Assembly: GCA_017881245.1 (NCBI GenBank)
Contig: JADGRC010000073.1
Coordinates: forward strand, 1-64,000
Direction: 5' to 3'
DNA from: Pseudomonadota bacterium
GTDB lineage: Bacteria; Myxococcota_A; Polyangia; Fen-1088
DNA length: 64,000 nucleotides
Below the pieces are notes generated by a model. It made no database searches, had not been told where the DNA came from, and saw only the letters and a program-made list of their open reading frames with translations. The translations under genes were made by a program, and so were the position numbers. Shown piece by piece: positions 1 through 64,000 of this stretch (position 1 is its first letter; each line of letters starts with the position of its first letter).

Positions 1-382
1 CCGTGACCATGTCGGTGCCCGTGTCGTCCCCGTGGTCCGTGTACGCCTCGGCATTCGGAGCACCCGCCGCAACGTCCACTGGATCATTCGGTATCGGCCA
101 CTCGGCCCACGTCGGGTCGCTCCCGGCGGGGGCCATGCCCGCGCCGCCGCTGGCCATACCGTCGGTCCCGACTCCGCCCGCGCCCGCGCCACCGCTGGCC
201 ATGCCGCCGGTCCCGACTCCGCCGGCGCCCGCGCCCCCGCCGGCCGTGCCGCTAACATCGCCTGGTGCCGTCGAGGCGTCGTGCGCGTTGCCGAGGGAAT
301 GGGCAGAGTCGCCGCAGCCGATGGCGAGCCAGGCCGCAGGGAAGAGCACCGTCGGAAGGAGCAGCCGGTATCTCGAAGGCAT
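1..382 (-). CDS. Lipoprotein with Gly/Ala-rich linker, 3' end outside window
   Basis: Reverse strand reads MPSRYRLLLPTVLFPAAWLAIGCGDSAHSLGNAHDAS...GGVGTGGMASGGAGAGGVGTDGMASGGAG...; lipobox LAIGC. Absent from ORF track because no stop lies in the window. Confidence 0.75.
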   Translation of the reverse strand, partial: MPSRYRLLLPTVLFPAAWLAIGCGDSAHSLGNAHDASTAPGDVSGTAGGGAGAGGVGTGGMASGGAGAGGVGTDGMASGGAGMAPAGSDPTWAEWPIPNDPVDVAAGAPNAEAYTDHGDDTGTDMVT

Positions 383-607
383 GCTGCACTTATGACCTGG
401 CTAAACGAAACGGGTCAAGCGCGGCACAGCGATTCACGGTCGCCAAGCGATGACCAGGGTCAGGCCCGGCAGCACCCCGAACGCACTCAGAAGCCGCCAG
501 TTCCCACCGCTTGGAGAGACGCTCGTTCATCTCCTGCAGCACGCGTGCTGAACATGAGCACGCCACCCGTTGCCGCAGCTACAATATTGTCATACATTAT
601 AATTCTG

Positions 608-874
608 GTGCGATTCGAATGGGACCCACGGAAGGCCGCCTCCAACCTCAAAAAACACGGCGTGGCCTTCGATGAGGCAAAGACGGCGTTCGACGACAAG
701 CTCGCCGCCTACTACCCGGACGCGCTGCACCCGGATCGGTTCGTCCTTATAGGGTTCTCCCGCCTTCAGCGGCTCCTCTACGTCGTTCACGCAGAGGTGG
801 GTTCCGACGCCATCCGCATCATCAGTGCACGAAAGGCGACCAGACATGAGAAGACCCACTACCAGAACGATTGA
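608..874 (+). CDS. brnT: BrnT family toxin
   Basis: GTG start inside ORF 32..874; VRFEWDPRKAASNLKKHGVAFDEAKTAFDD...RFVLIGFSRLQRLLYVVHAE...IRIISARKATRHEKTHY is characteristic of BrnT. Confidence 0.87.
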   Translation: MRFEWDPRKAASNLKKHGVAFDEAKTAFDDKLAAYYPDALHPDRFVLIGFSRLQRLLYVVHAEVGSDAIRIISARKATRHEKTHYQND

Positions 875-1181
875 TCCCCTCGACACGCCCGTCGACTTCC
901 ATCGCTTTGGGCCGGTGAGGCGCAACGCGTTCGCGGGAGCGGGTGAGCGCGGAGGACCTTCCCTGCTTGCCCTCTGGGAGATGCCGGAGCTGTCCCCCCA
1001 TGCCGTGCTGCTTCGCCGTGGTCACCCCGGGCGGGGCAAGTCTCGGCCGACGATCGCCCGCTCGGTCCGGTTGCCCGCCGCGGTGTGGAAGGCGCTCGAA
1101 AGCAAGGCGCAATCGAAGCACGTGAACCTACATCAGGCGATGCGCGCCGCCCTACTCAGCTGGCTGGGCCGGCCGATCTGA
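846..1181 (+). CDS. BrnA-like antitoxin, putative
   Basis: Overlaps 3' end of brnT by 29 nt; C-terminal IARSVRLPAAVWKALESKAQSKHVNLHQAMRAALLSWL resembles a ribbon-helix-helix antitoxin. Confidence 0.6.
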   Translation: MRRPTTRTIDPLDTPVDFHRFGPVRRNAFAGAGERGGPSLLALWEMPELSPHAVLLRRGHPGRGKSRPTIARSVRLPAAVWKALESKAQSKHVNLHQAMRAALLSWLGRPI

Positions 1182-1482
1182 GTCTCGCTTCGGCGACGGA
1201 GGCTGGTGTGGACCAGCGCGCTCGGACCCGGCCTCCGACCGACACACGCGAGTCCGAACAATCCCTTCCAGATGACCGTCACAATTTCGTGATCGAACGA
1301 GGCTCCGCGGTCCAGCGGGGGCGTTGGTCCGACGTAGCCGACCGCCCCGCCACGGAGTTCGTCCGCCAATTTGTCGACCGACGCGACGGGGCGTGAGGCC
1401 CAAACCGCGGATTTGGACGAGCGATTTGGCAATTGAAGATCGCGTCTTCCACAGACCCCCCGTCGGGCCGTAAAATGCCCGT

Positions 1483-3138
1483 ATGTCTGATCGCGACGCC
1501 GATCCCGACCAGGAGCTTGCGGCGCTTCGGGCCGAACGAGATCGCCTCGCGGCGGAGCTGGAGCAGGCCCGACATTTTCGCAAGGCAGTGGAAGAGGCCC
1601 CCATCGGCATTGGTTGCATCGCAGCCGGCAAGGGAAGGTACGCGTTCGCAAACCGCGCCTTCGCCGACTTGATGGGACAGTCGCACGAGAGCATCTTGCA
1701 GCGCGATCCCTACCAGGTCTGGGTCGGCGCCGTTCATCCCGATGATTTTCCGGCGGAGCAAGCGGGAGTCGGGAAGATAGCCACCGGGGAGATCCCCCGG
1801 CACCAGAGCCAGAGCCGCCTGGTCCCCGGCGGGCGGGAGGCCCGATGGGTCAGGGCGGACCTGGTCGGATCGAGCTACGTGGATGGACGCCTGGAGCACG
1901 TGACCGCTTACCTGACCGACATCCACGAGGAGCAGCTCGCGAAACAGGCACGCGCGGATCTGGAGGCCCAGGTCCAGCGCGCCCAAAAGATGGAGGCGAT
2001 GGGTCGGCTGGTTGGAGGAATCGCCCACGATTTCAACAATCGCCTGGTCATCATCATGGGCTACTGCGAGCTTCTGAAGGCCGGCCTCGGGGCGCAACAT
2101 CCGCTTGCGGGGCACATCGATACCGTGCTGGCGAGCTCCCAGGGCGCCGCCGGTCTGACCCGCCAGTTGCTGGCCTACAGCCGGCGCCAGGTCCTGAACG
2201 CCGAGCCTTTCGACTTGAACGAGATGGTCGAGCGCATGCGCGGGCTCCTCAAGAGCGTGGCGGGCGATCGCATCGAGCTTCGGATTGCGCTTGCTGCCCA
2301 GTCGAGGGTCTTGGCCGATCCTGGGCAGGTCGAGCAGGTGATCATGAACCTCGCGCTCAACGCGCGCGACGCGATGGCGGCGACAGGCGGTGGCACGCTG
2401 GGTTTTGAAACGCGCGATGTCGTGGTCGCGGCCGGCGAGGAACGCGGGGTCATTCCGGGCGACTACGTCTCCCTGGCGGTGTCCGACACCGGCACGGGTA
2501 TTCCCGACGACGTTCTGCCGCGCATCTTCGAGCCGTTCTTCACGACGAAGGAGGCTGGACGGGGAACCGGACTTGGTCTCGCGATGGTCGAGGGAATCGT
2601 GAGACAAAGCGGCGGCCGGACCAGCGTCGACAGCCGTGTCGGCGTGGGTACCCGATTCAGGGTCCTCTTGCCGCGGGCCCCGGACACCGCCGTGCCGGCA
2701 CGTCATGTCGTCGAGAAACCCTTGCCTGCTCGAAATGGATTTGAAACGGTCCTCGTGTGCGACGACGACGACACGGTGCGAGAGCTGTTGACCGGCATCC
2801 TGACCCTTCGTGGGTACTCCATCCTGAAGGCGACCAACGGGCGCCAGGCGCTCGATGTGGCTCGGGAATATAGGGGCAAGATTCATCTTTTGTTGACGGA
2901 CCTGGCCATGCCGGGCGTCGGCGGAATCGAGCTGGCTGCCGAGTTACGCAGGCGCGATCCGGAGCTGAAGGTTCTCTACATCTCGGGTTACTCGGAGGAT
3001 GCCGATCGGGTGTCGATGTCACTTGGCCCACGGACGTACTTCGTCGCCAAGCCTTTCTTGCCCGGGGATCTCACGCGAGCCGTTTCAGCGATTCTCGAGG
3101 GACGCCCGTCAGCCGAGGCGCGCCCGCAGTCGTCCTGA
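1483..3138 (+). CDS. PAS-domain hybrid histidine kinase with C-terminal receiver
   Basis: PAS (EEAPIGIGCIAAGKGRYAFANRAFADLMG), HisKA (GRLVGGIAHDFNNRLVIIMGYCELL), HATPase (NLALNARDAM; GTGIP; GRGTGLGLAMVEGIV), receiver (VLVCDDDDTVRELL...LLLTDLAMPGVGG). Confidence 0.94.
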   Translation: MSDRDADPDQELAALRAERDRLAAELEQARHFRKAVEEAPIGIGCIAAGKGRYAFANRAFADLMGQSHESILQRDPYQVWVGAVHPDDFPAEQAGVGKIATGEIPRHQSQSRLVPGGREARWVRADLVGSSYVDGRLEHVTAYLTDIHEEQLAKQARADLEAQVQRAQKMEAMGRLVGGIAHDFNNRLVIIMGYCELLKAGLGAQHPLAGHIDTVLASSQGAAGLTRQLLAYSRRQVLNAEPFDLNEMVERMRGLLKSVAGDRIELRIALAAQSRVLADPGQVEQVIMNLALNARDAMAATGGGTLGFETRDVVVAAGEERGVIPGDYVSLAVSDTGTGIPDDVLPRIFEPFFTTKEAGRGTGLGLAMVEGIVRQSGGRTSVDSRVGVGTRFRVLLPRAPDTAVPARHVVEKPLPARNGFETVLVCDDDDTVRELLTGILTLRGYSILKATNGRQALDVAREYRGKIHLLLTDLAMPGVGGIELAAELRRRDPELKVLYISGYSEDADRVSMSLGPRTYFVAKPFLPGDLTRAVSAILEGRPSAEARPQSS

Positions 3139-3213
3139 GGTTCTCCTGGCAAATCGACCTTCGTGCAACATTCGGCCGGCCGCAAATCCACCGCCGTCGC
3201 ATGCGGGGAATTG

Positions 3214-5160
3214 TCACGGAGCCCCGGCCGTCGTCAAAGTGACTTCGGAAATCACCACCTCCAGGAATCCGTCGGCACCAGCGGGACGATCAAGGTGGGC
3301 ACCGATTCGCAGGGGTCCGCGCGTCTGTTCTATCGAACCACGTACTGCGATTGCGTGGGAGTCGACCGACACGCCCCCAATCGTGACGCTGGCTCCGCCG
3401 GGCTCGGCGCCACGCCAGCCAAGCGACGCTTCCATTTGAAACGATCCCCGCGCGGACTTGATGTCGGGCAAGATGATCTCGGCGTCAACCCGGCCCTGCC
3501 CGGGTCCGATCCGCAGCACGGCGCCGGGCGGCGCTCCCCACACCGGTGATGGACCGCCCACCGACGTTCCCCCCCGCCACAGAGCCAACTCGGGGCGTCC
3601 GTCGACCTGCCACACCGTGGCTGCCCAGCGGTGTCGGGTCCTTAGCGCCGCGCCCCCACGACCGAGCGCCAGTGACCCGACGATCACGAATGCGACCGTG
3701 GCCGCGGTGGCGGCAAGCCCGCGAGGCGCGTCCGCGTCCGGAGCCTCGTCCCGCCCCGACGGCGGCCCCACCACGCTCGCGATGCGCGACCGGCGCGCGG
3801 CGATCCGCCACCACCGCTGGGCGACCAGGACAGCAGCGCCACCGAATCGCCACGCACCGAACCCCGCGATCGGAAATAGCAGCACCTCCGTCGTCACGCG
3901 GTAGCGCGGCTCGGCGACGAACAACGCGTAGGTCACCGCCAACGTCAACGCGAAAGGCAGTGGCACGAGGACGCTCCAACGCCGGTCGACCACCGCGAAG
4001 GCCAGGCCCGCGCATAGACAGAAGACGAACAGCAGGTAGTACCAATCCGCCAGCGCCGTGATCACGGGACGATGCTGGTTGAACCACGCGGCCGTCGCGG
4101 GCGGCACGACACCGGGTCGATAGACCGACCAGTAAAGCAACCCGCGCTCTGGCGCGAACAAGCGTTCGATGCGCAGCGCGACCATGGCGCACGTCCACGC
4201 TGGATCGAATTTCATGAATTGCACGGCCAACCGATACGCGACGCGATCGGTCTCGCGGTGTGGCTCCGTTAGAAAAGTCCGACCCGTCAACCGAAGGAAC
4301 ATCGCTCCGAGCGAGCGCGAATACGTCCCCTCCGTGTTGGGATCGTTTCCCATGAGAGCCGTGATGCCACCGTGGCTGTCGGTCAGGTAAAATTCGCCGC
4401 TCTGGCGACGGTTCCGCAATCCCCAGGGCAACAACAGCAAGACGGTGAGCGACATCGCCAGCGCCGTCCGACCGATGGTCGCTCGCAGTCCCACCCGTCG
4501 AACCCACCAATACGTCGCCGACAGGATCGCGAGAGGCAACGCCACGGCGCGAAAATACGCAGCGACGCCCATCGCCGCGCCGAATGCCGCCGACGCCAGC
4601 AGGGGTCGCGTATCCCCCCACGAGCAGAGCAGCGATAACGCCAGAAGGATGATCGCCGCCGTCGGAATATCGGTGCCGATGACGCTGGATAGGGCGATCC
4701 CAGCCGGCCAAAGCGCGTACCCCAACCCGGCCACCAGGGCGGCGCCCCCGGAGGACCGCGCCACGCCGGTAAGGTCCGGCTGCACGGGCAGCCCCGGTCG
4801 TCCCGGTTGCTCCGACAGCCCGGCTTGCCCAGGTTGCGAGCGCTGCCCGTTAACCAACAGCCTTGACGCGACGATATATAGGGGCCAGGCCGCGAGGCCC
4901 CCAAACAAAACTCCTAGCATTTTCGCCGCCAGGACTTCTCCACCAAGAGCGTGAAGCACGGCCAACAGCCAAATCAGCCCGGGCATGTAGACGAAGCCGG
5001 CGTCCAGATGGCCGAACTCCGCCAGATAGATCGCCGATTCACGGTACGTCGCGAAATCCCCGACCGGGATCGTGGGAACCGCCAACGTCCAGGCAAGCCG
5101 GACGGTCGTTGCAATCAGTGCGAGCATCAGGCCGATGCGCCATCGGCCCCCGTGACTCAT
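3214..5160 (-). CDS. Multi-pass membrane glycosyltransferase-like protein (PMT/ArnT-type)
   Basis: Many hydrophobic helices; N-terminal GDFATYRESAIYLAEFGHLDAGFVYMPGLIWLLAVLHAL; ends just inside bcp. Confidence 0.7.
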   Translation of the reverse strand: MSHGGRWRIGLMLALIATTVRLAWTLAVPTIPVGDFATYRESAIYLAEFGHLDAGFVYMPGLIWLLAVLHALGGEVLAAKMLGVLFGGLAAWPLYIVASRLLVNGQRSQPGQAGLSEQPGRPGLPVQPDLTGVARSSGGAALVAGLGYALWPAGIALSSVIGTDIPTAAIILLALSLLCSWGDTRPLLASAAFGAAMGVAAYFRAVALPLAILSATYWWVRRVGLRATIGRTALAMSLTVLLLLPWGLRNRRQSGEFYLTDSHGGITALMGNDPNTEGTYSRSLGAMFLRLTGRTFLTEPHRETDRVAYRLAVQFMKFDPAWTCAMVALRIERLFAPERGLLYWSVYRPGVVPPATAAWFNQHRPVITALADWYYLLFVFCLCAGLAFAVVDRRWSVLVPLPFALTLAVTYALFVAEPRYRVTTEVLLFPIAGFGAWRFGGAAVLVAQRWWRIAARRSRIASVVGPPSGRDEAPDADAPRGLAATAATVAFVIVGSLALGRGGAALRTRHRWAATVWQVDGRPELALWRGGTSVGGPSPVWGAPPGAVLRIGPGQGRVDAEIILPDIKSARGSFQMEASLGWRGAEPGGASVTIGGVSVDSHAIAVRGSIEQTRGPLRIGAHLDRPAGADGFLEVVISEVTLTTAGAP

Positions 5161-5735
5161 CCGGCGGCGGCCCGCAGCGCGGCAAGCTCCTCGCGAACGG
5201 CATCCGCATGACCGGCCGATTTAACCCGCGGCCAGTGACGCGCGATCTTACCCATCGGGTTGATGATGACCGTCGACCGGATGACACCAAGAAACTTACG
5301 ACCGTAGAGCGTCTTTTCGCCCCAAGCTCCGTACGCCTGCATCACGGAGTGATCGGGATCCGACAACAGAGCCAGCTTCAGCTTGTGCTTGGCGATGAAC
5401 TTCCTGTGACTCTCCGGCGAGTCCGGACTGCAGCCGAGAACCACGGCGTCAAATCTTTCGAACTGCTTGATCCCGGCGGTGAACTCGCAAGCCTCCGTGG
5501 TGCAACCGGGCGTGTCGTCCTTGGGATAAAAATAGAGCACCACCCAGTGCCCTTTCAGGGCCGAGAGCTTGACGGTCGTATCGTCGTCTCGCTTCAGCGA
5601 AAAGGCCGGCGCGGTCTTTCCGACGACCAGTTGGGGTTGACCCGAATCGCCGCCTGAAGGTTCGCGTACCATGGGCAAGCTCATACCACTCGGCCCACGA
5701 CGATCAAGCCCGCGGCTCGACCGCGGTTCGACCAT
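5157..5735 (-). CDS. bcp: Peroxiredoxin, BCP family
   Basis: VGKTAPAFSLKRDDDTTVKLSALKGHWVVLYFYPKDDTPGCTTEACEF...VLGCSPDSPESHRKFIAKHKLKLALLSDPDH. True start may be internal. Confidence 0.93.
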   Translation of the reverse strand: MVEPRSSRGLDRRGPSGMSLPMVREPSGGDSGQPQLVVGKTAPAFSLKRDDDTTVKLSALKGHWVVLYFYPKDDTPGCTTEACEFTAGIKQFERFDAVVLGCSPDSPESHRKFIAKHKLKLALLSDPDHSVMQAYGAWGEKTLYGRKFLGVIRSTVIINPMGKIARHWPRVKSAGHADAVREELAALRAAAG

Positions 5736-5828
5736 GGGAACGCGCGCAATACGACTTACGGTAGTGTTACCGCGCGCCCGAGCAGGGGTGCGTCAAGAGA
5801 TGCAACTGTCCATAGGAGTTTGTCACCA

Positions 5829-7001
5829 ATGAGGCGCCTTGTATTTGTTCTCTTCGTTGCTCTGCCCGCGGCCACGGGAATCACCCTGTCGTGCGTTCCC
5901 GCCGACCCAGCGTCGAGGGGCGGCGATGCGAGCGTGACGACGGGCGGCCCTGACGCGAGGCAAGGCAGCGGGGGTAACGGAACTGGATTGGGTGCCTTGT
6001 CAACGATGGGAGGCGGCGACGGCCTAGGCAGCGGAGGTGATGTGTCGAGCGGCGGGGTTACCGGAATGGGTGGTGGGACCGTGGCCGGAACCGGTGGAGC
6101 CGCGGCTGGAGGAAGCGACGGACAAGGCACGGGTGGTGGCACCGCGGCGGGTGGGCGAGCAAGCGGTGGAAATGGTGGCGGGACCGGTACCGGGGGACGG
6201 GGCACGGGCGGCGCCGGCGGGGGCAACGCCAGCGGTGGGAGAGGTGCCGGCGGTGCCAACACGGGCGGCAGCGCGACCGGCGGAGCGAATACGGGAGGCG
6301 CCGGCCCGACCGCCTGCAACCTGACGAATCACAGCGGAAACGGATCGTTCACCTACTACTGGTTTGGCCAGGGAACCGCGCGCGAGGGCAGCGGATACCG
6401 CACCGCCTGCGGCTACTACGGGACCGAGAACGGCCAGACCGACACGGTCCAAAACATCTCGAGCACCGGTACGGCGAACGCGACATATTTCGCCGCCGTT
6501 CCGGGAACGAGTGGATTCAACTCGTCGGCGCATTGTGGCGCGTGCGTGCAGATCACAGGACAGAACGGCAAGATGATCATCGCCACCATCGCCGACGAGT
6601 GCCCGTACGGCAGCGATGGCGGCAATTCGGTTTGCGCGAACAATCCGAACGGCCACCTGGATCTCAGCAAGGCGGCGTTCGACCAACTTGGTTACTCGGT
6701 TGGCAATCCGAGCGGTACGAATTGGAAGTACATCCCGTGCCCCATATCGGGAAATGTGATCGTTCGCCTGAAGACCGGGAATCCCAACGAGTTATTCGTG
6801 GAGAACTCCATCCTGGCCATCACCGGCGTGCAGGGCGCATCGCGCACGTCCTACGGCACATGGCACTTCGGCGCCAACCTGGCCTCGGGGCAGTCGATAA
6901 CTCTGACCGACGCCGCCGGGCGAACGCTGACCGTTCAACTGTCGAACACATCCCAGAACGTCAATCAGGACACCGGTAAACAGTTCCCAGCCTGCCAGTA
7001 G
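5829..7001 (+). CDS. Expansin-like secreted lipoprotein (Gly-rich linker, DPBB domain, C-terminal CBM63-like region)
   Basis: Lipobox TGITLSC; about 110 aa Gly-rich linker; GSFTYYWFG...CGACVQITGQNGKMIIATIADECPYG...GHLDLSKAAFDQLG (expansin catalytic-Asp context), then beta-rich tail. Confidence 0.83.
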   Translation: MRRLVFVLFVALPAATGITLSCVPADPASRGGDASVTTGGPDARQGSGGNGTGLGALSTMGGGDGLGSGGDVSSGGVTGMGGGTVAGTGGAAAGGSDGQGTGGGTAAGGRASGGNGGGTGTGGRGTGGAGGGNASGGRGAGGANTGGSATGGANTGGAGPTACNLTNHSGNGSFTYYWFGQGTAREGSGYRTACGYYGTENGQTDTVQNISSTGTANATYFAAVPGTSGFNSSAHCGACVQITGQNGKMIIATIADECPYGSDGGNSVCANNPNGHLDLSKAAFDQLGYSVGNPSGTNWKYIPCPISGNVIVRLKTGNPNELFVENSILAITGVQGASRTSYGTWHFGANLASGQSITLTDAAGRTLTVQLSNTSQNVNQDTGKQFPACQ

Positions 7002-7021
7002 TACGGCAGACTCCGGACATC

Positions 7022-8320
7022 TTGACCGTTGACGCCGGCGCGCCCGAAGAGACCGGCGCAGCACATCAGACGCTTGGAGATGCTTCCCACCCGCCCCGTT
7101 TCTGGCGGTCGGCCGTTGTCATCGCGACCGGGATCTTCGTCACGGGGCTTGGCTGGCCCGGGTTGATTGGTCGGCTGCCGTTTGGCCTGTTGTTGAAAAA
7201 CACCCTGAGCCTTCCCCCCGAGAAGGTCGCAGCGTTCTGGGCGGTGGCCACGCTCGCTTGGTACCTGAAGCCCTTGGTGGGACTGGTATGCGACAGCATT
7301 CCGCTCTTCGGCACGCGCCGACGCGGGTATCTGATCGTCGGGGGGATCGCCGCAGTGATTGGTTGGGCGGCGTTCGCTGTCATCCCCCGGGCCTACGTGC
7401 CGTTTCTAATACTCATGACCGGACTCAATGTCGCGCTGGTCGTCATCAGCACGACCGTCGGCGGCATGCTGGTGGAGGAGGGGCAACGCCTGGGCGCGAC
7501 GGGACGCTTGAGCGCCATGCGTACCGGCCTCGAAGGTGTTATGTCGCTGGCGGCCGGGCCGCTCGGCGGGCTCCTGGCGGCGGCGCCGTTCGCGTGGACG
7601 AGTGGCAGCGGCGCGCTGGTCGTCGGCCTCGTCGTTCCGGTCACGTTGAGCCTGCATCGGGAACCGCGACGGGCCGTCAAGGACGTCGCGGTCTGGGCCG
7701 CGGCGGGAAAGCAGCTTCGCAGCATCGTGCGATCGAGGCCGATGTGGATGACGTCCATATTGTTGTTCCTCGTCTACCTGGCCCCGGGCCTTCAGACGCC
7801 GCTCCTTTTCTACCAACAAGATGTCTTGAAGCTGGACGTGCGATACATGGGCATCTTGCAGTTCGCCGGTGGCGCGGGCGTCCTCGGGGGCTCGGCGGTG
7901 TACTTGTGGCTTTGCCGTCGATTGCCACTCAGGCTGACCCTCATTGGCGGCATTCTGGTGAACGCGGCATCGGCGCTGCTTTACCTCGCCTACCGGTCTT
8001 CGACCGCGGCCCTCGTCATCGAAACCACGGTCGGCTTCGTCGGGGTGATGGGCACCCTTCCCCTGTACGATCTCGCGGTTCGCGCAACGCCCCGGGGCAG
8101 TGAGAGCTTCGGCTACGCGCTGATGATGAGCGTCCGCAACATCGCCGTATTTGGCGTTTCCGACGTCGTCGGCTCGCTGCTGTACGGGCGGTTTCACCTG
8201 GGGTTCGACAAGTTGGTCTGGATCAATGCCGGGTCCAGCGCCGCCGTGCTGCTGTTCGTGCCATTTCTGCCGGTTGCCTTGCTCGCATCGCGGGAGGGCA
8301 AGGTCCAGCCAGAAACCTAA
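7022..8320 (+). CDS. MFS transporter, folate/biopterin (BT1)-like
   Basis: About 12 hydrophobic segments; GRLPFGLLLKNTLSLPPEKVAAFWAVATLAWYLKPLVGLVCDSIPLFGTRRRGYLIVGG. Confidence 0.8.
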   Translation: MTVDAGAPEETGAAHQTLGDASHPPRFWRSAVVIATGIFVTGLGWPGLIGRLPFGLLLKNTLSLPPEKVAAFWAVATLAWYLKPLVGLVCDSIPLFGTRRRGYLIVGGIAAVIGWAAFAVIPRAYVPFLILMTGLNVALVVISTTVGGMLVEEGQRLGATGRLSAMRTGLEGVMSLAAGPLGGLLAAAPFAWTSGSGALVVGLVVPVTLSLHREPRRAVKDVAVWAAAGKQLRSIVRSRPMWMTSILLFLVYLAPGLQTPLLFYQQDVLKLDVRYMGILQFAGGAGVLGGSAVYLWLCRRLPLRLTLIGGILVNAASALLYLAYRSSTAALVIETTVGFVGVMGTLPLYDLAVRATPRGSESFGYALMMSVRNIAVFGVSDVVGSLLYGRFHLGFDKLVWINAGSSAAVLLFVPFLPVALLASREGKVQPET

Positions 8321-8455
8321 ATCAGGCCTGCGTGAGGCGCGACCGGGCCAAGATCACGACCTCGCAAACCGTACCGAGCTTTTTTCTTCCCAAGCAGGGA
8401 GGTTCGGCCTATGCTGCGCGCCCCGTTCGAACCACACAACAAAGGGAGAAATCAC

Positions 8456-8647
8456 ATGAAACTTGTTCGCACCGTATTCATCGCCATGGCCGTTCTGCTC
8501 CCCGTCTCCTGGACCGTTGCCAAGGCAGCGGATCCGGCTCCGGCCGCAGAGACCGACAAGAAGGACAAGAAGAGCAAGACCGAGAAGACGGAAAAGTCGG
8601 AAAAGACCACGAAGACAGAGAAGACCGAGAAGACGGAAAAAAAGTAG
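8456..8647 (+). CDS. Small secreted Lys/Glu/Thr-repeat protein
   Basis: Upstream AGGGAG ribosome-binding site; signal peptide MKLVRTVFIAMAVLLPVSWTVAKAA then TDKKDKKSKTEKTEKSEKTTKTEKTEKTEKK. Confidence 0.65.
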   Translation: MKLVRTVFIAMAVLLPVSWTVAKAADPAPAAETDKKDKKSKTEKTEKSEKTTKTEKTEKTEKK

Positions 8648-8760
8648 TTTCACGTCATTCGCGTCTGCACCTCGTCGAGGTGATTTCCGACCCCGCGGCG
8701 CCCACAAGGGCCGTGGGGTTTGTTATTTTCGGCAACGCCGTCCAGTCTTGGGGAAAGCCC

Positions 8761-9249
8761 ATGCCCGTACGCAAGTCGCCCACTCAAAACGATTCCGACC
8801 TCGCCGACGCGGCGTTCGTGTGCGATCTGGTCAAGGTGCGGGACCTTCTGGCCGCCGGCGCCGATCCGGACGTGCGGGACGACGACGGGCGTACCCCCCT
8901 GTTCTCGGCGGTGCTTGGCGGAAGCATCGGACTTGTCGGCCTGCTGCTAGAAGCAAAGGCCGACATCAACGCCCGTGACGGTCAGGGTTTCTCGGCGCTG
9001 CACTTCGCCGCGCAAGAGGACCTGCCCGAGATGGCACGCTTGCTGATATCCAAGGGCGCCGATGTGAACGCCGTCGACGAGGACGGCGCGTCGGTCCTGT
9101 GGCGCGCGATCTTCTCGTGGCGAAATCGTCCCGACATGATCCAGATCTTGATGGCGGCCGGCGCCAAGCCGGATGTGGCCAACAAGGCGGGCGAAAGCGC
9201 CCGCGATCTGGCGACCCGCCTGGGCATCGGCGCCTTCACGGCGAACTAA
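8761..9249 (+). CDS. Ankyrin repeat protein
   Basis: Repeats ..KVRDLLAAGADPDVRDDDGRTPLFSAVLGGSIGLVGLLLEAKADINARDGQGFSALHFAAQE.. Confidence 0.9.
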   Translation: MPVRKSPTQNDSDLADAAFVCDLVKVRDLLAAGADPDVRDDDGRTPLFSAVLGGSIGLVGLLLEAKADINARDGQGFSALHFAAQEDLPEMARLLISKGADVNAVDEDGASVLWRAIFSWRNRPDMIQILMAAGAKPDVANKAGESARDLATRLGIGAFTAN

Positions 9250-9420
9250 GAGCGGCTTCGCCGCCGCAAGGGGCCTGGGAAGGCCCCCTGCGAGACCCCC
9301 TCGGAGTTGCTTGACGGCGAAGCCGGTCCAGCAAGCTGGACCTCCCCGTCCTTGGATCGGCCACTCTCTCGTCGGAGGTGAAACTTTGCCTCATTCGTCA
9401 ACATTCGATCGAGTAACGCA
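9250..9420 (+). repeat. Dispersed structured intergenic repeat, copy A
   Basis: Hairpins GCGGC-TTC-GCCGC (9252-9264), GGGGCC-N6-GGCCCC (9270-9287), GGTCCAGC-AA-GCTGGACC (9325-9342), then TTTGCCTCATTCGTCAACATTCGATCGAGTAACGCA, homologous to copies B-D. Confidence 0.75.
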
Positions 9421-9511
9421 TCCGGCGCGGCAATCACGCGCACTGTTCTGCTGCGGCGACAATCGAGCTGCGTGATCGCGGCGCTAGCCAGAACCCTGGG
9501 CCGCGACGGCG

Positions 9512-10210
9512 CTATTTGGCGGGCGCCTGCTGTTGTTGCTGCTGCTGCTGAAGTTTTTCATTGGCCGCGATCTGGACCTCGACCCGGCGGTTCTGTTTGC
9601 GCCCGTCCGCCGTGCTGTTGTCGGCAACCGGACGATCGTCCGCGTATCCACGGCCGACCATGCGTTGAGCGGCAACGCCATCCGTTCCCAGATTGGCGAT
9701 GACGGCCTCGGCGCGCTGGACCGACAGCTTCTGATTGGTCGCCTTCTTTCCCGTATTGTCGGTGTGGCCTTCAATCACCAGATCCGTGTCCGGATACTTC
9801 TTCAAAACCTGGGCAAACTGCGCGAGGTCGGTCTTCGACTGGGGTTTCAGCTCGGCCTTGTTCTTGTCGAATAGGATCGCGGAATTGAATCTGACGACCA
9901 GCTTGTCGCCCTGTCGATCGATGTTCGCTCCCTTGACCTTCTTCAGATCGGCTTCTTGCTTGTCCATGTAACGACCAATCAGCGCCCCCGACCCTGCCCC
10001 CACACCCGCGCCAATCGCACCACCAATCAATGCCCCCTTGCCACCCCCAGCCAGGGCTCCCAATCCCGCGCCCAGCAACGCGCCGCCGCCCCCTCCTATC
10101 GCGGCACCCTTCCCTTGGTTCGTCGCGCAGGCCGCTCCCGCCAGGAAGGCCGCGCACAGAACGGCTGCGGCCGCTCGATTTCCGATTCGGTTCACACTGC
10201 CATCGGTCAT
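9512..10210 (-). CDS. OmpA-family lipoprotein with glycine-zipper region
   Basis: Lipobox LAGAAC; AAIGGGGGALLGAGLGALAGGGKGALIGGAIGAGVGAGSGALIGRYMD; OmpA motif EGHTDNTGKKATNQKLSVQRAEAV; C-terminal polyQ. Confidence 0.93.
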   Translation of the reverse strand: MTDGSVNRIGNRAAAAVLCAAFLAGAACATNQGKGAAIGGGGGALLGAGLGALAGGGKGALIGGAIGAGVGAGSGALIGRYMDKQEADLKKVKGANIDRQGDKLVVRFNSAILFDKNKAELKPQSKTDLAQFAQVLKKYPDTDLVIEGHTDNTGKKATNQKLSVQRAEAVIANLGTDGVAAQRMVGRGYADDRPVADNSTADGRKQNRRVEVQIAANEKLQQQQQQQQAPAK

Positions 10211-10323
10211 GGATTTCGTGCCTCCTTAAAGACATGCGCAATAGTAGCGCGCCGCCGCCCGTTCGGGCCGCCCGCACCACAAGACCGGGCGCGGCGCCGG
10301 CCAAACGGATAAAGTTGGAATAG

Positions 10324-11217
10324 ATGGCTGCAAAGCAAGAGATCCGTACCACCGCCGCCGCCACGCTGCTGGCGGAGGTACCGATCTTCCAGCTACTGGA
10401 TGACGAGGAACGCAGCCTGCTGGCCGCGGATCTGGACTTCGTTCGCTATGGAACGGGGGAAACGATCTTCAGCTACGGTGATCCGGGTGATTCCCTGTAC
10501 GTCATCAAGTCGGGAGAGGTCGAGGTCTTCTTCAAGGACGATACCGGGGAACGCATCGTGATCGAGACCGCCGGGAAAGGAGAGTTCTTCGGTGAGTTGT
10601 CGCTGCTCGACAATGGCCCACGCACCGCCTCGGTCGTCGTCACCCGGGATTTGGAAGCGTTGCGCGTCGACCGACGAGACCTTGACCACCTGTTGAGGCT
10701 GCACCCCGAGGCCGCGCTGGAGCTGTTGACCGCCATGGGGCGCCGCATGCGCATCACGGCCGAGCTGCTGCGGCACACAACGTCGCGAAACGTGAACCAG
10801 GAGATCGCGGACAGCCGTACGTCGATCCAAAAGGCCGCCGACTGGATCGCGTCGTTCAGCGGCAGCATCCCCTTTCTGATGATTCATTGCGTGTTTTTCC
10901 TCAGTTGGATCATCGTGAACATCGACTGGATTCCCGGTATCCCGGTGTTCGACCCCTACCCGTTCGGTCTGTTGACCATGGCGGTATCCCTAGAGGCGAT
11001 CATCCTTTCGGTCTTCGTGTTGTTGAGTCAGAATCGTCAAGTTGCCAAGGACCGCGTTCGCGGCGACATCGAATATGATGTCAACCTGAAAGCGGAACTG
11101 GAAATAGCGCACCTGCACGAAAAGGTGGATCGCCTGACGTCGGAGCTGTTGTCCCGTCTGGACAAGATAGAACAGGCGACACCCGGAGTCGGGGCCCGAG
11201 CAAACGGACAACGGTAA
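10324..11217 (+). CDS. Cyclic-nucleotide-binding domain + DUF1003-like membrane protein
   Basis: cNMP fold FSYGDPGDSLYVIKSGEVEVF...GEFFGELSLLDNGPRTASVV; then WIASFSGSIPFLMIHCVFFLSWIIVN...FDPYPFGLLTMAVSLEAIILSVFVLLSQNR. Confidence 0.92.
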   Translation: MAAKQEIRTTAAATLLAEVPIFQLLDDEERSLLAADLDFVRYGTGETIFSYGDPGDSLYVIKSGEVEVFFKDDTGERIVIETAGKGEFFGELSLLDNGPRTASVVVTRDLEALRVDRRDLDHLLRLHPEAALELLTAMGRRMRITAELLRHTTSRNVNQEIADSRTSIQKAADWIASFSGSIPFLMIHCVFFLSWIIVNIDWIPGIPVFDPYPFGLLTMAVSLEAIILSVFVLLSQNRQVAKDRVRGDIEYDVNLKAELEIAHLHEKVDRLTSELLSRLDKIEQATPGVGARANGQR

Positions 11218-11281
11218 CGCCCTAGTTGAAAGCGTATGTGGCCCGTTCAAGGTCGACCGAACTCGTGGAAGTTCGCGGGCG

Positions 11282-12139
11282 TCATCCGGTCGGCAGAACC
11301 AACCCCAGGATCCGAGCGCCGGCGAACAGATAAACCAGTGCGCCGACCGCTAGGAATGGCCCGAACGGAACCTCCACATGCCGCAAAGACGTCTTCCCCG
11401 CGTGACTCCTCGTCGCGAGCAAAATGGGAAGGCTGATCGCGGTTCCCACCACCGACGCCACGAACACCACGACCGGTAACGCCTTCCAGCCCAGCACCGC
11501 GCCCATCATGGCCAGGAGTTTTCCGTCGCCGAGGCCGAGCCCTTCTCGCTTCAAGACGTAGTAGTAAAAATCGGCGATCAGACGGACGAACAGGTAGCCC
11601 GCCGCCACGCCGATCAGACGCTGTTGCCATGACACGTCGTGCGCGGCGAATGCCGCCAGGAACAGCACCACCGTTCCTGGCAACGTGATGACGTCTGGCA
11701 GCCGTTTGGTGTCAAGGTCGATGAATCCCAGAACGACGAGCGTGCTTGCGAACGTGAAATAGACCGCGAACCGGCCCAGCCGCACGGCGACCAGCTCCCC
11801 GTCGTCGGCCCCCGTGAACTTCCAGAAAATCGCCGCAGCCAGCGCGGCCGTCAGGGCCTCGACGATTGGGTAGCGCGCGGAGATGCGCACACCACACCGG
11901 CGGCAACGACCGCGCAACAGCAGATAGGACAGCACGGGAACGTTGTCCCACGGGCGCACGGGCGCCTGACAAGACATGCAGCGCGATGGCGGCCGAACGA
12001 TGGATTCACCCCGCGGCACGCGCGCGATCACCACATTGAAAAAGCTTCCCCACACAGCCCCCAGGACAGCGGCGCACGCGATCGCCGCTGGCGTCGAAAG
12101 GAAGTCTGCGATCGCGTCCAAGCCCGGTCTCCAAGGCAA
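11282..12139 (-). CDS. Prepilin peptidase (A24, PilD-like)
   Basis: GSFFNVVIARVPRGESIVRPPSRCMSCQAPVRPWDNVPVLSYLLLRGRCRRCGVRISARYPIVE; FIDLDTKRLPDVITLP; GLGLGDGKLLAMMGAVLGW. Start uncertain (TTG assumed). Confidence 0.9.
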   Translation of the reverse strand: MPWRPGLDAIADFLSTPAAIACAAVLGAVWGSFFNVVIARVPRGESIVRPPSRCMSCQAPVRPWDNVPVLSYLLLRGRCRRCGVRISARYPIVEALTAALAAAIFWKFTGADDGELVAVRLGRFAVYFTFASTLVVLGFIDLDTKRLPDVITLPGTVVLFLAAFAAHDVSWQQRLIGVAAGYLFVRLIADFYYYVLKREGLGLGDGKLLAMMGAVLGWKALPVVVFVASVVGTAISLPILLATRSHAGKTSLRHVEVPFGPFLAVGALVYLFAGARILGLVLPTG

Positions 12140-12157
12140 TGTTAAGGTTGCCGTCGG

Positions 12158-13126
12158 GTGTCTGGGAAACTTTTCACGCGGCGGCTGGCGCCGACGACGC
12201 TGGCACTGACCCTGCTGTGGCTCGGCCCCCTCGTCGGAGGCACCGGAGCCTGTCGCGGGCGGCGCGCCTTGACCCGCCCGATGGCGGCCGTGGACACGGC
12301 CGTCCGTCCCGAACGTTTCGCCTCCGCGCTTCGCAAGCTGGGACGAGCGCACTTCCGCTGTGTCGCGCGCTTTGACGCCGGCGCCGACAGTGGCGCCACG
12401 GAAAGCGTGACCACGGAAACCGATCTGTGGCTCGACGAGCAGGGCAATTGGCGGCTGGTGGAATTGAACGACAAGGACGGGGGGCGCGAGATCGTTTTGC
12501 ACGGACGGGAGCTGAGCGTCGCGCTACGCTATGGGAAGATGATTCGCCGCGCTGCCGAGGATCCCGAGCCGCAACGTTTGCTGGAAGAGGGCATCGGGGC
12601 GCCTTTTGCCGCTTGGGAGCTGCTGCGCAACGTCAGCACGGTCGACGATTTCGGCGAAGAGAGCCGGGCGGGTCGCAGGGTTCACATATACAAGCTGACC
12701 AAAGCGTCCCGACCGTTGCCGCCCGCGATGCCGATCGATGTAAACGACAGGCGTGCTTGGCGGCAGACCTTGTTTGCCGGGATCATCGACGGGACCGTCG
12801 CGATTGACGACACGACCGGCACGCCCTTGCAGGCCGACTTTCGGGCCCAATACAGCATGAGCCGGCCCAATGGAACCTCCGCCGGTGGAAGCGGGCCCGG
12901 CCGGCGCTTGCCACAAGGATCCGGGGAAGCGACGCCGATGCACGGCGGCGTGGAGGTCCACGCGTCGATCGAGGACATCGGACGTAGCCCGTCGATTGCG
13001 CGTCCAGAGGCCGAGGACACCCCAACCCGCCCGCGAACGGTTCCCGAGGAAAAGGCATTGTTGGGGGGACTGCCCCGATCGGCCCCCGCGCCGGTTCCTC
13101 CACCGCCCCTCAGAGGCCAACGGTGA
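12158..13126 (+). CDS. Hypothetical lipoprotein
   Basis: GTG start; signal peptide with lipobox VGGTGAC; Pro-rich C-terminus; GTGA overlap with next gene. Confidence 0.65.
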   Translation: MSGKLFTRRLAPTTLALTLLWLGPLVGGTGACRGRRALTRPMAAVDTAVRPERFASALRKLGRAHFRCVARFDAGADSGATESVTTETDLWLDEQGNWRLVELNDKDGGREIVLHGRELSVALRYGKMIRRAAEDPEPQRLLEEGIGAPFAAWELLRNVSTVDDFGEESRAGRRVHIYKLTKASRPLPPAMPIDVNDRRAWRQTLFAGIIDGTVAIDDTTGTPLQADFRAQYSMSRPNGTSAGGSGPGRRLPQGSGEATPMHGGVEVHASIEDIGRSPSIARPEAEDTPTRPRTVPEEKALLGGLPRSAPAPVPPPPLRGQR

Positions 13127-14100
13127 CGACGAAACCGCCGGCGGATGGCGAAGGCGACGACCGCGTGCCGCACTCCGCCGATCCGCGCCCGGGCCGCCAC
13201 GGCGGAGACGAGCCGCGCGAAGCGGAGCTGATATCGTTTCCCCGCGGCGTTGCGCGCGGTGGCCGCGTAACCGAGCATCTGACTGCCAATCGCAGCCTGG
13301 TCGTGCGACGGTCATTGCTGGCGACCGCCGTCGGAGGCGTTGTTCCCATCCCGGTCATGGACGACTATTTGGCCGGACGCGTGCGGGCCGGCATGTTGAT
13401 GCAGATCGCCGATCGCCGAAAGGTAGACTTGGTTCCGTCCGCGGCCGAGCTGTTGGCGGACCCGCGTGAGGGGACGGCGGCGCGCAACGCGACGATGACC
13501 GCGGCCACATTGCTGGCGTTGAAACTGGCCTGGCGAAAGTTCTTCATCGTTCTTGGCGCGGGCAGACGCGCCGAGGAAATGGCCACGACGTTCCAGATGG
13601 GAACACTCTTCGATCATTTCTGCGCCAAGAGCCACGTGGGCGCGGGCCTCGACAGGACCGCCGCCATCCAGATCCGCGCCGCAACGTTCGCTTCGATTCG
13701 TGGCGCGGAGCGCGGGGCGCTCGTCGGAATATTCCGGGAAGGCGCCGAGGTGCTGGGGCGATCCATTGGGGAGGCCCCGGGCTGGGTATCACGACAGCTA
13801 CAACGGGCCGTGGAGCACTATGTGGCCTCCGGCGGGAACCCCGATGCCGTTCCCATGGACCTGCCAAGAGATCGGAGTGGTCGAACCCAGGATACGCGTG
13901 CCCCCAGCCCCAAGGACGCCACAAATGCCGCCGAGGCCGACGCCATCGATCCCGATGCGCGCTGGCTGGATCGAGCCGCGGCAGTTATCGAGGATCGCCT
14001 CGGCCGCCTGGGGAGCGGTTACCTCGAATCGCTGTTGTCAAGGTTCGACGACCACCTGGCGGCGCCGCGACCGGCGCCCCGACCAGTTGGGACGAAATAG
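13123..14100 (+). CDS. Hypothetical protein with conserved hydrophobic segments (loosely DUF697-like)
   Basis: Overlaps upstream stop by 4 nt; RRSLLATAVGGVVPIPVMDDYLAGRVRAGMLMQIADRRKV. Confidence 0.6.
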   Translation: MTTKPPADGEGDDRVPHSADPRPGRHGGDEPREAELISFPRGVARGGRVTEHLTANRSLVVRRSLLATAVGGVVPIPVMDDYLAGRVRAGMLMQIADRRKVDLVPSAAELLADPREGTAARNATMTAATLLALKLAWRKFFIVLGAGRRAEEMATTFQMGTLFDHFCAKSHVGAGLDRTAAIQIRAATFASIRGAERGALVGIFREGAEVLGRSIGEAPGWVSRQLQRAVEHYVASGGNPDAVPMDLPRDRSGRTQDTRAPSPKDATNAAEADAIDPDARWLDRAAAVIEDRLGRLGSGYLESLLSRFDDHLAAPRPAPRPVGTK

Positions 14101-14168
14101 ATGCGTGCGACGACCTCGCGAGTTTGATACGATGCGCCTGAGATAGCGGGCCAAATCGGCGAAACTCA

Positions 14169-14876
14169 TTGGCGTCAAAGTCCAAAAAGACCAGCAAGAG
14201 TGCTGGCAGCAAAAGCAAGCAAGCGCCGGCCTCCGGCAGCAAGCCTGACAAAAGGGCCACCGGAAGGGCTAAGGGCACAGCGAGGAATTCGGCCGCGTCC
14301 GCCGGATCGTCCTCCACCGCGCGGGCCAAACGAGTGGTCAATCCGACCGGCAGGACTAAGGAGCGATCCCAGCGTCGGGGCAAGGCGCCGTTCGGCCCGA
14401 AGTCGGCGGGACGGGTAAAGGCACTTGGTTCAGGTGACGCGCGTGGCGAGACGCCACCGGACGCGAAGAGGCTCCGCCAGACCGCCGACTCGCTGAAGAC
14501 AGCGGTCGCGGCGGTTGATGCCGCCCTCGAAAAGAAGGCCTTGCTACCGGTTCTAATCAACGTCTCATCCCTGGCCAGCTACACCGACTTCATTGGCATC
14601 GTCAGTGGCCGAAGCGATCGGCAGGTGGACGCGATCGCCGACGGTATACTGGCCGCCATGAAGGCGCGGGGGCGATCGTTGCTTGGACAGGAAGGCGCCG
14701 GCAGCGGACGCTGGACGTTGCTGGACTTCGGAGACGTCGTGTTTCACGTATTTTACCATCCTGTGCGCGAGTTCTACGACCTCGAAAGCTTGTGGGTCGA
14801 CGCGCCACGCGTTCAGCTCCGAATTCCGCCCGAGGCGGTGATGGCGCAACCCGACGCTCTGTACGGCAACCTCTGA
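14169..14876 (+). CDS. rsfS: Ribosome silencing factor RsfS with long basic N-terminal extension
   Basis: LINVSSLASYTDFIGIVSGRSDRQVDAIADGILAAMKARGRSLLGQEGAGSGRWTLLDFGDVVFHVFYHPVREFYDLESLW; adjacent rlmH. Confidence 0.92.
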   Translation: MASKSKKTSKSAGSKSKQAPASGSKPDKRATGRAKGTARNSAASAGSSSTARAKRVVNPTGRTKERSQRRGKAPFGPKSAGRVKALGSGDARGETPPDAKRLRQTADSLKTAVAAVDAALEKKALLPVLINVSSLASYTDFIGIVSGRSDRQVDAIADGILAAMKARGRSLLGQEGAGSGRWTLLDFGDVVFHVFYHPVREFYDLESLWVDAPRVQLRIPPEAVMAQPDALYGNL

Positions 14877-15295
14877 AGCTCGTCATCCTCGCGGTTGGCC
14901 GTATGCGCGATCGGCACCTCGGCGCCGTCTGTGATGACTACGTGGCGCGGGTACGACGTCACCTGCCGATGGAAATAATCGAGGTCGAGAACGACGACGC
15001 CTTGGTGCGGCGTATTCCGCCAGGGTCGGATGTGATCGCGTTGGAGCCCGGGGGCGAGTCTTGGGACACCGCGAAACTAACCACTTACATCCAAGACGGC
15101 ATGCTGCACGGTCGCAAGGCGGTGACCTTCCTGATCGGGGGCAGCGACGGTCTTCCGAAGGCGGCGGTCGACCGAGCGTCCCGTCGCCTGTCCTTGTCGG
15201 CCATGACTTTGCCTCACCGTCTGGCGCGGGTGATCGTGTGCGAACAGCTCTATCGCGCTCTGTCTATCGTGAAGGGCGAGCCTTACAACCGCTGA
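14873..15295 (+). CDS. rlmH: 23S rRNA pseudouridine(1915) methyltransferase RlmH; apparent CTG start
   Basis: LKLVILAVGRMRDRHLGAVCDDYVARVRRHLPMEIIEVEN...FLIGGSDGLPKAAVDRASRRLSLSAMTLPHRLARVIVCEQLYRALSIVKGEPYNR. Confidence 0.92.
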   Translation: MKLVILAVGRMRDRHLGAVCDDYVARVRRHLPMEIIEVENDDALVRRIPPGSDVIALEPGGESWDTAKLTTYIQDGMLHGRKAVTFLIGGSDGLPKAAVDRASRRLSLSAMTLPHRLARVIVCEQLYRALSIVKGEPYNR

Positions 15296-15398
15296 CACGT
15301 CCGGGCAGCCCGCCCAGTTCCGGGGCGCGCCGGCCCTCCGGACACGCTCCCGACCTTCAGCGCGCGGATCGCGGACCAATGTTTTCCGCTGGTTTGCG

Positions 15399-15427
15399 TT
15401 GACTCTCGCGAGATCGACTGGGAAAAT
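15399..15427 (+). promoter_or_regulatory. Possible sigma70-like promoter upstream of metK
   Basis: TTGACT (15399-15404), 17 nt spacer, GAAAAT (15422-15427), upstream of metK. Confidence 0.3.
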
Positions 15428-15495
15428 CCCGCGCCTCGCCGATTCCACGAATGCATTTTTTTGCGTCGATCTCGAACTGCAAAGGAGTCCCTGTC

Positions 15496-16764
15496 ATGTC
15501 CGAGTCTCTCTTCACATCCGAAAGCGTCACCGAGGGTCACCCCGACAAACTTTGCGACCAGGTATCCGACGGAATCCTGGACGCGCTGTTGAAGGGCGAC
15601 AAGGGCTCGCGGGTCGCTTGCGAGACGCTGACCAAGACCGGATTCGTCATGGTCGCCGGCGAGGTGACATCCGCCGCGCAGATCGACATCCCCAAGATCG
15701 TGCGCGGAGTGGTTAAGGAAATCGGCTACGACCATTCGGACATGGGCTTCGACTGGAAAACCTGCGGCATCATGGTCGCGCTCGAACAACAGTCGCCGGA
15801 CATCGCGCAGGGCGTGGACGGCAAGGGTGTCTATACGCGCGACGAGCAGGGCGCGGGCGATCAGGGCATGATGTTCGGATACGCGTGCGACGAAACGCCC
15901 GAGCTGATGCCTATGCCCATCGTGACGGCCCACAAGCTGGCCAAGCGACTGGCCGAGGTACGAAAGAAGGGCACGCTCGATTTTTTGCGCCCCGACGGCA
16001 AAAGCCAGGTCACTGTCCGTTACGATGGCGACAACCGCGTTTTGAGCATCGACGCGGTCGTCATTTCCACGCAGCACAGTGAGGACGTGAAATACAAGAC
16101 GCTGAAGGAATCGGTCATGGAGGAGGTCATCAGGCCAATCCTTCCCGGAGCGTTCGTGACGCCCAAGACCAAGTACTTCATCAATCCGACAGGACGGTTC
16201 GTGGTCGGCGGGCCGATGGGCGATTCGGGCCTGACGGGCCGCAAGATCATCGTCGACACCTACGGGGGCATGGGCCGACATGGCGGTGGCGCATTCTCGG
16301 GGAAGGATCCCTCGAAGGTCGACCGTTCGGCCTGCTACTACGCGCGGTATATCGCGAAGAACGTCGTTGCGGCCGGCCTGGCACGACGCTGCGAAATTCA
16401 AGTTGCGTATGCGATCGGCGTGGCCGAGCCGGTGTCGCTGTTGGTACACACGTTCGGGACGTCCACGATCGACGAAGATCGGCTGTCCGATCTGGTTCGA
16501 GCCCACTTCGACTGCCGCCCCGGCGCGCTGATCCGCGAGCTGAATCTGTTGCGCCCCATCTACCAGAAGACCGCGGCGTACGGCCATTTTGGCCGAAATG
16601 ATCCGGATTTCGCGTGGGAGAAAACGAACAAGGCCGATGCGTTGAAGTCGGCTGCGCGAAAGACATTCGCCCAGGGCGCGCACCTCAACGGCAGTCCGAA
16701 GGTGGGGAAGCCGACGGCGTCTCGGGCGCCACAAAAGAAACGGGCCGCGGCCGTCGCGATCTAA
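15496..16764 (+). CDS. metK: S-adenosylmethionine synthetase
   Basis: [32 protein letters not shown]...[24 protein letters not shown]...[36 protein letters not shown] ribosome-binding site. Confidence 0.98.
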
Positions 16765-16903
16765 GCGCGCAACACGCCTCTGCGCCGTGGCCACACGAGC
16801 GGGTGAGTCTATTGGCGTGTGATTGCGACTTGCGTCGGAGTCGCGAGGGGCGGTTTGCCCTGAGGCGCCTGGGATCGTAGTGTGTCTTCGGCTCGGCCGT
16901 ACC

Positions 16904-17770
16904 ATGAATGACGTCGATTTCTCGTACGCGATGTTTCTGCTCCTGGGGGTCACGGTGGGTCTCTATGCCGCACGCGCCGTGGTTCGGGGCAGGGCCCGTC
17001 ACGAACGTTCGGACCGCGACGGTGGCAGCGTGTTCGTGGGCAAGACCTTCATGGAATTCGGCCTTTGGCTCATGGGTCCGGTGGTCGGGCTGCTCGGCCG
17101 GACGCGGGTGACACCGAACCAAGTCACGGCTTTGTCATTGGTGCCCGCGTTGGGCGCCGGCGTGGCGGTGTCTCAGGGGTGGTTTGGTCTTGGCTGTGTG
17201 TTGGCGACCTGCGCCGCGCTGGGCGACGTGGTCGACGGACTCCTTGCCCGTCAGCTGGGCTCGGCCTCGGACGCGGGGGAAGCAATCGACGCCTTCGTTG
17301 ACCGGTTCGGTGAGTCCTTCTTCATGGGCGGGTTGGTCATCTACTATCGTTTCTCTCCCGGCTTGTGCCTGCTGGCGATGGTCGCGCTATTGGCCGCGTT
17401 CATGGTGAGTTACTCGACCGCCAAAGCCGAGGCGCTGGGCGTGGCGCCGCCCCGTGGAACGATGCGAAGGGCCGAGCGCGCGGTCTACTTGATGTTCGCC
17501 TCCGCGCTGACTCCGCTGGTTAGTCTGTGGGCGGGCTCGGATGCACCTCTGATCGTGCGACAGGCGCCGATGATTTTGGCGCTGAGCTTGATTGGGGTCG
17601 TGGGCAATGTTTCCGTCGTGCGAAGATTGCGTGCGATCATTCGGGCAATCCACGTGCGCGACGGCGGAAACGGGCCTTCGGTGCGTCCGCCCCGTGGTGG
17701 GCCCGTGACCACGCCGTCGTCGCGCCTAATGACCGTCGCGGGCATCGACGAGTCTCCCTCGACCGGCTAG
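16904..17770 (+). CDS. CDP-alcohol phosphatidyltransferase family protein
   Basis: Signature GDVVDGLLARQLGSASDAGEAIDAFVDRFGE; multiple membrane helices. Confidence 0.9.
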   Translation: MNDVDFSYAMFLLLGVTVGLYAARAVVRGRARHERSDRDGGSVFVGKTFMEFGLWLMGPVVGLLGRTRVTPNQVTALSLVPALGAGVAVSQGWFGLGCVLATCAALGDVVDGLLARQLGSASDAGEAIDAFVDRFGESFFMGGLVIYYRFSPGLCLLAMVALLAAFMVSYSTAKAEALGVAPPRGTMRRAERAVYLMFASALTPLVSLWAGSDAPLIVRQAPMILALSLIGVVGNVSVVRRLRAIIRAIHVRDGGNGPSVRPPRGGPVTTPSSRLMTVAGIDESPSTG

Positions 17771-17957
17771 CTGACTGGGCCGCTGTGTTGCTTGCGTTGG
17801 CGGCGATGGGCGCTCGGGCCTTCGGGTCGCGTCAGGTTTGAACCAGCGGCCCGCGATCGGTCCTCGTCCCGCCCAATTTGTTGGGCGACGGGAAAAATAC
17901 GTTTTGCGGATTGGACCTTGGCGCTAGAATCGGCCCACCAACTGGAAGGAGGGGTCG

Positions 17958-18389
17958 ATGGGGCTGTTACGTTTGGCTCAGGAAACGCCAGAAGTCGCGC
18001 CGGAATTGCCCGTTGCGGAGGCGGTGGCGATCATGACGACACGACGGGTAGGCGCGGTTGCGGTGACCCGTGGCCGCAAGATTCTGGGTGTCTTTACCGA
18101 ACGGGATCTCATGCGTCGCGTGGTATTCGAGCAGCGTGATCCGGCGACGACCGTGATCTCGGACGTCATGACCAGCCCGGTGCGCACCGTGCCGGACTCC
18201 ATGTCGATCGAAGAAGCGGCGGCGCTGATGCGGAAGGGTCACTTCCGGCACCTGGCCATCGTGGATGAAGGCGACAACCTGCTTGGCATGATCGGTCTTC
18301 GCTATCTGCAGTACGAGCTGCTTGCGGAGCTCGAACGCAAGATCGGGGGCCTGCAGAGTTACATCATGGTGGACGGTCCGGGCGGCTAG
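17958..18389 (+). CDS. Tandem CBS domain protein
   Basis: EAVAIMTTRRVGAVAVTRGRKILGVFTERDLMRRVV...VISDVMTSPVRTVPDSMSIEEAAALMRKGHFRHLAIVDEGDNLLGMIGLRYL; AAGGAGG ribosome-binding site. Confidence 0.95.
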   Translation: MGLLRLAQETPEVAPELPVAEAVAIMTTRRVGAVAVTRGRKILGVFTERDLMRRVVFEQRDPATTVISDVMTSPVRTVPDSMSIEEAAALMRKGHFRHLAIVDEGDNLLGMIGLRYLQYELLAELERKIGGLQSYIMVDGPGG

Positions 18390-18439
18390 ACCGCGACTAG
18401 ATTCTGGCCTCGAAGCGTCACCCTCGTGCTGCGAGGCGA

Positions 18440-19432
18440 CTAGCCTTGCCGGGCGCCAGGAAGGGGAACGGACGTGGCCCGCCTCGAGAGGTTGGCGTCT
18501 GAAAAGTGATCGGCGAATGAGCCGGTTGAAGTGGCGGCACACGCGATCCGATAGCGCTCACAGCGTTCGATCATCTCGTTCGTGCTCTTCGGCATCGCAA
18601 CCCGTGCGCGCGCGATGTAACCCGCGAGATCCTTGCACTGCTTGATCAAAGTCAGTCCCTGCGACGCCGCTAGCTCGTCGGCCGGGGCTCGCGCGGGGGC
18701 CAAGCGCGGCTCGAAAGCCGCGAGACGTTCGCCGGTCACGACAAACGACGCCCAGACATCAAAGATATCCTCCTCGGTGCGTAGCGTCTCGCATTTAACC
18801 TTGGCGGCCGCGGCAAACTCACGGACCAGCGGCTCGACCCCGACGAACATCGGGAGACGACCCAAGGCGCCAATCAGCCCGTCGGCGATGCGGTCGATCC
18901 CACGCATGGCTTGGGCGATCTTGATGTAGCGGCTCTTGTAAAATTCCTCGATGGGAAAGGCGAAGGCCTTGAACGGCTCGCCCCACAGCTCGTCGATGCC
19001 CTCGTCACCGCTGCGATGCAGGACCATCTTCCCCAGAACGAGGGCCTCCTGTAAATGTTCTCCGCACTGACGCATGAGCGCGTTGTCGGGCAAGATGGTG
19101 ACGCCGCACGTCTGGATGTCCACCAATTTGGTGAAGATATCGGCGGCTCTGTTGAACAGGGCGCCGGCCAGCATGGCCCCCTTGACGCGCCGTCGCTGGC
19201 CATCGCTCTCACGTTCGAAAGCTGTGCGCGCCTCTTCGAGGCGAGTACTCGGCACATTCAAGCCGTGCTCCACGTGGTTGAACAGTCGACGAGTCGACGC
19301 TTCGATCAATCGTTTTTTCGCGAGGAGTGTGTCCGCCGGAACGTCGTACGCCTTGATCCAGTAGCCGTCGTAGTAGACGCGCCACAGACCGTCGGTGAAT
19401 CGTTTTGTGCCTGCTGCTAGTTCGCCATCCAT
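18440..19432 (-). CDS. Hypothetical protein
   Basis: Long open frame with protein-like composition; MDGELAAGTKRFTDGLWRVYYDGYWIKAYDVPADTLLAKKRLIEASTRRLFNHVEHGLN. Confidence 0.75.
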   Translation of the reverse strand: MDGELAAGTKRFTDGLWRVYYDGYWIKAYDVPADTLLAKKRLIEASTRRLFNHVEHGLNVPSTRLEEARTAFERESDGQRRRVKGAMLAGALFNRAADIFTKLVDIQTCGVTILPDNALMRQCGEHLQEALVLGKMVLHRSGDEGIDELWGEPFKAFAFPIEEFYKSRYIKIAQAMRGIDRIADGLIGALGRLPMFVGVEPLVREFAAAAKVKCETLRTEEDIFDVWASFVVTGERLAAFEPRLAPARAPADELAASQGLTLIKQCKDLAGYIARARVAMPKSTNEMIERCERYRIACAATSTGSFADHFSDANLSRRATSVPLPGARQG

Positions 19433-19654
19433 CGCGCCATCCCCATCGCCCCCTCGCGCGAGAGCAGCGATTCGCGCTCACATTTTACAACTCGGCCACC
19501 GATTGTGTGGCTTGGTCCATGAATTCATTTACGAAGAAACAAGTACAAGACCGCGTGGTGCCCTTGCCGGAAATGCGACGGAGACATGTGCGAAATAATG
19601 TCGTGGGCCGCCAGGTCCAGCTCCTGTGGGTCGTCCTTCGAGACCGACCCGCGA

Positions 19655-20812
19655 TCAGAGTGTCGTATCACATACGATGGCGGCGTGGTCCGAGACTGGA
19701 TGCCCTTCGGCGTCGCGAGGATTGACCACCGTCGCCCAAACCGGACGGAGCCCCTTGCCCGCGAACCAATCGAGGCGAGCGGGCAAGCGGGCGTGCCACC
19801 GCCGCAGCATCCGGCGTACGATCCAGACCAGGACCCGTCCCCCCGAGCGTCGCAATTTTTCCACCGCGTAGGGGTCGTTGAAATCGTAGTGATAGGTGGC
19901 GAGGCGGCGGTCATTGAAGCCATCGACGGTGTAGCCGCGGGCGGCGAGTAGATCGAACAGGGGTCGTTCGCCACCGAGATCGGGCATCATGTAGGCATCG
20001 ATCGTGCGCCGAAGACCGGACAGAGCGAGCTTGCCAAGGACGTCGCGAGCCAGCGCGAGCGACGACGATAGATCGTGGGTCGAACAATTGAAGTCGCCGC
20101 CGACGATCGCGGGTAGCGAGCCTTCCGCGCGGTGGAGAACCGCACCGAGTTGGCTCGCGCGCTGGCGTGGGCTGGCGTTCGAATCGAAGTGACAGGCGGC
20201 GACGACGAACGGACCAGACAAAGTCTCGATCTCGACCAGGACCGCCCGTTTGCGACCAAGGCGTCGCTCGGACGATGAGAACTTGTCGCGCAATTCAGGT
20301 AGATCGACATTTTCGGCGCGTAGAAGAGCGGCGCGACTGAAAATGGCGGTCCCCGCGAGCGCGCTGGTATTGGTAGCTCCCGCGCGGTTTTCGCCCCAAT
20401 CGTCCTCCAACGCCAAGTACGACGGCCCGAACACGTAACTCATGCCCAGTGCCGAGGCCAGATCGCGCGCGACGTTGCGATTGTGCGAGCGACCGAGTCC
20501 ACAGTCGATCTCGCTCAGCAAGAGTACATCCGCCATCGAGAGGATCGGATCATCCCGCAGCGCGCCCAGGATCGCATCGAACCGAGCGCCCCGCTGGATG
20601 TTCCAGGCGACGAGCCGCAAGGTCCCGGCGCGCGCGGCGGGGCGGGGCGCGTGGTCGCCACGTTCGACGCCGGTGGTTACGCGTTCCACCTCGTCTCGAA
20701 TCCGTGGCCATAGCGCCGATCGCTCAAGCGCGCGCCGATCACGCATGGCCCGCAGAGCCGGGTAGTGCCGCGCGAGATCGTGTTCGATCGGCTGCAGACG
20801 CAGGAACGCCAA
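19655..20812 (-). CDS. Endonuclease/exonuclease/phosphatase family protein
   Basis: LRLVAWNIQRGARFDAILGALR...ADVLLLSEIDCGLGRSHNRNVARDLA...GGDFNCSTHDL...SDHAAIVCD. Confidence 0.9.
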   Translation of the reverse strand: MAFLRLQPIEHDLARHYPALRAMRDRRALERSALWPRIRDEVERVTTGVERGDHAPRPAARAGTLRLVAWNIQRGARFDAILGALRDDPILSMADVLLLSEIDCGLGRSHNRNVARDLASALGMSYVFGPSYLALEDDWGENRAGATNTSALAGTAIFSRAALLRAENVDLPELRDKFSSSERRLGRKRAVLVEIETLSGPFVVAACHFDSNASPRQRASQLGAVLHRAEGSLPAIVGGDFNCSTHDLSSSLALARDVLGKLALSGLRRTIDAYMMPDLGGERPLFDLLAARGYTVDGFNDRRLATYHYDFNDPYAVEKLRRSGGRVLVWIVRRMLRRWHARLPARLDWFAGKGLRPVWATVVNPRDAEGHPVSDHAAIVCDTTL

Positions 20813-20815
20813 CTT

Positions 20816-22735
20816 CTACTCCACGGCTGGATACTGCGAGTCGGAGGTCCGTCCAACCGCCGGATAGGTCGAACGGGGTTCGGCGGCGGGTGGTGCTGTC
20901 GCCGGCCGTTCTTCAACAGCGGTCGAGGACCGCTTGAGATTCCGCGCGCCCGTGTGTCTGTGTCCGGGAGGACGAGTCGGTTGGTGAGCGCCTCGAAGCT
21001 CCGCGGCGCGGCCCGTCCCCGCCAGACCAGCCGAGGGCCGAGCGGCGGGCGCGCGTACCAGACCAGCCGAGGGCACGGCTGGCGGCGCCGGCGGCAGGCC
21101 AGCCGAGGGCACGGCGGCCGGTGCGCGTGCCAGGCCAGCCGAGGGCCGAGCCGGCAGCGCCGGCGCCACGAAGGTGGGTGCGGGGCGGAGACGTTCCGCG
21201 TTCGTTGACGTTGACGCCGGCGCGGGAGCCGCGGGAACCGCATTTTCGATCGCCGATGTCCCTGGCGCGGGTTTCAAACGCGACCAGAACGCCGCAAGGA
21301 CGACGACGGTGACCGTCAACACCAGCAGCGCGCCCAGCCAGAAGCGAGACGTTCGAATTCTCGGGGGGTTGTCGAGACTGTCGCTCGTCCCCCAGTTCAC
21401 GAGGTCTGATCCAGCCGCCGGATGGGCGTTGGCCACGACCCCCGAGATCACAGGTGAAATCGAAACGATCTGCGCAGGCGGGGGTTGGGTACTGGTGGAC
21501 TGCGACGGTTGCACGTCAAGCAGCGCCGGCGCGGCTGGCCGTTCAGATCTCCGTTCAGACCCCTCGGACGACAACGGCTGGGTTCGACCCCCCCGCGACA
21601 TGGGCGTTGTCTCGGCATTCGCCGACACCAGCGGTCGCTGGCTGCCGCCGTAGGAAAGCGGCTGGGTCACGAAGACACGGTCGGGCCGAGGGAGCCAGGT
21701 GGAAGAAGCCGCCACCGCAATCGGCGCTGTCAGGGTGTCCTTCGGCGAATGCACGCGGCCGTAGTAGTCCGCCCAAAGAGACTGGTGCTTGGAGGAAGCA
21801 AACGGGAAGAGGGCCTTGCCGAGCAGATACACCGACGGATATCGGTCGGCGGGACGTTCCCTCATCGCCGTCAGGATGACAGTCTCGAATTCCGGCGGCA
21901 GATCAGGACGAAGCTCGCTCGGACGAGGAAATTGGAAACGAGCGACGCTGCCCAATACGTCGATCGCGGATTCCCCCTCGAACGGGCGGCGTCCGATCAC
22001 GCTCTGGTAGAGAATCACGCCGAGCGCATATTGGTCGCTTCGTTCGCCGGCCGGAAAATCCGAAAGCTGCTCCGGCGAGATGTAGTGGACGGTACCGACC
22101 AGATCACCGTCTTGCGTTTGACCGACAAAAGACGGTGGCCCCGCCCCGATCGGCTTGACGATACCGAAATCGAGCACGGTCGGAACGATGTTGCCGACCT
22201 TGTCCCTGGCAAGGAAAATGTTTCCCGGCTTGAGATCGCGGTGAATCAGACCTTGCTCGTGCAGCTCCGAGATGGCCGCGCAGATCGCAAGCATGATGCC
22301 CGCCGTCTGCTCGACCGTCAGACGCGTCCGCGTGAGGGCGCTGGCGAGATCCTCGCCCTCCAGGTACTCCATGACAAAGAAGGGCAGGCCCTCGTAACTT
22401 CCAGAATCGAAGATCTTGACCACGTGGGGGTGGCTGATCCGCGCGGCAGCCTTCGCTTCTTTCAAGAACCGCGCCTGCGCGAGCGGGTGGTCCACCCATT
22501 CGGGCGCCAGCGTCTTGAGGGCGCGCAGCATGCCGAGATCGACGTGCTCGGCCCGGTAGACGATGCCCATACCACCGCGCCCTATCAGGTCGACGATGCG
22601 ATACTTTCCAAGAACAGTTCCAAAGGGAAGGCTTCCCACCTCGGTTCCGTCGCGCGGCGCATCGGGGGATACCGGCGGTCGGTTCTCTCCCTTGGCCGGA
22701 TCGTTGTCGCCGCCCCCTGCCATTCCAGGCGACAT
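20816..22735 (-). CDS. Transmembrane Ser/Thr protein kinase with Ala/Pro repeat tail
   Basis: GRGGMGIVYRAEHVDLGMLRALKTL...LIHRDLKPGNIFLARD...VLDFGIVKPIG...GTVHYISPEQLSDFPAGERSDQYALGVILYQ; TM WLGALLVLTVTVVVLAAFW. Confidence 0.96.
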   Translation of the reverse strand: MSPGMAGGGDNDPAKGENRPPVSPDAPRDGTEVGSLPFGTVLGKYRIVDLIGRGGMGIVYRAEHVDLGMLRALKTLAPEWVDHPLAQARFLKEAKAAARISHPHVVKIFDSGSYEGLPFFVMEYLEGEDLASALTRTRLTVEQTAGIMLAICAAISELHEQGLIHRDLKPGNIFLARDKVGNIVPTVLDFGIVKPIGAGPPSFVGQTQDGDLVGTVHYISPEQLSDFPAGERSDQYALGVILYQSVIGRRPFEGESAIDVLGSVARFQFPRPSELRPDLPPEFETVILTAMRERPADRYPSVYLLGKALFPFASSKHQSLWADYYGRVHSPKDTLTAPIAVAASSTWLPRPDRVFVTQPLSYGGSQRPLVSANAETTPMSRGGRTQPLSSEGSERRSERPAAPALLDVQPSQSTSTQPPPAQIVSISPVISGVVANAHPAAGSDLVNWGTSDSLDNPPRIRTSRFWLGALLVLTVTVVVLAAFWSRLKPAPGTSAIENAVPAAPAPASTSTNAERLRPAPTFVAPALPARPSAGLARAPAAVPSAGLPPAPPAVPSAGLVRAPAARPSAGLAGTGRAAELRGAHQPTRPPGHRHTGARNLKRSSTAVEERPATAPPAAEPRSTYPAVGRTSDSQYPAVE

Positions 22736-22982
22736 TACTACAGGCCATGGAGCCGAAGGGTCCGCGAAAGACGAGAAGGTAAGGCCATACCCCGCACAAT
22801 CACGGATTCGCGCACCTGGAAACTCCAGCGAAGATCCGGGCGGATCTGGAAAATTAGGGGACGGTTCTCAGAAAACTGATGCGCTCCGCGGCGAGCTCGT
22901 CCCGGGCACGCGCATTATTGGTCCCCTCGGCGTCCCGAACAACCGACACATGTTTGGCGTCCGGGTTGCAAGCGAGGGTGAA

Positions 22983-23876
22983 ATGCTTCACATCACTCGT
23001 AGGCGCCCGCGTCTTCCCATCCACTCTTGCCGCTCTTGCCGCTCTTGGATTTTGTCTCGCGTCCTGTTGGTAAGCTGCGCGACAGCATGTTGTTCCGGCA
23101 GGCCCTCTCCGATCGGCGGGCCGGGTGCTACGGGAGGAATCCACGGATCTGGCGGAAGCACTGCCCCGACGGGCAGCGGTGGCCACCTGGTCGACGCCGG
23201 CGGATCGACCGGGGGCAACGGTGGCCGCATGGTCGACCCGGGTGGATCGACCGGGGGCGACGGCGGCCGCATGGTCGACGCCGGCGGATCGACCGGGGGC
23301 GACGGCGGCCGCATGGTCGACGCCGGCGGATCGACCGGGGGCAGCGGCGACCCGACGGGCAACGGTGGCCGCATGGTCGACGCGGGCGGATCGACCGGGG
23401 GTAGCGGTGGACGACAAGCCGCCTCGGGTGGTTCGGGTGGCAGCGACGCAGGGGTCCCAGGGAATCCCGACGGCAACCGCGATGCGGTCGATGCCAAAGG
23501 TGACAGCGTGGGACAAGACGCCGCGGCGGGTGTCTCGTTCGTTACCGTGCAAGCAATCTTCGTCAAAAGCTGTGTCAGGTGTCACGATCCGGCGCATCCC
23601 ATCGTGCCTGAGGCCCCGACCTTCGTCGAGATGCCCCTGACGCCCGCGACCGCTTATGCAGCCCTGGTCAACAAGCCGGCGTCCGAGACTTGCGGCGGAA
23701 TGCGGGTGACGCCTGGCGACGCGAGCCGCAGCTACCTCTATCACAAGGTCACCGACGCCACGCCTTGCGACGGCAAACGCATGCCCCACCCCGGAATGCT
23801 GGCCAACGGACCTCCGCTACCGGACCAGGACATCGCCACGATCGCGGCCTGGATCAACGCGGGCGCGAAGCCCTGA
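22983..23876 (+). CDS. Gly-rich repeat lipoprotein with C-terminal cytochrome c-like domain
   Basis: Signal peptide; GGSTGGDGGRMVDA repeats; C-terminus IFVKSCVRCHDP...VTPGDASRSYLYHKVTDATPCDGKRMPHPG...DIATIAAWINAGAKP (CxxCH). Confidence 0.82.
   Translation: MLHITRRRPRLPIHSCRSCRSWILSRVLLVSCATACCSGRPSPIGGPGATGGIHGSGGSTAPTGSGGHLVDAGGSTGGNGGRMVDPGGSTGGDGGRMVDAGGSTGGDGGRMVDAGGSTGGSGDPTGNGGRMVDAGGSTGGSGGRQAASGGSGGSDAGVPGNPDGNRDAVDAKGDSVGQDAAAGVSFVTVQAIFVKSCVRCHDPAHPIVPEAPTFVEMPLTPATAYAALVNKPASETCGGMRVTPGDASRSYLYHKVTDATPCDGKRMPHPGMLANGPPLPDQDIATIAAWINAGAKP
23202..23406 (+). repeat. Coding tandem repeat, 42-bp unit, about 5 imperfect copies
   Basis: Unit GGATCGACCGGGGGCGACGGCGGCCGCATGGTCGACGCCGGC, in frame, encoding GSTGGDGGRMVDAG. 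Confidence 0.85.
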
Positions 23877-24005
23877 CCACCAGGTCGTCAGGCAAAACGC
23901 TATTCTTCGATTCATTCGTCCGCTTTTGCGGGGTACTATCGGCGACCCATGAGCAACATGTTAGGAAATAAGTAGCGGCGATCCCCCTGCCAGCGCGGTC
24001 GTGAC

Positions 24006-26585
24006 GTGAGACAGCTGCTCCTGTGTTCGGTCGCCTTGTTCTTCGGAACCACGCTGCTCGCCGCCGAACCCGGGCGCCGGACGGTCAATTTCAACCGCGA
24101 GTGGAAGTTCCTTCTGGGCGATCATCCCGGTGCGGAGGCCCCCGGCAGCGACGACAAATATTGGGACGACGTAGGACTGCCGCATTCCTTTAGCATTCCG
24201 TACTTCGCCGCCCCGCAGTTTTATGTTGGCACCGGCTGGTATCGGAAGCACTTCGACGTCCCGACCAACTGGGTCGGCAAACGGTTGTCCCTTGAATTTG
24301 ACGGCGCGTTTCAGGACGCGGAAGTCTTCGTAAACGGCCGACGGCTAAGTGAGCACACGGGCGGCTACACGGGATTTTCCGTGGACATCACGGGCGTGGT
24401 GAAGACCGGCGCCAACGTCGTCGCCGTGCGTGTCGACAACCGGTGGAATCCGCGGCTCGCCCCGCGCGCAGGCGAGCACGTCTTTAGTGGCGGTATTTAC
24501 CGCGACGTGCGGCTGGTCGCGACCGGGAGACTGCACGTCACTTGGTATGGCACGTTCGTTACCACGCCGCGGATCTCGAAAGAGTCCGTAACGGCGAACG
24601 TAAAGACGGAGGTCCGTAACGACAGCGCCTTCGCGAAGACGTGTCTGCTGAAAACGGTCCTCCTTGATCCCGACGGAAAAACGGTCGCGAGCATGTCCAC
24701 CACGCGATCGGTGCCCGCGGGCACGACCGTGACGTTCGATCAAACCAGCGACCCCATCGCCGGACCGAAGTTGTGGCATCCCGACCATCCGTTCCTATAC
24801 AGAGCGGTGAGCGAAGTTTACGAAGGCAGGGCGATGTCGGATCAATTCGCAACGACGTTTGGTTTGCGTTGGTTCAAGTGGACGTCGGACCAGGGATTTT
24901 TTCTGAACGGCGAGCATTACTATTTCAAGGGCGCGAACGCGCACCAGGACCACGCGGGGTGGGGCGACGCCGTGACGGACAGCGGGTTCTTCCGCGACGT
25001 GAAGATGGTGAAGGACGCGGGGTTCGATTTCATCCGCGGCTCGCACTACCCGCATGCCCCGGCGTTTGCGGATGCGTGCGACAGGCTGGGCGTGTTGTTT
25101 TGGTCGGAAAACAGTTTCTGGGGCACGGCCGGCTTCAAGAGTCCCTGGAGCAGCAGCGCCTATCCGCCAGAGTCTGAAAATCAGCCCGGGTTCAAGCAAA
25201 GTGTCAAGGACAGCCTGCGCGACATGATTCGCATCAATCGCAACCATCCAAGCATCATCGCGTGGAGCATGGACAACGAGGTGTTCTTCACGGAGGAGTC
25301 GACGCTGCCCGCCGTCAGGACTTTCCTGAAGGAACTGGTGGCATATTCGCACGAGCTCGATCCGACGCGGCCGGCGGCCATCGGCGGCTGCCAGCGCGGC
25401 GCCCTGAACAAGCTCGGTGACATTGCCGGCTACAACGGCGACGGCGCACGGCTGTTCATCAATCCCGGCCTTCCCAACCTGGTGACCGAGTACGGATCGA
25501 CGATGGTCGACCGGCCGGGCACATACGCGCCAGGCTGGGGCGATCTCGTCGAAGACCCAAACGACGACGCGCGGCCATTGGTCTGGCGCCATCCGTGGCG
25601 CAGCGGCGAAGTGCTTTGGTGCGCGTTCGATCACGGCAGCATCGCCGGGCGGCGCTTCGGCGCGATGGGAATGGTCGACTACTTCCGGCTGCCGAAGCGC
25701 CAGTGGTACTGGTATCGGAACGAGTACCGGCAAATTCCGCCGCCGGCCTGGCCCGCGCCCGGCACTCCCGCCGGGTTGAGAATTGCGGCCGACAAGACAA
25801 CCCTGAACTCGGCTGACGGCACCGACGATGCGCAGATCGTCGTCACCGTCATCGACAAGGAGGGTAGGGCATTGAGCAATTCGCCTCCGGTCACGCTGGC
25901 AATTGCCTCCGGTCCGGGTGAATTTCCAACCGGCCCTTCAATCACGTTTGCGGCGGAGTCCGACATCACCATCCGCGATGGCCAGGCGGCGATGGAGTTT
26001 CGTTCTTATCATGCGGGCGAGACTCTGATCCGTGCCACCTCGCCCGGACTCAAGGACGCTACAGTCACCATCATTTCCTTGGGCGAGTCGAAATTCGTTC
26101 CCCGGGTCACCCCGCCCGTGAAACCGCGTCCCTATGTACGCTTCGAAGGACACGCACCGGGGACCGGAACGGGGACGAATTCAGCGTTTGGCCTGAACAA
26201 CCCAACCAAGGCCAGCAGCGAGACATCCGACCACGACGCCGGCCTCGCCAACGACGGCAATCCCACCACCTTTTGGCAGGCGCGGGACGCGGCGGCCGAC
26301 GCCTGGTGGCAGGTGGACCTGGAGCGCGTCGTCGCGGTGTCGCAAACGCGGCTCGGCTTTCCATCCGAGGGCGACTGCCCTTATAGAATCGAGTTTTCCA
26401 ACGACCAGATCCACTGGACGCTGGGCGTGGACCGAACCCGCAATCGCAGCACCGACAAGACGCGCACGGATGCTGTCACGCCGGCAATCACCGGGCGATT
26501 CGTTCGGGTGACGTTCACGGAAGTGCCCGCCGGAAAGCTCGCCGCCTTGGCCGAGATAGAGGTTATCGGACGAGTCGCGCAGTAG
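24006..26585 (+). CDS. Glycoside hydrolase family 2 protein with C-terminal F5/8-type C domain
   Basis: REWKFLLGDHPGAE...WYRKHFDVP...RINRNHPSIIAWSMDNEVFF (acid/base), LVTEYGS (nucleophile); C-terminal ASSETSDHDAGLANDGNPTTFWQARDAAADAWWQVDLERV. Confidence 0.95.
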   Translation: MRQLLLCSVALFFGTTLLAAEPGRRTVNFNREWKFLLGDHPGAEAPGSDDKYWDDVGLPHSFSIPYFAAPQFYVGTGWYRKHFDVPTNWVGKRLSLEFDGAFQDAEVFVNGRRLSEHTGGYTGFSVDITGVVKTGANVVAVRVDNRWNPRLAPRAGEHVFSGGIYRDVRLVATGRLHVTWYGTFVTTPRISKESVTANVKTEVRNDSAFAKTCLLKTVLLDPDGKTVASMSTTRSVPAGTTVTFDQTSDPIAGPKLWHPDHPFLYRAVSEVYEGRAMSDQFATTFGLRWFKWTSDQGFFLNGEHYYFKGANAHQDHAGWGDAVTDSGFFRDVKMVKDAGFDFIRGSHYPHAPAFADACDRLGVLFWSENSFWGTAGFKSPWSSSAYPPESENQPGFKQSVKDSLRDMIRINRNHPSIIAWSMDNEVFFTEESTLPAVRTFLKELVAYSHELDPTRPAAIGGCQRGALNKLGDIAGYNGDGARLFINPGLPNLVTEYGSTMVDRPGTYAPGWGDLVEDPNDDARPLVWRHPWRSGEVLWCAFDHGSIAGRRFGAMGMVDYFRLPKRQWYWYRNEYRQIPPPAWPAPGTPAGLRIAADKTTLNSADGTDDAQIVVTVIDKEGRALSNSPPVTLAIASGPGEFPTGPSITFAAESDITIRDGQAAMEFRSYHAGETLIRATSPGLKDATVTIISLGESKFVPRVTPPVKPRPYVRFEGHAPGTGTGTNSAFGLNNPTKASSETSDHDAGLANDGNPTTFWQARDAAADAWWQVDLERVVAVSQTRLGFPSEGDCPYRIEFSNDQIHWTLGVDRTRNRSTDKTRTDAVTPAITGRFVRVTFTEVPAGKLAALAEIEVIGRVAQ

Positions 26586-26588
26586 GGA

Positions 26589-28241
26589 CTACGGCGTGAA
26601 CACGCGCGTCCAGCTGAACACCGCCGCGGTCGAGGGGTCGACCGTCAACTTGACCCAGTCCTTGAAGTTGGTCGAGCCGTCGACCGTGATGCGCGTCAGA
26701 TTCGGCACTGGGAACGCCACCGGGTGCATGATGCCGGTCGCACTCGTTGGATCGGCGAGCGGATGGTCGGACTCGTACAGATGTGAATCGCCGTTGAACA
26801 GAAGCACCGGCTTGCCGTAGGCAACGGTCAACGTGGCGAGTTGCTGGACAAAGGCATCGTACCCGTTAAGCCCGTCGCCACCCGCAATGAAGGCGGCCGG
26901 ATCCCACATGTCGGCCTGCAAACCAATCACGATTCCCGCGGAGCCATCCGTCGTGGCCTGCGCGAATGCCCGGGCGAGCCAGCGGCTGTTGGCGGCGTTG
27001 CGCTTCGCGACCTCATCCGCTTGAGCGGCGGGGTTCGAAAATGTTCCCGTCCAGGGCAGAAGATCGTTGTTTGACCCCGGAAGGTTCAAGGTCACGAACA
27101 GGACGTTGGCCTGTTCCCACAACACGTTCTCGACGAAGGCCGCGTCATCTGGGTAGAGCGGATCGAAAGCCAGCGCCTGCGAGACGACGTTCTTCTGGAC
27201 CCCGCCGATGGTCTTGCCGGGATTCGGGAAGAAGAGCTGCCGGTCCTTGGCCAGCTCGTCGGGCGGGTATCCGCTGCTCGATTCCTTGGGCTTGTGACAG
27301 TCGGTCCATTCGTTGTCGCCCGGCGTGTAGACGAAGGGATCGGCGAACGACTGGAAGAACCCGAAGACCATCGAATTCCAGGCGGCCGTGCAGGGCATAC
27401 TGCCCGAGTGGATGTCGCCGAGGAAGAGCGCCAGGTCAACGTCCGGATCGGCGTTGACCTGGGCGATGAACGATGGCGCCGACGCCGCCAGCGCGGTGCT
27501 GTAGGGCCAGTCGCCGAACACGGCTAAAGTGGTCGTGCTCTTTGAACAGGTCACGGTCGCCGTCAAGGTGTCGGTGCACGCGGGGGTCGGATCGCCGTCG
27601 GAGACGGTGAGGGTGATGGTCACGGGACCCGCCGTCGTGCAGGTGAACGTCGGCGCTTTCGCCGTGGTGCTGTCAAAGGACCCGGAACTCGCGCTCCAGA
27701 CGTAGGAGACGGCCGAGGGGCCGTTGTCCGCGTCGTGGCTCTTCCCGTCGAGCGCGATACTGCCGCCGACGGTGATCTCGGTCGGGTTTGCACCGATGCC
27801 GTCGGCAACCGGGCACACGTTGATCGTGCCGTTCACCATAACGCTTCCCGATCGCGCACCCTGGTGGCAAGTGAGGTGGACATTGACCGGCACGGTTACA
27901 CGGGCGGCAATGTTGAACGTGGCCGATCCACCGCACGTGGTCCCGTCGGTGGCGGTCGCCGACAGCGCGATGCCGTAGGGCCCCCCCACGGGGATCCCGT
28001 CAATGGTGACCGAGATTGAAGCGCTGTGGCTGACGTCGATCGTCGCCGATCTACTGAAGCCGCCCGGCCCTGTGATTTCGTAGCTGGCGACGTTAAACGT
28101 CAGACCCGGCGTCCCGTCGATGTGCAGGCCGAACGAACCCACCTCGATCGGCCTGGAGCCGAGATCGTCGCCGCACGCGCCGAAAAGAGTCAGACCGGAT
28201 ACAGCCGCCGCCAAGAGAGTTGCCTTCGCGCGTCGAATCAT
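26589..28241 (-). CDS. Lipoprotein with PKD-like domain and metallophosphoesterase-like domain
   Basis: Lipobox LFGAC; PTEITVGGSIALDGKSHDADNGPSAVSYVWSASSGSFDS...; FGDWPYS...LFLGDIHSGSMPC...TPGDNEWTDC...LLFNGDSHLYESDHP. Confidence 0.82.
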   Translation of the reverse strand: MIRRAKATLLAAAVSGLTLFGACGDDLGSRPIEVGSFGLHIDGTPGLTFNVASYEITGPGGFSRSATIDVSHSASISVTIDGIPVGGPYGIALSATATDGTTCGGSATFNIAARVTVPVNVHLTCHQGARSGSVMVNGTINVCPVADGIGANPTEITVGGSIALDGKSHDADNGPSAVSYVWSASSGSFDSTTAKAPTFTCTTAGPVTITLTVSDGDPTPACTDTLTATVTCSKSTTTLAVFGDWPYSTALAASAPSFIAQVNADPDVDLALFLGDIHSGSMPCTAAWNSMVFGFFQSFADPFVYTPGDNEWTDCHKPKESSSGYPPDELAKDRQLFFPNPGKTIGGVQKNVVSQALAFDPLYPDDAAFVENVLWEQANVLFVTLNLPGSNNDLLPWTGTFSNPAAQADEVAKRNAANSRWLARAFAQATTDGSAGIVIGLQADMWDPAAFIAGGDGLNGYDAFVQQLATLTVAYGKPVLLFNGDSHLYESDHPLADPTSATGIMHPVAFPVPNLTRITVDGSTNFKDWVKLTVDPSTAAVFSWTRVFTP

Positions 28242-28867
28242 GAACAGTGCCTCCGTTTTAGGTCCGCAGATGCGACGGCACACTATCGGGCCACGTTTGT
28301 CGGACGGGCGACAGTTCGGCAACGATTCGGCCTTGCGGCCTTGCGGTCTGAGGGCGAGTTCCTGGCGATTTCCTGCGCTTCTGCGCCGGCTGCTGTGAAT
28401 GCGAAACAGCGAACCCTAAGAGGACCCTAAGAGGGCGAGCGGATAGCGCTCCCCAGCGCCAACCGCTCGCCCTTCCCCCTGCCCCTTTTTCCCCCACCTT
28501 CCACCGACACCACCCATCCGTCTTTACCTTCGCCCCCGTTCCCGCCTCCGCTTTAGTCTAAGGAAAAGCCAACTCCTGCTCTTGCGATCCCCCACGGACA
28601 GGCCTTGGAACAGCAAGCGGCATACCAGGGCATTCGACCCGGAAAGACAGCCGTTGGAAGTTCGCGTCCCCTTCGAGGACGTTCAAGATTGATCAGGTTG
28701 TGCAGAAAAGGGTTGATCGAGCTGTGCAACCGGAACGGGGAAGGTGGGCATCGGGCATCAACCTCCGCACGGCGAGGTGTCGCCGCACGAATCCCAGAAC
28801 CGTGTCGCGCGCGGTCAAAACGACGCGTCAATCCCCTGGGGGACAACGTGCCGCAGGCCCGATGATG

Positions 28868-29008
28868 GACACGCGCCGCACGATCCGGGCGACGTTAGCC
28901 CGACCGGCATCTCGCCGATCTCGTCCAGAAAGACCGTGCCCCCCGACGCGGCCTCCAGCAACCCGGCCTTGGCTTGCTTGGCGTCGGTGAAGGCGCCTTT
29001 CTCATAGC
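28868..29008 (-). pseudogene. Fragment of sigma54-dependent activator AAA+ domain
   Basis: [39 protein letters not shown] matches the Walker B-proximal core; similarity stops abruptly both sides. Confidence 0.75.
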
Positions 29009-29655
29009 CGAGCCGGCATCGATATCGAGCTGATTTCCAGCCGGGAGGAAGCGCATCTGCTCGCGCTGGCGGCGCTGGACGGGACGCCGGACCACATTCG
29101 GTCGCTTCTGATCGACGTGGGCCCGGATGGAGCGCGGGTGATTTTGGCCTCCGGGGACCAGGCGCTTGCGTTTTGGGAGTTGCGTCTGGAGCTGAGGCAG
29201 GTGGCGGAGCCCTGGCCGCCGCCCGTGAGACCGGCGACAAGGTTCTCTGGAATCATCTCTGGAGCGCCTTGCGGACGCGCGTGCGCGAGTTGGTGTCTGC
29301 GACGCGCCCGGGCGCACCCCGGGGCGGGGTTGACTCGGTCGTGGCCGTCGCGGGAACCGCGGCCACCGTGGTTGGCTTCGCGGCCGATGGCGGAACCCGA
29401 GTGACCGGCGCCGAGATCAGCCGGGCCATCGAACGGCTATTACCGGATTCCGGTAGCGGGCGGCGACAACGCCCCGATCCAGGATGGAAGGATCTGAAGT
29501 TGGCGGGCGCGGTGTTTCTCGAAGCGATATTGGACCGGCTCGGCCCAACCACCGTCGAGGCCGTGGATCTAAGGTTGGCGGACGGCGTGATCGGCGGTTT
29601 GGCGCGCAGGAGTACCAGCGAGGAAAACCCCCGCCGGCACTCGGGCGACTACTGA
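29009..29655 (+). pseudogene. Truncated, frameshifted Ppx/GppA-type phosphatase remnant
   Basis: Frame 1 [45 protein letters not shown] (cf. E-V-I-S-G-x-E-E-A-R-L ... D-I-G-G-G-S-T-E); a different frame carries VAVAGTAATVVGF...DLKLAGAVFLEAILDRLGPTTVEAVDLRLADGVIGGL. Confidence 0.7.
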
Positions 29656-30089
29656 GCCACCGTCACGGCAAGCTGGCGTGTCTTGTCTGGTTCCGGAAGC
29701 TTGGCTGCCTCCGTGAACCGTTCGACGTGCCAGGAGAGTGATGCGCGGCGACTGACCACCGCGCACATCGATTGGTTCTTAGGGATTTCCAGCCAGCCGC
29801 GGGCCGGCATCACCACCGAAGACATCTGTGTCCCGTCGGTAAAGCAGTCCGCCGCCGTGCCATCGTGCCGGGGAACCCGGAAAACCACGACCGGCCCGCT
29901 CCGATCGCTGTGCAAGTGAAGCAACCGCGCCGGCCCGGCGACGATCAGGCGCGGCTCGGGATCCGACACGATCAACGTCTGGCGAAAATCGGCATGATCC
30001 GACCGCCAACCTCCCATCCGACCTGCACAACCACCCACTCCAAGAACCAATAAGACAAGACAAGCCCGACGACTAAGTTCCACCACCAT
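29649..30089 (-). CDS. Hypothetical lipoprotein
   Basis: MVVELSRRACLVLLVLGVGGCAG lipoprotein signal; compact ORF. Confidence 0.75.
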   Translation of the reverse strand: MVVELSRRACLVLLVLGVGGCAGRMGGWRSDHADFRQTLIVSDPEPRLIVAGPARLLHLHSDRSGPVVVFRVPRHDGTAADCFTDGTQMSSVVMPARGWLEIPKNQSMCAVVSRRASLSWHVERFTEAAKLPEPDKTRQLAVTVAQ

Positions 30090-30129
30090 TTCGGCTCCCC
30101 CTCGACTAATTGAAATTAACAAAACTCGT

Positions 30130-30145
30130 TACAGTGCTCACTGTA
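30130..30145. promoter_or_regulatory. Palindromic candidate operator TACAGTG-CT-CACTGTA
   Basis: Perfect 7-bp inverted repeat with 2-nt spacer in an AT-rich island 41 nt upstream of the lipoprotein start at 30089. Confidence 0.45.
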
Positions 30146-30358
30146 CTCAGAAAACTTCAAAAGAAAATATCTTTCTCGTCAATTCGACGTAACTTCTTGC
30201 GACGGTGACTCGTTGTCGTTCAAGCTACGGACGATCTCGACCATTCTTCTCAGGGATTTCTCTCGGTATTCCAGAAATCGTCCGCCGGCGTAGATGGGGC
30301 GCCATTGTCCTGTTCCTGGAACCGGGGGAGTGTTAGGAATCGGCCTGGGGGACACACC

Positions 30359-30844
30359 ATGGCAAAAGCAAAGAGCGCGGTTCCTGAGGGCTACCACACG
30401 GTAACGGCGTCGCTGGTCCTGGACGACAGTGCCAAGGCGATCGAATGGTACAAGCGCGCGTTCGGGGCAGAGGAACGCGCGCGCAGTATCGGCCCGGATG
30501 GGAGGATCATGCACGCGGAGATCCAAATCGGTGATTCGCGCGTGATGCTCAACGACGCGATGATGGGCGGCAAGAGCGCTCGCGAATTCGGGGGCTCGCC
30601 CGCAAGCCTGTGGATCTATGTTACGGACTGCGACGACTTCTACAATCGGGCCGTCGCGTCGGGCGCCCAGCCGATGATGCCGCTCGCCGACATGTTCTGG
30701 GGCGATCGGTTCGGGGCCATCATCGATCCCTTCGGCTATCGCTGGTCGATCGCGACGCGCGCGGAAGACCTGACCGTCGACGAGATCCAACAGCGGGAGG
30801 CGGCCTGGTTGAAGGAATTCGCCGCCAAGGGCGGCAAGTTCTGA
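30359..30844 (+). CDS. VOC/glyoxalase family protein, PhnB-like
   Basis: YHTVTASLVLDDSAKAIEWYKRAFGAEERARSIGPDGRIMHAEIQIGDSRVMLNDAM...MFWGDRFGAIIDPFGYRWSIATR. Confidence 0.93.
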   Translation: MAKAKSAVPEGYHTVTASLVLDDSAKAIEWYKRAFGAEERARSIGPDGRIMHAEIQIGDSRVMLNDAMMGGKSAREFGGSPASLWIYVTDCDDFYNRAVASGAQPMMPLADMFWGDRFGAIIDPFGYRWSIATRAEDLTVDEIQQREAAWLKEFAAKGGKF

Positions 30845-31035
30845 CGCGGTCTACGCGAACCTGAACCGCAGCTTGGCGGCCCAATCCGATCTATCCCAGG
30901 ATGGAGGCGTGTCGACGGATCGACAAGGTGATGCCCTGCCTCGCGATCGCGGTGCTGGAGGCGCCGGTCGCGTGGGCGGGGGGACGGGGCCGGGCGCGAC
31001 ATTTACGAACGATCCCCAGCCCGCGACAGGAAGGG

Positions 31036-33108
31036 TCAAGCGATCCAGCAGTGTGCCTTCATCAAGGGCTGCGTCGTTCCCGCAGCCGACGGATAACAAT
31101 AGTTGCCCAACGCGCGGAGCACGCATTCCACCAGGCCATCCGGGGCCACGCCGCCATCCACAAGGGTCAGCGCGACGGGGACCCCGGCGTCGTCGAACGT
31201 GACCTGAATCGGTTCTCTTGAGATAAAGCAACAGTCAAATGGAACCGCGGGCGACGGATCCTCGGTGGGCGTTCTTCCTCCATCACCACAGAGCGACGAC
31301 AACGCGTCCAACGCAGTCGGGGTCGCAGGAGCCCGATCGCCGACCAGAACCAGCGCGTCGAGCGAAGACCGTCCGGTATCGGCGCTAGGCGCGAGATCCA
31401 CGCCGGCGGCGGCGTCGAAATTCGCGGACACGGCGCGCCCGTGATCGCAGGCGGCCAGCATCATGGACAGCGCAACACCCGACAGCAGACTTCCGCGTCG
31501 GTGCGCGTGCACGGGCGTGCCACGAGCTTGCGACACGGCCGTCTCGATGTCGCGCAGTGCGCGGGCGCATGAGGCGCGCAGCTCATTGTCGAGCGCTCCC
31601 ACACCATCGCGCTCCGCGGCGATAAAGTCGGCCACCAACTGGCGATTTAGCGTCCGCGCCGCCGCGGCCGCTCCCCTCAGCACACGAACCTGATCGGTGT
31701 TCCAACGTCGAGTCACGTCGCGGTACGTCTCGGTGGCGGTTGCGATATCAGCGCCCGGAACCAGGCGACGTGCGATTCCCAGGTTGTATCCCAGGTCATA
31801 AAGGGCGATGGGAACGGAGTACTCCTCCAACCGGGTGGGAAAAGCGGTGACCGCATCGGCGAGAAGCGCGGTCCGCGGATCCTCGAAGCGGTAGCGACGC
31901 AGCAGCATTCCCCCTTCCAGCAAGCCGCGGGCCTGGACGCGATTGAAATACGAGCTGCCCTTTCGGACGTCGAGGGGCAACAAGTGAACGGGAGCATGGC
32001 GAACGTCGCCGAGCGCGTCGATCTCCTTTTCGAGCGAAGCGAACGTGAAGGTCGGTCCCAAGATCAGAGCGTTACAGACCGAAAAGACGCCCGCGCCCGC
32101 CAGACGGGCGAGCGCCAGCGGGCCCGCATGATGAGAGGCATTGCGCCCCAGAGCCACCAGTTGCCGACCGGAGTACCCGTCGATGCCGACGTAGGCACGG
32201 ACCAGCCCCAGATCGACAAGGGCGGACACCACCTCGTCCGTGCAAACGTCCGCGCGCATTTGCAGCGAGAACGCGATGCGGTCGACAGCGCGGGCACGGA
32301 GCGCCGTCGACAGCGCGCGGCACCAAGCGTGGGCCGCCTCGGGTTCCATGGGCAGAAGATTGTCGTCCATGAAATTGAACGCGCGGACATTGTGCCCGTG
32401 ATAGAGCCGAGCCATCTCGTCGGCCAATTCAGTGGTGGCCTGACGCGCGTAACGTGGGCCGCCGGCAGCCTCGGCGGCATCGCTCACGCCAGCGACGCAG
32501 CAGTAGGAACAGTGGGCTTCGCACCCGCGGCTGCCGACCATGTCGGCGGCCGGAAACCCAAGATGTACCGGCATCGGCGACTGCGGGTCGGTTGGGTCAG
32601 AGACCCCGCTGCCGGTCACAATTGCGTCCACCACGGCAGGAGCACCCCGACGCACGTCCCCGGCGAGGTCCCGAAACACCACGCCCGGTACTTCCTCCAG
32701 AACGGTCTGGTCGAGACGTCGCTCGGGACGCTCCCGCAGGAGCGCCGCAAGGGCGGGCTCGCCCGCGAACCGCACAACCACGTCAATGGCGGTGACTTCG
32801 CGCAACAGATCCTCCGCGTTCAGAGTAGCGAAGTGACCGCCCACCACGATCTGTCCCTCGTACCCACGCAGGCGCAACATCTCGACCAACGTCGCCGACG
32901 CCAGCGCGGATTCACCCGTTTGCATGGACACGCCACAGATTCTCGGGCTGGCCTTCATGACCGCCCCGATGACGGCCTCGATGTCCACGAAGCCGCCAAA
33001 AGGAAGGATCTCGGCGCCAAACCCCGCCAGCCTCACGGCTGCCGCCAATCGCCCGAGCGTGTGGTTCTGGACCTGCGGCAAGATCAAGCCAATAAGCGCA
33101 ACGTCCAT
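31036..33108 (-). CDS. B12-binding-domain radical SAM protein with in-frame lipoprotein-like Cys-rich C-terminal extension
   Basis: N-terminal B12-type fold; CxxxCxxC in GSRGCEAHCSYCCV; radical SAM TIM-barrel residues; from about aa 533 RRGSLLSGVALSMMLAACDHG then IQVTFDDAGVPVALTLVDGGVAPDGLVECVLRAL. Confidence 0.85.
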   Translation of the reverse strand: MDVALIGLILPQVQNHTLGRLAAAVRLAGFGAEILPFGGFVDIEAVIGAVMKASPRICGVSMQTGESALASATLVEMLRLRGYEGQIVVGGHFATLNAEDLLREVTAIDVVVRFAGEPALAALLRERPERRLDQTVLEEVPGVVFRDLAGDVRRGAPAVVDAIVTGSGVSDPTDPQSPMPVHLGFPAADMVGSRGCEAHCSYCCVAGVSDAAEAAGGPRYARQATTELADEMARLYHGHNVRAFNFMDDNLLPMEPEAAHAWCRALSTALRARAVDRIAFSLQMRADVCTDEVVSALVDLGLVRAYVGIDGYSGRQLVALGRNASHHAGPLALARLAGAGVFSVCNALILGPTFTFASLEKEIDALGDVRHAPVHLLPLDVRKGSSYFNRVQARGLLEGGMLLRRYRFEDPRTALLADAVTAFPTRLEEYSVPIALYDLGYNLGIARRLVPGADIATATETYRDVTRRWNTDQVRVLRGAAAAARTLNRQLVADFIAAERDGVGALDNELRASCARALRDIETAVSQARGTPVHAHRRGSLLSGVALSMMLAACDHGRAVSANFDAAAGVDLAPSADTGRSSLDALVLVGDRAPATPTALDALSSLCGDGGRTPTEDPSPAVPFDCCFISREPIQVTFDDAGVPVALTLVDGGVAPDGLVECVLRALGNYCYPSAAGTTQPLMKAHCWIA

Positions 33109-33307
33109 GTTAACCCCCGGGGTGGTTGGTTCGGTCCGGCCCGCTCGTCACCGTTCGCCCCTTCTGTGGCGGCATAACGATAGTAGCCAAATTCCCACTC
33201 GCCTGGTGCCTCCTCGCAACAGATACTCCGGACGGACTCCCCGAACACGGTGGAGCGCGCAGCGGCGGAAGAGGCTTGATTCAGGACAGCGTCGGTTTCA
33301 CCTCGGG

Positions 33308-33730
33308 TTAGCTGCGTCTTGGTCGATCGGCGAGTCGGACGACAAAACGCAGGCCCGACCAGACGTCGTCGATCGCGCAGACTTTGTTGTCGACCAGGCC
33401 CGTCCCAAGACCGATCGCGCGCACGCTTGCTTCGGTCAAGTCCGTGGCGACTCCCGATAGCCTCTTCGGCCACGAGATCCACAAACCCCCGGCGAAGTCC
33501 AACTTCTCACGAAGGGAGGCGAGGCCCGTCTCAAGGTCGCGGGTGCTTCGCGCGAAGAACACGATGACGTCGAAAGGACCGTTTCGCCTTTTCGCATCGA
33601 CGGTGGTGACGCCTTCCGGCAACTCGCCCAGCGTCGCCAAAAAGTTGGAGGGCGCTCCCGCGAGTCCCAAGCGCGAACCTGCCTTGAGCCCCAATTTGCG
33701 CGGCAGAGGCGTTCCCGAGTAACCGGCCAT
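33308..33730 (-). CDS. DUF3052-like protein
   Basis: MAGYSGTPLPRKLGLKAGSRLGLAGAPSNFLATLGELPEGV...DVIVFFARSTRDLETGLASLREKLDFAGGLWISWPK. Confidence 0.88.
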   Translation of the reverse strand: MAGYSGTPLPRKLGLKAGSRLGLAGAPSNFLATLGELPEGVTTVDAKRRNGPFDVIVFFARSTRDLETGLASLREKLDFAGGLWISWPKRLSGVATDLTEASVRAIGLGTGLVDNKVCAIDDVWSGLRFVVRLADRPRRS

Positions 33731-33740
33731 CGGTGCGCGA

Positions 33741-34169
33741 CTACTTGTTTAGGACGGCGACGGTCAACCGACTGACGCAGATGAGCGCGCCGGCGTCTTC
33801 CGACTCGATCCGAATGTCCCAGACGTGCGTTCGCCTGCCAAGGTGAATGGGGCGAACGGTCCCAACGACGAAGCCACTTTTGATGCCCTTCACATGATTC
33901 GCGTTGATTTCGATGCCCACCATGCTTTCGGTCTCGGGATTGATCCGGAGCATCGACGCGTAACTGCCGAGCGTCTCCGCCAGGACGCAGGACGCGCCCC
34001 CGTGAAGGAGCCCGAGCGGCATCCGCGTCCGCTCGTCGACGGGCATGCGCGCGCGGAGAAAGTCCGCGCCAACCTCCACGATCTCGATCCCCATCAACGT
34101 GGCCAGGTGCGCCGGCCCGTCGACCATCGCCTTGAATTCCGAAAGCCCGATCTCCTTGAACCAGATCAT
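33741..34169 (-). CDS. Hotdog-fold thioesterase (PaaI/MenI-like)
   Basis: MGIEIVEVGADFLRARMPVDERTRMPLGLLHGGASCVLAETLGSYAS...GIEINANHVKGIKSGFVVGTVRPIHLGRRTHVWDIRI. Confidence 0.9.
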   Translation of the reverse strand: MIWFKEIGLSEFKAMVDGPAHLATLMGIEIVEVGADFLRARMPVDERTRMPLGLLHGGASCVLAETLGSYASMLRINPETESMVGIEINANHVKGIKSGFVVGTVRPIHLGRRTHVWDIRIESEDAGALICVSRLTVAVLNK

Positions 34170-34226
34170 GTGACTTCTGCCTTCCATGCTTCCATTCGCG
34201 CGCAAACGGCGCCCCTGGTCCGGTCG

Positions 34227-36122
34227 TCAGGGGTTGGTGGGTGTATCCGAAACCGGAGGTGACAGCTGAATCGTTCCGGGTGGAAGCTGATCAATTCCCT
34301 GCGACAAACTGCGCACGCGCTTGGCGCTTTCCTTGAAAACATCGCGAGAGCTTGCACCCAACCCGTGGGATTTGCCGCCGGCCGCGCGCTCGGAGTGCGT
34401 CACGACACGATCCCGGGTCGGCTCCGGCTTGGGCGTCGCTGGTGATTCCGCGCGCGGGGCGACGGGGGGTACCGTCGGCGCAACCGTTGGCGTTACCGAC
34501 GCCGGGGGTGCTTCGATTCCTGCGGGAGTGGTGGCGGGCGCCACGGGCGGCGATGCGGCGGTGCGCGCTGATGACTTGTGGGGGGGGGCTGAGGTTCCCG
34601 ACGGGGACACCGGCAGCGCCCCAGGCGCCGGTACGACGGGAGGCGCAGGCGCCGCGGGAACGGCCGCCCGCGTGGCAGGCTTTTCGGTTCCCGACATCTC
34701 CAGCGCCCCCAGCACCTGGTCCAGCCAACCAAAGTGCCGAGCGGCCGCGTAGCCTCCCCCGCCCAGCAGCAACAGCACCAGGAACGTAGGCAGTGCCCTG
34801 CTCTTCTTCCTCCGGAATCGCTCGGGCGGCGCGTCGTCCGCCGCCCCTTCGGGAATGGACAGTTCCTCGATGAGACGTCGCGATGAGCGCTGTGGCGTCA
34901 TTACGCGTCCCCTGGCTTCCAGGTCCAATTCCACGCGCTCCACGACACGTCGGCCTGAGCGCGCGACGCCCAGCTCTTGGCCGACCGCCGACTCGTTTGT
35001 CGCGCGCCCGAGATCGACCGTGCGACGGGTCAACCGTGGACCGGATCCCTCGACCGCCGTGAACTCGGCGAGATCCGTTCGCTCGGCGGCCAGATCGTCT
35101 TCGTGCGCGTCCCCCAGAACCACCGCGTTGCCTTCGAGCAATTCGCCGCCACTTCGCGACGCTGTATCGTCGACGACGGGCTGGCCGCGTCCGATGGGCG
35201 GGACGCCGTCCCGTCGACCAAGCTCAGCCAAGTACTGCTTCAGCTCGGTTTGCCCGACGCCCCCGTACAACGACCTAAGCAGACGTTCGAGGTCGAGGAG
35301 CATTTCATCCGCCGTCTGATAGCGCTCGTCGGGCGAAAATCTCATGGCCCGCGTGATCACGCTACCGAGCTCCGGTCCCAAATCGGGACGCGCGCGCCCC
35401 GGTGCCTTGAAGTCGGCACGCTGGACCCGCAAAAGGGTCTCGAGATCCGTCGATGCGTCGAACGGACGCTCGCCCACCGACACGACGTACAGCAACGTGC
35501 CCAAAGAGAAGACATCGGACCGACAATCGATCGGTTTGCCGAGGCCCTGTTCGGGGGACATGAAGGCGACCTTACCTTTGACCACGCCGGTCCCCGTGTG
35601 TTCCCGCTTGTTCATCGCCTTGGCGATGCCGAAGTCCGCGAGCTTCACCTCGCCATGCTCGCTTATTAGAACGTTGTTTGGGCTCACGTCGCGATGAACA
35701 ATCCCCAGCGGCACCCCGTCGGGACCGCGCTTGGCATGAGCGTACGCGAGCGCCCGACACACCTCGGTCACCACGAAAAGGCCAAGGCCGGGGGGCAACC
35801 GAAACCCCGTGGCCTTTCCGCGCTGGAGCACATGGCCGAGATCCCATCCGTCTATGAGCTCCAGGACCAGAAAATATCGCCCCCCCGCGAGTCCCAGATC
35901 CAGCACCTGCACAATGTTGCTGTGCGTGAGGCTCATCGAAATGTGAGCCTCGTCGATCAGCATGTTGCGGAACTGCGGATCCGAGTAAACCGAGCCGAGG
36001 ATTCGCTTGAGCACGACGGGCTTTTGAAAGCCTTCATGCCCTTGCTGTGATGCCAAGAAAATCTCGGCCATTCCGCCGTTGGCGAGTTTACGAACGACGG
36101 TGTAGCGGCCGTGCTGTGCCAT
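34227..36122 (-). CDS. Ser/Thr protein kinase
   Basis: MAQHGRYTVVRKLANGGMAEIFLASQQG...VHRDVSPNNVLISEHGEVKLADFGIAKAMN...MSPEQGLGKPIDCRSDVFSLG; TM FLVLLLLGGGGYAAARHFGW. Start could be 36148. Confidence 0.94.
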   Translation of the reverse strand: MAQHGRYTVVRKLANGGMAEIFLASQQGHEGFQKPVVLKRILGSVYSDPQFRNMLIDEAHISMSLTHSNIVQVLDLGLAGGRYFLVLELIDGWDLGHVLQRGKATGFRLPPGLGLFVVTEVCRALAYAHAKRGPDGVPLGIVHRDVSPNNVLISEHGEVKLADFGIAKAMNKREHTGTGVVKGKVAFMSPEQGLGKPIDCRSDVFSLGTLLYVVSVGERPFDASTDLETLLRVQRADFKAPGRARPDLGPELGSVITRAMRFSPDERYQTADEMLLDLERLLRSLYGGVGQTELKQYLAELGRRDGVPPIGRGQPVVDDTASRSGGELLEGNAVVLGDAHEDDLAAERTDLAEFTAVEGSGPRLTRRTVDLGRATNESAVGQELGVARSGRRVVERVELDLEARGRVMTPQRSSRRLIEELSIPEGAADDAPPERFRRKKSRALPTFLVLLLLGGGGYAAARHFGWLDQVLGALEMSGTEKPATRAAVPAAPAPPVVPAPGALPVSPSGTSAPPHKSSARTAASPPVAPATTPAGIEAPPASVTPTVAPTVPPVAPRAESPATPKPEPTRDRVVTHSERAAGGKSHGLGASSRDVFKESAKRVRSLSQGIDQLPPGTIQLSPPVSDTPTNP

Positions 36123-36222
36123 GATGAAATTCGCTCGGGAATCTAGCATGGACGGCGGACGAAGCGGCCGTCGCCGGTCGGCGGCAGCCGGCGGCGAAAC
36201 CTGCTCGCCGGACCGCCGTTCG

Positions 36223-38913
36223 TCAGCGCGTACGGCGGCGACGGCCGACGACGAGGACCGCCAGCGCCAACAACACGGAGGACCCGATGCCGGTCGACCA
36301 CGGGCGCCCGTCCGCGACACCGCAGGCACACCCACCTCCCGTGTTCTTGGCCTGCGTTCTCACGTGACCACAGGTGTCGCCGTACTCGCAAAATGGCAAG
36401 TTGTCGGGAGTCTTCACGCAGGTGAAACAGCCGTTGCTGGGGCAGACAACGTTGGCGCAAGGGTCGGGCGTACACTCACCCGTCGCCGGCGCGCAGAACG
36501 GGCACGTCTTGGCCGCGCACATGTCGGGCTTGCATGTGCCGCTCGTGTAATCGCAGTACTCAACCGGGCCGCACACCACGCCGTGGCAGTTGAAGGGAAC
36601 GCACTGCCCCGCGACACACTTCTCGTTCGCCGCACAAGACGGACAATCGAGGTTCACGCACTTGCCGCCCGAGCAATACTGGCTCCCCTCGCACTGAACT
36701 CCCGCGCACTTGTCTTTCACGCACTGACGGTTGATGCATAGCTGGCCGGCCGGACAGGCGAGCAGCGAGCTGTTCCCGCAATCCAGGCACGACCCCCGCA
36801 TGCAGGTCTGACCACTCAGGCACGTGACTTTGTAGCAGAGGTCCACGCAGCTGCCGGTGTCGTTGTCGCACTTCTGGTCGGCGCCGCAGTGCACGTTCTT
36901 GCAGCGATTGGGGACGCAGTAGGACTGGATGCAGTCATAACCCGGCGGACACTGAAACTCGCCCGGCCTGCACAAAAGGCCGCATGAGCCTTCGCGGCAA
37001 CCGAAGCCGCTCGGGCACATCGCCATGTTGTCCCCTACTCCGTCGCAGTCGTCGTCCTTCCCGTTGCAGATTTCGGGTTGCGGCAACACGCAACCATCGC
37101 ATTGAACACCCTCGACTCCTTTGCAGACCTTCTTGCCGGCGCGACACTGACCGCCGGAATCAACCTGGGCCTGGGTCAGGCCCGGACACAAACACGAGTC
37201 CCCGACCCCCGGAAAAACCCCGTCATCGACCAGGCCGTTGCAGTCGTCGTCCTTCCCGTTGCAGATCTCCGGCATCGGCTGCGACGTCGCGTCGCATACG
37301 ATCTTGCCGCCCACGCACTTCGTTACCCCCTTGGTGCAGCCCTGCCCCTGGATGCCGCAGTCCACGCCGACCCCCTGCGCGGGCCCGAGGCCATCGTCGA
37401 CCAAGCCGTTGCAATCGTCGTCGATGTTGTTGCACACCTCGGTCGCGATCGGAGCCCCGGACAGGTTGCACGTGACGCTCATCTTGTCGGGTGAACACTC
37501 GTAGACACCGATGCGGCGACACGTGCCGGTCAGGCCGTTGTTGCAGGCACCACCCACGTCAAATCCTTCGTCCACGTCGCCATTGCAATTATTGTCGATG
37601 CCGTCGCAGATCTCGGCCGGGATCGGACAATTGGCGCTCGCGGCGCCCGTACCGCAGGCGTTGGGCGGGAAACCCTCGTCGATCAATCCGTCACAGTCGT
37701 CGTCGATACAGTTCGGTATCTCCACGGCGCAGTGTTTCGGCATCGGGTGTGCCGGGGTGAGGGGGGTGAGGTCCAAAGGACAGGCGTTCTTGACACCCTC
37801 GTCGATTTGCCCGTTGCAATTGTCGTCGACGCCATTGCAGATCTCCGCTGGCGGCACGGTCTCGGCGATGATTCCGACCACCGCCGCCTTGGCCGCGTTG
37901 GCGTCGTTCAGAGACACGCGAATCGCGGCGGTGGTACCCCCGGCGGCCGCAATCCGATCCGCGGCCGCCAGATCGGCGGCCGGAAGGCCATTGTCCGTGA
38001 TCATGTACGTCTTGATCTGCGACGTGCGAAACAATTGGCAGGCCTGCGCCACGGGATGATACGGTTCAAACGCCGCACCTCCCATGCAGGTGGTGAGACT
38101 GAACGTGTTGTCGGGCGCCGTCGCCACGTCACAGGTGTCGGCACCATCGGTAATTAGGATGACTACGTTCTTGCGGCACATGTTTCGCGGCGGTGGGTCG
38201 TTCGGCTTGACGACGCCATCGAAGTACATGCGGGCGTAGAATAACGACCGCCCGAGCGGTGTGTTCCCTTGCGCGTGAAGTTCCGGATCCGTCACGGCCC
38301 CGTTGGTGATGGGCAACTCCACGTTGTCGATCCACTGATAGATCGCTGGAATATTGGCGTCGGGCGGGTCGAAATTCGCGGCAACCGGCGTGACGCCGGG
38401 CGCCGCGGTCGTGACGCCGACCCTCAAGACCTGTGCCGCCCCCGTGTTGAACCAAGGGCCAAACGTCATCTCGTTGTTGAGGTTGGACGTCATCAGGCAA
38501 CCCGTGGAGTACGCTGCCGCCGGCTGCCGATTCGGAGTCGTGACGGTCTGAGCGGGCGTCACGACATAATGGCCCACCGAGCAGGCGTTGACGTTGAAGG
38601 TGTTTGATACCGTCTGCGGAAACGACATCAAGCCGAAGTTCGCTTCATCAGTGCCCACCTGCGCGAGTGCCGCGCGGAGCGCGCTCTTCAAATTATAGAT
38701 TCGACTGGTGGTGCCCGCGGCCGCCGTGCAGATATTCGTCGCCTCCCCGCGACTGGTCCCCCCCGCGTCCTCTCGCATCGAGCCTGAGGTGTCGAAGATG
38801 AACATGATGTTCGGTCGCAACGACTGCGCGTTCGCGGCAGAGGCGACCGACGCCAGCAGACCAAACACGATGAGACGAATCGAACCCGAACGAACCACCT
38901 GACGAACCGTCAT
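36223..38913 (-). CDS. VWA-domain surface protein with MopE-like repeats and MYXO-CTERM-type sorting tail
   Basis: NIMFIFDTSGSM; repeated EICNGVDDNCNGQIDEG-type motifs (at least 5); Cys-rich modules; C-terminal GGGCACGVADGRPWSTGIGSSVLLALAVLVVGRRRRTR. Confidence 0.95.
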   Translation of the reverse strand: MTVRQVVRSGSIRLIVFGLLASVASAANAQSLRPNIMFIFDTSGSMREDAGGTSRGEATNICTAAAGTTSRIYNLKSALRAALAQVGTDEANFGLMSFPQTVSNTFNVNACSVGHYVVTPAQTVTTPNRQPAAAYSTGCLMTSNLNNEMTFGPWFNTGAAQVLRVGVTTAAPGVTPVAANFDPPDANIPAIYQWIDNVELPITNGAVTDPELHAQGNTPLGRSLFYARMYFDGVVKPNDPPPRNMCRKNVVILITDGADTCDVATAPDNTFSLTTCMGGAAFEPYHPVAQACQLFRTSQIKTYMITDNGLPAADLAAADRIAAAGGTTAAIRVSLNDANAAKAAVVGIIAETVPPAEICNGVDDNCNGQIDEGVKNACPLDLTPLTPAHPMPKHCAVEIPNCIDDDCDGLIDEGFPPNACGTGAASANCPIPAEICDGIDNNCNGDVDEGFDVGGACNNGLTGTCRRIGVYECSPDKMSVTCNLSGAPIATEVCNNIDDDCNGLVDDGLGPAQGVGVDCGIQGQGCTKGVTKCVGGKIVCDATSQPMPEICNGKDDDCNGLVDDGVFPGVGDSCLCPGLTQAQVDSGGQCRAGKKVCKGVEGVQCDGCVLPQPEICNGKDDDCDGVGDNMAMCPSGFGCREGSCGLLCRPGEFQCPPGYDCIQSYCVPNRCKNVHCGADQKCDNDTGSCVDLCYKVTCLSGQTCMRGSCLDCGNSSLLACPAGQLCINRQCVKDKCAGVQCEGSQYCSGGKCVNLDCPSCAANEKCVAGQCVPFNCHGVVCGPVEYCDYTSGTCKPDMCAAKTCPFCAPATGECTPDPCANVVCPSNGCFTCVKTPDNLPFCEYGDTCGHVRTQAKNTGGGCACGVADGRPWSTGIGSSVLLALAVLVVGRRRRTR

Positions 38914-39195
38914 AATTACACCCCGCTCGATCCGAGGCTTGGCCGTTCGGTCGAGAACAAGTCAGATAAGGAATTGCCGACGTGGAAAATCACGATATTT
39001 CTAGAGAACCTCATTTTAGCCGACCCGGAAGGAAAACAGAAGTGCTCAAAACCTGATGAGCCTGATGCAGCCGGATGTCCTGAGGGGACCGAAAGCCGGA
39101 TCCCGGAAGCCGGATGACCCACCCCGCCCCACATCCACGCGACCTTTCGGTCACCGGTCGGCGGCGACGGCGACGCCCGCGCATCCGACCCCGCC

Positions 39196-41901
39196 TCACG
39201 AGGCCCACCAAAACGACAATTTGGCGAGCAGGGTGTCCACCGCGGGCGCGTTGCCGATCGCGGACAACCGCAAAGCGGCCTGCGATGATCCCAGGAATAT
39301 GTCGGGCGTCTGGGATCGACTGTAAACGATGAACAGAGTCGAGCCCAGGCGGTACTCCCAACGCAGGACCACGTTGACGTTCAACGCGGCCGACTCCGAA
39401 TCCGCGTCGGTTGGCCCGGCGGCCAACGGCGCCAAGTTGGCGGCGCGGACATGGGCGACGCTGCGAGGGGCGCCGCGAAAGTCCGTGTAGTGCTCCGCGG
39501 CAAGGAAGAGCTGGGCGAAAGTCTGCAACGACAAGCGTGGCGTGAATGTGTAGCCGATCCTCAGGGTAACGCTGGCACTTCGCCCCAGCAAACGTCCGAA
39601 GATGCGCGGGTCGGCCGGATTCTCCGAGTAATTCTCGTTCGAGTGCCAGACGAACCTCTGCTCGCCGCTGCTGTACTTGGCCTGGGGCGTGAGCTCCACG
39701 GCAAACTGCGGCAGCAAACGGAGAATCAGCGGTGCCTGCGCATCCACCGAGACTCCGTTCGCGAGGAATCGCACCTCGCTTTTCAATCCGACACCGAAAC
39801 GCGCGGTCGGATCGCTCACAATATCAATCTTGCCCCCGACGAACCGCGCGCGCTCGAGCGCCGATCCGTCCCTGATCTCCCGGTCGTCGAAATATGAAGG
39901 ACCTGCCTCAAGTGACGCTCGAAGATTCCAGAACCCCTTCGTGCGAAAGGCCAAGCCAAGTTCGACAAGCATTCCCAAATCCAGACCATCCAGGTTGCGA
40001 CGCATGGACAAGTCGAGCCGCAGGTGTCGTTCCAGCGTGAGCCGCCCGGGATCCAGATTGCGCAATTCGAGGCCCACCTTGCCCTCGTGCAGGTTCTGGC
40101 GGGCCATGTACCCCAGATCGTTGTACATCAGCCGCCTGCCCAGGCCCGTGTAGATCCCCTCCGCAAGGAAGGTGCGACCGCCTTCCTTGGCCAGTCGCAC
40201 CCAGCCGCCGATGTCGCGGTCCCCGGACCCGATGGAAGTGCCGTCCCACTGGAGCTCGGGGCGACCTTCGCGGACAGCACTTCCGACCAATTGCCCCGAG
40301 GCAACATAATCCGCCTTGGGTGATCGCCAGGTGGCATCCAGGCCACCGACGGTGGCGTCGCGAAAACAGCGGATGCCGGGTGCCACCACCTCTCCCGTGG
40401 GACAGACCCTGCCGGCGCCGGTGTCCTCGAAGCGCGTGGTGGCGGTGGCAACCACGCCGATCTGCGTCCGGGCGCCGATCTCGCGGCGCAGGCGAAACAC
40501 GTTGAACGCGGTCAGGGGTTCGACCGTGTGGCGCAGGGGACCCGTGAGCGGAAGGCCTGCCTGCCGGTCAAAATTCTGGACTTCGAAATCGTTTCGCGAG
40601 GACAGCGCCGACAACAGGCCCACCGTCCAGGCATCACGAAAACGGCCGGAGAACTTCAGCGCTCCGTAGATTGTCGCTGCTCTGGGCACCTCGACCAACC
40701 GCGCCTCGACGCCGCTGGGGTCATTCCTGAGCATTGGCTCAGACAGGGAACTGCCAAGTTGAATTCGGACGAACCGCTGCCCGTCGAGTGTCGGCAAAGG
40801 CGGCGAACTTCCGATGCGGCGGGAGTAAAGGACGCCAAGCGGCGTCGCGAAAAGGTCCGCGCCCTCCAGAAAGAGTGGCCGCTTCTCTGGATATTGAATC
40901 TCGTAGTTGTTCAGATTTAGGATCAGTTGGTCGGCCTCGACCTGCGCGAAATCCGGGTTGATGGCGGCATCTAGCGTCAGGGACTGGGTCACGTGGAGCT
41001 TCAAATCGAGGCCAGCCGAGGCGGCCGCGTCGATTCCGTGATTGACAAGGGACGCGTCCGCGGATTGGCGGCGCACTTCCCCGAGGACGAATGGCCGCAA
41101 CTCGACGGTGCCACCGGGCGCCAGGTGCCGCAAATCCGTGAGGCGCCCGAAAAATGGAATCGGCGTCGCCGCATCGCGGGGGATATACGGCCAATCGTCT
41201 TTTTCTTGCGAGACGCCAATGAATCGAGACGCCCAGAGTCCCCAGTCTTGGACCGGCAGGCCAGGCGTGAAACGCAGGACGCGAAAGGGAATGCGCAACT
41301 CCGCCGACCAGCCCCGAGGCGTCAGGGCCGTCCGCGCTTCCCAGTTTTCGTCCCACTCCAGGCCCCATGTGGTGCCATCGTGCAGGATGCCGTCGGATAG
41401 GACCCCTTTGACGTTCACCGCGAAGACGTACGCGGTACGGGCGTCTCGGCGGCTGTCGATCTCCACCCACACCCAGTCACTTTCCGAATCCTCGTCTCGG
41501 CGGGTCAGGCGACCGACGACGGGGGTCCGCACCTGATCGCAATCGAACCCAAAATAGACGGCCTCGTCGTCGTAGACGACCCGCAAGGTCGTGTGCTCCG
41601 ACGGAGGCTTTCCGTCGTAGGGCACCTGCTGGGTGAAATCCGAAGTGCCCGGAGACGAGGCCCACGCCGGATCGTCCAACCGGCCGTCCAGCACGGGTGG
41701 CGACGAAACGCGAACCGCGCCTAGCCTGGGCAAGATCTCCGAAGGGGCGCGCAGAGGGGTTTCAGGGCGGGCCGCCCTCGGCGCCGCGTGAAGGCTACCG
41801 GACGCGACGGGCGTTGATGCCGCACCCTCGGCATTGACGCGGCCTGACTGGCACGCGATCGCGATCAACAGTGCGGCAGCCACCCATGAGCGCAAGGTCA
41901 C
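39196..41901 (-). CDS. DUF5916-like protein with N-terminal CBM9-like domain
   Basis: PPVLDGRLDDPAWASSPGTSDFTQQVPYDGKPPSEHTTLRVVYDDEAVYFGFDCDQ...NPDFAQVEADQLILNLNNYEIQYPEKRPLFLEGADLF. Confidence 0.92.
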   Translation of the reverse strand: MTLRSWVAAALLIAIACQSGRVNAEGAASTPVASGSLHAAPRAARPETPLRAPSEILPRLGAVRVSSPPVLDGRLDDPAWASSPGTSDFTQQVPYDGKPPSEHTTLRVVYDDEAVYFGFDCDQVRTPVVGRLTRRDEDSESDWVWVEIDSRRDARTAYVFAVNVKGVLSDGILHDGTTWGLEWDENWEARTALTPRGWSAELRIPFRVLRFTPGLPVQDWGLWASRFIGVSQEKDDWPYIPRDAATPIPFFGRLTDLRHLAPGGTVELRPFVLGEVRRQSADASLVNHGIDAAASAGLDLKLHVTQSLTLDAAINPDFAQVEADQLILNLNNYEIQYPEKRPLFLEGADLFATPLGVLYSRRIGSSPPLPTLDGQRFVRIQLGSSLSEPMLRNDPSGVEARLVEVPRAATIYGALKFSGRFRDAWTVGLLSALSSRNDFEVQNFDRQAGLPLTGPLRHTVEPLTAFNVFRLRREIGARTQIGVVATATTRFEDTGAGRVCPTGEVVAPGIRCFRDATVGGLDATWRSPKADYVASGQLVGSAVREGRPELQWDGTSIGSGDRDIGGWVRLAKEGGRTFLAEGIYTGLGRRLMYNDLGYMARQNLHEGKVGLELRNLDPGRLTLERHLRLDLSMRRNLDGLDLGMLVELGLAFRTKGFWNLRASLEAGPSYFDDREIRDGSALERARFVGGKIDIVSDPTARFGVGLKSEVRFLANGVSVDAQAPLILRLLPQFAVELTPQAKYSSGEQRFVWHSNENYSENPADPRIFGRLLGRSASVTLRIGYTFTPRLSLQTFAQLFLAAEHYTDFRGAPRSVAHVRAANLAPLAAGPTDADSESAALNVNVVLRWEYRLGSTLFIVYSRSQTPDIFLGSSQAALRLSAIGNAPAVDTLLAKLSFWWAS

Positions 41902-42025
41902 CGGTGGGCGAGCTTATAGCGCGTCCGCGCGCGCCGACAGTTCTCACTGCCTCACGGCCCTCACGGCCTCACCGCCTCATCTGCCTCGACTGCGTCGCCC
42001 GCCGCGCCTGACAGAGCGCTCGGCG

Positions 42026-42445
42026 TCAGTGGCAGAACATTTCACATACGAGGTCGGCCACGCCGGCCACGCACGCTTCGGTCTCCGCGAGACAGTGGCC
42101 ATCCACGAAACAGTGTTGCTCGCAGCCGCAGTAGGAGTCGCCTGTCGGACAGTACCGGGCAGTGCAAGCAGCCAGAGCCTGGTACGTTGTCTGCGCGGCG
42201 GGCGATCCCTCGGCGATGCAGTTTTGCACGCAGGGCTGGTCGACTTCGCTCGCGCAGGAGGCCACGCATTTGCGAATGTCCTGGCAGGTGTTGGCGGTTG
42301 CCCCGACACCCACCCCGGCGTCCTTGGTGGCGTCGAACCCAGGCTTGGTTCCGCCAGAGCAGCCCGCGAACACCATTGTCGCCAGGCTGTAAACCAGAAG
42401 GCCGCGCGACCGGCTTCGCATGCCCCTGACAATCCGGGAGGACAT
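42026..42445 (-). CDS. Small Cys-rich lipoprotein
   Basis: Lipobox MVFAGC; CQDIRKCVASCASEVDQPCVQNCIAEGS...CTARYCPTGDSYCGCEQHCFVDGHC. Confidence 0.8.
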   Translation of the reverse strand: MSSRIVRGMRSRSRGLLVYSLATMVFAGCSGGTKPGFDATKDAGVGVGATANTCQDIRKCVASCASEVDQPCVQNCIAEGSPAAQTTYQALAACTARYCPTGDSYCGCEQHCFVDGHCLAETEACVAGVADLVCEMFCH

Positions 42446-42448
42446 GGA

Positions 42449-44284
42449 TCACCCCCCGCGGGACCGCCGTCGGGCCAGAAGGAACATCAGCGCCGTGATC
42501 GCGCTCGCGAGCCCCGAGGTCGCCCCGACCCCTTCCGCGTCCATCGAACAAGCACAGCCACCCGTGACCGTGTCATTGAGACCAACCGCCGCGTCGTTCT
42601 CGGTTGAACCAGTGCCGAGCCCAGGGACAACCTGTCCCCCGCTTCCCATCGCTACTCCCCCTGTCCCGACTCCGGCACCACCCGAGCTCGCAATACCGGC
42701 ACCGCCGGTCGCGCTCGGCCCCGCGGTGGTTCCCCCCGTGGCGATGGTGGTGGCGCCGCTCGCGCCACCAGTACCAACCGGCTGTACCGTGCCGACAGGC
42801 GTCGCCGTATTGTCCACGCAAGATTCCGGACCCGCTCCAGGACCGGTGAACGGTGAATCATCCAGGCAGGTCGGAGCGGTCGTCCCGCCCACAATCTCGA
42901 CCGTGATGGTCGCCTGCGTGGGGCCCACGGCCGTCGCCGTGATGTTGACACCCCCCGCCGGGTCCGAGAACGTCTGTCCCACCGCGAGCGCCGCATCCGC
43001 GAAACCCGCGGCGACCCCGGTCGTCGTATTGGGTGTCATGTCGATGATGTAGGGGTGGATCGCCCGCTTGGTCGAGGCCACAATATCATTCGCGATGTGC
43101 AGCAAAATACGAGGTGATAAGGCCGTCCCTCCGCCCAATGTCCCGTCGAAATCCAAACCCGTCCGCAGCTCAACGAAATAGTAGTCCAATGTCTCGATGG
43201 TGGCGGCGCCCCCGCCCCCTGAGCGCATGATCGTGCGCGGCTTGGGCGCCTTGATCTGTAGAAACTGAACCCCATCGCAACGCATCTCGAAGGGAAGCAG
43301 GGTGAACGTACCACTGGCTGCGACGTTGACGCCGTTACAACCCCCGAACCAGCCTTGATAGCCTTTTTGCCAGGCGTTCATGTGCTTGCAGCCGCTGCCC
43401 ATCGGATCGAACGGATCTCCGTATTCCGATGCCGTACATGTCATCGTGTCGTCGGCCAGCGGCACCCCCGCGCAGCGGATGGACGACGAATGTTGCATGC
43501 CAAAGTTGTGTCCGGGTTCCTGAACCAGGACCACGCACCCGCTGGCGCCGTTGTACCAGGTATCGCGCGACGGTTTCGCGGCGGTGCCCACGGACGCAAG
43601 TCCCGCCCACTTGCAAGAGGCCTGCTTGCTTCCGAAGTACCACAGGTAGTGCTGAAATGTTCCGGGAATCATGGGCCGCAACATATTGGCCAAACTGGTC
43701 GTGTCGGTCGTTGCGCAGGTGGACAAGGCCGACGCTGTCAACGGCCCAAGAACCTGGGTCGTGATGTTCTGGCGGCCATACGAGGCGTACAGGTAGTAGT
43801 TTCGAATCGAGTTGGGGTCGGTCACCATGCGCGCCATAACCGTGTCCGCGGTGATATTGACGCCGCCACCCAGGTCAATCAGCACGAACGCGAACGATCG
43901 GTCCGTGAAGGCGGGTCCCGCGCGCAACGCCGACGTGCGTTCCTCGATCGGGGGTGAAACCACCTGGAACGACGTCACCCGAACGCCATCGGAGGTTTCA
44001 CTGCCCCAAACCTTGAGCTCGACCCCGGGAACCAGGTCCGACATGTCCCGATCGAACAAGAGCGGGCGTTCCGTCCCGGACGGCGCGCGGAGCGCATACC
44101 GCGTTTCACCGTTGCCGTCGGAATCGTCCGACGTGTACACGGCCAGCTCACCTCTCAGGGAGCCATCCTCGATCTGGAATCCTTCATTGGGACGGCCCTC
44201 TGTGCAACCCGGCAGGACCGCCAACGCGGTGAGAAACGGCGATAGCGCGACGACGGAGGTGATGCGGCGGCGGCCGGTGTTCAT
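42449..44284 (-). CDS. Gametolysin/M11-like metalloprotease with QExxH motif and MYXO-CTERM-type tail
   Basis: CVVLVQEPGHNFGMQHSSSIRCAG; Gly-rich linker; C-terminal GGCACSMDAEGVGATSGLASAITALMFLLARRRSRGG. Confidence 0.8.
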   Translation of the reverse strand: MNTGRRRITSVVALSPFLTALAVLPGCTEGRPNEGFQIEDGSLRGELAVYTSDDSDGNGETRYALRAPSGTERPLLFDRDMSDLVPGVELKVWGSETSDGVRVTSFQVVSPPIEERTSALRAGPAFTDRSFAFVLIDLGGGVNITADTVMARMVTDPNSIRNYYLYASYGRQNITTQVLGPLTASALSTCATTDTTSLANMLRPMIPGTFQHYLWYFGSKQASCKWAGLASVGTAAKPSRDTWYNGASGCVVLVQEPGHNFGMQHSSSIRCAGVPLADDTMTCTASEYGDPFDPMGSGCKHMNAWQKGYQGWFGGCNGVNVAASGTFTLLPFEMRCDGVQFLQIKAPKPRTIMRSGGGGAATIETLDYYFVELRTGLDFDGTLGGGTALSPRILLHIANDIVASTKRAIHPYIIDMTPNTTTGVAAGFADAALAVGQTFSDPAGGVNITATAVGPTQATITVEIVGGTTAPTCLDDSPFTGPGAGPESCVDNTATPVGTVQPVGTGGASGATTIATGGTTAGPSATGGAGIASSGGAGVGTGGVAMGSGGQVVPGLGTGSTENDAAVGLNDTVTGGCACSMDAEGVGATSGLASAITALMFLLARRRSRGG

Positions 44285-44451
44285 GATGGGACCTCGTCAG
44301 CGAACTGCTCGTCGGGCGGCGTTTATCCTACAAGCGCACACATACAAGCCCTTCCCCAAAGTTACGCGCGTTCGTTCGCTCGTTAGAGACGCTGACCCAC
44401 TTAATTGGATCAGTCAATCCAACACATCGGCGGATGATCGAAAAAATCACG

Positions 44452-45471
44452 TCAAAAAGCGTAAGGGGCGGTCCAGACGCCCGTGTCCGTGACCACCGCC
44501 GTGACCAAACGCGCGGGGGTAACGTCGAACACGGGGTTTCGTGCGCCCACACCGTCGGGCAACACGCGACGTCCCTCGATGCTCGCGACTTCCTCGACGT
44601 CCCGGAGCTCGATGGGAATCTCGGCTCCATTTTCTGTCGAGCGGTCAACGGTCGTCTGTGGCGCCGCGACGTAGAAGGGAACTCCGAAGGTGGAGGCCGC
44701 GGCCGCCAGCCCCACGGTGCCGATCTTGTTCGCGACGTCGCCATTTCGAGCGATGCGATCCGCGCCAACGACGACCGCGGCGATCTCGCCCCGCGACAGA
44801 AAGTGCGCCGCCGCGCCGTCGATGATCACCTCGACCGGTATTCCATCCTGTGCCAATTCCCACGTCGTCAGACGCGCTCCCTGCAGCCACGGTCGCGTTT
44901 CGTCGCACAACACGGAAATTCGTTTTCCCGCCGCGACCGCCGCGCGCACGATGCCCAATGCCGTTCCGTAGCCCGCGGTGGCCAACCCACCGGCGTTGCA
45001 ATGGGTGAGAATGGTTCCTTCGGCGGGCAGCAAGGCAGCGCCGCGGTTGCCGATCTCGCGGCACGCGGCGAGGTCTTCCTTCCAGATCAGTTGCGCCTCG
45101 ACCACGGGATCGCGCTCCATGGTCAACGCGTTGGCCATCCTGTGCACGGCCACTGCCAGATTTGCGGCGGTCGGTCTTGCCTCCACGATCGCGCGCATCC
45201 GGCGGCGCAACTCGACCGACGGGAGTCCCAGCCGGGCCATGAGAGCGACGGCAAAGGCCCCGGCGCAACCGATTGCCGGGGCGCCGCGCACCTCCATCTC
45301 GCGAATGGCCCGAACGATATCGTCCGCGTCATCGTAGCCCGTCCAGACCTCTTCGTGGGGCAGACGGCGCTGGTCGAGCAGCACCACGCGATCGTGAAGC
45401 CAAAATACCGGCGACAGGACGTCCGGATGCCCGGGCGGTCGTTGCCGGGGACCTAGTCGGACCGCCGCCAT
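44452..45471 (-). CDS. mtnA: S-methyl-5-thioribose-1-phosphate isomerase
   Basis: VVLLDQRRLPHEEVWTGYDDADDIVRAIREMEVRGAPAIGCAGAFAVAL...LTHCNAGGLATAGYGTALGIVRAA...DETRPWLQGARLTTWEL...VGADRIARNGDVANKIGT. Confidence 0.97.
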   Translation of the reverse strand: MAAVRLGPRQRPPGHPDVLSPVFWLHDRVVLLDQRRLPHEEVWTGYDDADDIVRAIREMEVRGAPAIGCAGAFAVALMARLGLPSVELRRRMRAIVEARPTAANLAVAVHRMANALTMERDPVVEAQLIWKEDLAACREIGNRGAALLPAEGTILTHCNAGGLATAGYGTALGIVRAAVAAGKRISVLCDETRPWLQGARLTTWELAQDGIPVEVIIDGAAAHFLSRGEIAAVVVGADRIARNGDVANKIGTVGLAAAASTFGVPFYVAAPQTTVDRSTENGAEIPIELRDVEEVASIEGRRVLPDGVGARNPVFDVTPARLVTAVVTDTGVWTAPYAF

Positions 45472-45663
45472 GTAGCGGATCCTAGCCTGTTTCAAGCGGA
45501 GGCGTCTACATCGAGTCCAGCGGGACCAGCGGGACCAGCGGGGTTTCAGCGGGTTCCAGCGCGGCCAGCCACGGAGCGGCGTCGTCGAAAACATCTCCAC
45601 CGGCACGGTCCGCGCAACGGATGTGATTGACAGCGGACCGAATCGCGCCGTGAATGGTACACT

Positions 45664-46677
45664 ATGAGGCACGCGTTCCACGGAACCTCGCGCGGCGGGT
45701 TCCTGGCGGTGATCGCGTTGGCTGGTTGTCTGGTCGACAGGTCCGGTCTGGGCCTGAGCAGCGGTGCCGGGGGAACCGTTGGCGTGGGGATTCTCGCTGA
45801 TTCGTCGGGCAGGAGCGGCGGAGGTTCCGGCAACGCGGTCGACCGAGGCGGGATGGCAAGCGGCGGCGGACCGAGTTCGATCGGCACCGGAGGAACCCGA
45901 ACGATGGGTGATTCATCGGACGTGGACGCCGGAGGTCCGACGGACATGCGAGACCCGTTGGTCGGAGCTGGTGGCGTCGCCGAACCGCAAGCCTCCGCCG
46001 GAGGGATGGGGGCAGGCGGACCAGGTACCGGGGGAATCGGAGGTCCTGTGCCAGCGATGGACGGCGCGGGGGGAGCCGCCCTGTCGAAGGCGTGCACGAC
46101 CTGCGCGCGGGCGGGGGGCGCTTGTGAACCAACGACGGGCGCATGCGCTTTTGATTGCTCCGGTCCCGGAGCCTGTGGCGCCGCGATCAAGTGCCCCTCG
46201 GGGATTCCCTGTCACATCACCTGCGGGGCATCCGCGTGCGGGAGCGACGTCGATTGTTCCGGAGCCACGGGCTGCGAGATCGCGTGTGCGGGAGACCGAT
46301 CGTGTGCTGGTAACATCCGCTGTGCCGGGACTGCGTGCGTCCTGTCGTGCGCGGGCCCATCATCATGCGCCGGAACGATCGCGGGAAACGCCGCCACGGC
46401 AACCATCTCGTGCACGGGCGACGACAGCTGCGGGGGCGCCATCCAGTGTCACGGAAATCAGACACAACTGGAATGTTCGGGCCGATCGTCGTGCAAGGGC
46501 GCGATCATGAGCGACGCGGCGAAGATCGTCGTGGCCTGCGGGGGGGCCGCGTCGTGCGCGGCAGCGATCTCGTGCGGCGGCGCCTCCTGCGGTATCACCT
46601 GCGGCGGCGCGGGCAGTTGTGCGAAGTCCGTCTGCTGCAACGCCGCCATCTGTGGCAATCCGCGAATGTGTAAGTGA
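45664..46677 (+). CDS. Lipoprotein with Gly-rich linker and Cys-repeat C-terminal domain
   Basis: Lipobox VIALAGC; C-terminal periodic motif e.g. CAGDRSCAGNIRCAGTACVLSCAGPSSCAGTI...CTGDDSCGGAIQC. Confidence 0.85.
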   Translation: MRHAFHGTSRGGFLAVIALAGCLVDRSGLGLSSGAGGTVGVGILADSSGRSGGGSGNAVDRGGMASGGGPSSIGTGGTRTMGDSSDVDAGGPTDMRDPLVGAGGVAEPQASAGGMGAGGPGTGGIGGPVPAMDGAGGAALSKACTTCARAGGACEPTTGACAFDCSGPGACGAAIKCPSGIPCHITCGASACGSDVDCSGATGCEIACAGDRSCAGNIRCAGTACVLSCAGPSSCAGTIAGNAATATISCTGDDSCGGAIQCHGNQTQLECSGRSSCKGAIMSDAAKIVVACGGAASCAAAISCGGASCGITCGGAGSCAKSVCCNAAICGNPRMCK

Positions 46678-46704
46678 ACCGCTCGCGGATCCGCACGTCC
46701 GAGG

Positions 46705-48213
46705 TCAGTTACCTTGCAGAAATTTCCTGAGGATCTCGTTTACTCCCCGGGGATTGGCCTTGCCGCCGGTCTCTTTCATCACGGCACCAACAAAGAATCC
46801 TATCAACTTGCCCTCACCCGCCCGGTACCGCGCGATCTCGGCGGGATGCGCGTCAAGCACGCGGCGACAAGCCTCCTGCAGAGTGCCGCTGTCGGACACT
46901 TGGGCCAGGCCCTCCGCCGCGACGATGTCCGCCGCCCTACGGCGCTCGGTCCACATGCGCGCGAAGACCTCCTTGCCCTGCTTTCCCGACAGCACGCCCG
47001 ATTCGACCAAGGCCACCAGTTCGACCAGCGCCGACGGGAGCACGGGCAAGTCCCCGGCACCTAGGCGGCGTGGATCGTCCACGCGTGCCAAGACCTCGTT
47101 GATCAACCAGTTGGCCACCTTCTTCGCCGTGACACCGATGGTCGCTCCGACCGTCACGGCAGCGTCGAAATAGTCGGCGATCTCTCTTTCGCCGACCAGG
47201 ACCCCCGCATCTTGTGGGGACAGGCCGCCCGAGCCCGTGTATCGGTCAAACCGATCCTCAGGAATCTCGGGCAGCGAAGCCCGCGCGTCGGCTAAAAATT
47301 TTTCATCGATCACCAACGGAGGCAGATCCGGCTCGGGGAAATACCGGTAGTCGTGCGCCTGCTCTTTTGAGCGCATCGAGATCGTGACTCCGTTCGCCGC
47401 GTCCCACAGGCGCGTCTCCTGGACGACCCGAAGGCCGCGATCCAGCAACGCCGCTTGCCGCCGCACCTCGTGTTCGATCGCGTCGCGCACGTTCTTGAAC
47501 GAATTGATGTTCTTGAGCTCGGCCTTCGTCCCCAGCTTCGTCTCGCCCCGCAGGCGCAAAGACACGTTCGCATCGCAGCGAAGCGACCCTTCCTCCATAT
47601 TCCCGTCGCAAATGCCCAACGTTCGCACAAGCGCCCGCAGGGCCCGCACGTACTCCGCGGCCTCTTCCGCCGAGCGCACGTCCGGCTCGCTGACTATCTC
47701 GCACAGACCGACACCGGAACGGTTGTAGTCGACGAAGCTGAAGCCGCCCGCCGCGTGGACGCTTTTTCCCGCGTCCTCTTCCAGGTGAATCCGGACCAAA
47801 CGGACCTTCTTGGTTTCTCCGCGCACGCGAAACCTGACGATGCCCCCTTCGCAGATCGGCTCGTCGAACTGCGACAGCTGAAAGCCCTTCGGCATGTCGG
47901 GGTAGAAGAAATGCTTACGCGCGAAACGGCATCGCCCGCGGATGCGACTGCCAACCGCCAGCCCCAGGCGGACGGCCGCGCGCACGACCGCCTCGTTCAG
48001 AACCGGCAGCGTGCCCGGCATTCCCAGGCACACGGGATCCGTGGCGGCGTTCGGCTCGGCGCCGTACGCAGACGACGACCAGGAGAATATCTTGCTGCGC
48101 GTGGTGAGCTGCGCATGCACCTCCAGCCCGATGACGATCTCGTATTTTCCGAAGCCCGTTGCGGGTTCGCCGGCGTCAGGCAAAGTCGAATATCCCGGGG
48201 TTGCGTCGTTCAC
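46705..48213 (-). CDS. gatB: Asp-tRNA(Asn)/Glu-tRNA(Gln) amidotransferase subunit B
   Basis: YEIVIGLEVHAQLTTRSKIFSWSSSAYGAEPNAATDPVCLGMPGTLPVLNEAVV; GTG start overlaps gatA stop (GTGA). Confidence 0.97.
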   Translation of the reverse strand: MNDATPGYSTLPDAGEPATGFGKYEIVIGLEVHAQLTTRSKIFSWSSSAYGAEPNAATDPVCLGMPGTLPVLNEAVVRAAVRLGLAVGSRIRGRCRFARKHFFYPDMPKGFQLSQFDEPICEGGIVRFRVRGETKKVRLVRIHLEEDAGKSVHAAGGFSFVDYNRSGVGLCEIVSEPDVRSAEEAAEYVRALRALVRTLGICDGNMEEGSLRCDANVSLRLRGETKLGTKAELKNINSFKNVRDAIEHEVRRQAALLDRGLRVVQETRLWDAANGVTISMRSKEQAHDYRYFPEPDLPPLVIDEKFLADARASLPEIPEDRFDRYTGSGGLSPQDAGVLVGEREIADYFDAAVTVGATIGVTAKKVANWLINEVLARVDDPRRLGAGDLPVLPSALVELVALVESGVLSGKQGKEVFARMWTERRRAADIVAAEGLAQVSDSGTLQEACRRVLDAHPAEIARYRAGEGKLIGFFVGAVMKETGGKANPRGVNEILRKFLQGN

Positions 48214-49727
48214 GGCGCACCTTCGACCGGCACCACTGGATCCGCCGGCAATCGTCTGTGCCAATCCGTCCGCGCCTCGTACGCCCCGGCCGCGCGAAAC
48301 AGGGCCTCCTCTCCGAGGGGCGGAGCGATGATCTGCAACCCGACAGGCAAATTCGCACGCGTGAATCCGCAACACTGGGACGACGCGGGCACACCGGCCA
48401 GATTCGGCGCGACCGTCATCACGTCGGCCAAGTACATCTGCAGCGGGTCCTCGGTCTTCTCCCCGAACTTGAACGCGGGAACCGGCGACGTAGGCGTGAC
48501 CAGAACGTCGCAAAGCGAAAACGCGGCAGCGAAGTCGTCGGCGACCTTGCGGCGAGCCTTCAGCGCCTGGTTGTAATACGCGTCGTAATATCCGGAGCGC
48601 AGCACGTATGTCCCGAGCATGATCCGGCGCTTGGGTTCCGGGCCGAAGCCTTCGCCGCGCGTGAGGGTGTAAAGCTCATCGAGCGATCGCGCGTCCGGGG
48701 TTCTGTAGCCATAGCGGATGCCGTCGTACCGCGCGAGGTTCGACGACGCCTCCGCCGTGCAGATGAGGTAGTACGTCGCGATTGCGTATTTCGTGTGGGG
48801 CAGCGAGACCGGCACGATCTTGGCGCCCGCGCGCCCGAATTCGTCGACGGCGGCGCGCACCGCGCCCTCGATCTCGGGATCCATGCCGGCGCCGAAGTAT
48901 TCGGCCGGAACCCCCACGCGCAGGCCGGCAACACCGGCGCGGGCGGCTTCACGATAACGGCCGACCGGGGAAGGCACGCTGGTCGCGTCGCGCGGATCGA
49001 GACCAGCAATCACCTCGAGCAACGCCGCCGCGTCATCCACCGTGCGGCCGAAGGGTCCCGGGTGATCCAACGACGAGGCAAAGGCAATCACGCCAAAGCG
49101 AGACACACGCCCGTAAGTCGGCTTCACGCCGACCACCCCGCACATGGCCGCCGGCTGCCGGATCGAACCGCCTGTATCTGTCCCAAGCGATCCCGCGCAA
49201 AGCGAAGCGGCCACGGCCGCCGCCGAGCCACCCGAGGATCCGCCCGGAACATGCGCCAGCGACCAGGGGTTCCGGACTGGCCCACGCGAACTGTTCTCGG
49301 TCGACGATCCCATCGCGAATTCGTCCATGTTCAGCTTGCCAAGCATCACCGCACCCGCGTCCGCAAGCCGTTGCGATGCCGTCGATTCATAGGGCGGCAC
49401 GAAACCGCGCAAGATCTTCGAACCGCACGTGGTCTCGATTCCACGGGTCACGAAGATGTCCTTAAGCGCGATCGGAACGCCCGCAAGCGGTCCGACGTCC
49501 TCGCCAGCGGCGATCCTCCGATCAATATCGTCCGCCCGCCGCCGCGCCCCCTCGCTGTCCACCAGCAGGAACGCCCCAAGCGCGCGGTCGAGGCGTGCCA
49601 CGCGGTCGAGATACGCCTCGGTCAAGTCGCGCGCCTTGAACTTGCGGGCACGCACCCCCTCGGCCAGCCGCGCGATGCCGGCGCCCCGAACGTCGCGCGC
49701 GTCTACGGCGTCGCTCGGCAATTCCAC
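48210..49727 (-). CDS. gatA: Asp-tRNA(Asn)/Glu-tRNA(Gln) amidotransferase subunit A
   Basis: GVPIALKDIFVTRGIETTCGSKIL...VPGGSSGGSAAAVAASLCAGSLGTDTGGSIRQPAAMCGVVGVKPTYGRVSRFG (amidase signature). Confidence 0.98.
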   Translation of the reverse strand: MELPSDAVDARDVRGAGIARLAEGVRARKFKARDLTEAYLDRVARLDRALGAFLLVDSEGARRRADDIDRRIAAGEDVGPLAGVPIALKDIFVTRGIETTCGSKILRGFVPPYESTASQRLADAGAVMLGKLNMDEFAMGSSTENSSRGPVRNPWSLAHVPGGSSGGSAAAVAASLCAGSLGTDTGGSIRQPAAMCGVVGVKPTYGRVSRFGVIAFASSLDHPGPFGRTVDDAAALLEVIAGLDPRDATSVPSPVGRYREAARAGVAGLRVGVPAEYFGAGMDPEIEGAVRAAVDEFGRAGAKIVPVSLPHTKYAIATYYLICTAEASSNLARYDGIRYGYRTPDARSLDELYTLTRGEGFGPEPKRRIMLGTYVLRSGYYDAYYNQALKARRKVADDFAAAFSLCDVLVTPTSPVPAFKFGEKTEDPLQMYLADVMTVAPNLAGVPASSQCCGFTRANLPVGLQIIAPPLGEEALFRAAGAYEARTDWHRRLPADPVVPVEGAP

Positions 49728-50042
49728 CTAGCCCTCCTCCACCGTCCCGGTGACGGGAACGATGCGCGGGACCTGGAAAAAATTCTGGTCGCGGCGCGGC
49801 GCATTTCGCAGAGCCTCGTCCACGGACAACGGGGGTTCCTCGACGTCGGGCCGCAAGGGGCAATCGAAGGGCACCGCATGGGTCATGGGCTCCGTCGATG
49901 TCGTATCCAGCTCCCGCAACGCATCGATGTGCCCCAGGATCGCGTCAAGATCCCGCGTCATTCTGACGATTTCCGCGTCGGTGAGAGCCAACCGCGCCAG
50001 TACGGCGATTTCTCGGACTTCTTCCGGGCGGATGCGCGACAT
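49728..50042 (-). CDS. gatC: Asp-tRNA(Asn)/Glu-tRNA(Gln) amidotransferase subunit C
   Basis: MSRIRPEEVREIAVLARLALTDAEIVRMTRDLDAILGHIDALRELDTTSTEPMTHAV; directly upstream of gatA. Confidence 0.96.
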   Translation of the reverse strand: MSRIRPEEVREIAVLARLALTDAEIVRMTRDLDAILGHIDALRELDTTSTEPMTHAVPFDCPLRPDVEEPPLSVDEALRNAPRRDQNFFQVPRIVPVTGTVEEG

Positions 50043-50137
50043 CGGGTCCCTTAACTACCAGAATATGGCCGCAAGTGCAGAGGAGCTGTATGATGGGGGG
50101 TCTTTGGACGCAACCAAAATGCCCCGCATGCCACCTA

Positions 50138-50313
50138 ACGCGCCTTCGGCGCTCGCGGGAAGGGGCGGACCCCTCCCCGCGGACCCCTCCCGACGGATCC
50201 CTAAGCCGTCGATCCCGGCGCAGCTAAGCTGCGCCTCCCGGTGCTTGGAAAAGCTCTGCGATCGCCATTCGGAAAAGTTGCCTCATTTGCTCAGATTTCG
50301 ATCGGGTAAGGCA
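50138..50313 (+). repeat. Dispersed structured intergenic repeat, copy B
   Basis: GCGCC-TTC-GGCGC (50140-50152), AGGGG-CGGA-CCCCT (50161-50174), GGCGCAGC-TAA-GCTGCGCC (50217-50235), GTGCTTGGAAAAGC...CGGAAAAGTTGCCTCATT...GTAAGGCA. Confidence 0.85.
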
Positions 50314-50343
50314 CCTGTTGCTGCCCTATCGCGGAAGGACCCT

Positions 50344-51369
50344 ATGTCGGCGCCGCCGGATGCGCGGCGTCTCGGCTGGGCGTTGCCCGCGCTGGCGGGA
50401 GCCCTATGGACCCTAGCGGCTTGCGACGGTGCCATTCCCTCGGTCGATGCGTCGACGCCGGTCAGCGCTCGCACTTCGGCGGTCTCCCTGCGAATCGACG
50501 TTTCGCCGCAAAGTCCGGCGTCCTTGCCGGACTCCTTGCCGGCGTCGTTGAGCGTCTTGGCATTTCGCGCCGTGTTTTCCGGCATGGCCGCGGCCGAGAT
50601 CTTGGGGATGGTCGATCCGCTGGCGGCGGACGCGCCACTCCATGATTGCCAGGTGCGCGACGTCGACCAGGCGGCCGCGGCGCTGGTGGCGCGCGGCGAC
50701 GCTATCGAGCTCGAGGAACTGGCCGGTATTGGGGTTTCCGTCGCCGGCGACAACGCCGTCGAGATTCGACCCTCTCCCCGTCTTTATCCCGATCTGGCCG
50801 CGACCATCGGCGGTGTGGTCGGCGAGGCTGGACCCCTCGGACTGTCGTCCGTCCCCCAGGAGGTGCGCGTCCGGGGCGGGATGACGGTCGTGCCCAGCCC
50901 GAATCCTTCCCGAGACTCGTCCCGGAACCTGTCCGGGGACTTGGCGGGTGACCTGTCGGGCGACGGATTGGACTTGGCAGTCGTCGGTGTTCCCGCCACC
51001 GGTTGGATCAAGACGGTAAATGGCAGTGTCCCGCGCGATGGAATGCTGATTCCGATCAGCGCCGATTTGAATCTGAACCTCACCCCGACCGAGGTGACCG
51101 AAACATCCATCGAGCTGCGGCCTTTTGGCGCGACGGTCGCGTTGACCTGCGTCGTCCCGTCGAACAGCGTTCCGGCCAGCGGTCAGATTCCCTTTACGGT
51201 GTCCCGACAAGCGCTCGACGCGCTGGTCTCGGCGGCTCGGGCGACACCGGGCGCGCCCATCGCCGCCGCGTTGGATCTCGTTCGTCGTTCAGGCAAGCAA
51301 ATGCCCCTGTCCGCGACCCGCGTCTCGTTAGAGGTGCGGACGTCGACTTTCGTGGAGCTGCGCCCGTGA
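50344..51369 (+). CDS. Hypothetical lipoprotein
   Basis: Lipobox LWTLAAC; long ORF; GTGA overlap with the following PilZ gene. Confidence 0.75.
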   Translation: MSAPPDARRLGWALPALAGALWTLAACDGAIPSVDASTPVSARTSAVSLRIDVSPQSPASLPDSLPASLSVLAFRAVFSGMAAAEILGMVDPLAADAPLHDCQVRDVDQAAAALVARGDAIELEELAGIGVSVAGDNAVEIRPSPRLYPDLAATIGGVVGEAGPLGLSSVPQEVRVRGGMTVVPSPNPSRDSSRNLSGDLAGDLSGDGLDLAVVGVPATGWIKTVNGSVPRDGMLIPISADLNLNLTPTEVTETSIELRPFGATVALTCVVPSNSVPASGQIPFTVSRQALDALVSAARATPGAPIAAALDLVRRSGKQMPLSATRVSLEVRTSTFVELRP

Positions 51370-51728
51370 GCAACGCGCATGTCCGACGCGACATGCGCAA
51401 GCATTCTCGGCAGCCCGTCGAGTTGCCAGTTCTGGTGAGCGACGCCATGAATCGGGTCAAGGCCGGCATCCAGTTCGAGACGACCGAACTGTCGGCCGGT
51501 GGGGCGTTTCTGCGCTCCGACTTGCTCTTCGAAGTGGGCGAGATCCTGAACCTCCAGATCGAGATTGCCCCCAGTCGTCGCATCTCGGCCGTCGGTCGCG
51601 TCGTTCGGGTATCGCGGGGGAATGCTCAGGACGGGCAGAATCGTATGGCCGGAATGGGCATTGAATTCGTCGATCTGTCTCCCGCGGACCGCCTCGCCCT
51701 GGAAGCACGCTTCGCTGAGACTCCCTGA
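51366..51728 (+). CDS. PilZ domain protein
   Basis: RKHSRQPVELPVLVSDAMNRVKAGIQFETTELSAGGAFLRSDLLFEVGEILNLQIEIAPSRRISAVGRVVRV...GMGIEFVDLSPADRLAL. Confidence 0.9.
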   Translation: MSNAHVRRDMRKHSRQPVELPVLVSDAMNRVKAGIQFETTELSAGGAFLRSDLLFEVGEILNLQIEIAPSRRISAVGRVVRVSRGNAQDGQNRMAGMGIEFVDLSPADRLALEARFAETP

Positions 51729-51758
51729 ACCTGGCGCCAAGCCCGAGGTCCCATTCAC

Positions 51759-52169
51759 ATGGCCGAGACCCTGGATGAGCTGACGTACAACTACGAGGAG
51801 GATGGGACGCTCGTCCGAAAGGAATTGGACCGAGCGGTCCTGACCAAGGGTGGCTGGGTGACCATGATGTTTCTGTTCCAGGAACTGGATAGAAAGAGCG
51901 GCAAGTTTCGAGCGCCGAAGATGGCCATCGTTCGTTTCAAGAAGAGCAAGGGCAGCTATCGCAAACAGTCGTCATTCAACATCTCGAGCGAGAAGCAGGC
52001 GCGCCAGATCGTGGCGGTCTTCGAGGACTGGTACCCGAAGATCGCGACAGTGTCCGAGGCCGAGGCCGCGGCCGCGCGCGGCTCAGATACCTCCGCCGGG
52101 GAGGTCGACGATTCCGAGGCTGCTCAGGATAATGCGCCCGAGCCCGCCGACCACGAAGACGAAACCTGA
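51759..52169 (+). CDS. Conserved-looking hypothetical protein
   Basis: MAETLDELTYNYEEDGTLVRKELDRAVLTKGGWVTMMFLFQELDRKSGKFRAPKMAIVRFKKSKGSYRKQSSFNISSEKQA; acidic tail. Confidence 0.85.
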   Translation: MAETLDELTYNYEEDGTLVRKELDRAVLTKGGWVTMMFLFQELDRKSGKFRAPKMAIVRFKKSKGSYRKQSSFNISSEKQARQIVAVFEDWYPKIATVSEAEAAAARGSDTSAGEVDDSEAAQDNAPEPADHEDET

Positions 52170-52177
52170 TAGGGCCC

Positions 52178-53206
52178 GTGATCGCAGCGTTCGTCAATCC
52201 GCGGTCTCGGGCCAACCGGAAGAATCCGCTTCTCGCTGCACGCCTCGCGCGCGCTCTCGGTGACGCGGGCCGGGTGATCGCGCCGTCATCCCTGCAGGCG
52301 CTCGACGAAGAAACACGCGCCCTGGCAGCCGATCCGCCGACCGTCATAGCCGTGCATGGAGGCGACGGGACGTTACACAAGACCCTGACCGCCCTGTTGC
52401 GAGCCTTCGACCAGAGTGCCCTGCCGCCGATTGCAATTCTGGGCGGGGGCACCATGAATGTGGTCGCCAGTTCGCTTGGGATTCGTACCCGCGCAGTCCC
52501 GTTTTTGGCGCACCTCGGCGATCTCGACAGGGCCGGGCGCTCGCCCGCCCTCATCTACCGGCGCTGCCTCCGCATTGGCGACCACGTCGGGTTCGTATTC
52601 GGCAATGGTGTTCTGGCCAACTTTCTGGTCGAGTATTACGCGGGGCGCCAATACGGCCCGGCGCGGGCGATATGGCTGCTCGGGCGACTGTTTCTATCGG
52701 CCCTCATTCAAGGGCCGTTCGTACGCAGGGTGTTCAAACGGTTCCGTGGCGTGGTGGTCGTCAATGGGCAGACGTTGGATTTTCCGGACCTGATGGCGGT
52801 GGGCGCCGGCACGGTTCGGGAGGTGGGCCTCGGATTCAAGCTCCTCCACCAGGCGGACGATGATCCAGATCGCTTTGCCGTCCTCGCCATCCACGCCGGT
52901 GCGCGAGCGCTGGTTTCCGACCTGGCCTCCGTGCGCAGGGGCCGCGGCATATCACCCGCACACGCGTTCAGCACGGTCGCTTCCAACGTGGAGATAAGAC
53001 CCTTTGAGCCCAACACACCCTACACGATCGACGGGGACATCTATCGGGCCGGGGAATGCCTGTGCATCGAGTTGGGACCACGAGTGGCCTTCGTCGACCC
53101 CCGCCAGCGCGAGCAGGGCGAACGCGACGAACAGGGCAAATCGGGCAAACATGACAAATCAGGCAAACAGACCCGTGGGGGCGAGAGTCCAAGCTCAAGC
53201 TCATAG
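52178..53206 (+). CDS. Diacylglycerol kinase / lipid kinase family protein
   Basis: VIAAFVNPRSRANRKNPLL...VIAVHGGDGTLHKTLTALL...PIAILGGGTMNVVASSLGI; hydrophilic K/G/S tail. Confidence 0.92.
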   Translation: MIAAFVNPRSRANRKNPLLAARLARALGDAGRVIAPSSLQALDEETRALAADPPTVIAVHGGDGTLHKTLTALLRAFDQSALPPIAILGGGTMNVVASSLGIRTRAVPFLAHLGDLDRAGRSPALIYRRCLRIGDHVGFVFGNGVLANFLVEYYAGRQYGPARAIWLLGRLFLSALIQGPFVRRVFKRFRGVVVVNGQTLDFPDLMAVGAGTVREVGLGFKLLHQADDDPDRFAVLAIHAGARALVSDLASVRRGRGISPAHAFSTVASNVEIRPFEPNTPYTIDGDIYRAGECLCIELGPRVAFVDPRQREQGERDEQGKSGKHDKSGKQTRGGESPSSSS

Positions 53207-53281
53207 CGGCTCCCCGCGTTCGCGCGAACGCCGCATTTCGTTGCGACGTTCGGCTCGCGAGGCTACGATGGATGTTTCGCC

Positions 53282-54073
53282 ATGAGTACGTCATTCCCGC
53301 TCGACGGAATGCGTGTCCGCTTCGCCGGCGACACGAACGTCGGCATGAAGCGCGCGCACAACGAGGATTCGTTGTACTTGCCAGAGTTCGAGCGGTTGGC
53401 CATCGTCGCCGACGGCATGGGTGGACACGCATCGGGCGAGGTGGCCAGCAAGCTGGCGGTTGAAACGATCGCGGGTTTCTTCAGGACCACCCAAGACGAG
53501 CAGCAGTTGACGTGGCCGTTCAAGATGGACCGTGGGCACAGATACGACGTCAACCGCCTCATCACGGCCATCAAACTGGCGAACCTGAAAATCCACGAAC
53601 AAGCGCAGCGCGACCCCAATTGCCACGGCATGGGCACGACCGTGATCTCGACGTTGTTTCTGGATGATGCCCTGATAGTCGGCCACGTGGGGGACAGCCG
53701 CCTCTACCGCCGGCGCGATGGTGCGTTCGAACAGCTGACCGAGGATCACTCGCTCCTGAACGACTACATCAAGATGAAACATTTAACCCCCGCGGAAATC
53801 GCCGCGTTCCCGCACAAGAACGTGATTGTCCGGGCGCTCGGAATGCGCGACACCGTCCAGGTGGACGTCTACGTGGACACGCCTCGAATGGGCGACGTGT
53901 ACGTACTGTGCTCCGACGGGCTGTCCGGCATGGTGTCCGACGAGCAGATCGCCGACATCGCCGGCACCGACAGAGATCTAGACAGCATCTGTGAGGAACT
54001 GATCAGCCTAGCGAACCGCAACGGGGGCCTCGACAACGTGACCGTCGTGGCTGCCCGCATCGAGAATGCCTGA
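53282..54073 (+). CDS. PP2C-family Ser/Thr phosphatase
   Basis: FAGDTNVGMKRAHNEDSLYLPEFERLAIVADGMGGHASGEVASKLAVE...GTTVISTLFLDDALIVGHVGDSRLYRRRDG...DVYVLCSDGLSGMVSDEQIADI. Confidence 0.97.
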   Translation: MSTSFPLDGMRVRFAGDTNVGMKRAHNEDSLYLPEFERLAIVADGMGGHASGEVASKLAVETIAGFFRTTQDEQQLTWPFKMDRGHRYDVNRLITAIKLANLKIHEQAQRDPNCHGMGTTVISTLFLDDALIVGHVGDSRLYRRRDGAFEQLTEDHSLLNDYIKMKHLTPAEIAAFPHKNVIVRALGMRDTVQVDVYVDTPRMGDVYVLCSDGLSGMVSDEQIADIAGTDRDLDSICEELISLANRNGGLDNVTVVAARIENA

Positions 54074-54075
54074 TC

Positions 54076-54238
54076 ACGCGCCTTCGGCGCTTCGCGGGAA
54101 GGGGCGGACCCCTCCCGACGGATCCCTAAGCCGTCGATCCCGGCGCAGCAAAGCTGCGCCTCTGGGTGCTTGAAAAGCTACCGCGATCGCCATCCGGAAA
54201 CTTGCCTCATTCGTTTACATTTTCGTCCGGGTAAGGCA
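54076..54238 (+). repeat. Dispersed structured intergenic repeat, copy C
   Basis: Starts 3 nt after the PP2C stop: GCGCC-TTC-GGCGC (54078-54090), AGGGG-CGGA-CCCCT, GGCGCAGC-AAA-GCTGCGCC (54142-54160), GTGCTTGAAAAGC...CCGGAAACTTGCCTCATT...GTAAGGCA. Confidence 0.85.
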
Positions 54239-54398
54239 TCTGGAACGCCTGTGTCACGGCTTACCTCGAGAATGCCTCCAAGAAGTGCGACTACCCGTGA
54301 TCACACGGGCACGGAAATCCTAGTAAATCCTCGCGTCGAATCTGGAGGCACACCGAAAGGCCCGCGGTTTTCAGCGCCTCCATTCGGAAGCCCGTACA

Positions 54399-56288
54399 TC
54401 ACGTCGTGATTGCCTTGGCGGAAACCCCAGCCGATGGCGTGGGCAGGCCGCTTCCGGCGGGAGTCGGACGCTCGCCCGTCTGAAGTCGCCAGAGCGCCGC
54501 GTACGGCCCGCCGGCCGCGCGCAGATCGTCGTGGGTCCCCTGCTCGACGATACGTCCGTCCTCGAGCACGTAGATGAAGTCGGCGTTGCGCACGGTGGAT
54601 AGGCGGTGAGCGATAATGATACTGGTTCGACCCACGACCACGCGGTCAAGTGATCGCAAGATGGCGGCCTCGGTTTCGTTGTCGACCGCGCTCGTGGCCT
54701 CGTCGAGCACCAGGATGGGGGGATTCTTCAGGATCGCGCGCGCGAGCGCGATTCGCTGCCGCTGGCCGCCCGACAACTTCTGACCGCGCTCGCCGACCTG
54801 CGTGTCGTAACCGCTTGGCATCGCCGACACAAAGTCGTGCGCCTCCGCGGTGACGGCGGCCGCGACGATCGCCGCGCGCGGAACATCGGGGACGCCATAG
54901 GCGATGTTTTCGGCGACCGTGGCGTCGGCCAGAAAGCTGTCCTGCGCCACGTAGCCGATGGCCCGACGCAGGTCCTCCAGATCCAACTCCCCGAGCGGTC
55001 GTCCGTCCAGCCGGATTGTGCCTCGCCGCGGTTCATGAAACCGCAACAGCAACTTTACGAGCGTGCTCTTTCCGCCGCCTGTGCCGCCCACGAAAGCCAC
55101 GGCGTGACCAGGCGGAATGGTAAGCGTGATGTCGCTCAGTGTGGCGTGCAGCGTGGGCTTCGTTGTGGACTGGGCCCCGCCGTCGTAGGCGAAGTCGACG
55201 TGATCGAACGCAATCTCGCCCACCACCGCCGTCGCCGGCAGGCGCGCGCCCCCATAAGGGATCGCGATCGGCGTCTGCACCAGATCCATCACCCGCTTTA
55301 TCGACGCGGTGGAACGTTGATACAGATCGCTCAGCTCGGCGAGCCGAGTCATGGGCCAAAGCAAACGCTGCGTGAGATACACGAGCACTGAGTAGCTGCC
55401 CACCCCCAGCCTGCCCTGCAGCGCCATGAAGCCCCCGTACAATAGCGTGACGGTGAAGCCGGCCAGGATGGCCATGCGGATGATCGGTGTGATCGCGGCC
55501 GACAAGCGGATCGCCTCGCGATTGGCGCTTCGGTAACCATCCGACGCGTCTTGGATTCGTTCGGCCTCGAAGGCCTCAGCGGTGTAGGCCTTGATCGTGG
55601 CCACGCCGAGCAGGTTGTTGTTCAGCCGGGCATTCAACCCGCCCGATGCTTCCCGGACCCGCGCGTAACGGGGGGCCAGCCGGCGCTGAAACCAAAATGC
55701 CCCGTAGATGATCACCGGCACGGGCAAGAGCGCCAGCAAGGCGATCCGCGGCGCGAGCGCGAAAAACACGGCGCCGACCAGCAGGGAGCCCGTGACGATC
55801 TGAATCAGATCGTTCGCGCCACCGTTCAAGAAACGCTCCATTTGGTTGATGTCGTCGTTCAGGATCGACATCAGGTTTCCGGTGCGCACGTTCTCGAACC
55901 ACGTCATTTCCAGCTTCTGAATGTGCCGGTATGCCTCCATGCGCAGCTCGTGTTGCAGGTTCTGGGCGAGATTCCGCCAGCGCACGTCGTAGAGGTACTG
56001 AAACAACGACTCGCCAACCCAGATCACGACCGTCACCACGGCTAGGCCTATGATCTGCGTACGGGGATCGCTAACGCCGAAGCGCGACAGGAAGGAATCC
56101 TTCCGGTGCACGACGACATCGACGGCAACCCCGATCAGAACCTCGGGCAAGACGTCGAAGAACTTGTTCAGGACCGAGCACAACGACGCCAACCAAACGT
56201 CACGACGGTACTGTCGCGCGTAGGCAAACAAACGGCGAAACGGGTGGAGGGCTGGGTCTGCGTGAACAAGCGGAGCGGCGGGCGGCAT
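54399..56288 (-). CDS. ABC transporter, fused permease/ATPase exporter
   Basis: Walker A FVGGTGGGKSTLVKLLLRF; signature QKLSGGQRQRIALARAIL; Walker B PPILVLDEATSAVD; H-loop IIIAHRLSTV; N-terminal TM domain. Confidence 0.96.
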   Translation of the reverse strand: MPPAAPLVHADPALHPFRRLFAYARQYRRDVWLASLCSVLNKFFDVLPEVLIGVAVDVVVHRKDSFLSRFGVSDPRTQIIGLAVVTVVIWVGESLFQYLYDVRWRNLAQNLQHELRMEAYRHIQKLEMTWFENVRTGNLMSILNDDINQMERFLNGGANDLIQIVTGSLLVGAVFFALAPRIALLALLPVPVIIYGAFWFQRRLAPRYARVREASGGLNARLNNNLLGVATIKAYTAEAFEAERIQDASDGYRSANREAIRLSAAITPIIRMAILAGFTVTLLYGGFMALQGRLGVGSYSVLVYLTQRLLWPMTRLAELSDLYQRSTASIKRVMDLVQTPIAIPYGGARLPATAVVGEIAFDHVDFAYDGGAQSTTKPTLHATLSDITLTIPPGHAVAFVGGTGGGKSTLVKLLLRFHEPRRGTIRLDGRPLGELDLEDLRRAIGYVAQDSFLADATVAENIAYGVPDVPRAAIVAAAVTAEAHDFVSAMPSGYDTQVGERGQKLSGGQRQRIALARAILKNPPILVLDEATSAVDNETEAAILRSLDRVVVGRTSIIIAHRLSTVRNADFIYVLEDGRIVEQGTHDDLRAAGGPYAALWRLQTGERPTPAGSGLPTPSAGVSAKAITT

Positions 56289-56333
56289 GGATTATGGACC
56301 AACGAATAAAATGAACGACCACGGAAAGGGCTG

Positions 56334-57668
56334 TCAGGCCGTAGTCCCGGGGGACGCCTTGCGGGATCTGCCGCGGCCGATCCCTTCATAGGTGAAGCCG
56401 GCGGCGCGAACCTCGGCCGGATCCCAAACGTTTCGCCCATCGAAAATGACCGGCTGACTCATGGCCTTCTTGAGGCGCTCAAAGCTCGGGCGACGGAACT
56501 CGTTCCACTCCGTCACCAGCACCAAGGCGTCCGCTCCCTCGACGGTCTCGTAGTTCCCCTCCTCGAATCGGATACGATCACCGTAGAGCTTGCGAACCCC
56601 CGGTATGGCCACCGGATCGGTCGCCACGACCTCGGCGCCAGCCCCCAGCAACTGATCGATTAACGTGAGCGCCGGAGCCTCGCGAATGTCATCAGTCCCC
56701 GGCTTGAAGGCGAGGCCCCAGACGGCGATTCGCTTGCCCCGCAGGTTGCTACCGAAGTAGGCCAATACCTTTTCGCCCAGTCGTTGCTTCTGCGTCTCAT
56801 TGACCGCGACGACCGCTTCCAGTATCCGCAAGGAGTACCCTGCCTGCTGCCCGGTGCTGATGCAGGCTCGCAGATCCTTCGGAAAACAGCTGCCCCCGAA
56901 TCCAGGACCCGCGAACAGAAATTTGGGGCCGATGCGCGCGTCCGACCCCATGCCCTTTCGGACCAATTCGATATCGCAGCCCAGGATCTCGCACAGGTTC
57001 GCCAGATCATTCATGAACGAAATTCTCGTCGCCAACATCGAATTGGCGGCGTACTTGGTGAGCTCGGCCGACCGACGGTCCATGACCATCATCCGGTCGC
57101 TCGTGCGCGTGAAGGGAGCGTACAGGTTTCGCAAGCATTCGATGGCACGCTTGTCCTCTGCGCCGACGATCACGCGGTCCGGCTTCATGAAGTCGTTGAC
57201 GGCGTCGCCCTCCTTCAAGAACTCGGGATTGGATGCCACGGCGAATTCTTGCCGCGTCCGCTTCACCATCAGGGCCTCGATCTTGTCCCCGGTTCCCACG
57301 GGTACGGTGGATTTGGTGACCACGACCGCCCAGCCGGTCAGCGCGTCCGCGATGCTCTCGGCCGCCTTGAAGATGAACGACAGGTCGGCCGAGCCATCGG
57401 CGCCCGGGGGTGTTCCGACGGCCAACAAGACAACCTCCGCCCCCGCGACACCGCGCGAGATGTCGGTGGTGAACTGCAAGCGGCCCTCGGCGGCGTTCCG
57501 CGCCACCAGCTTGTCCAGGCCCGGCTCGTAGATCGGCAGCTCGCCCCGGTTCAACCCATCTATCTTGTTCCGATCGACGTCGCAGCAGACGACGTCATTC
57601 CCCATGTCCGAGAACCCGGCGCCCGCGACAAGGCCCACGTAACCGGTTCCGATGACGCAGATTTTCAT
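56334..57668 (-). CDS. UDP-glucose 6-dehydrogenase family
   Basis: MKICVIGTGYVGLVAGAGFSDMGNDVVCCDVD...KSTVPVGTGDKIEAL...SNPEFLKEGDAVNDFMKPDRVIVG...FAGPGFGGSCFPKDLRA. Confidence 0.96.
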   Translation of the reverse strand: MKICVIGTGYVGLVAGAGFSDMGNDVVCCDVDRNKIDGLNRGELPIYEPGLDKLVARNAAEGRLQFTTDISRGVAGAEVVLLAVGTPPGADGSADLSFIFKAAESIADALTGWAVVVTKSTVPVGTGDKIEALMVKRTRQEFAVASNPEFLKEGDAVNDFMKPDRVIVGAEDKRAIECLRNLYAPFTRTSDRMMVMDRRSAELTKYAANSMLATRISFMNDLANLCEILGCDIELVRKGMGSDARIGPKFLFAGPGFGGSCFPKDLRACISTGQQAGYSLRILEAVVAVNETQKQRLGEKVLAYFGSNLRGKRIAVWGLAFKPGTDDIREAPALTLIDQLLGAGAEVVATDPVAIPGVRKLYGDRIRFEEGNYETVEGADALVLVTEWNEFRRPSFERLKKAMSQPVIFDGRNVWDPAEVRAAGFTYEGIGRGRSRKASPGTTA

Positions 57669-57703
57669 CGCGAAAGGCATACCATGATAGCTTTCGGAAC
57701 TCG

Positions 57704-58690
57704 ATGAAGGTGATGCTGCTGGCGGCGGGCCGTAGCACGCGGCTTGGCGCTCTGGGCCGGACGCTGCCGAAACCGTTGGCGCCGATCTGTGGTTACCCCG
57801 CTATTTTGTTCGGTTTGGCGGCATGCGCGCGTGCGGGCCTGACCGAAGTGATCGTGAACCTGCATCACCATGGGGATCTCATTCGAAGCACGCTCGGCGA
57901 CGGCAGCGCCATGGGGGTCCGCGTGACCTACTCGGATGAAATCGACTTGCTGGGCACGGGCGGCGGGTTGGCCCGCGCTCGACCGTTGCTCGGTACCGGC
58001 TCCGTCGTGGTCATGAATGCCAAGGTGGTCGCCAACGTGAACCTGCAGGCGCTGATCGCTGCTCACGAAGCGTCCGGCGCCGATGCAACATTGGTCTTGC
58101 GTGACGATCCGGCCGCGCGCACCTGGGGCGCGATTTCCTCCGACGAGGACGGGCGCGTGGTCGGCATCCTCGACGCCACCTCGCCGCTCGTGCCCCGCGG
58201 GAAGATCATCGAGCGGATGTTCACCGGAATTCAGATAGTCGGTCGGCAGGTGTTGGATCGGCTGCATCCGGTGCCGTCCGATTCCGTGCGCGATGGGTAT
58301 ATCCCGGCATTGCAAGACGGCGCCGATATCCGGGCAGTCGTGCTACCCGGGTATTTCGCGGAGCATTCGACGCCGGAACGTTACCTAGCGGGCAATCTTG
58401 CGCTGTTGCGTGACCCCCACCTCATCAGCCATCCGCCAGGGCCCCTGACCGGAATCGATCCCCATGCCAACATTGATCCCCGCGCCCACGTCATCGCCCC
58501 CGTTCGCATCGAAGCCGACGCGGTGATCGAGGCCAATGCCATCGTCGGCCCGGAGGTCGTTGTGGGCCGAGGCGCAATCGTCCGCTCGGGCGCCCATGTT
58601 TCCCACGCCGTCCTGTGGCCCGCCGCCGAAGTCGAGGGCAAGGTGGATAGCGCCGTCCTCCAGCCTCGTGACCCGGCCGCGTTGCTGTGA
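57704..58690 (+). CDS. Sugar-phosphate nucleotidyltransferase-like protein
   Basis: MKVMLLAAGRSTRLGALGRTLPKPLAPICGYPAILFGLAACARAGLTEVIVNLHHHGDLI; C-terminal hexapeptide-type IDPHANIDPRAHVIAPVRIEADAVIEANAIVG. Confidence 0.9.
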   Translation: MKVMLLAAGRSTRLGALGRTLPKPLAPICGYPAILFGLAACARAGLTEVIVNLHHHGDLIRSTLGDGSAMGVRVTYSDEIDLLGTGGGLARARPLLGTGSVVVMNAKVVANVNLQALIAAHEASGADATLVLRDDPAARTWGAISSDEDGRVVGILDATSPLVPRGKIIERMFTGIQIVGRQVLDRLHPVPSDSVRDGYIPALQDGADIRAVVLPGYFAEHSTPERYLAGNLALLRDPHLISHPPGPLTGIDPHANIDPRAHVIAPVRIEADAVIEANAIVGPEVVVGRGAIVRSGAHVSHAVLWPAAEVEGKVDSAVLQPRDPAALL

Positions 58691-58717
58691 TTTTGCCGGC
58701 GGGCCTCGATAGTCGGG

Positions 58718-58910
58718 CGCTAAATAAGGCAACTTCTCCGAAGGCCGATCATAAGGCTTTTCCAAGCATCGGGAGGCGTGGCAAAGCCGCACCCCACGCA
58801 GGAAGACCTGCCTGGGGACCCCGCGCCACGCCGGCGTTGACGGCCTGCGGGGGAGCACATGAGGGGGACACCCGGGGGGACACCCCCTCATGGCGGCGAA
58901 GCCGCTCTGG
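58718..58910 (-). repeat. Dispersed structured intergenic repeat, copy D
   Basis: On minus strand: GCGGC-TTC-GCCGC (58905-58893), ATGAGGGGG...CCCCCTCAT, GGTGCGGC-TTT-GCCACGCC (58793-58775), ATGCTTGGAAAAGCC...TTCGGAGAAGTTGCCTTATT. Confidence 0.75.
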
Positions 58911-58928
58911 CGAGAAAGACCGGCCCCG

Positions 58929-60035
58929 TCAGCCGCGGGGCGGAGTTGCTCCAACCCGGTGACCGCCAACTTCGGGATGCTCTGCCAGGGAACCGGGGGC
59001 ACGACCGGCGGCCAGGCGGAACCGGGGGCTGCCCGGCCCACCCCACGGTTTGTCGTCCACGAGCCCGGTTCCGTAGCGCTGATGCGTCGTTTGATAACGG
59101 CCCGCCACGACCACGACCCTGTCCGGATACAGATACAGGGCGCCCACCAACCCGACCGCCTCGGCGGGCATCGCGTACGACTGATCTTCGTGCAGCACGG
59201 CGGCGCGCGGTCCAACGACGATGGGAACACGAAGGGCCAAGGCCTCAGGCGTGGTTTTCAACGGACGCAGGCGCTGCCGCTCCTCGGCCAACAAAACAGC
59301 AGGGGTTTGGTTATCGAGCTGGGCACCCTCCACGGAAACGGTGTTGTTGGTTTTCGCGACCCAGTCCTTAAGTTGGCGCTCGAGATCGACTTCGCCCGCA
59401 AAAGAGCGGTCTTTGAAGAAGCTGTTCTTGACCCAGTTTCCAAGGTTGGTCCCGAATCCGCGATCCGCGCCGCGGCGTGCCCGCACTTCCACCCCCAGGC
59501 CAAGTTGGATGGCCGCGTACGCGAAGGACGGATCCCATTCAAGGACCTGTCCATCCGCATCGGTTCTGGTGGCGACGGGCTTGGACCTATCAAAAGCCGC
59601 CAGCAGAGCAACGCCACCCATCAGTTCATAGTGACGGACCAACGACCGAACCAGAGTCTCGACGCCCTGGTCCGGCATCAGGGACACGTGGGAAAACCGT
59701 GAGTATTCCAGGCGCGAGGCCAGAAATGCGAGGGACCGGGTTTGCCCATCCATGAAACGGACATCGACCTGGCCAAGGCCATGCCGTATGACTTCGCCGG
59801 GAATTTTGTCCTGGTGACCAAGCGGCCGACTCCGCCGAGGTCTCAAACTGGCGATCACCGCGTAAAGAGCGCTTTTGCCGCCATCGTAGCCGGCGGCCTT
59901 TGCCCCGCGAACGATCTCGAGGGATTTCATCTTGGGGTTGGCGAGCAGCAGGTCCACCACAAAAGACCGAAATGGCTGCGCCTTTGAAGGCCTGCCAACC
60001 CCCCGACCTGAGCTACGCCCTATCTGGGATTCCAT
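58929..60035 (-). mobile_element. IS21-family IstA-like transposase, solitary and probably inactive
   Basis: HTH LEIVRGAKAAGYDGGKSALYAVIASLRP; rve-like core SRFSHVSLMPDQGVETLVRSLVRHYELMGGVALLAAFDRSKPVAT; NWVKNSFFKDRSFAGEVDLERQLKDWVAKTNN; LAEERQRLRPL; AMPAEAVGLVGALYLYPDRVVVVAGR. Confidence 0.83.
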
Positions 60036-60045
60036 GTCGTCGCCC

Positions 60046-60087
60046 TACACGCAAAACCTGATGTCATACACGCAAAACCTGATGTCT
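60046..60087. repeat. Two tandem 21-bp repeats upstream of istA-like gene (IS21-type end repeats)
   Basis: TACACGCAAAACCTGATGTCA then TACACGCAAAACCTGATGTCT, 10 nt upstream of the IstA start. Confidence 0.75.
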
Positions 60088-60169
60088 TTTGCCCGCGATT
60101 GTTCGTCCCGTCAAGTACTTTCTGCCTGACTACTCTCGCCCCTGAACGGGTTTGTGAAACGCGATGCGT

Positions 60170-61246
60170 CTAGGCGTCGTGTAGCGGCGAGAGAGCTAAA
60201 TCACGGCGTGCGTCCCTACGCTCGACCGCTAGATCGACCAGCCTGTCCACCAGATCGGGAAGCGGCAACCCTGACGCCTCCCACATCTTGGGATACCCAG
60301 AAAGCGAGGTGAATCCGGGCAGGGTGTTCACCTCGTTGACGAAGAGCTCGCCGGTCTTGCGGTCCAGGAAGAAATCGACTCGCGCCATGCTCGAAAGTTC
60401 CAAGGCCCGAAATGTGGCGATGCTGAGCGCGCGGATGCGCTCGATCCGCGCGGCGGTGAGATCGGCGGGAATCTGGAAGACCGCCCCGTTGGGGTCCACG
60501 TACTTCGCGTCGTAAGAGTAAAAACCATCCTTGTGCGTCAGCACGATTTCGCCCGGTGTGGACGCGATCGGATCGTCGTTGCCCAGCACCGCACACTCGA
60601 TTTCCCGAGCGTCAATGGCCCGTTCCAACAGCACCTTCCGATCGAATCGCAAGGCCGCCATCAGGGCGGGGCCCAAATCACTCGGGCGGGCGACGCGCGC
60701 GACGCCAACCGAAGAGCCGGCGTTGGCGGGTTTGCAGAACAGGGGATAGCCAAGATCGGCCCCCTTCACGAGACACGCGCTCGGGTCACGAGAAAAGTCG
60801 TGCGCCCTTACCAGACGGAAGTCCACGACGGGGATCCCCGCGTCGCGAAGCAGGCGCTTGGCCACTTCCTTGTCCATCCCGATCGCAGAACCCAGCACCC
60901 CGGCACCGACATAGGCCACGTCGGCCAGCTCCAAAAGTCCCTGAACGGTTCCGTCCTCGCCATAGGTCCCGTGCAACATGGGAATGACGACGTCGCCCGG
61001 TCGCAGGATGCCGGTGTCGACGACGGGCGCGCGATCGTCGAGGCGCACGTGACGAGGATCGCCGTGCGCCCCGTCCAACGTGGCGGGAGATTCCAACCTC
61101 CATCGGCCACCCTTGTCGATGCCGACCAGCACCGGTTCGTACCGATCGCGGTCGAGCGCACGGTACACGTTGCGCGCGGAGAGCACGGAGATCTCGTGCT
61201 CGGCGGATCGGCCGCCAAACAGGATGACCAAACGGACGGCGGTCAT
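60170..61246 (-). CDS. ddl: D-alanine--D-alanine ligase
   Basis: VILFGGRSAEHEISVLSARNVYRALDR...LHGTYGEDGTVQGLLELADVAYVGAGVLGSAIGMDKEVAKRLLRDAGIPV...FVNEVNTLPGFTSLSGYPKMWEASGL. Confidence 0.97.
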   Translation of the reverse strand: MTAVRLVILFGGRSAEHEISVLSARNVYRALDRDRYEPVLVGIDKGGRWRLESPATLDGAHGDPRHVRLDDRAPVVDTGILRPGDVVIPMLHGTYGEDGTVQGLLELADVAYVGAGVLGSAIGMDKEVAKRLLRDAGIPVVDFRLVRAHDFSRDPSACLVKGADLGYPLFCKPANAGSSVGVARVARPSDLGPALMAALRFDRKVLLERAIDAREIECAVLGNDDPIASTPGEIVLTHKDGFYSYDAKYVDPNGAVFQIPADLTAARIERIRALSIATFRALELSSMARVDFFLDRKTGELFVNEVNTLPGFTSLSGYPKMWEASGLPLPDLVDRLVDLAVERRDARRDLALSPLHDA

Positions 61247-62694
61247 TTTTCCCCGAGCACGGCGTGCAAGGGACGATTGAAAGCCCGTATCGCGAGTCCC
61301 GCCCCCACACCGAGGACGGTGAGCAGGAGGAAGAACGCCTCCTTCGGCCAACGGGTGTAAAGCACTCCGATCGCGCCGCTCAGAAAATTTCCGAGGAAGC
61401 TGGAGGCCAGCCACATCCCCATCATCATGGACACGATTCGCGCCGGGGATACCTTGGTGACCAACGACAATCCGATGGGGGAAAGATAGAGTTCACCGAC
61501 CGTCAGAAGCAACACGCACAGCATGGGCCAGGCGGGGCTTCCTTTTCCATCGCCGATGAGCCGCGCGCCCACGATCATCACGATGAAGGACAGGCCGAGA
61601 ATCACACAACCAATGGCCATCTTGGTGACGCTGGTGGGCTCCGTGCCTCGACGCGACTGCCGCATCCAAAACATATCCAGCACGGGCGCGAAGAGAATAA
61701 TCATGAGGGGGTTGAACGATTGAAACCAGGTCGATGGAATCTGGAACCCAAATACCTTGGGCCAAACCGTCTGAGAATCCGCCCAGCTTTGCATGGTGTT
61801 ACCCTGCTGTTCGTAGACGGCCCAGAACACCACGTTCAACGCGCACAGCAAGATCAGCGCCCCCACGCGCTTTCTTTCGTCGGAATCGAGCGGCTGCTTC
61901 TCGGTTTTGTGGGCCGCCCTTCGCTTGCTGAGATCGTCGGACGCCAGGTGCTTTCCCCCGGCCAAATAGACGGCGAGACCGAGGAGCATACCCACGCCCG
62001 CGGCGGCGAAACCGTAGTGCCAGCCGAAGACTGCGGCCAGAGTGCCGCACACCAAGTTGGAGATGAAAGCGCCGAGGTTGATTCCCATGTAGAAAATGGT
62101 GTAGGCGCCGTCCCGCCGCGGGTCCCCGGGCGGATAGAGCCCCCCGACCTGCGTCGACACGTTGGGTTTGAACGCACCGTTCCCCAAAATGAGCAACACC
62201 AAGGCGACAAAGAACGAGCTTTCGACCGCCATCACGAAATGGCCGAGGGCCATGAGAACAGCACCCACGATGACGGTCCGCCTCTGACCGAGCCACCGAT
62301 CCGCGAGCAGGCCCCCGAAAAAGGGGGTCGCGTACACGAGCCCGGTGTAGGTGCCGTACAAAATCGATGCGGCCTCGGCCGGATGTTGTGGAAACCATCC
62401 CTGAAGGACGCTCCAGAACAATATGTCGTGCGGATTGCCCGGGACCAAAGCGCAGGGCGGCGCGTTCTGGCGGCAACCCTGCAGCGCCTCGCGCAACGTG
62501 ACGAAAAGGTAGTTTGCCATGTAAAGCTTGAGCAAACCCCTCATGCCGTAGTAGCTGAACCGCTCCCACATTTCGGTGAAGAACAGGATCACCAGGCCAG
62601 GAGGATGCCGGAAGCGCTCCTCGAACGCGGTCATCGGAACGGGGCGATCCGTGGAGGTCGAGGCGGGGGTTGAGGACTCAGGCATCGACAACAA
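61243..62694 (-). CDS. POT/PTR family peptide transporter (MFS)
   Basis: RHPPGLVILFFTEMWERFSYYGMRGLLKLYMANYL...GGLLADRWLGQRRTVIVGAVLMALGHFVMA; stop overlaps ddl start (ATGA). Confidence 0.95.
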   Translation of the reverse strand: MLSMPESSTPASTSTDRPVPMTAFEERFRHPPGLVILFFTEMWERFSYYGMRGLLKLYMANYLFVTLREALQGCRQNAPPCALVPGNPHDILFWSVLQGWFPQHPAEAASILYGTYTGLVYATPFFGGLLADRWLGQRRTVIVGAVLMALGHFVMAVESSFFVALVLLILGNGAFKPNVSTQVGGLYPPGDPRRDGAYTIFYMGINLGAFISNLVCGTLAAVFGWHYGFAAAGVGMLLGLAVYLAGGKHLASDDLSKRRAAHKTEKQPLDSDERKRVGALILLCALNVVFWAVYEQQGNTMQSWADSQTVWPKVFGFQIPSTWFQSFNPLMIILFAPVLDMFWMRQSRRGTEPTSVTKMAIGCVILGLSFIVMIVGARLIGDGKGSPAWPMLCVLLLTVGELYLSPIGLSLVTKVSPARIVSMMMGMWLASSFLGNFLSGAIGVLYTRWPKEAFFLLLTVLGVGAGLAIRAFNRPLHAVLGEK

Positions 62695-62773
62695 ACGTTA
62701 CACCGATGAACGAAGACGGCAAATACCCCAGGGCACAGAACCGGGACAGAGGACTCGCGAGGCTATCGGGTAT

Positions 62774-63955
62774 TCATTTCTTGCCGGGAGCCGCAGCCGT
62801 CGCTGCCCGGGCGTCAACTAGATCTCCGCGCAAGGGGATCGATCCCACCACGCGATTGACCAGCGCCTGCACGTCCTTCGGATCCTCGGCGTCCAGATCC
62901 AAATCCTCGCGCAGATGCCACAGCACGCGTCCGTCGGCGGCATTCACCAGAGTCATGCTCAGGTACATCTGGTCGCCGCCAAACAATTCGTCCTCGTGCT
63001 GAACTTGTCCTTCGTGCGTGTACGCGGGGCCGTCGAGGGGAACCATGAAGCCCACCCCGAAACCGACACCGACATGGGGACCGCCGGAGCCGTAAACCCG
63101 TCTGGGGCCGCCTGCCGCGATTGGCCTCGGCCCCGGTCCGCGGCCCACCGGCGTCGGTCCACGCGTGGCGCCCGCCGCCGACATACCGGGGGCGGGCCCA
63201 CGACCAGCGATGGGTGGTGCGCCGCGCATGGGTGGCGCGGCGACAGAACTGGTATTGCTGCCGCCGTTCCGGCCCGGCTGGCCACCGCCGCGGCCTCCAC
63301 TCTTGCTTTCCGCAAGAACGGCTAAGACGATGAGTGCGATCACGACGACGAAGAAAATGATCTGCGCCGCGCGTTTGCCATCGGATGTGGTGACCCCCTT
63401 GAGGTTGACGTACAGCAGGGAATCCGACCGGGTCGCCCAGCCGATCTTCGCCGCCAAATCGGGAGCGATTATTTCCGCTGTCGTCAGGGATCCCTGTTGG
63501 GCGCCCGCCGGACCGTTGGCGAATTGCAGGATGCTGTTCGCCATTGCCGCCAACTCGTCGCGGCCCACCAAGACCTGCCCGTCCTGACCGACAACACCGT
63601 CCCAACGCGCCGACAAATCCAGATCGTAGCCGCGCTGACGAAACGCCTCCGTGGAGAATTTTACCACCTCGCCGAAGACCGCCTGCCGCAGCGCCTCGGA
63701 TTTCGCGGGATCGTTGTCGCCCACTTGGTCCAACACCATGAACACGTCCGGGGGCAGCAGGGCGATCCGAATCGGCGTGTACGTCCGCGCCGCGAACGAT
63801 GGCTCGATGGCCGGTCTTGGCCCGGTGGCACAGCTCGCCGACCAGGCGGTGACCGCCACCGTGATCGCAAGGCCGGAATGCCGCAACAGGGTGAGCGGGG
63901 AATGCGATGGACGCGATGACACGACGGCCGAGCCTAGCGCAACGTTCAACCTCAC
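62774..63955 (-). CDS. Hypothetical membrane-associated lipoprotein
   Basis: Signal with VTAWSASCATG lipobox-like site; internal TM AAQIIFFVVVIALIVLAVLAES; Gly/Pro-rich central region. Confidence 0.7.
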   Translation of the reverse strand: MRLNVALGSAVVSSRPSHSPLTLLRHSGLAITVAVTAWSASCATGPRPAIEPSFAARTYTPIRIALLPPDVFMVLDQVGDNDPAKSEALRQAVFGEVVKFSTEAFRQRGYDLDLSARWDGVVGQDGQVLVGRDELAAMANSILQFANGPAGAQQGSLTTAEIIAPDLAAKIGWATRSDSLLYVNLKGVTTSDGKRAAQIIFFVVVIALIVLAVLAESKSGGRGGGQPGRNGGSNTSSVAAPPMRGAPPIAGRGPAPGMSAAGATRGPTPVGRGPGPRPIAAGGPRRVYGSGGPHVGVGFGVGFMVPLDGPAYTHEGQVQHEDELFGGDQMYLSMTLVNAADGRVLWHLREDLDLDAEDPKDVQALVNRVVGSIPLRGDLVDARAATAAAPGKK

Positions 63956-64000
63956 GCGCTAACGCATCTGACGCTGATCGGATTGTATCTCGTTCGTCGG

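Follow-up and report, generated by a model that had tools for sequence, protein, structure and literature searches.

A dispersed three-hairpin repeat placed behind stop codons in a Myxococcota genome

Behind many unrelated genes of this genome is a dispersed element of ~165–210 nt whose hairpins stay paired while their letters change. We take it, with a probability of roughly 0.6, to be a palindromic repeat similar in kind to REP and YPAL elements: lineage-specific, present in many copies and non-autonomous. Its hairpins would have been needed in its spread, and it would then form the 3′ end of mRNA. The stretch of 64,000 nucleotides analysed here, referred to as the window, comes from a MAG of an uncultured myxobacterium and holds copies A to D (Table 1).

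Anatomy and distribution of the element

The element is composed of CTAR, hairpins 1 and 2, a linker, hairpin 3, an unstructured tail and TAAGGCAT-CTAG, with the three strong hairpins on one element strand; from hairpin 1 to the end of TAAGGCAT it measures 135–211 nt in nearly all copies having both ends. Ahead of the base preceding hairpin 1 is CTAG (20 copies), CTAA (16), GTAA (5) or GTAG (1), and following TAAGGCAT is most often CTAG or CTGG. Left and right tetranucleotides do not vary together from copy to copy, matching in only about five copies, and a clean target-site duplication was not found. Of the two marks of a MITE, terminal inverted repeats and a target-site duplication, type I copies have ends, CTAGA...TCTAG, that form a short inverted repeat. 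The right end is without a strong hairpin (z near 0), and the tail was rejected as a structured RNA, its fold being no better than that of shuffled sequences.

Table 1 Coordinates of the element copies in the window
Feature	Position	Strand	Description
Copy A, subfamily I, whole element	9246–9421	+	CTAA, hairpin 1, hairpin 2, linker, hairpin 3, tail to ...TAACGCAT
Copy A hairpin 1	9252–9264	+	GCGGC-TTC-GCCGC
Copy A hairpin 2	9265–9292	+	CGCAAGGGGCCT-GGGA-AGGCCCCCTGCG, one A.C mismatch
Copy A hairpin 3	9325–9342	+	GGTCCAGC-AA-GCTGGACC
Copy A tail	9343–9421	+	Sequence kept among copies; folding no better than shuffles (z = −0.02)
Copy B, subfamily II	50135–50314	+	CTAAC, hairpin 1 (50140–50152), hairpin 2 (50154–50181), hairpin 3 (50217–50235), tail
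Copy C, subfamily II	54074–54239	+	Hairpin 1 (54078–54090), hairpin 3 (54142–54160)
Copy D, subfamily IV	58755–58908	−	Hairpin 1 (58905–58893), hairpin 2 with insert (58892–58858)
Copy D hairpin 3	58775–58832	−	Arms GGCGTGGC (58832–58825) and GCCACGCC (58782–58775), 8/8 paired

The TAA within the CTAA of copy A is the stop codon of an ankyrin-repeat gene (8332–9249, identified by Pfam). Copy C starts directly 3′ of the TGA (54071–54073) of a PP2C phosphatase gene, copy D lies 26 nt past the TGA of the gene at 60035–58929, and copy B occupies a CTAA between divergent genes, away from any stop codon. Close to the right flank of copy A is a run of CTG/TTG triplets (9520–9560), encoding the glutamine-rich C-terminus of an OmpA-family protein (10210–9512, minus strand). 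Elsewhere in the window, ARAGORN places a tRNA-Arg(ccg) at 39754–39846 (minus strand), inside a long open reading frame (41901–39196, minus strand); this is probably a false call, because the Rfam scan gives no tRNA there.

Hairpin 3 was the subject of an earlier note, which read compensatory base changes in it across the four copies and whose strings for A, B and C are exact; the pattern has four matches in the window, against a chance expectation of 0.22. For copy D the wrong arm was paired: the string GGTGCGGCTTTGCCACGCC is present at 58793–58775 (minus strand), but its 5′ half is part of an insert, so that the GU pair and the mismatch ascribed to this copy are artefacts. The arms of copy D enclose a nested 42-nt hairpin insert, and the segment that they span folds at −43.5 kcal/mol (z = −4.6). 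The covariance alignment groups this copy with two others carrying GGCGTGGC/GCCACGCC, and a comparable insert, CCGGGGTCCTCACGCGATTCCTATCGCGTGGGGTGGAGC, is found within hairpin 3 in six or more copies of type I.

A covariance model of hairpins 1–3, run on the genome itself (6.17 Mb, 534 contigs), scores 95 copies at E ≤ 0.01, most of them with E below 1e-6; this number is a lower bound, because only 150 candidates were scored. Copies are 90–96% identical across many unrelated loci, and their flanks are unrelated outside the shared ends. They fall mainly into subfamily I (copy A), subfamily II (copies B and C, with an extra hairpin GACGG/CCGTC, at 50192–50210 in copy B), subfamily III (hairpin 2 being GGGAGGGCT-AGCCCTCCC), subfamily IV (copy D, hairpin 2 containing ATGAGGGGG) and divergent forms. 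Subfamily I is also found as head-to-tail units of ~75–81 nt that end within the 5′ arm of hairpin 3; tandem units are present, and the CTAG that belongs to a type II right end is where a type I left end starts.

With the same model, seven matches were found in a genome of the same genus (G001) and two to four in other genera. A broader model gave 13 matches in G005, from another genus of the family, four in G001, two in G008 and one in G011, with none in the other nine relatives searched. The exact hairpin 2 pattern occurs on one contig of a genome contig collection, belonging to the Myxococcales MAG fen_1088. A search of a plasmid collection gave no match, an Rfam scan of the window at gathering score gave no family, and literature searches for such repeats in Myxococcales or Myxococcota found none in the library searched.

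Placement behind stop codons

Reading frames to the left of each copy were found by a codon-usage score, using a home-made gene caller trained on the host genes of these loci, so that exact counts could shift. A sense stop codon lies at most 60 nt before hairpin 1 in 57 of 82 evaluable copies, and exactly 4 nt before it in 34. Of the rest, four (−76 to −88) are later units in tandem arrays, 13 have on their left side a gene in antisense orientation, five are without a clear gene, and only three are read into by a gene. The downstream neighbour is convergent in 32 of 56 copies, compared with 16 of 52 gene ends (31%) in the window.

Hosts of the element are ordinary, unrelated genes, including those for aspartate-semialdehyde dehydrogenase (asd), SecF, sigma factors, L19 (rplS) and an ABC ATPase. 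The end of the host asd is within one codon of that of its orthologues in relatives lacking the element, several of which run one codon further. The hosts encoding sigma factors are of full length. Supply of the stop by the element in random frames was rejected, because about two-thirds of gene-end insertions would then be read into and only the three mentioned above are. In a different genome of the same family (G009), a G+C-rich hairpin cluster of its own extends from the TAG of rplS onward, so that palindromes at gene ends, with no relation to this element, may be frequent in the family.

This placement bears on an alternative to which we give a minor but real chance, namely that the hairpins are DNA-level mobility signals only and the element a decayed, non-autonomous derivative of IS200/IS605 or RAYT type, having no function after insertion. 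Its position at stops would then reflect a CTAR target together with selection removing harmful insertions. Such an origin would suit the terminal anatomy (a tetranucleotide beside the left hairpin, and TAAGGCAT-CTAG at the other end), the site of copy B and a covariation that, as described below, lies at subfamily level with weak constraint on single copies. Against it, stops are used far above other noncoding CTAR sites: the NTAR before hairpin 1 is a sense stop codon in 32 of 44 copies, whereas among the noncoding sites of the window stops account for 9 of 52 with CTAR and 19 of 182 with NTAR. Some copies adjoin TGA stops, and copies in G005 are placed likewise without a CTAR rule, a sense stop being followed by a copy at 4–56 nt in 9 of the 11 examined. 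Nor was an intact Y1 transposase found in the own genome or in G001.

Pairing kept through sequence change

An initial alignment of 37 copies had 94.4% of its stem cells paired. After realignment of 90 copies (E ≤ 0.001), 93.5% are paired, compared with 80.6% for shuffled and at most 49.3% for slid partners, in an alignment that is biased towards the structure, having been fitted to it. Both sides have changed at 20 of 25 stem pairs, and the covariation score is 0.311 (0.123 when shuffled, at most 0.111 when slid). Under a tree-aware null for the G-test, in which inferred substitutions are redistributed per branch (our own script, not R-scape), 6 of 6,328 column pairs reach E ≤ 0.05. Four of these are stem pairs: hairpin 1 G-C/C-G, hairpin 2 C-G/G-C, hairpin 3 C-G/G-C and hairpin 3 A-T/G-C. 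The earlier note had staked its reading on covariation persisting once more copies were aligned, and with 90 copies it does.

Parsimony places ~14–15 pair-to-pair double changes in hairpin 1, ~17–21 in hairpin 2 and ~13–16 in hairpin 3. The coordinated switch of hairpin 1 from GCGGC/GCCGC to GCGCC/GGCGC, also pointed out from the window copies, extends genome-wide (41 and 26 copies, respectively) with all five pairs kept. Hairpin 3 occurs with the arms GGTCCAGC, GGTGCGGC, GGCGCAGC, GGCGCGGC, GGCGTGGC, GGTCCGGC and GGCCCGGC, every one of them facing an exactly complementary arm, and in G005 with GGCCGAGC/GCTCGGCC, GGCCGGGC/GCCCGGCC and GCGCGGGC/GCCCGCGC.

Within subfamilies, stems carry proportionally fewer private changes (31 of 2,493, or 0.0124) than other positions (61 of 2,950, or 0.0207), a rate of 0.60× (p = 0.02); in subfamily I, only 7 of 17 private stem changes leave a standard pair. 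Individual copies are thus at most weakly constrained. The idea of selection on structure, in RNA or cruciform DNA, drawn from the four window copies, holds in that pairing is kept as letters vary, and is weakened in that the changes mostly separate subfamilies. Because they do so, and because private changes are scarcely constrained, the structure appears to have been kept mainly while the subfamilies arose, which suits a structure needed during spread of the element.

Perfect arms of varied sequence closed by loops of 2–3 nt are good substrates for template switching, and hairpins 1 and 3 have this form. The compensatory changes could in principle stem from quasi-palindrome correction, one arm being copied onto the other, rather than from selection; we consider this improbable, given the lower rate of private substitutions in stems and the retention of the flanks and loop of hairpin 3 while its arms change.

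Relation to known repeats and a proposed role

REPs are single palindromes of 20–40 bp, often arranged as inverted dimers, tagged by GTAG and linked to RAYTs; they lie within 20 bp of the 3′ ends of open reading frames, often supplying the TAG stop of the flanking frame, and Myxococcota are not mentioned in that account (Di Nocera et al. 2013, PMC3733652). Shared with the GTAG-tagged REPs are the many dispersed palindromes, an unpaired end tetranucleotide that often provides the TAG stop of the flanking frame, and a high copy number close behind coding regions, both unidirectional and convergent. The present element differs in its length, its three hairpins and tail, the CTAG or CTAA in front in place of GTAG/CGTC, and, in the assemblies searched, the lack of an intact RAYT gene flanked by copies. 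As the tag, length and RAYT features of REPs are not those found here, we regard the element as a new form of palindromic 3′-end repeat and not as a REP proper.

The YPAL (RU-2) element of Yersinia is a 168-bp mobile repeat with internal inverted repeats that is not A+T rich and makes target-site duplications of 3–26 bp (PMC2229807). The present element is of comparable length, has internal inverted repeats and is not A+T rich, but shows no clear target-site duplication. Insertion close behind stop codons is found here, and De Gregorio in 2006 reportedly saw YPAL closely behind stop codons, with higher transcript levels.

Derivatives of IS200/IS605 resemble the element in having a tetranucleotide beside a subterminal hairpin and a strand-specific orientation, but here the ends were not seen on any Y1 transposase gene and the right end lacks a strong hairpin. 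No intact Y1 or RAYT transposase was detected in the element's own genome or in G001, both of which are fragmentary assemblies. Of these two, the own genome alone has a PF01797 fragment covering 34 of 121 profile positions (L055, 1400–1700, on contig C482), a possible remnant of a lost RAYT. Intact RAYTs were found in other families. In another family of the same class, Y1 transposases are numerous (12 matches in genome G024; for example, L196, L201 and L204) and come in two or more size classes (~150–205 and 310–325 amino acids), a possible REP/RAYT system.

It is very unlikely that duplication has spread the copies as transcription terminators, kept for termination only. A terminator function would fit their alignment with the gene whose stop they follow and their enrichment at convergent gene ends, but hairpin 3 is followed by CTCCCCGTCC rather than a T-run, and a scan for terminators (a G+C-rich hairpin with a T-run) finds none there, so that hairpin 3 is not an ordinary intrinsic terminator. 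Equally at odds with termination are the conserved, unstructured 75-nt tail and the 90–96% identity among so many unrelated loci.

There is a negligible chance that the elements are recombination sites like the attC of integrons, following cassette genes. The folded, stop-adjacent form, the TAAC left of types II and III and an integron-integrase-like reading frame in the genome would suggest it. Against it, the two ends do not form the boxes R″ (RYYYAAC) and R′ (GTTRRRY), which are complementary in attC (the right end is GTAAGGCAT, with GTAAGGC, and the left of type I is CTAGA), and copies occur one by one, dispersed among housekeeping genes that they follow (asd, rplS, sigma factors). The integrase-like gene (L236, 3671–4608, on contig C492) matches TIGR02249 in two frames (237 and 207 bits), and is therefore broken by a frameshift or an assembly error; the 3.6 kb beside it hold no clear attC array.

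In the reading that we favour, spread of the palindromic repeat would have required its hairpins, most probably because a mobilising enzyme, HUH/Y1-like and since lost or unrecognised, acted on them as single strands. After insertion, the repeat would be transcribed as the 3′ end of the gene upstream of it; there its hairpins may hold up 3′ exonucleases or mark where the transcript ends. We propose that copies at stop codons and transcription-unit ends are retained because the element forms such an end, with a role for its hairpins. The mobility machinery might even sense translation-stop regions (any stop codon, on the sense strand) beyond CTAR, so moving a portable 3′-end module from gene to gene, an idea that we hold to be unlikely.

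REP-like repeats with placement at gene ends are known mainly from other phyla. The version in this Myxococcota family is larger, has several hairpins and is tied to stop codons strand-specifically and to the exact base, with no RAYT in sight, and it lets one ask whether something other than a RAYT can spread such repeats. The same 3′-end module behind many unrelated genes provides natural replicates for distinguishing repeats that shape mRNA ends from those that are merely tolerated there.
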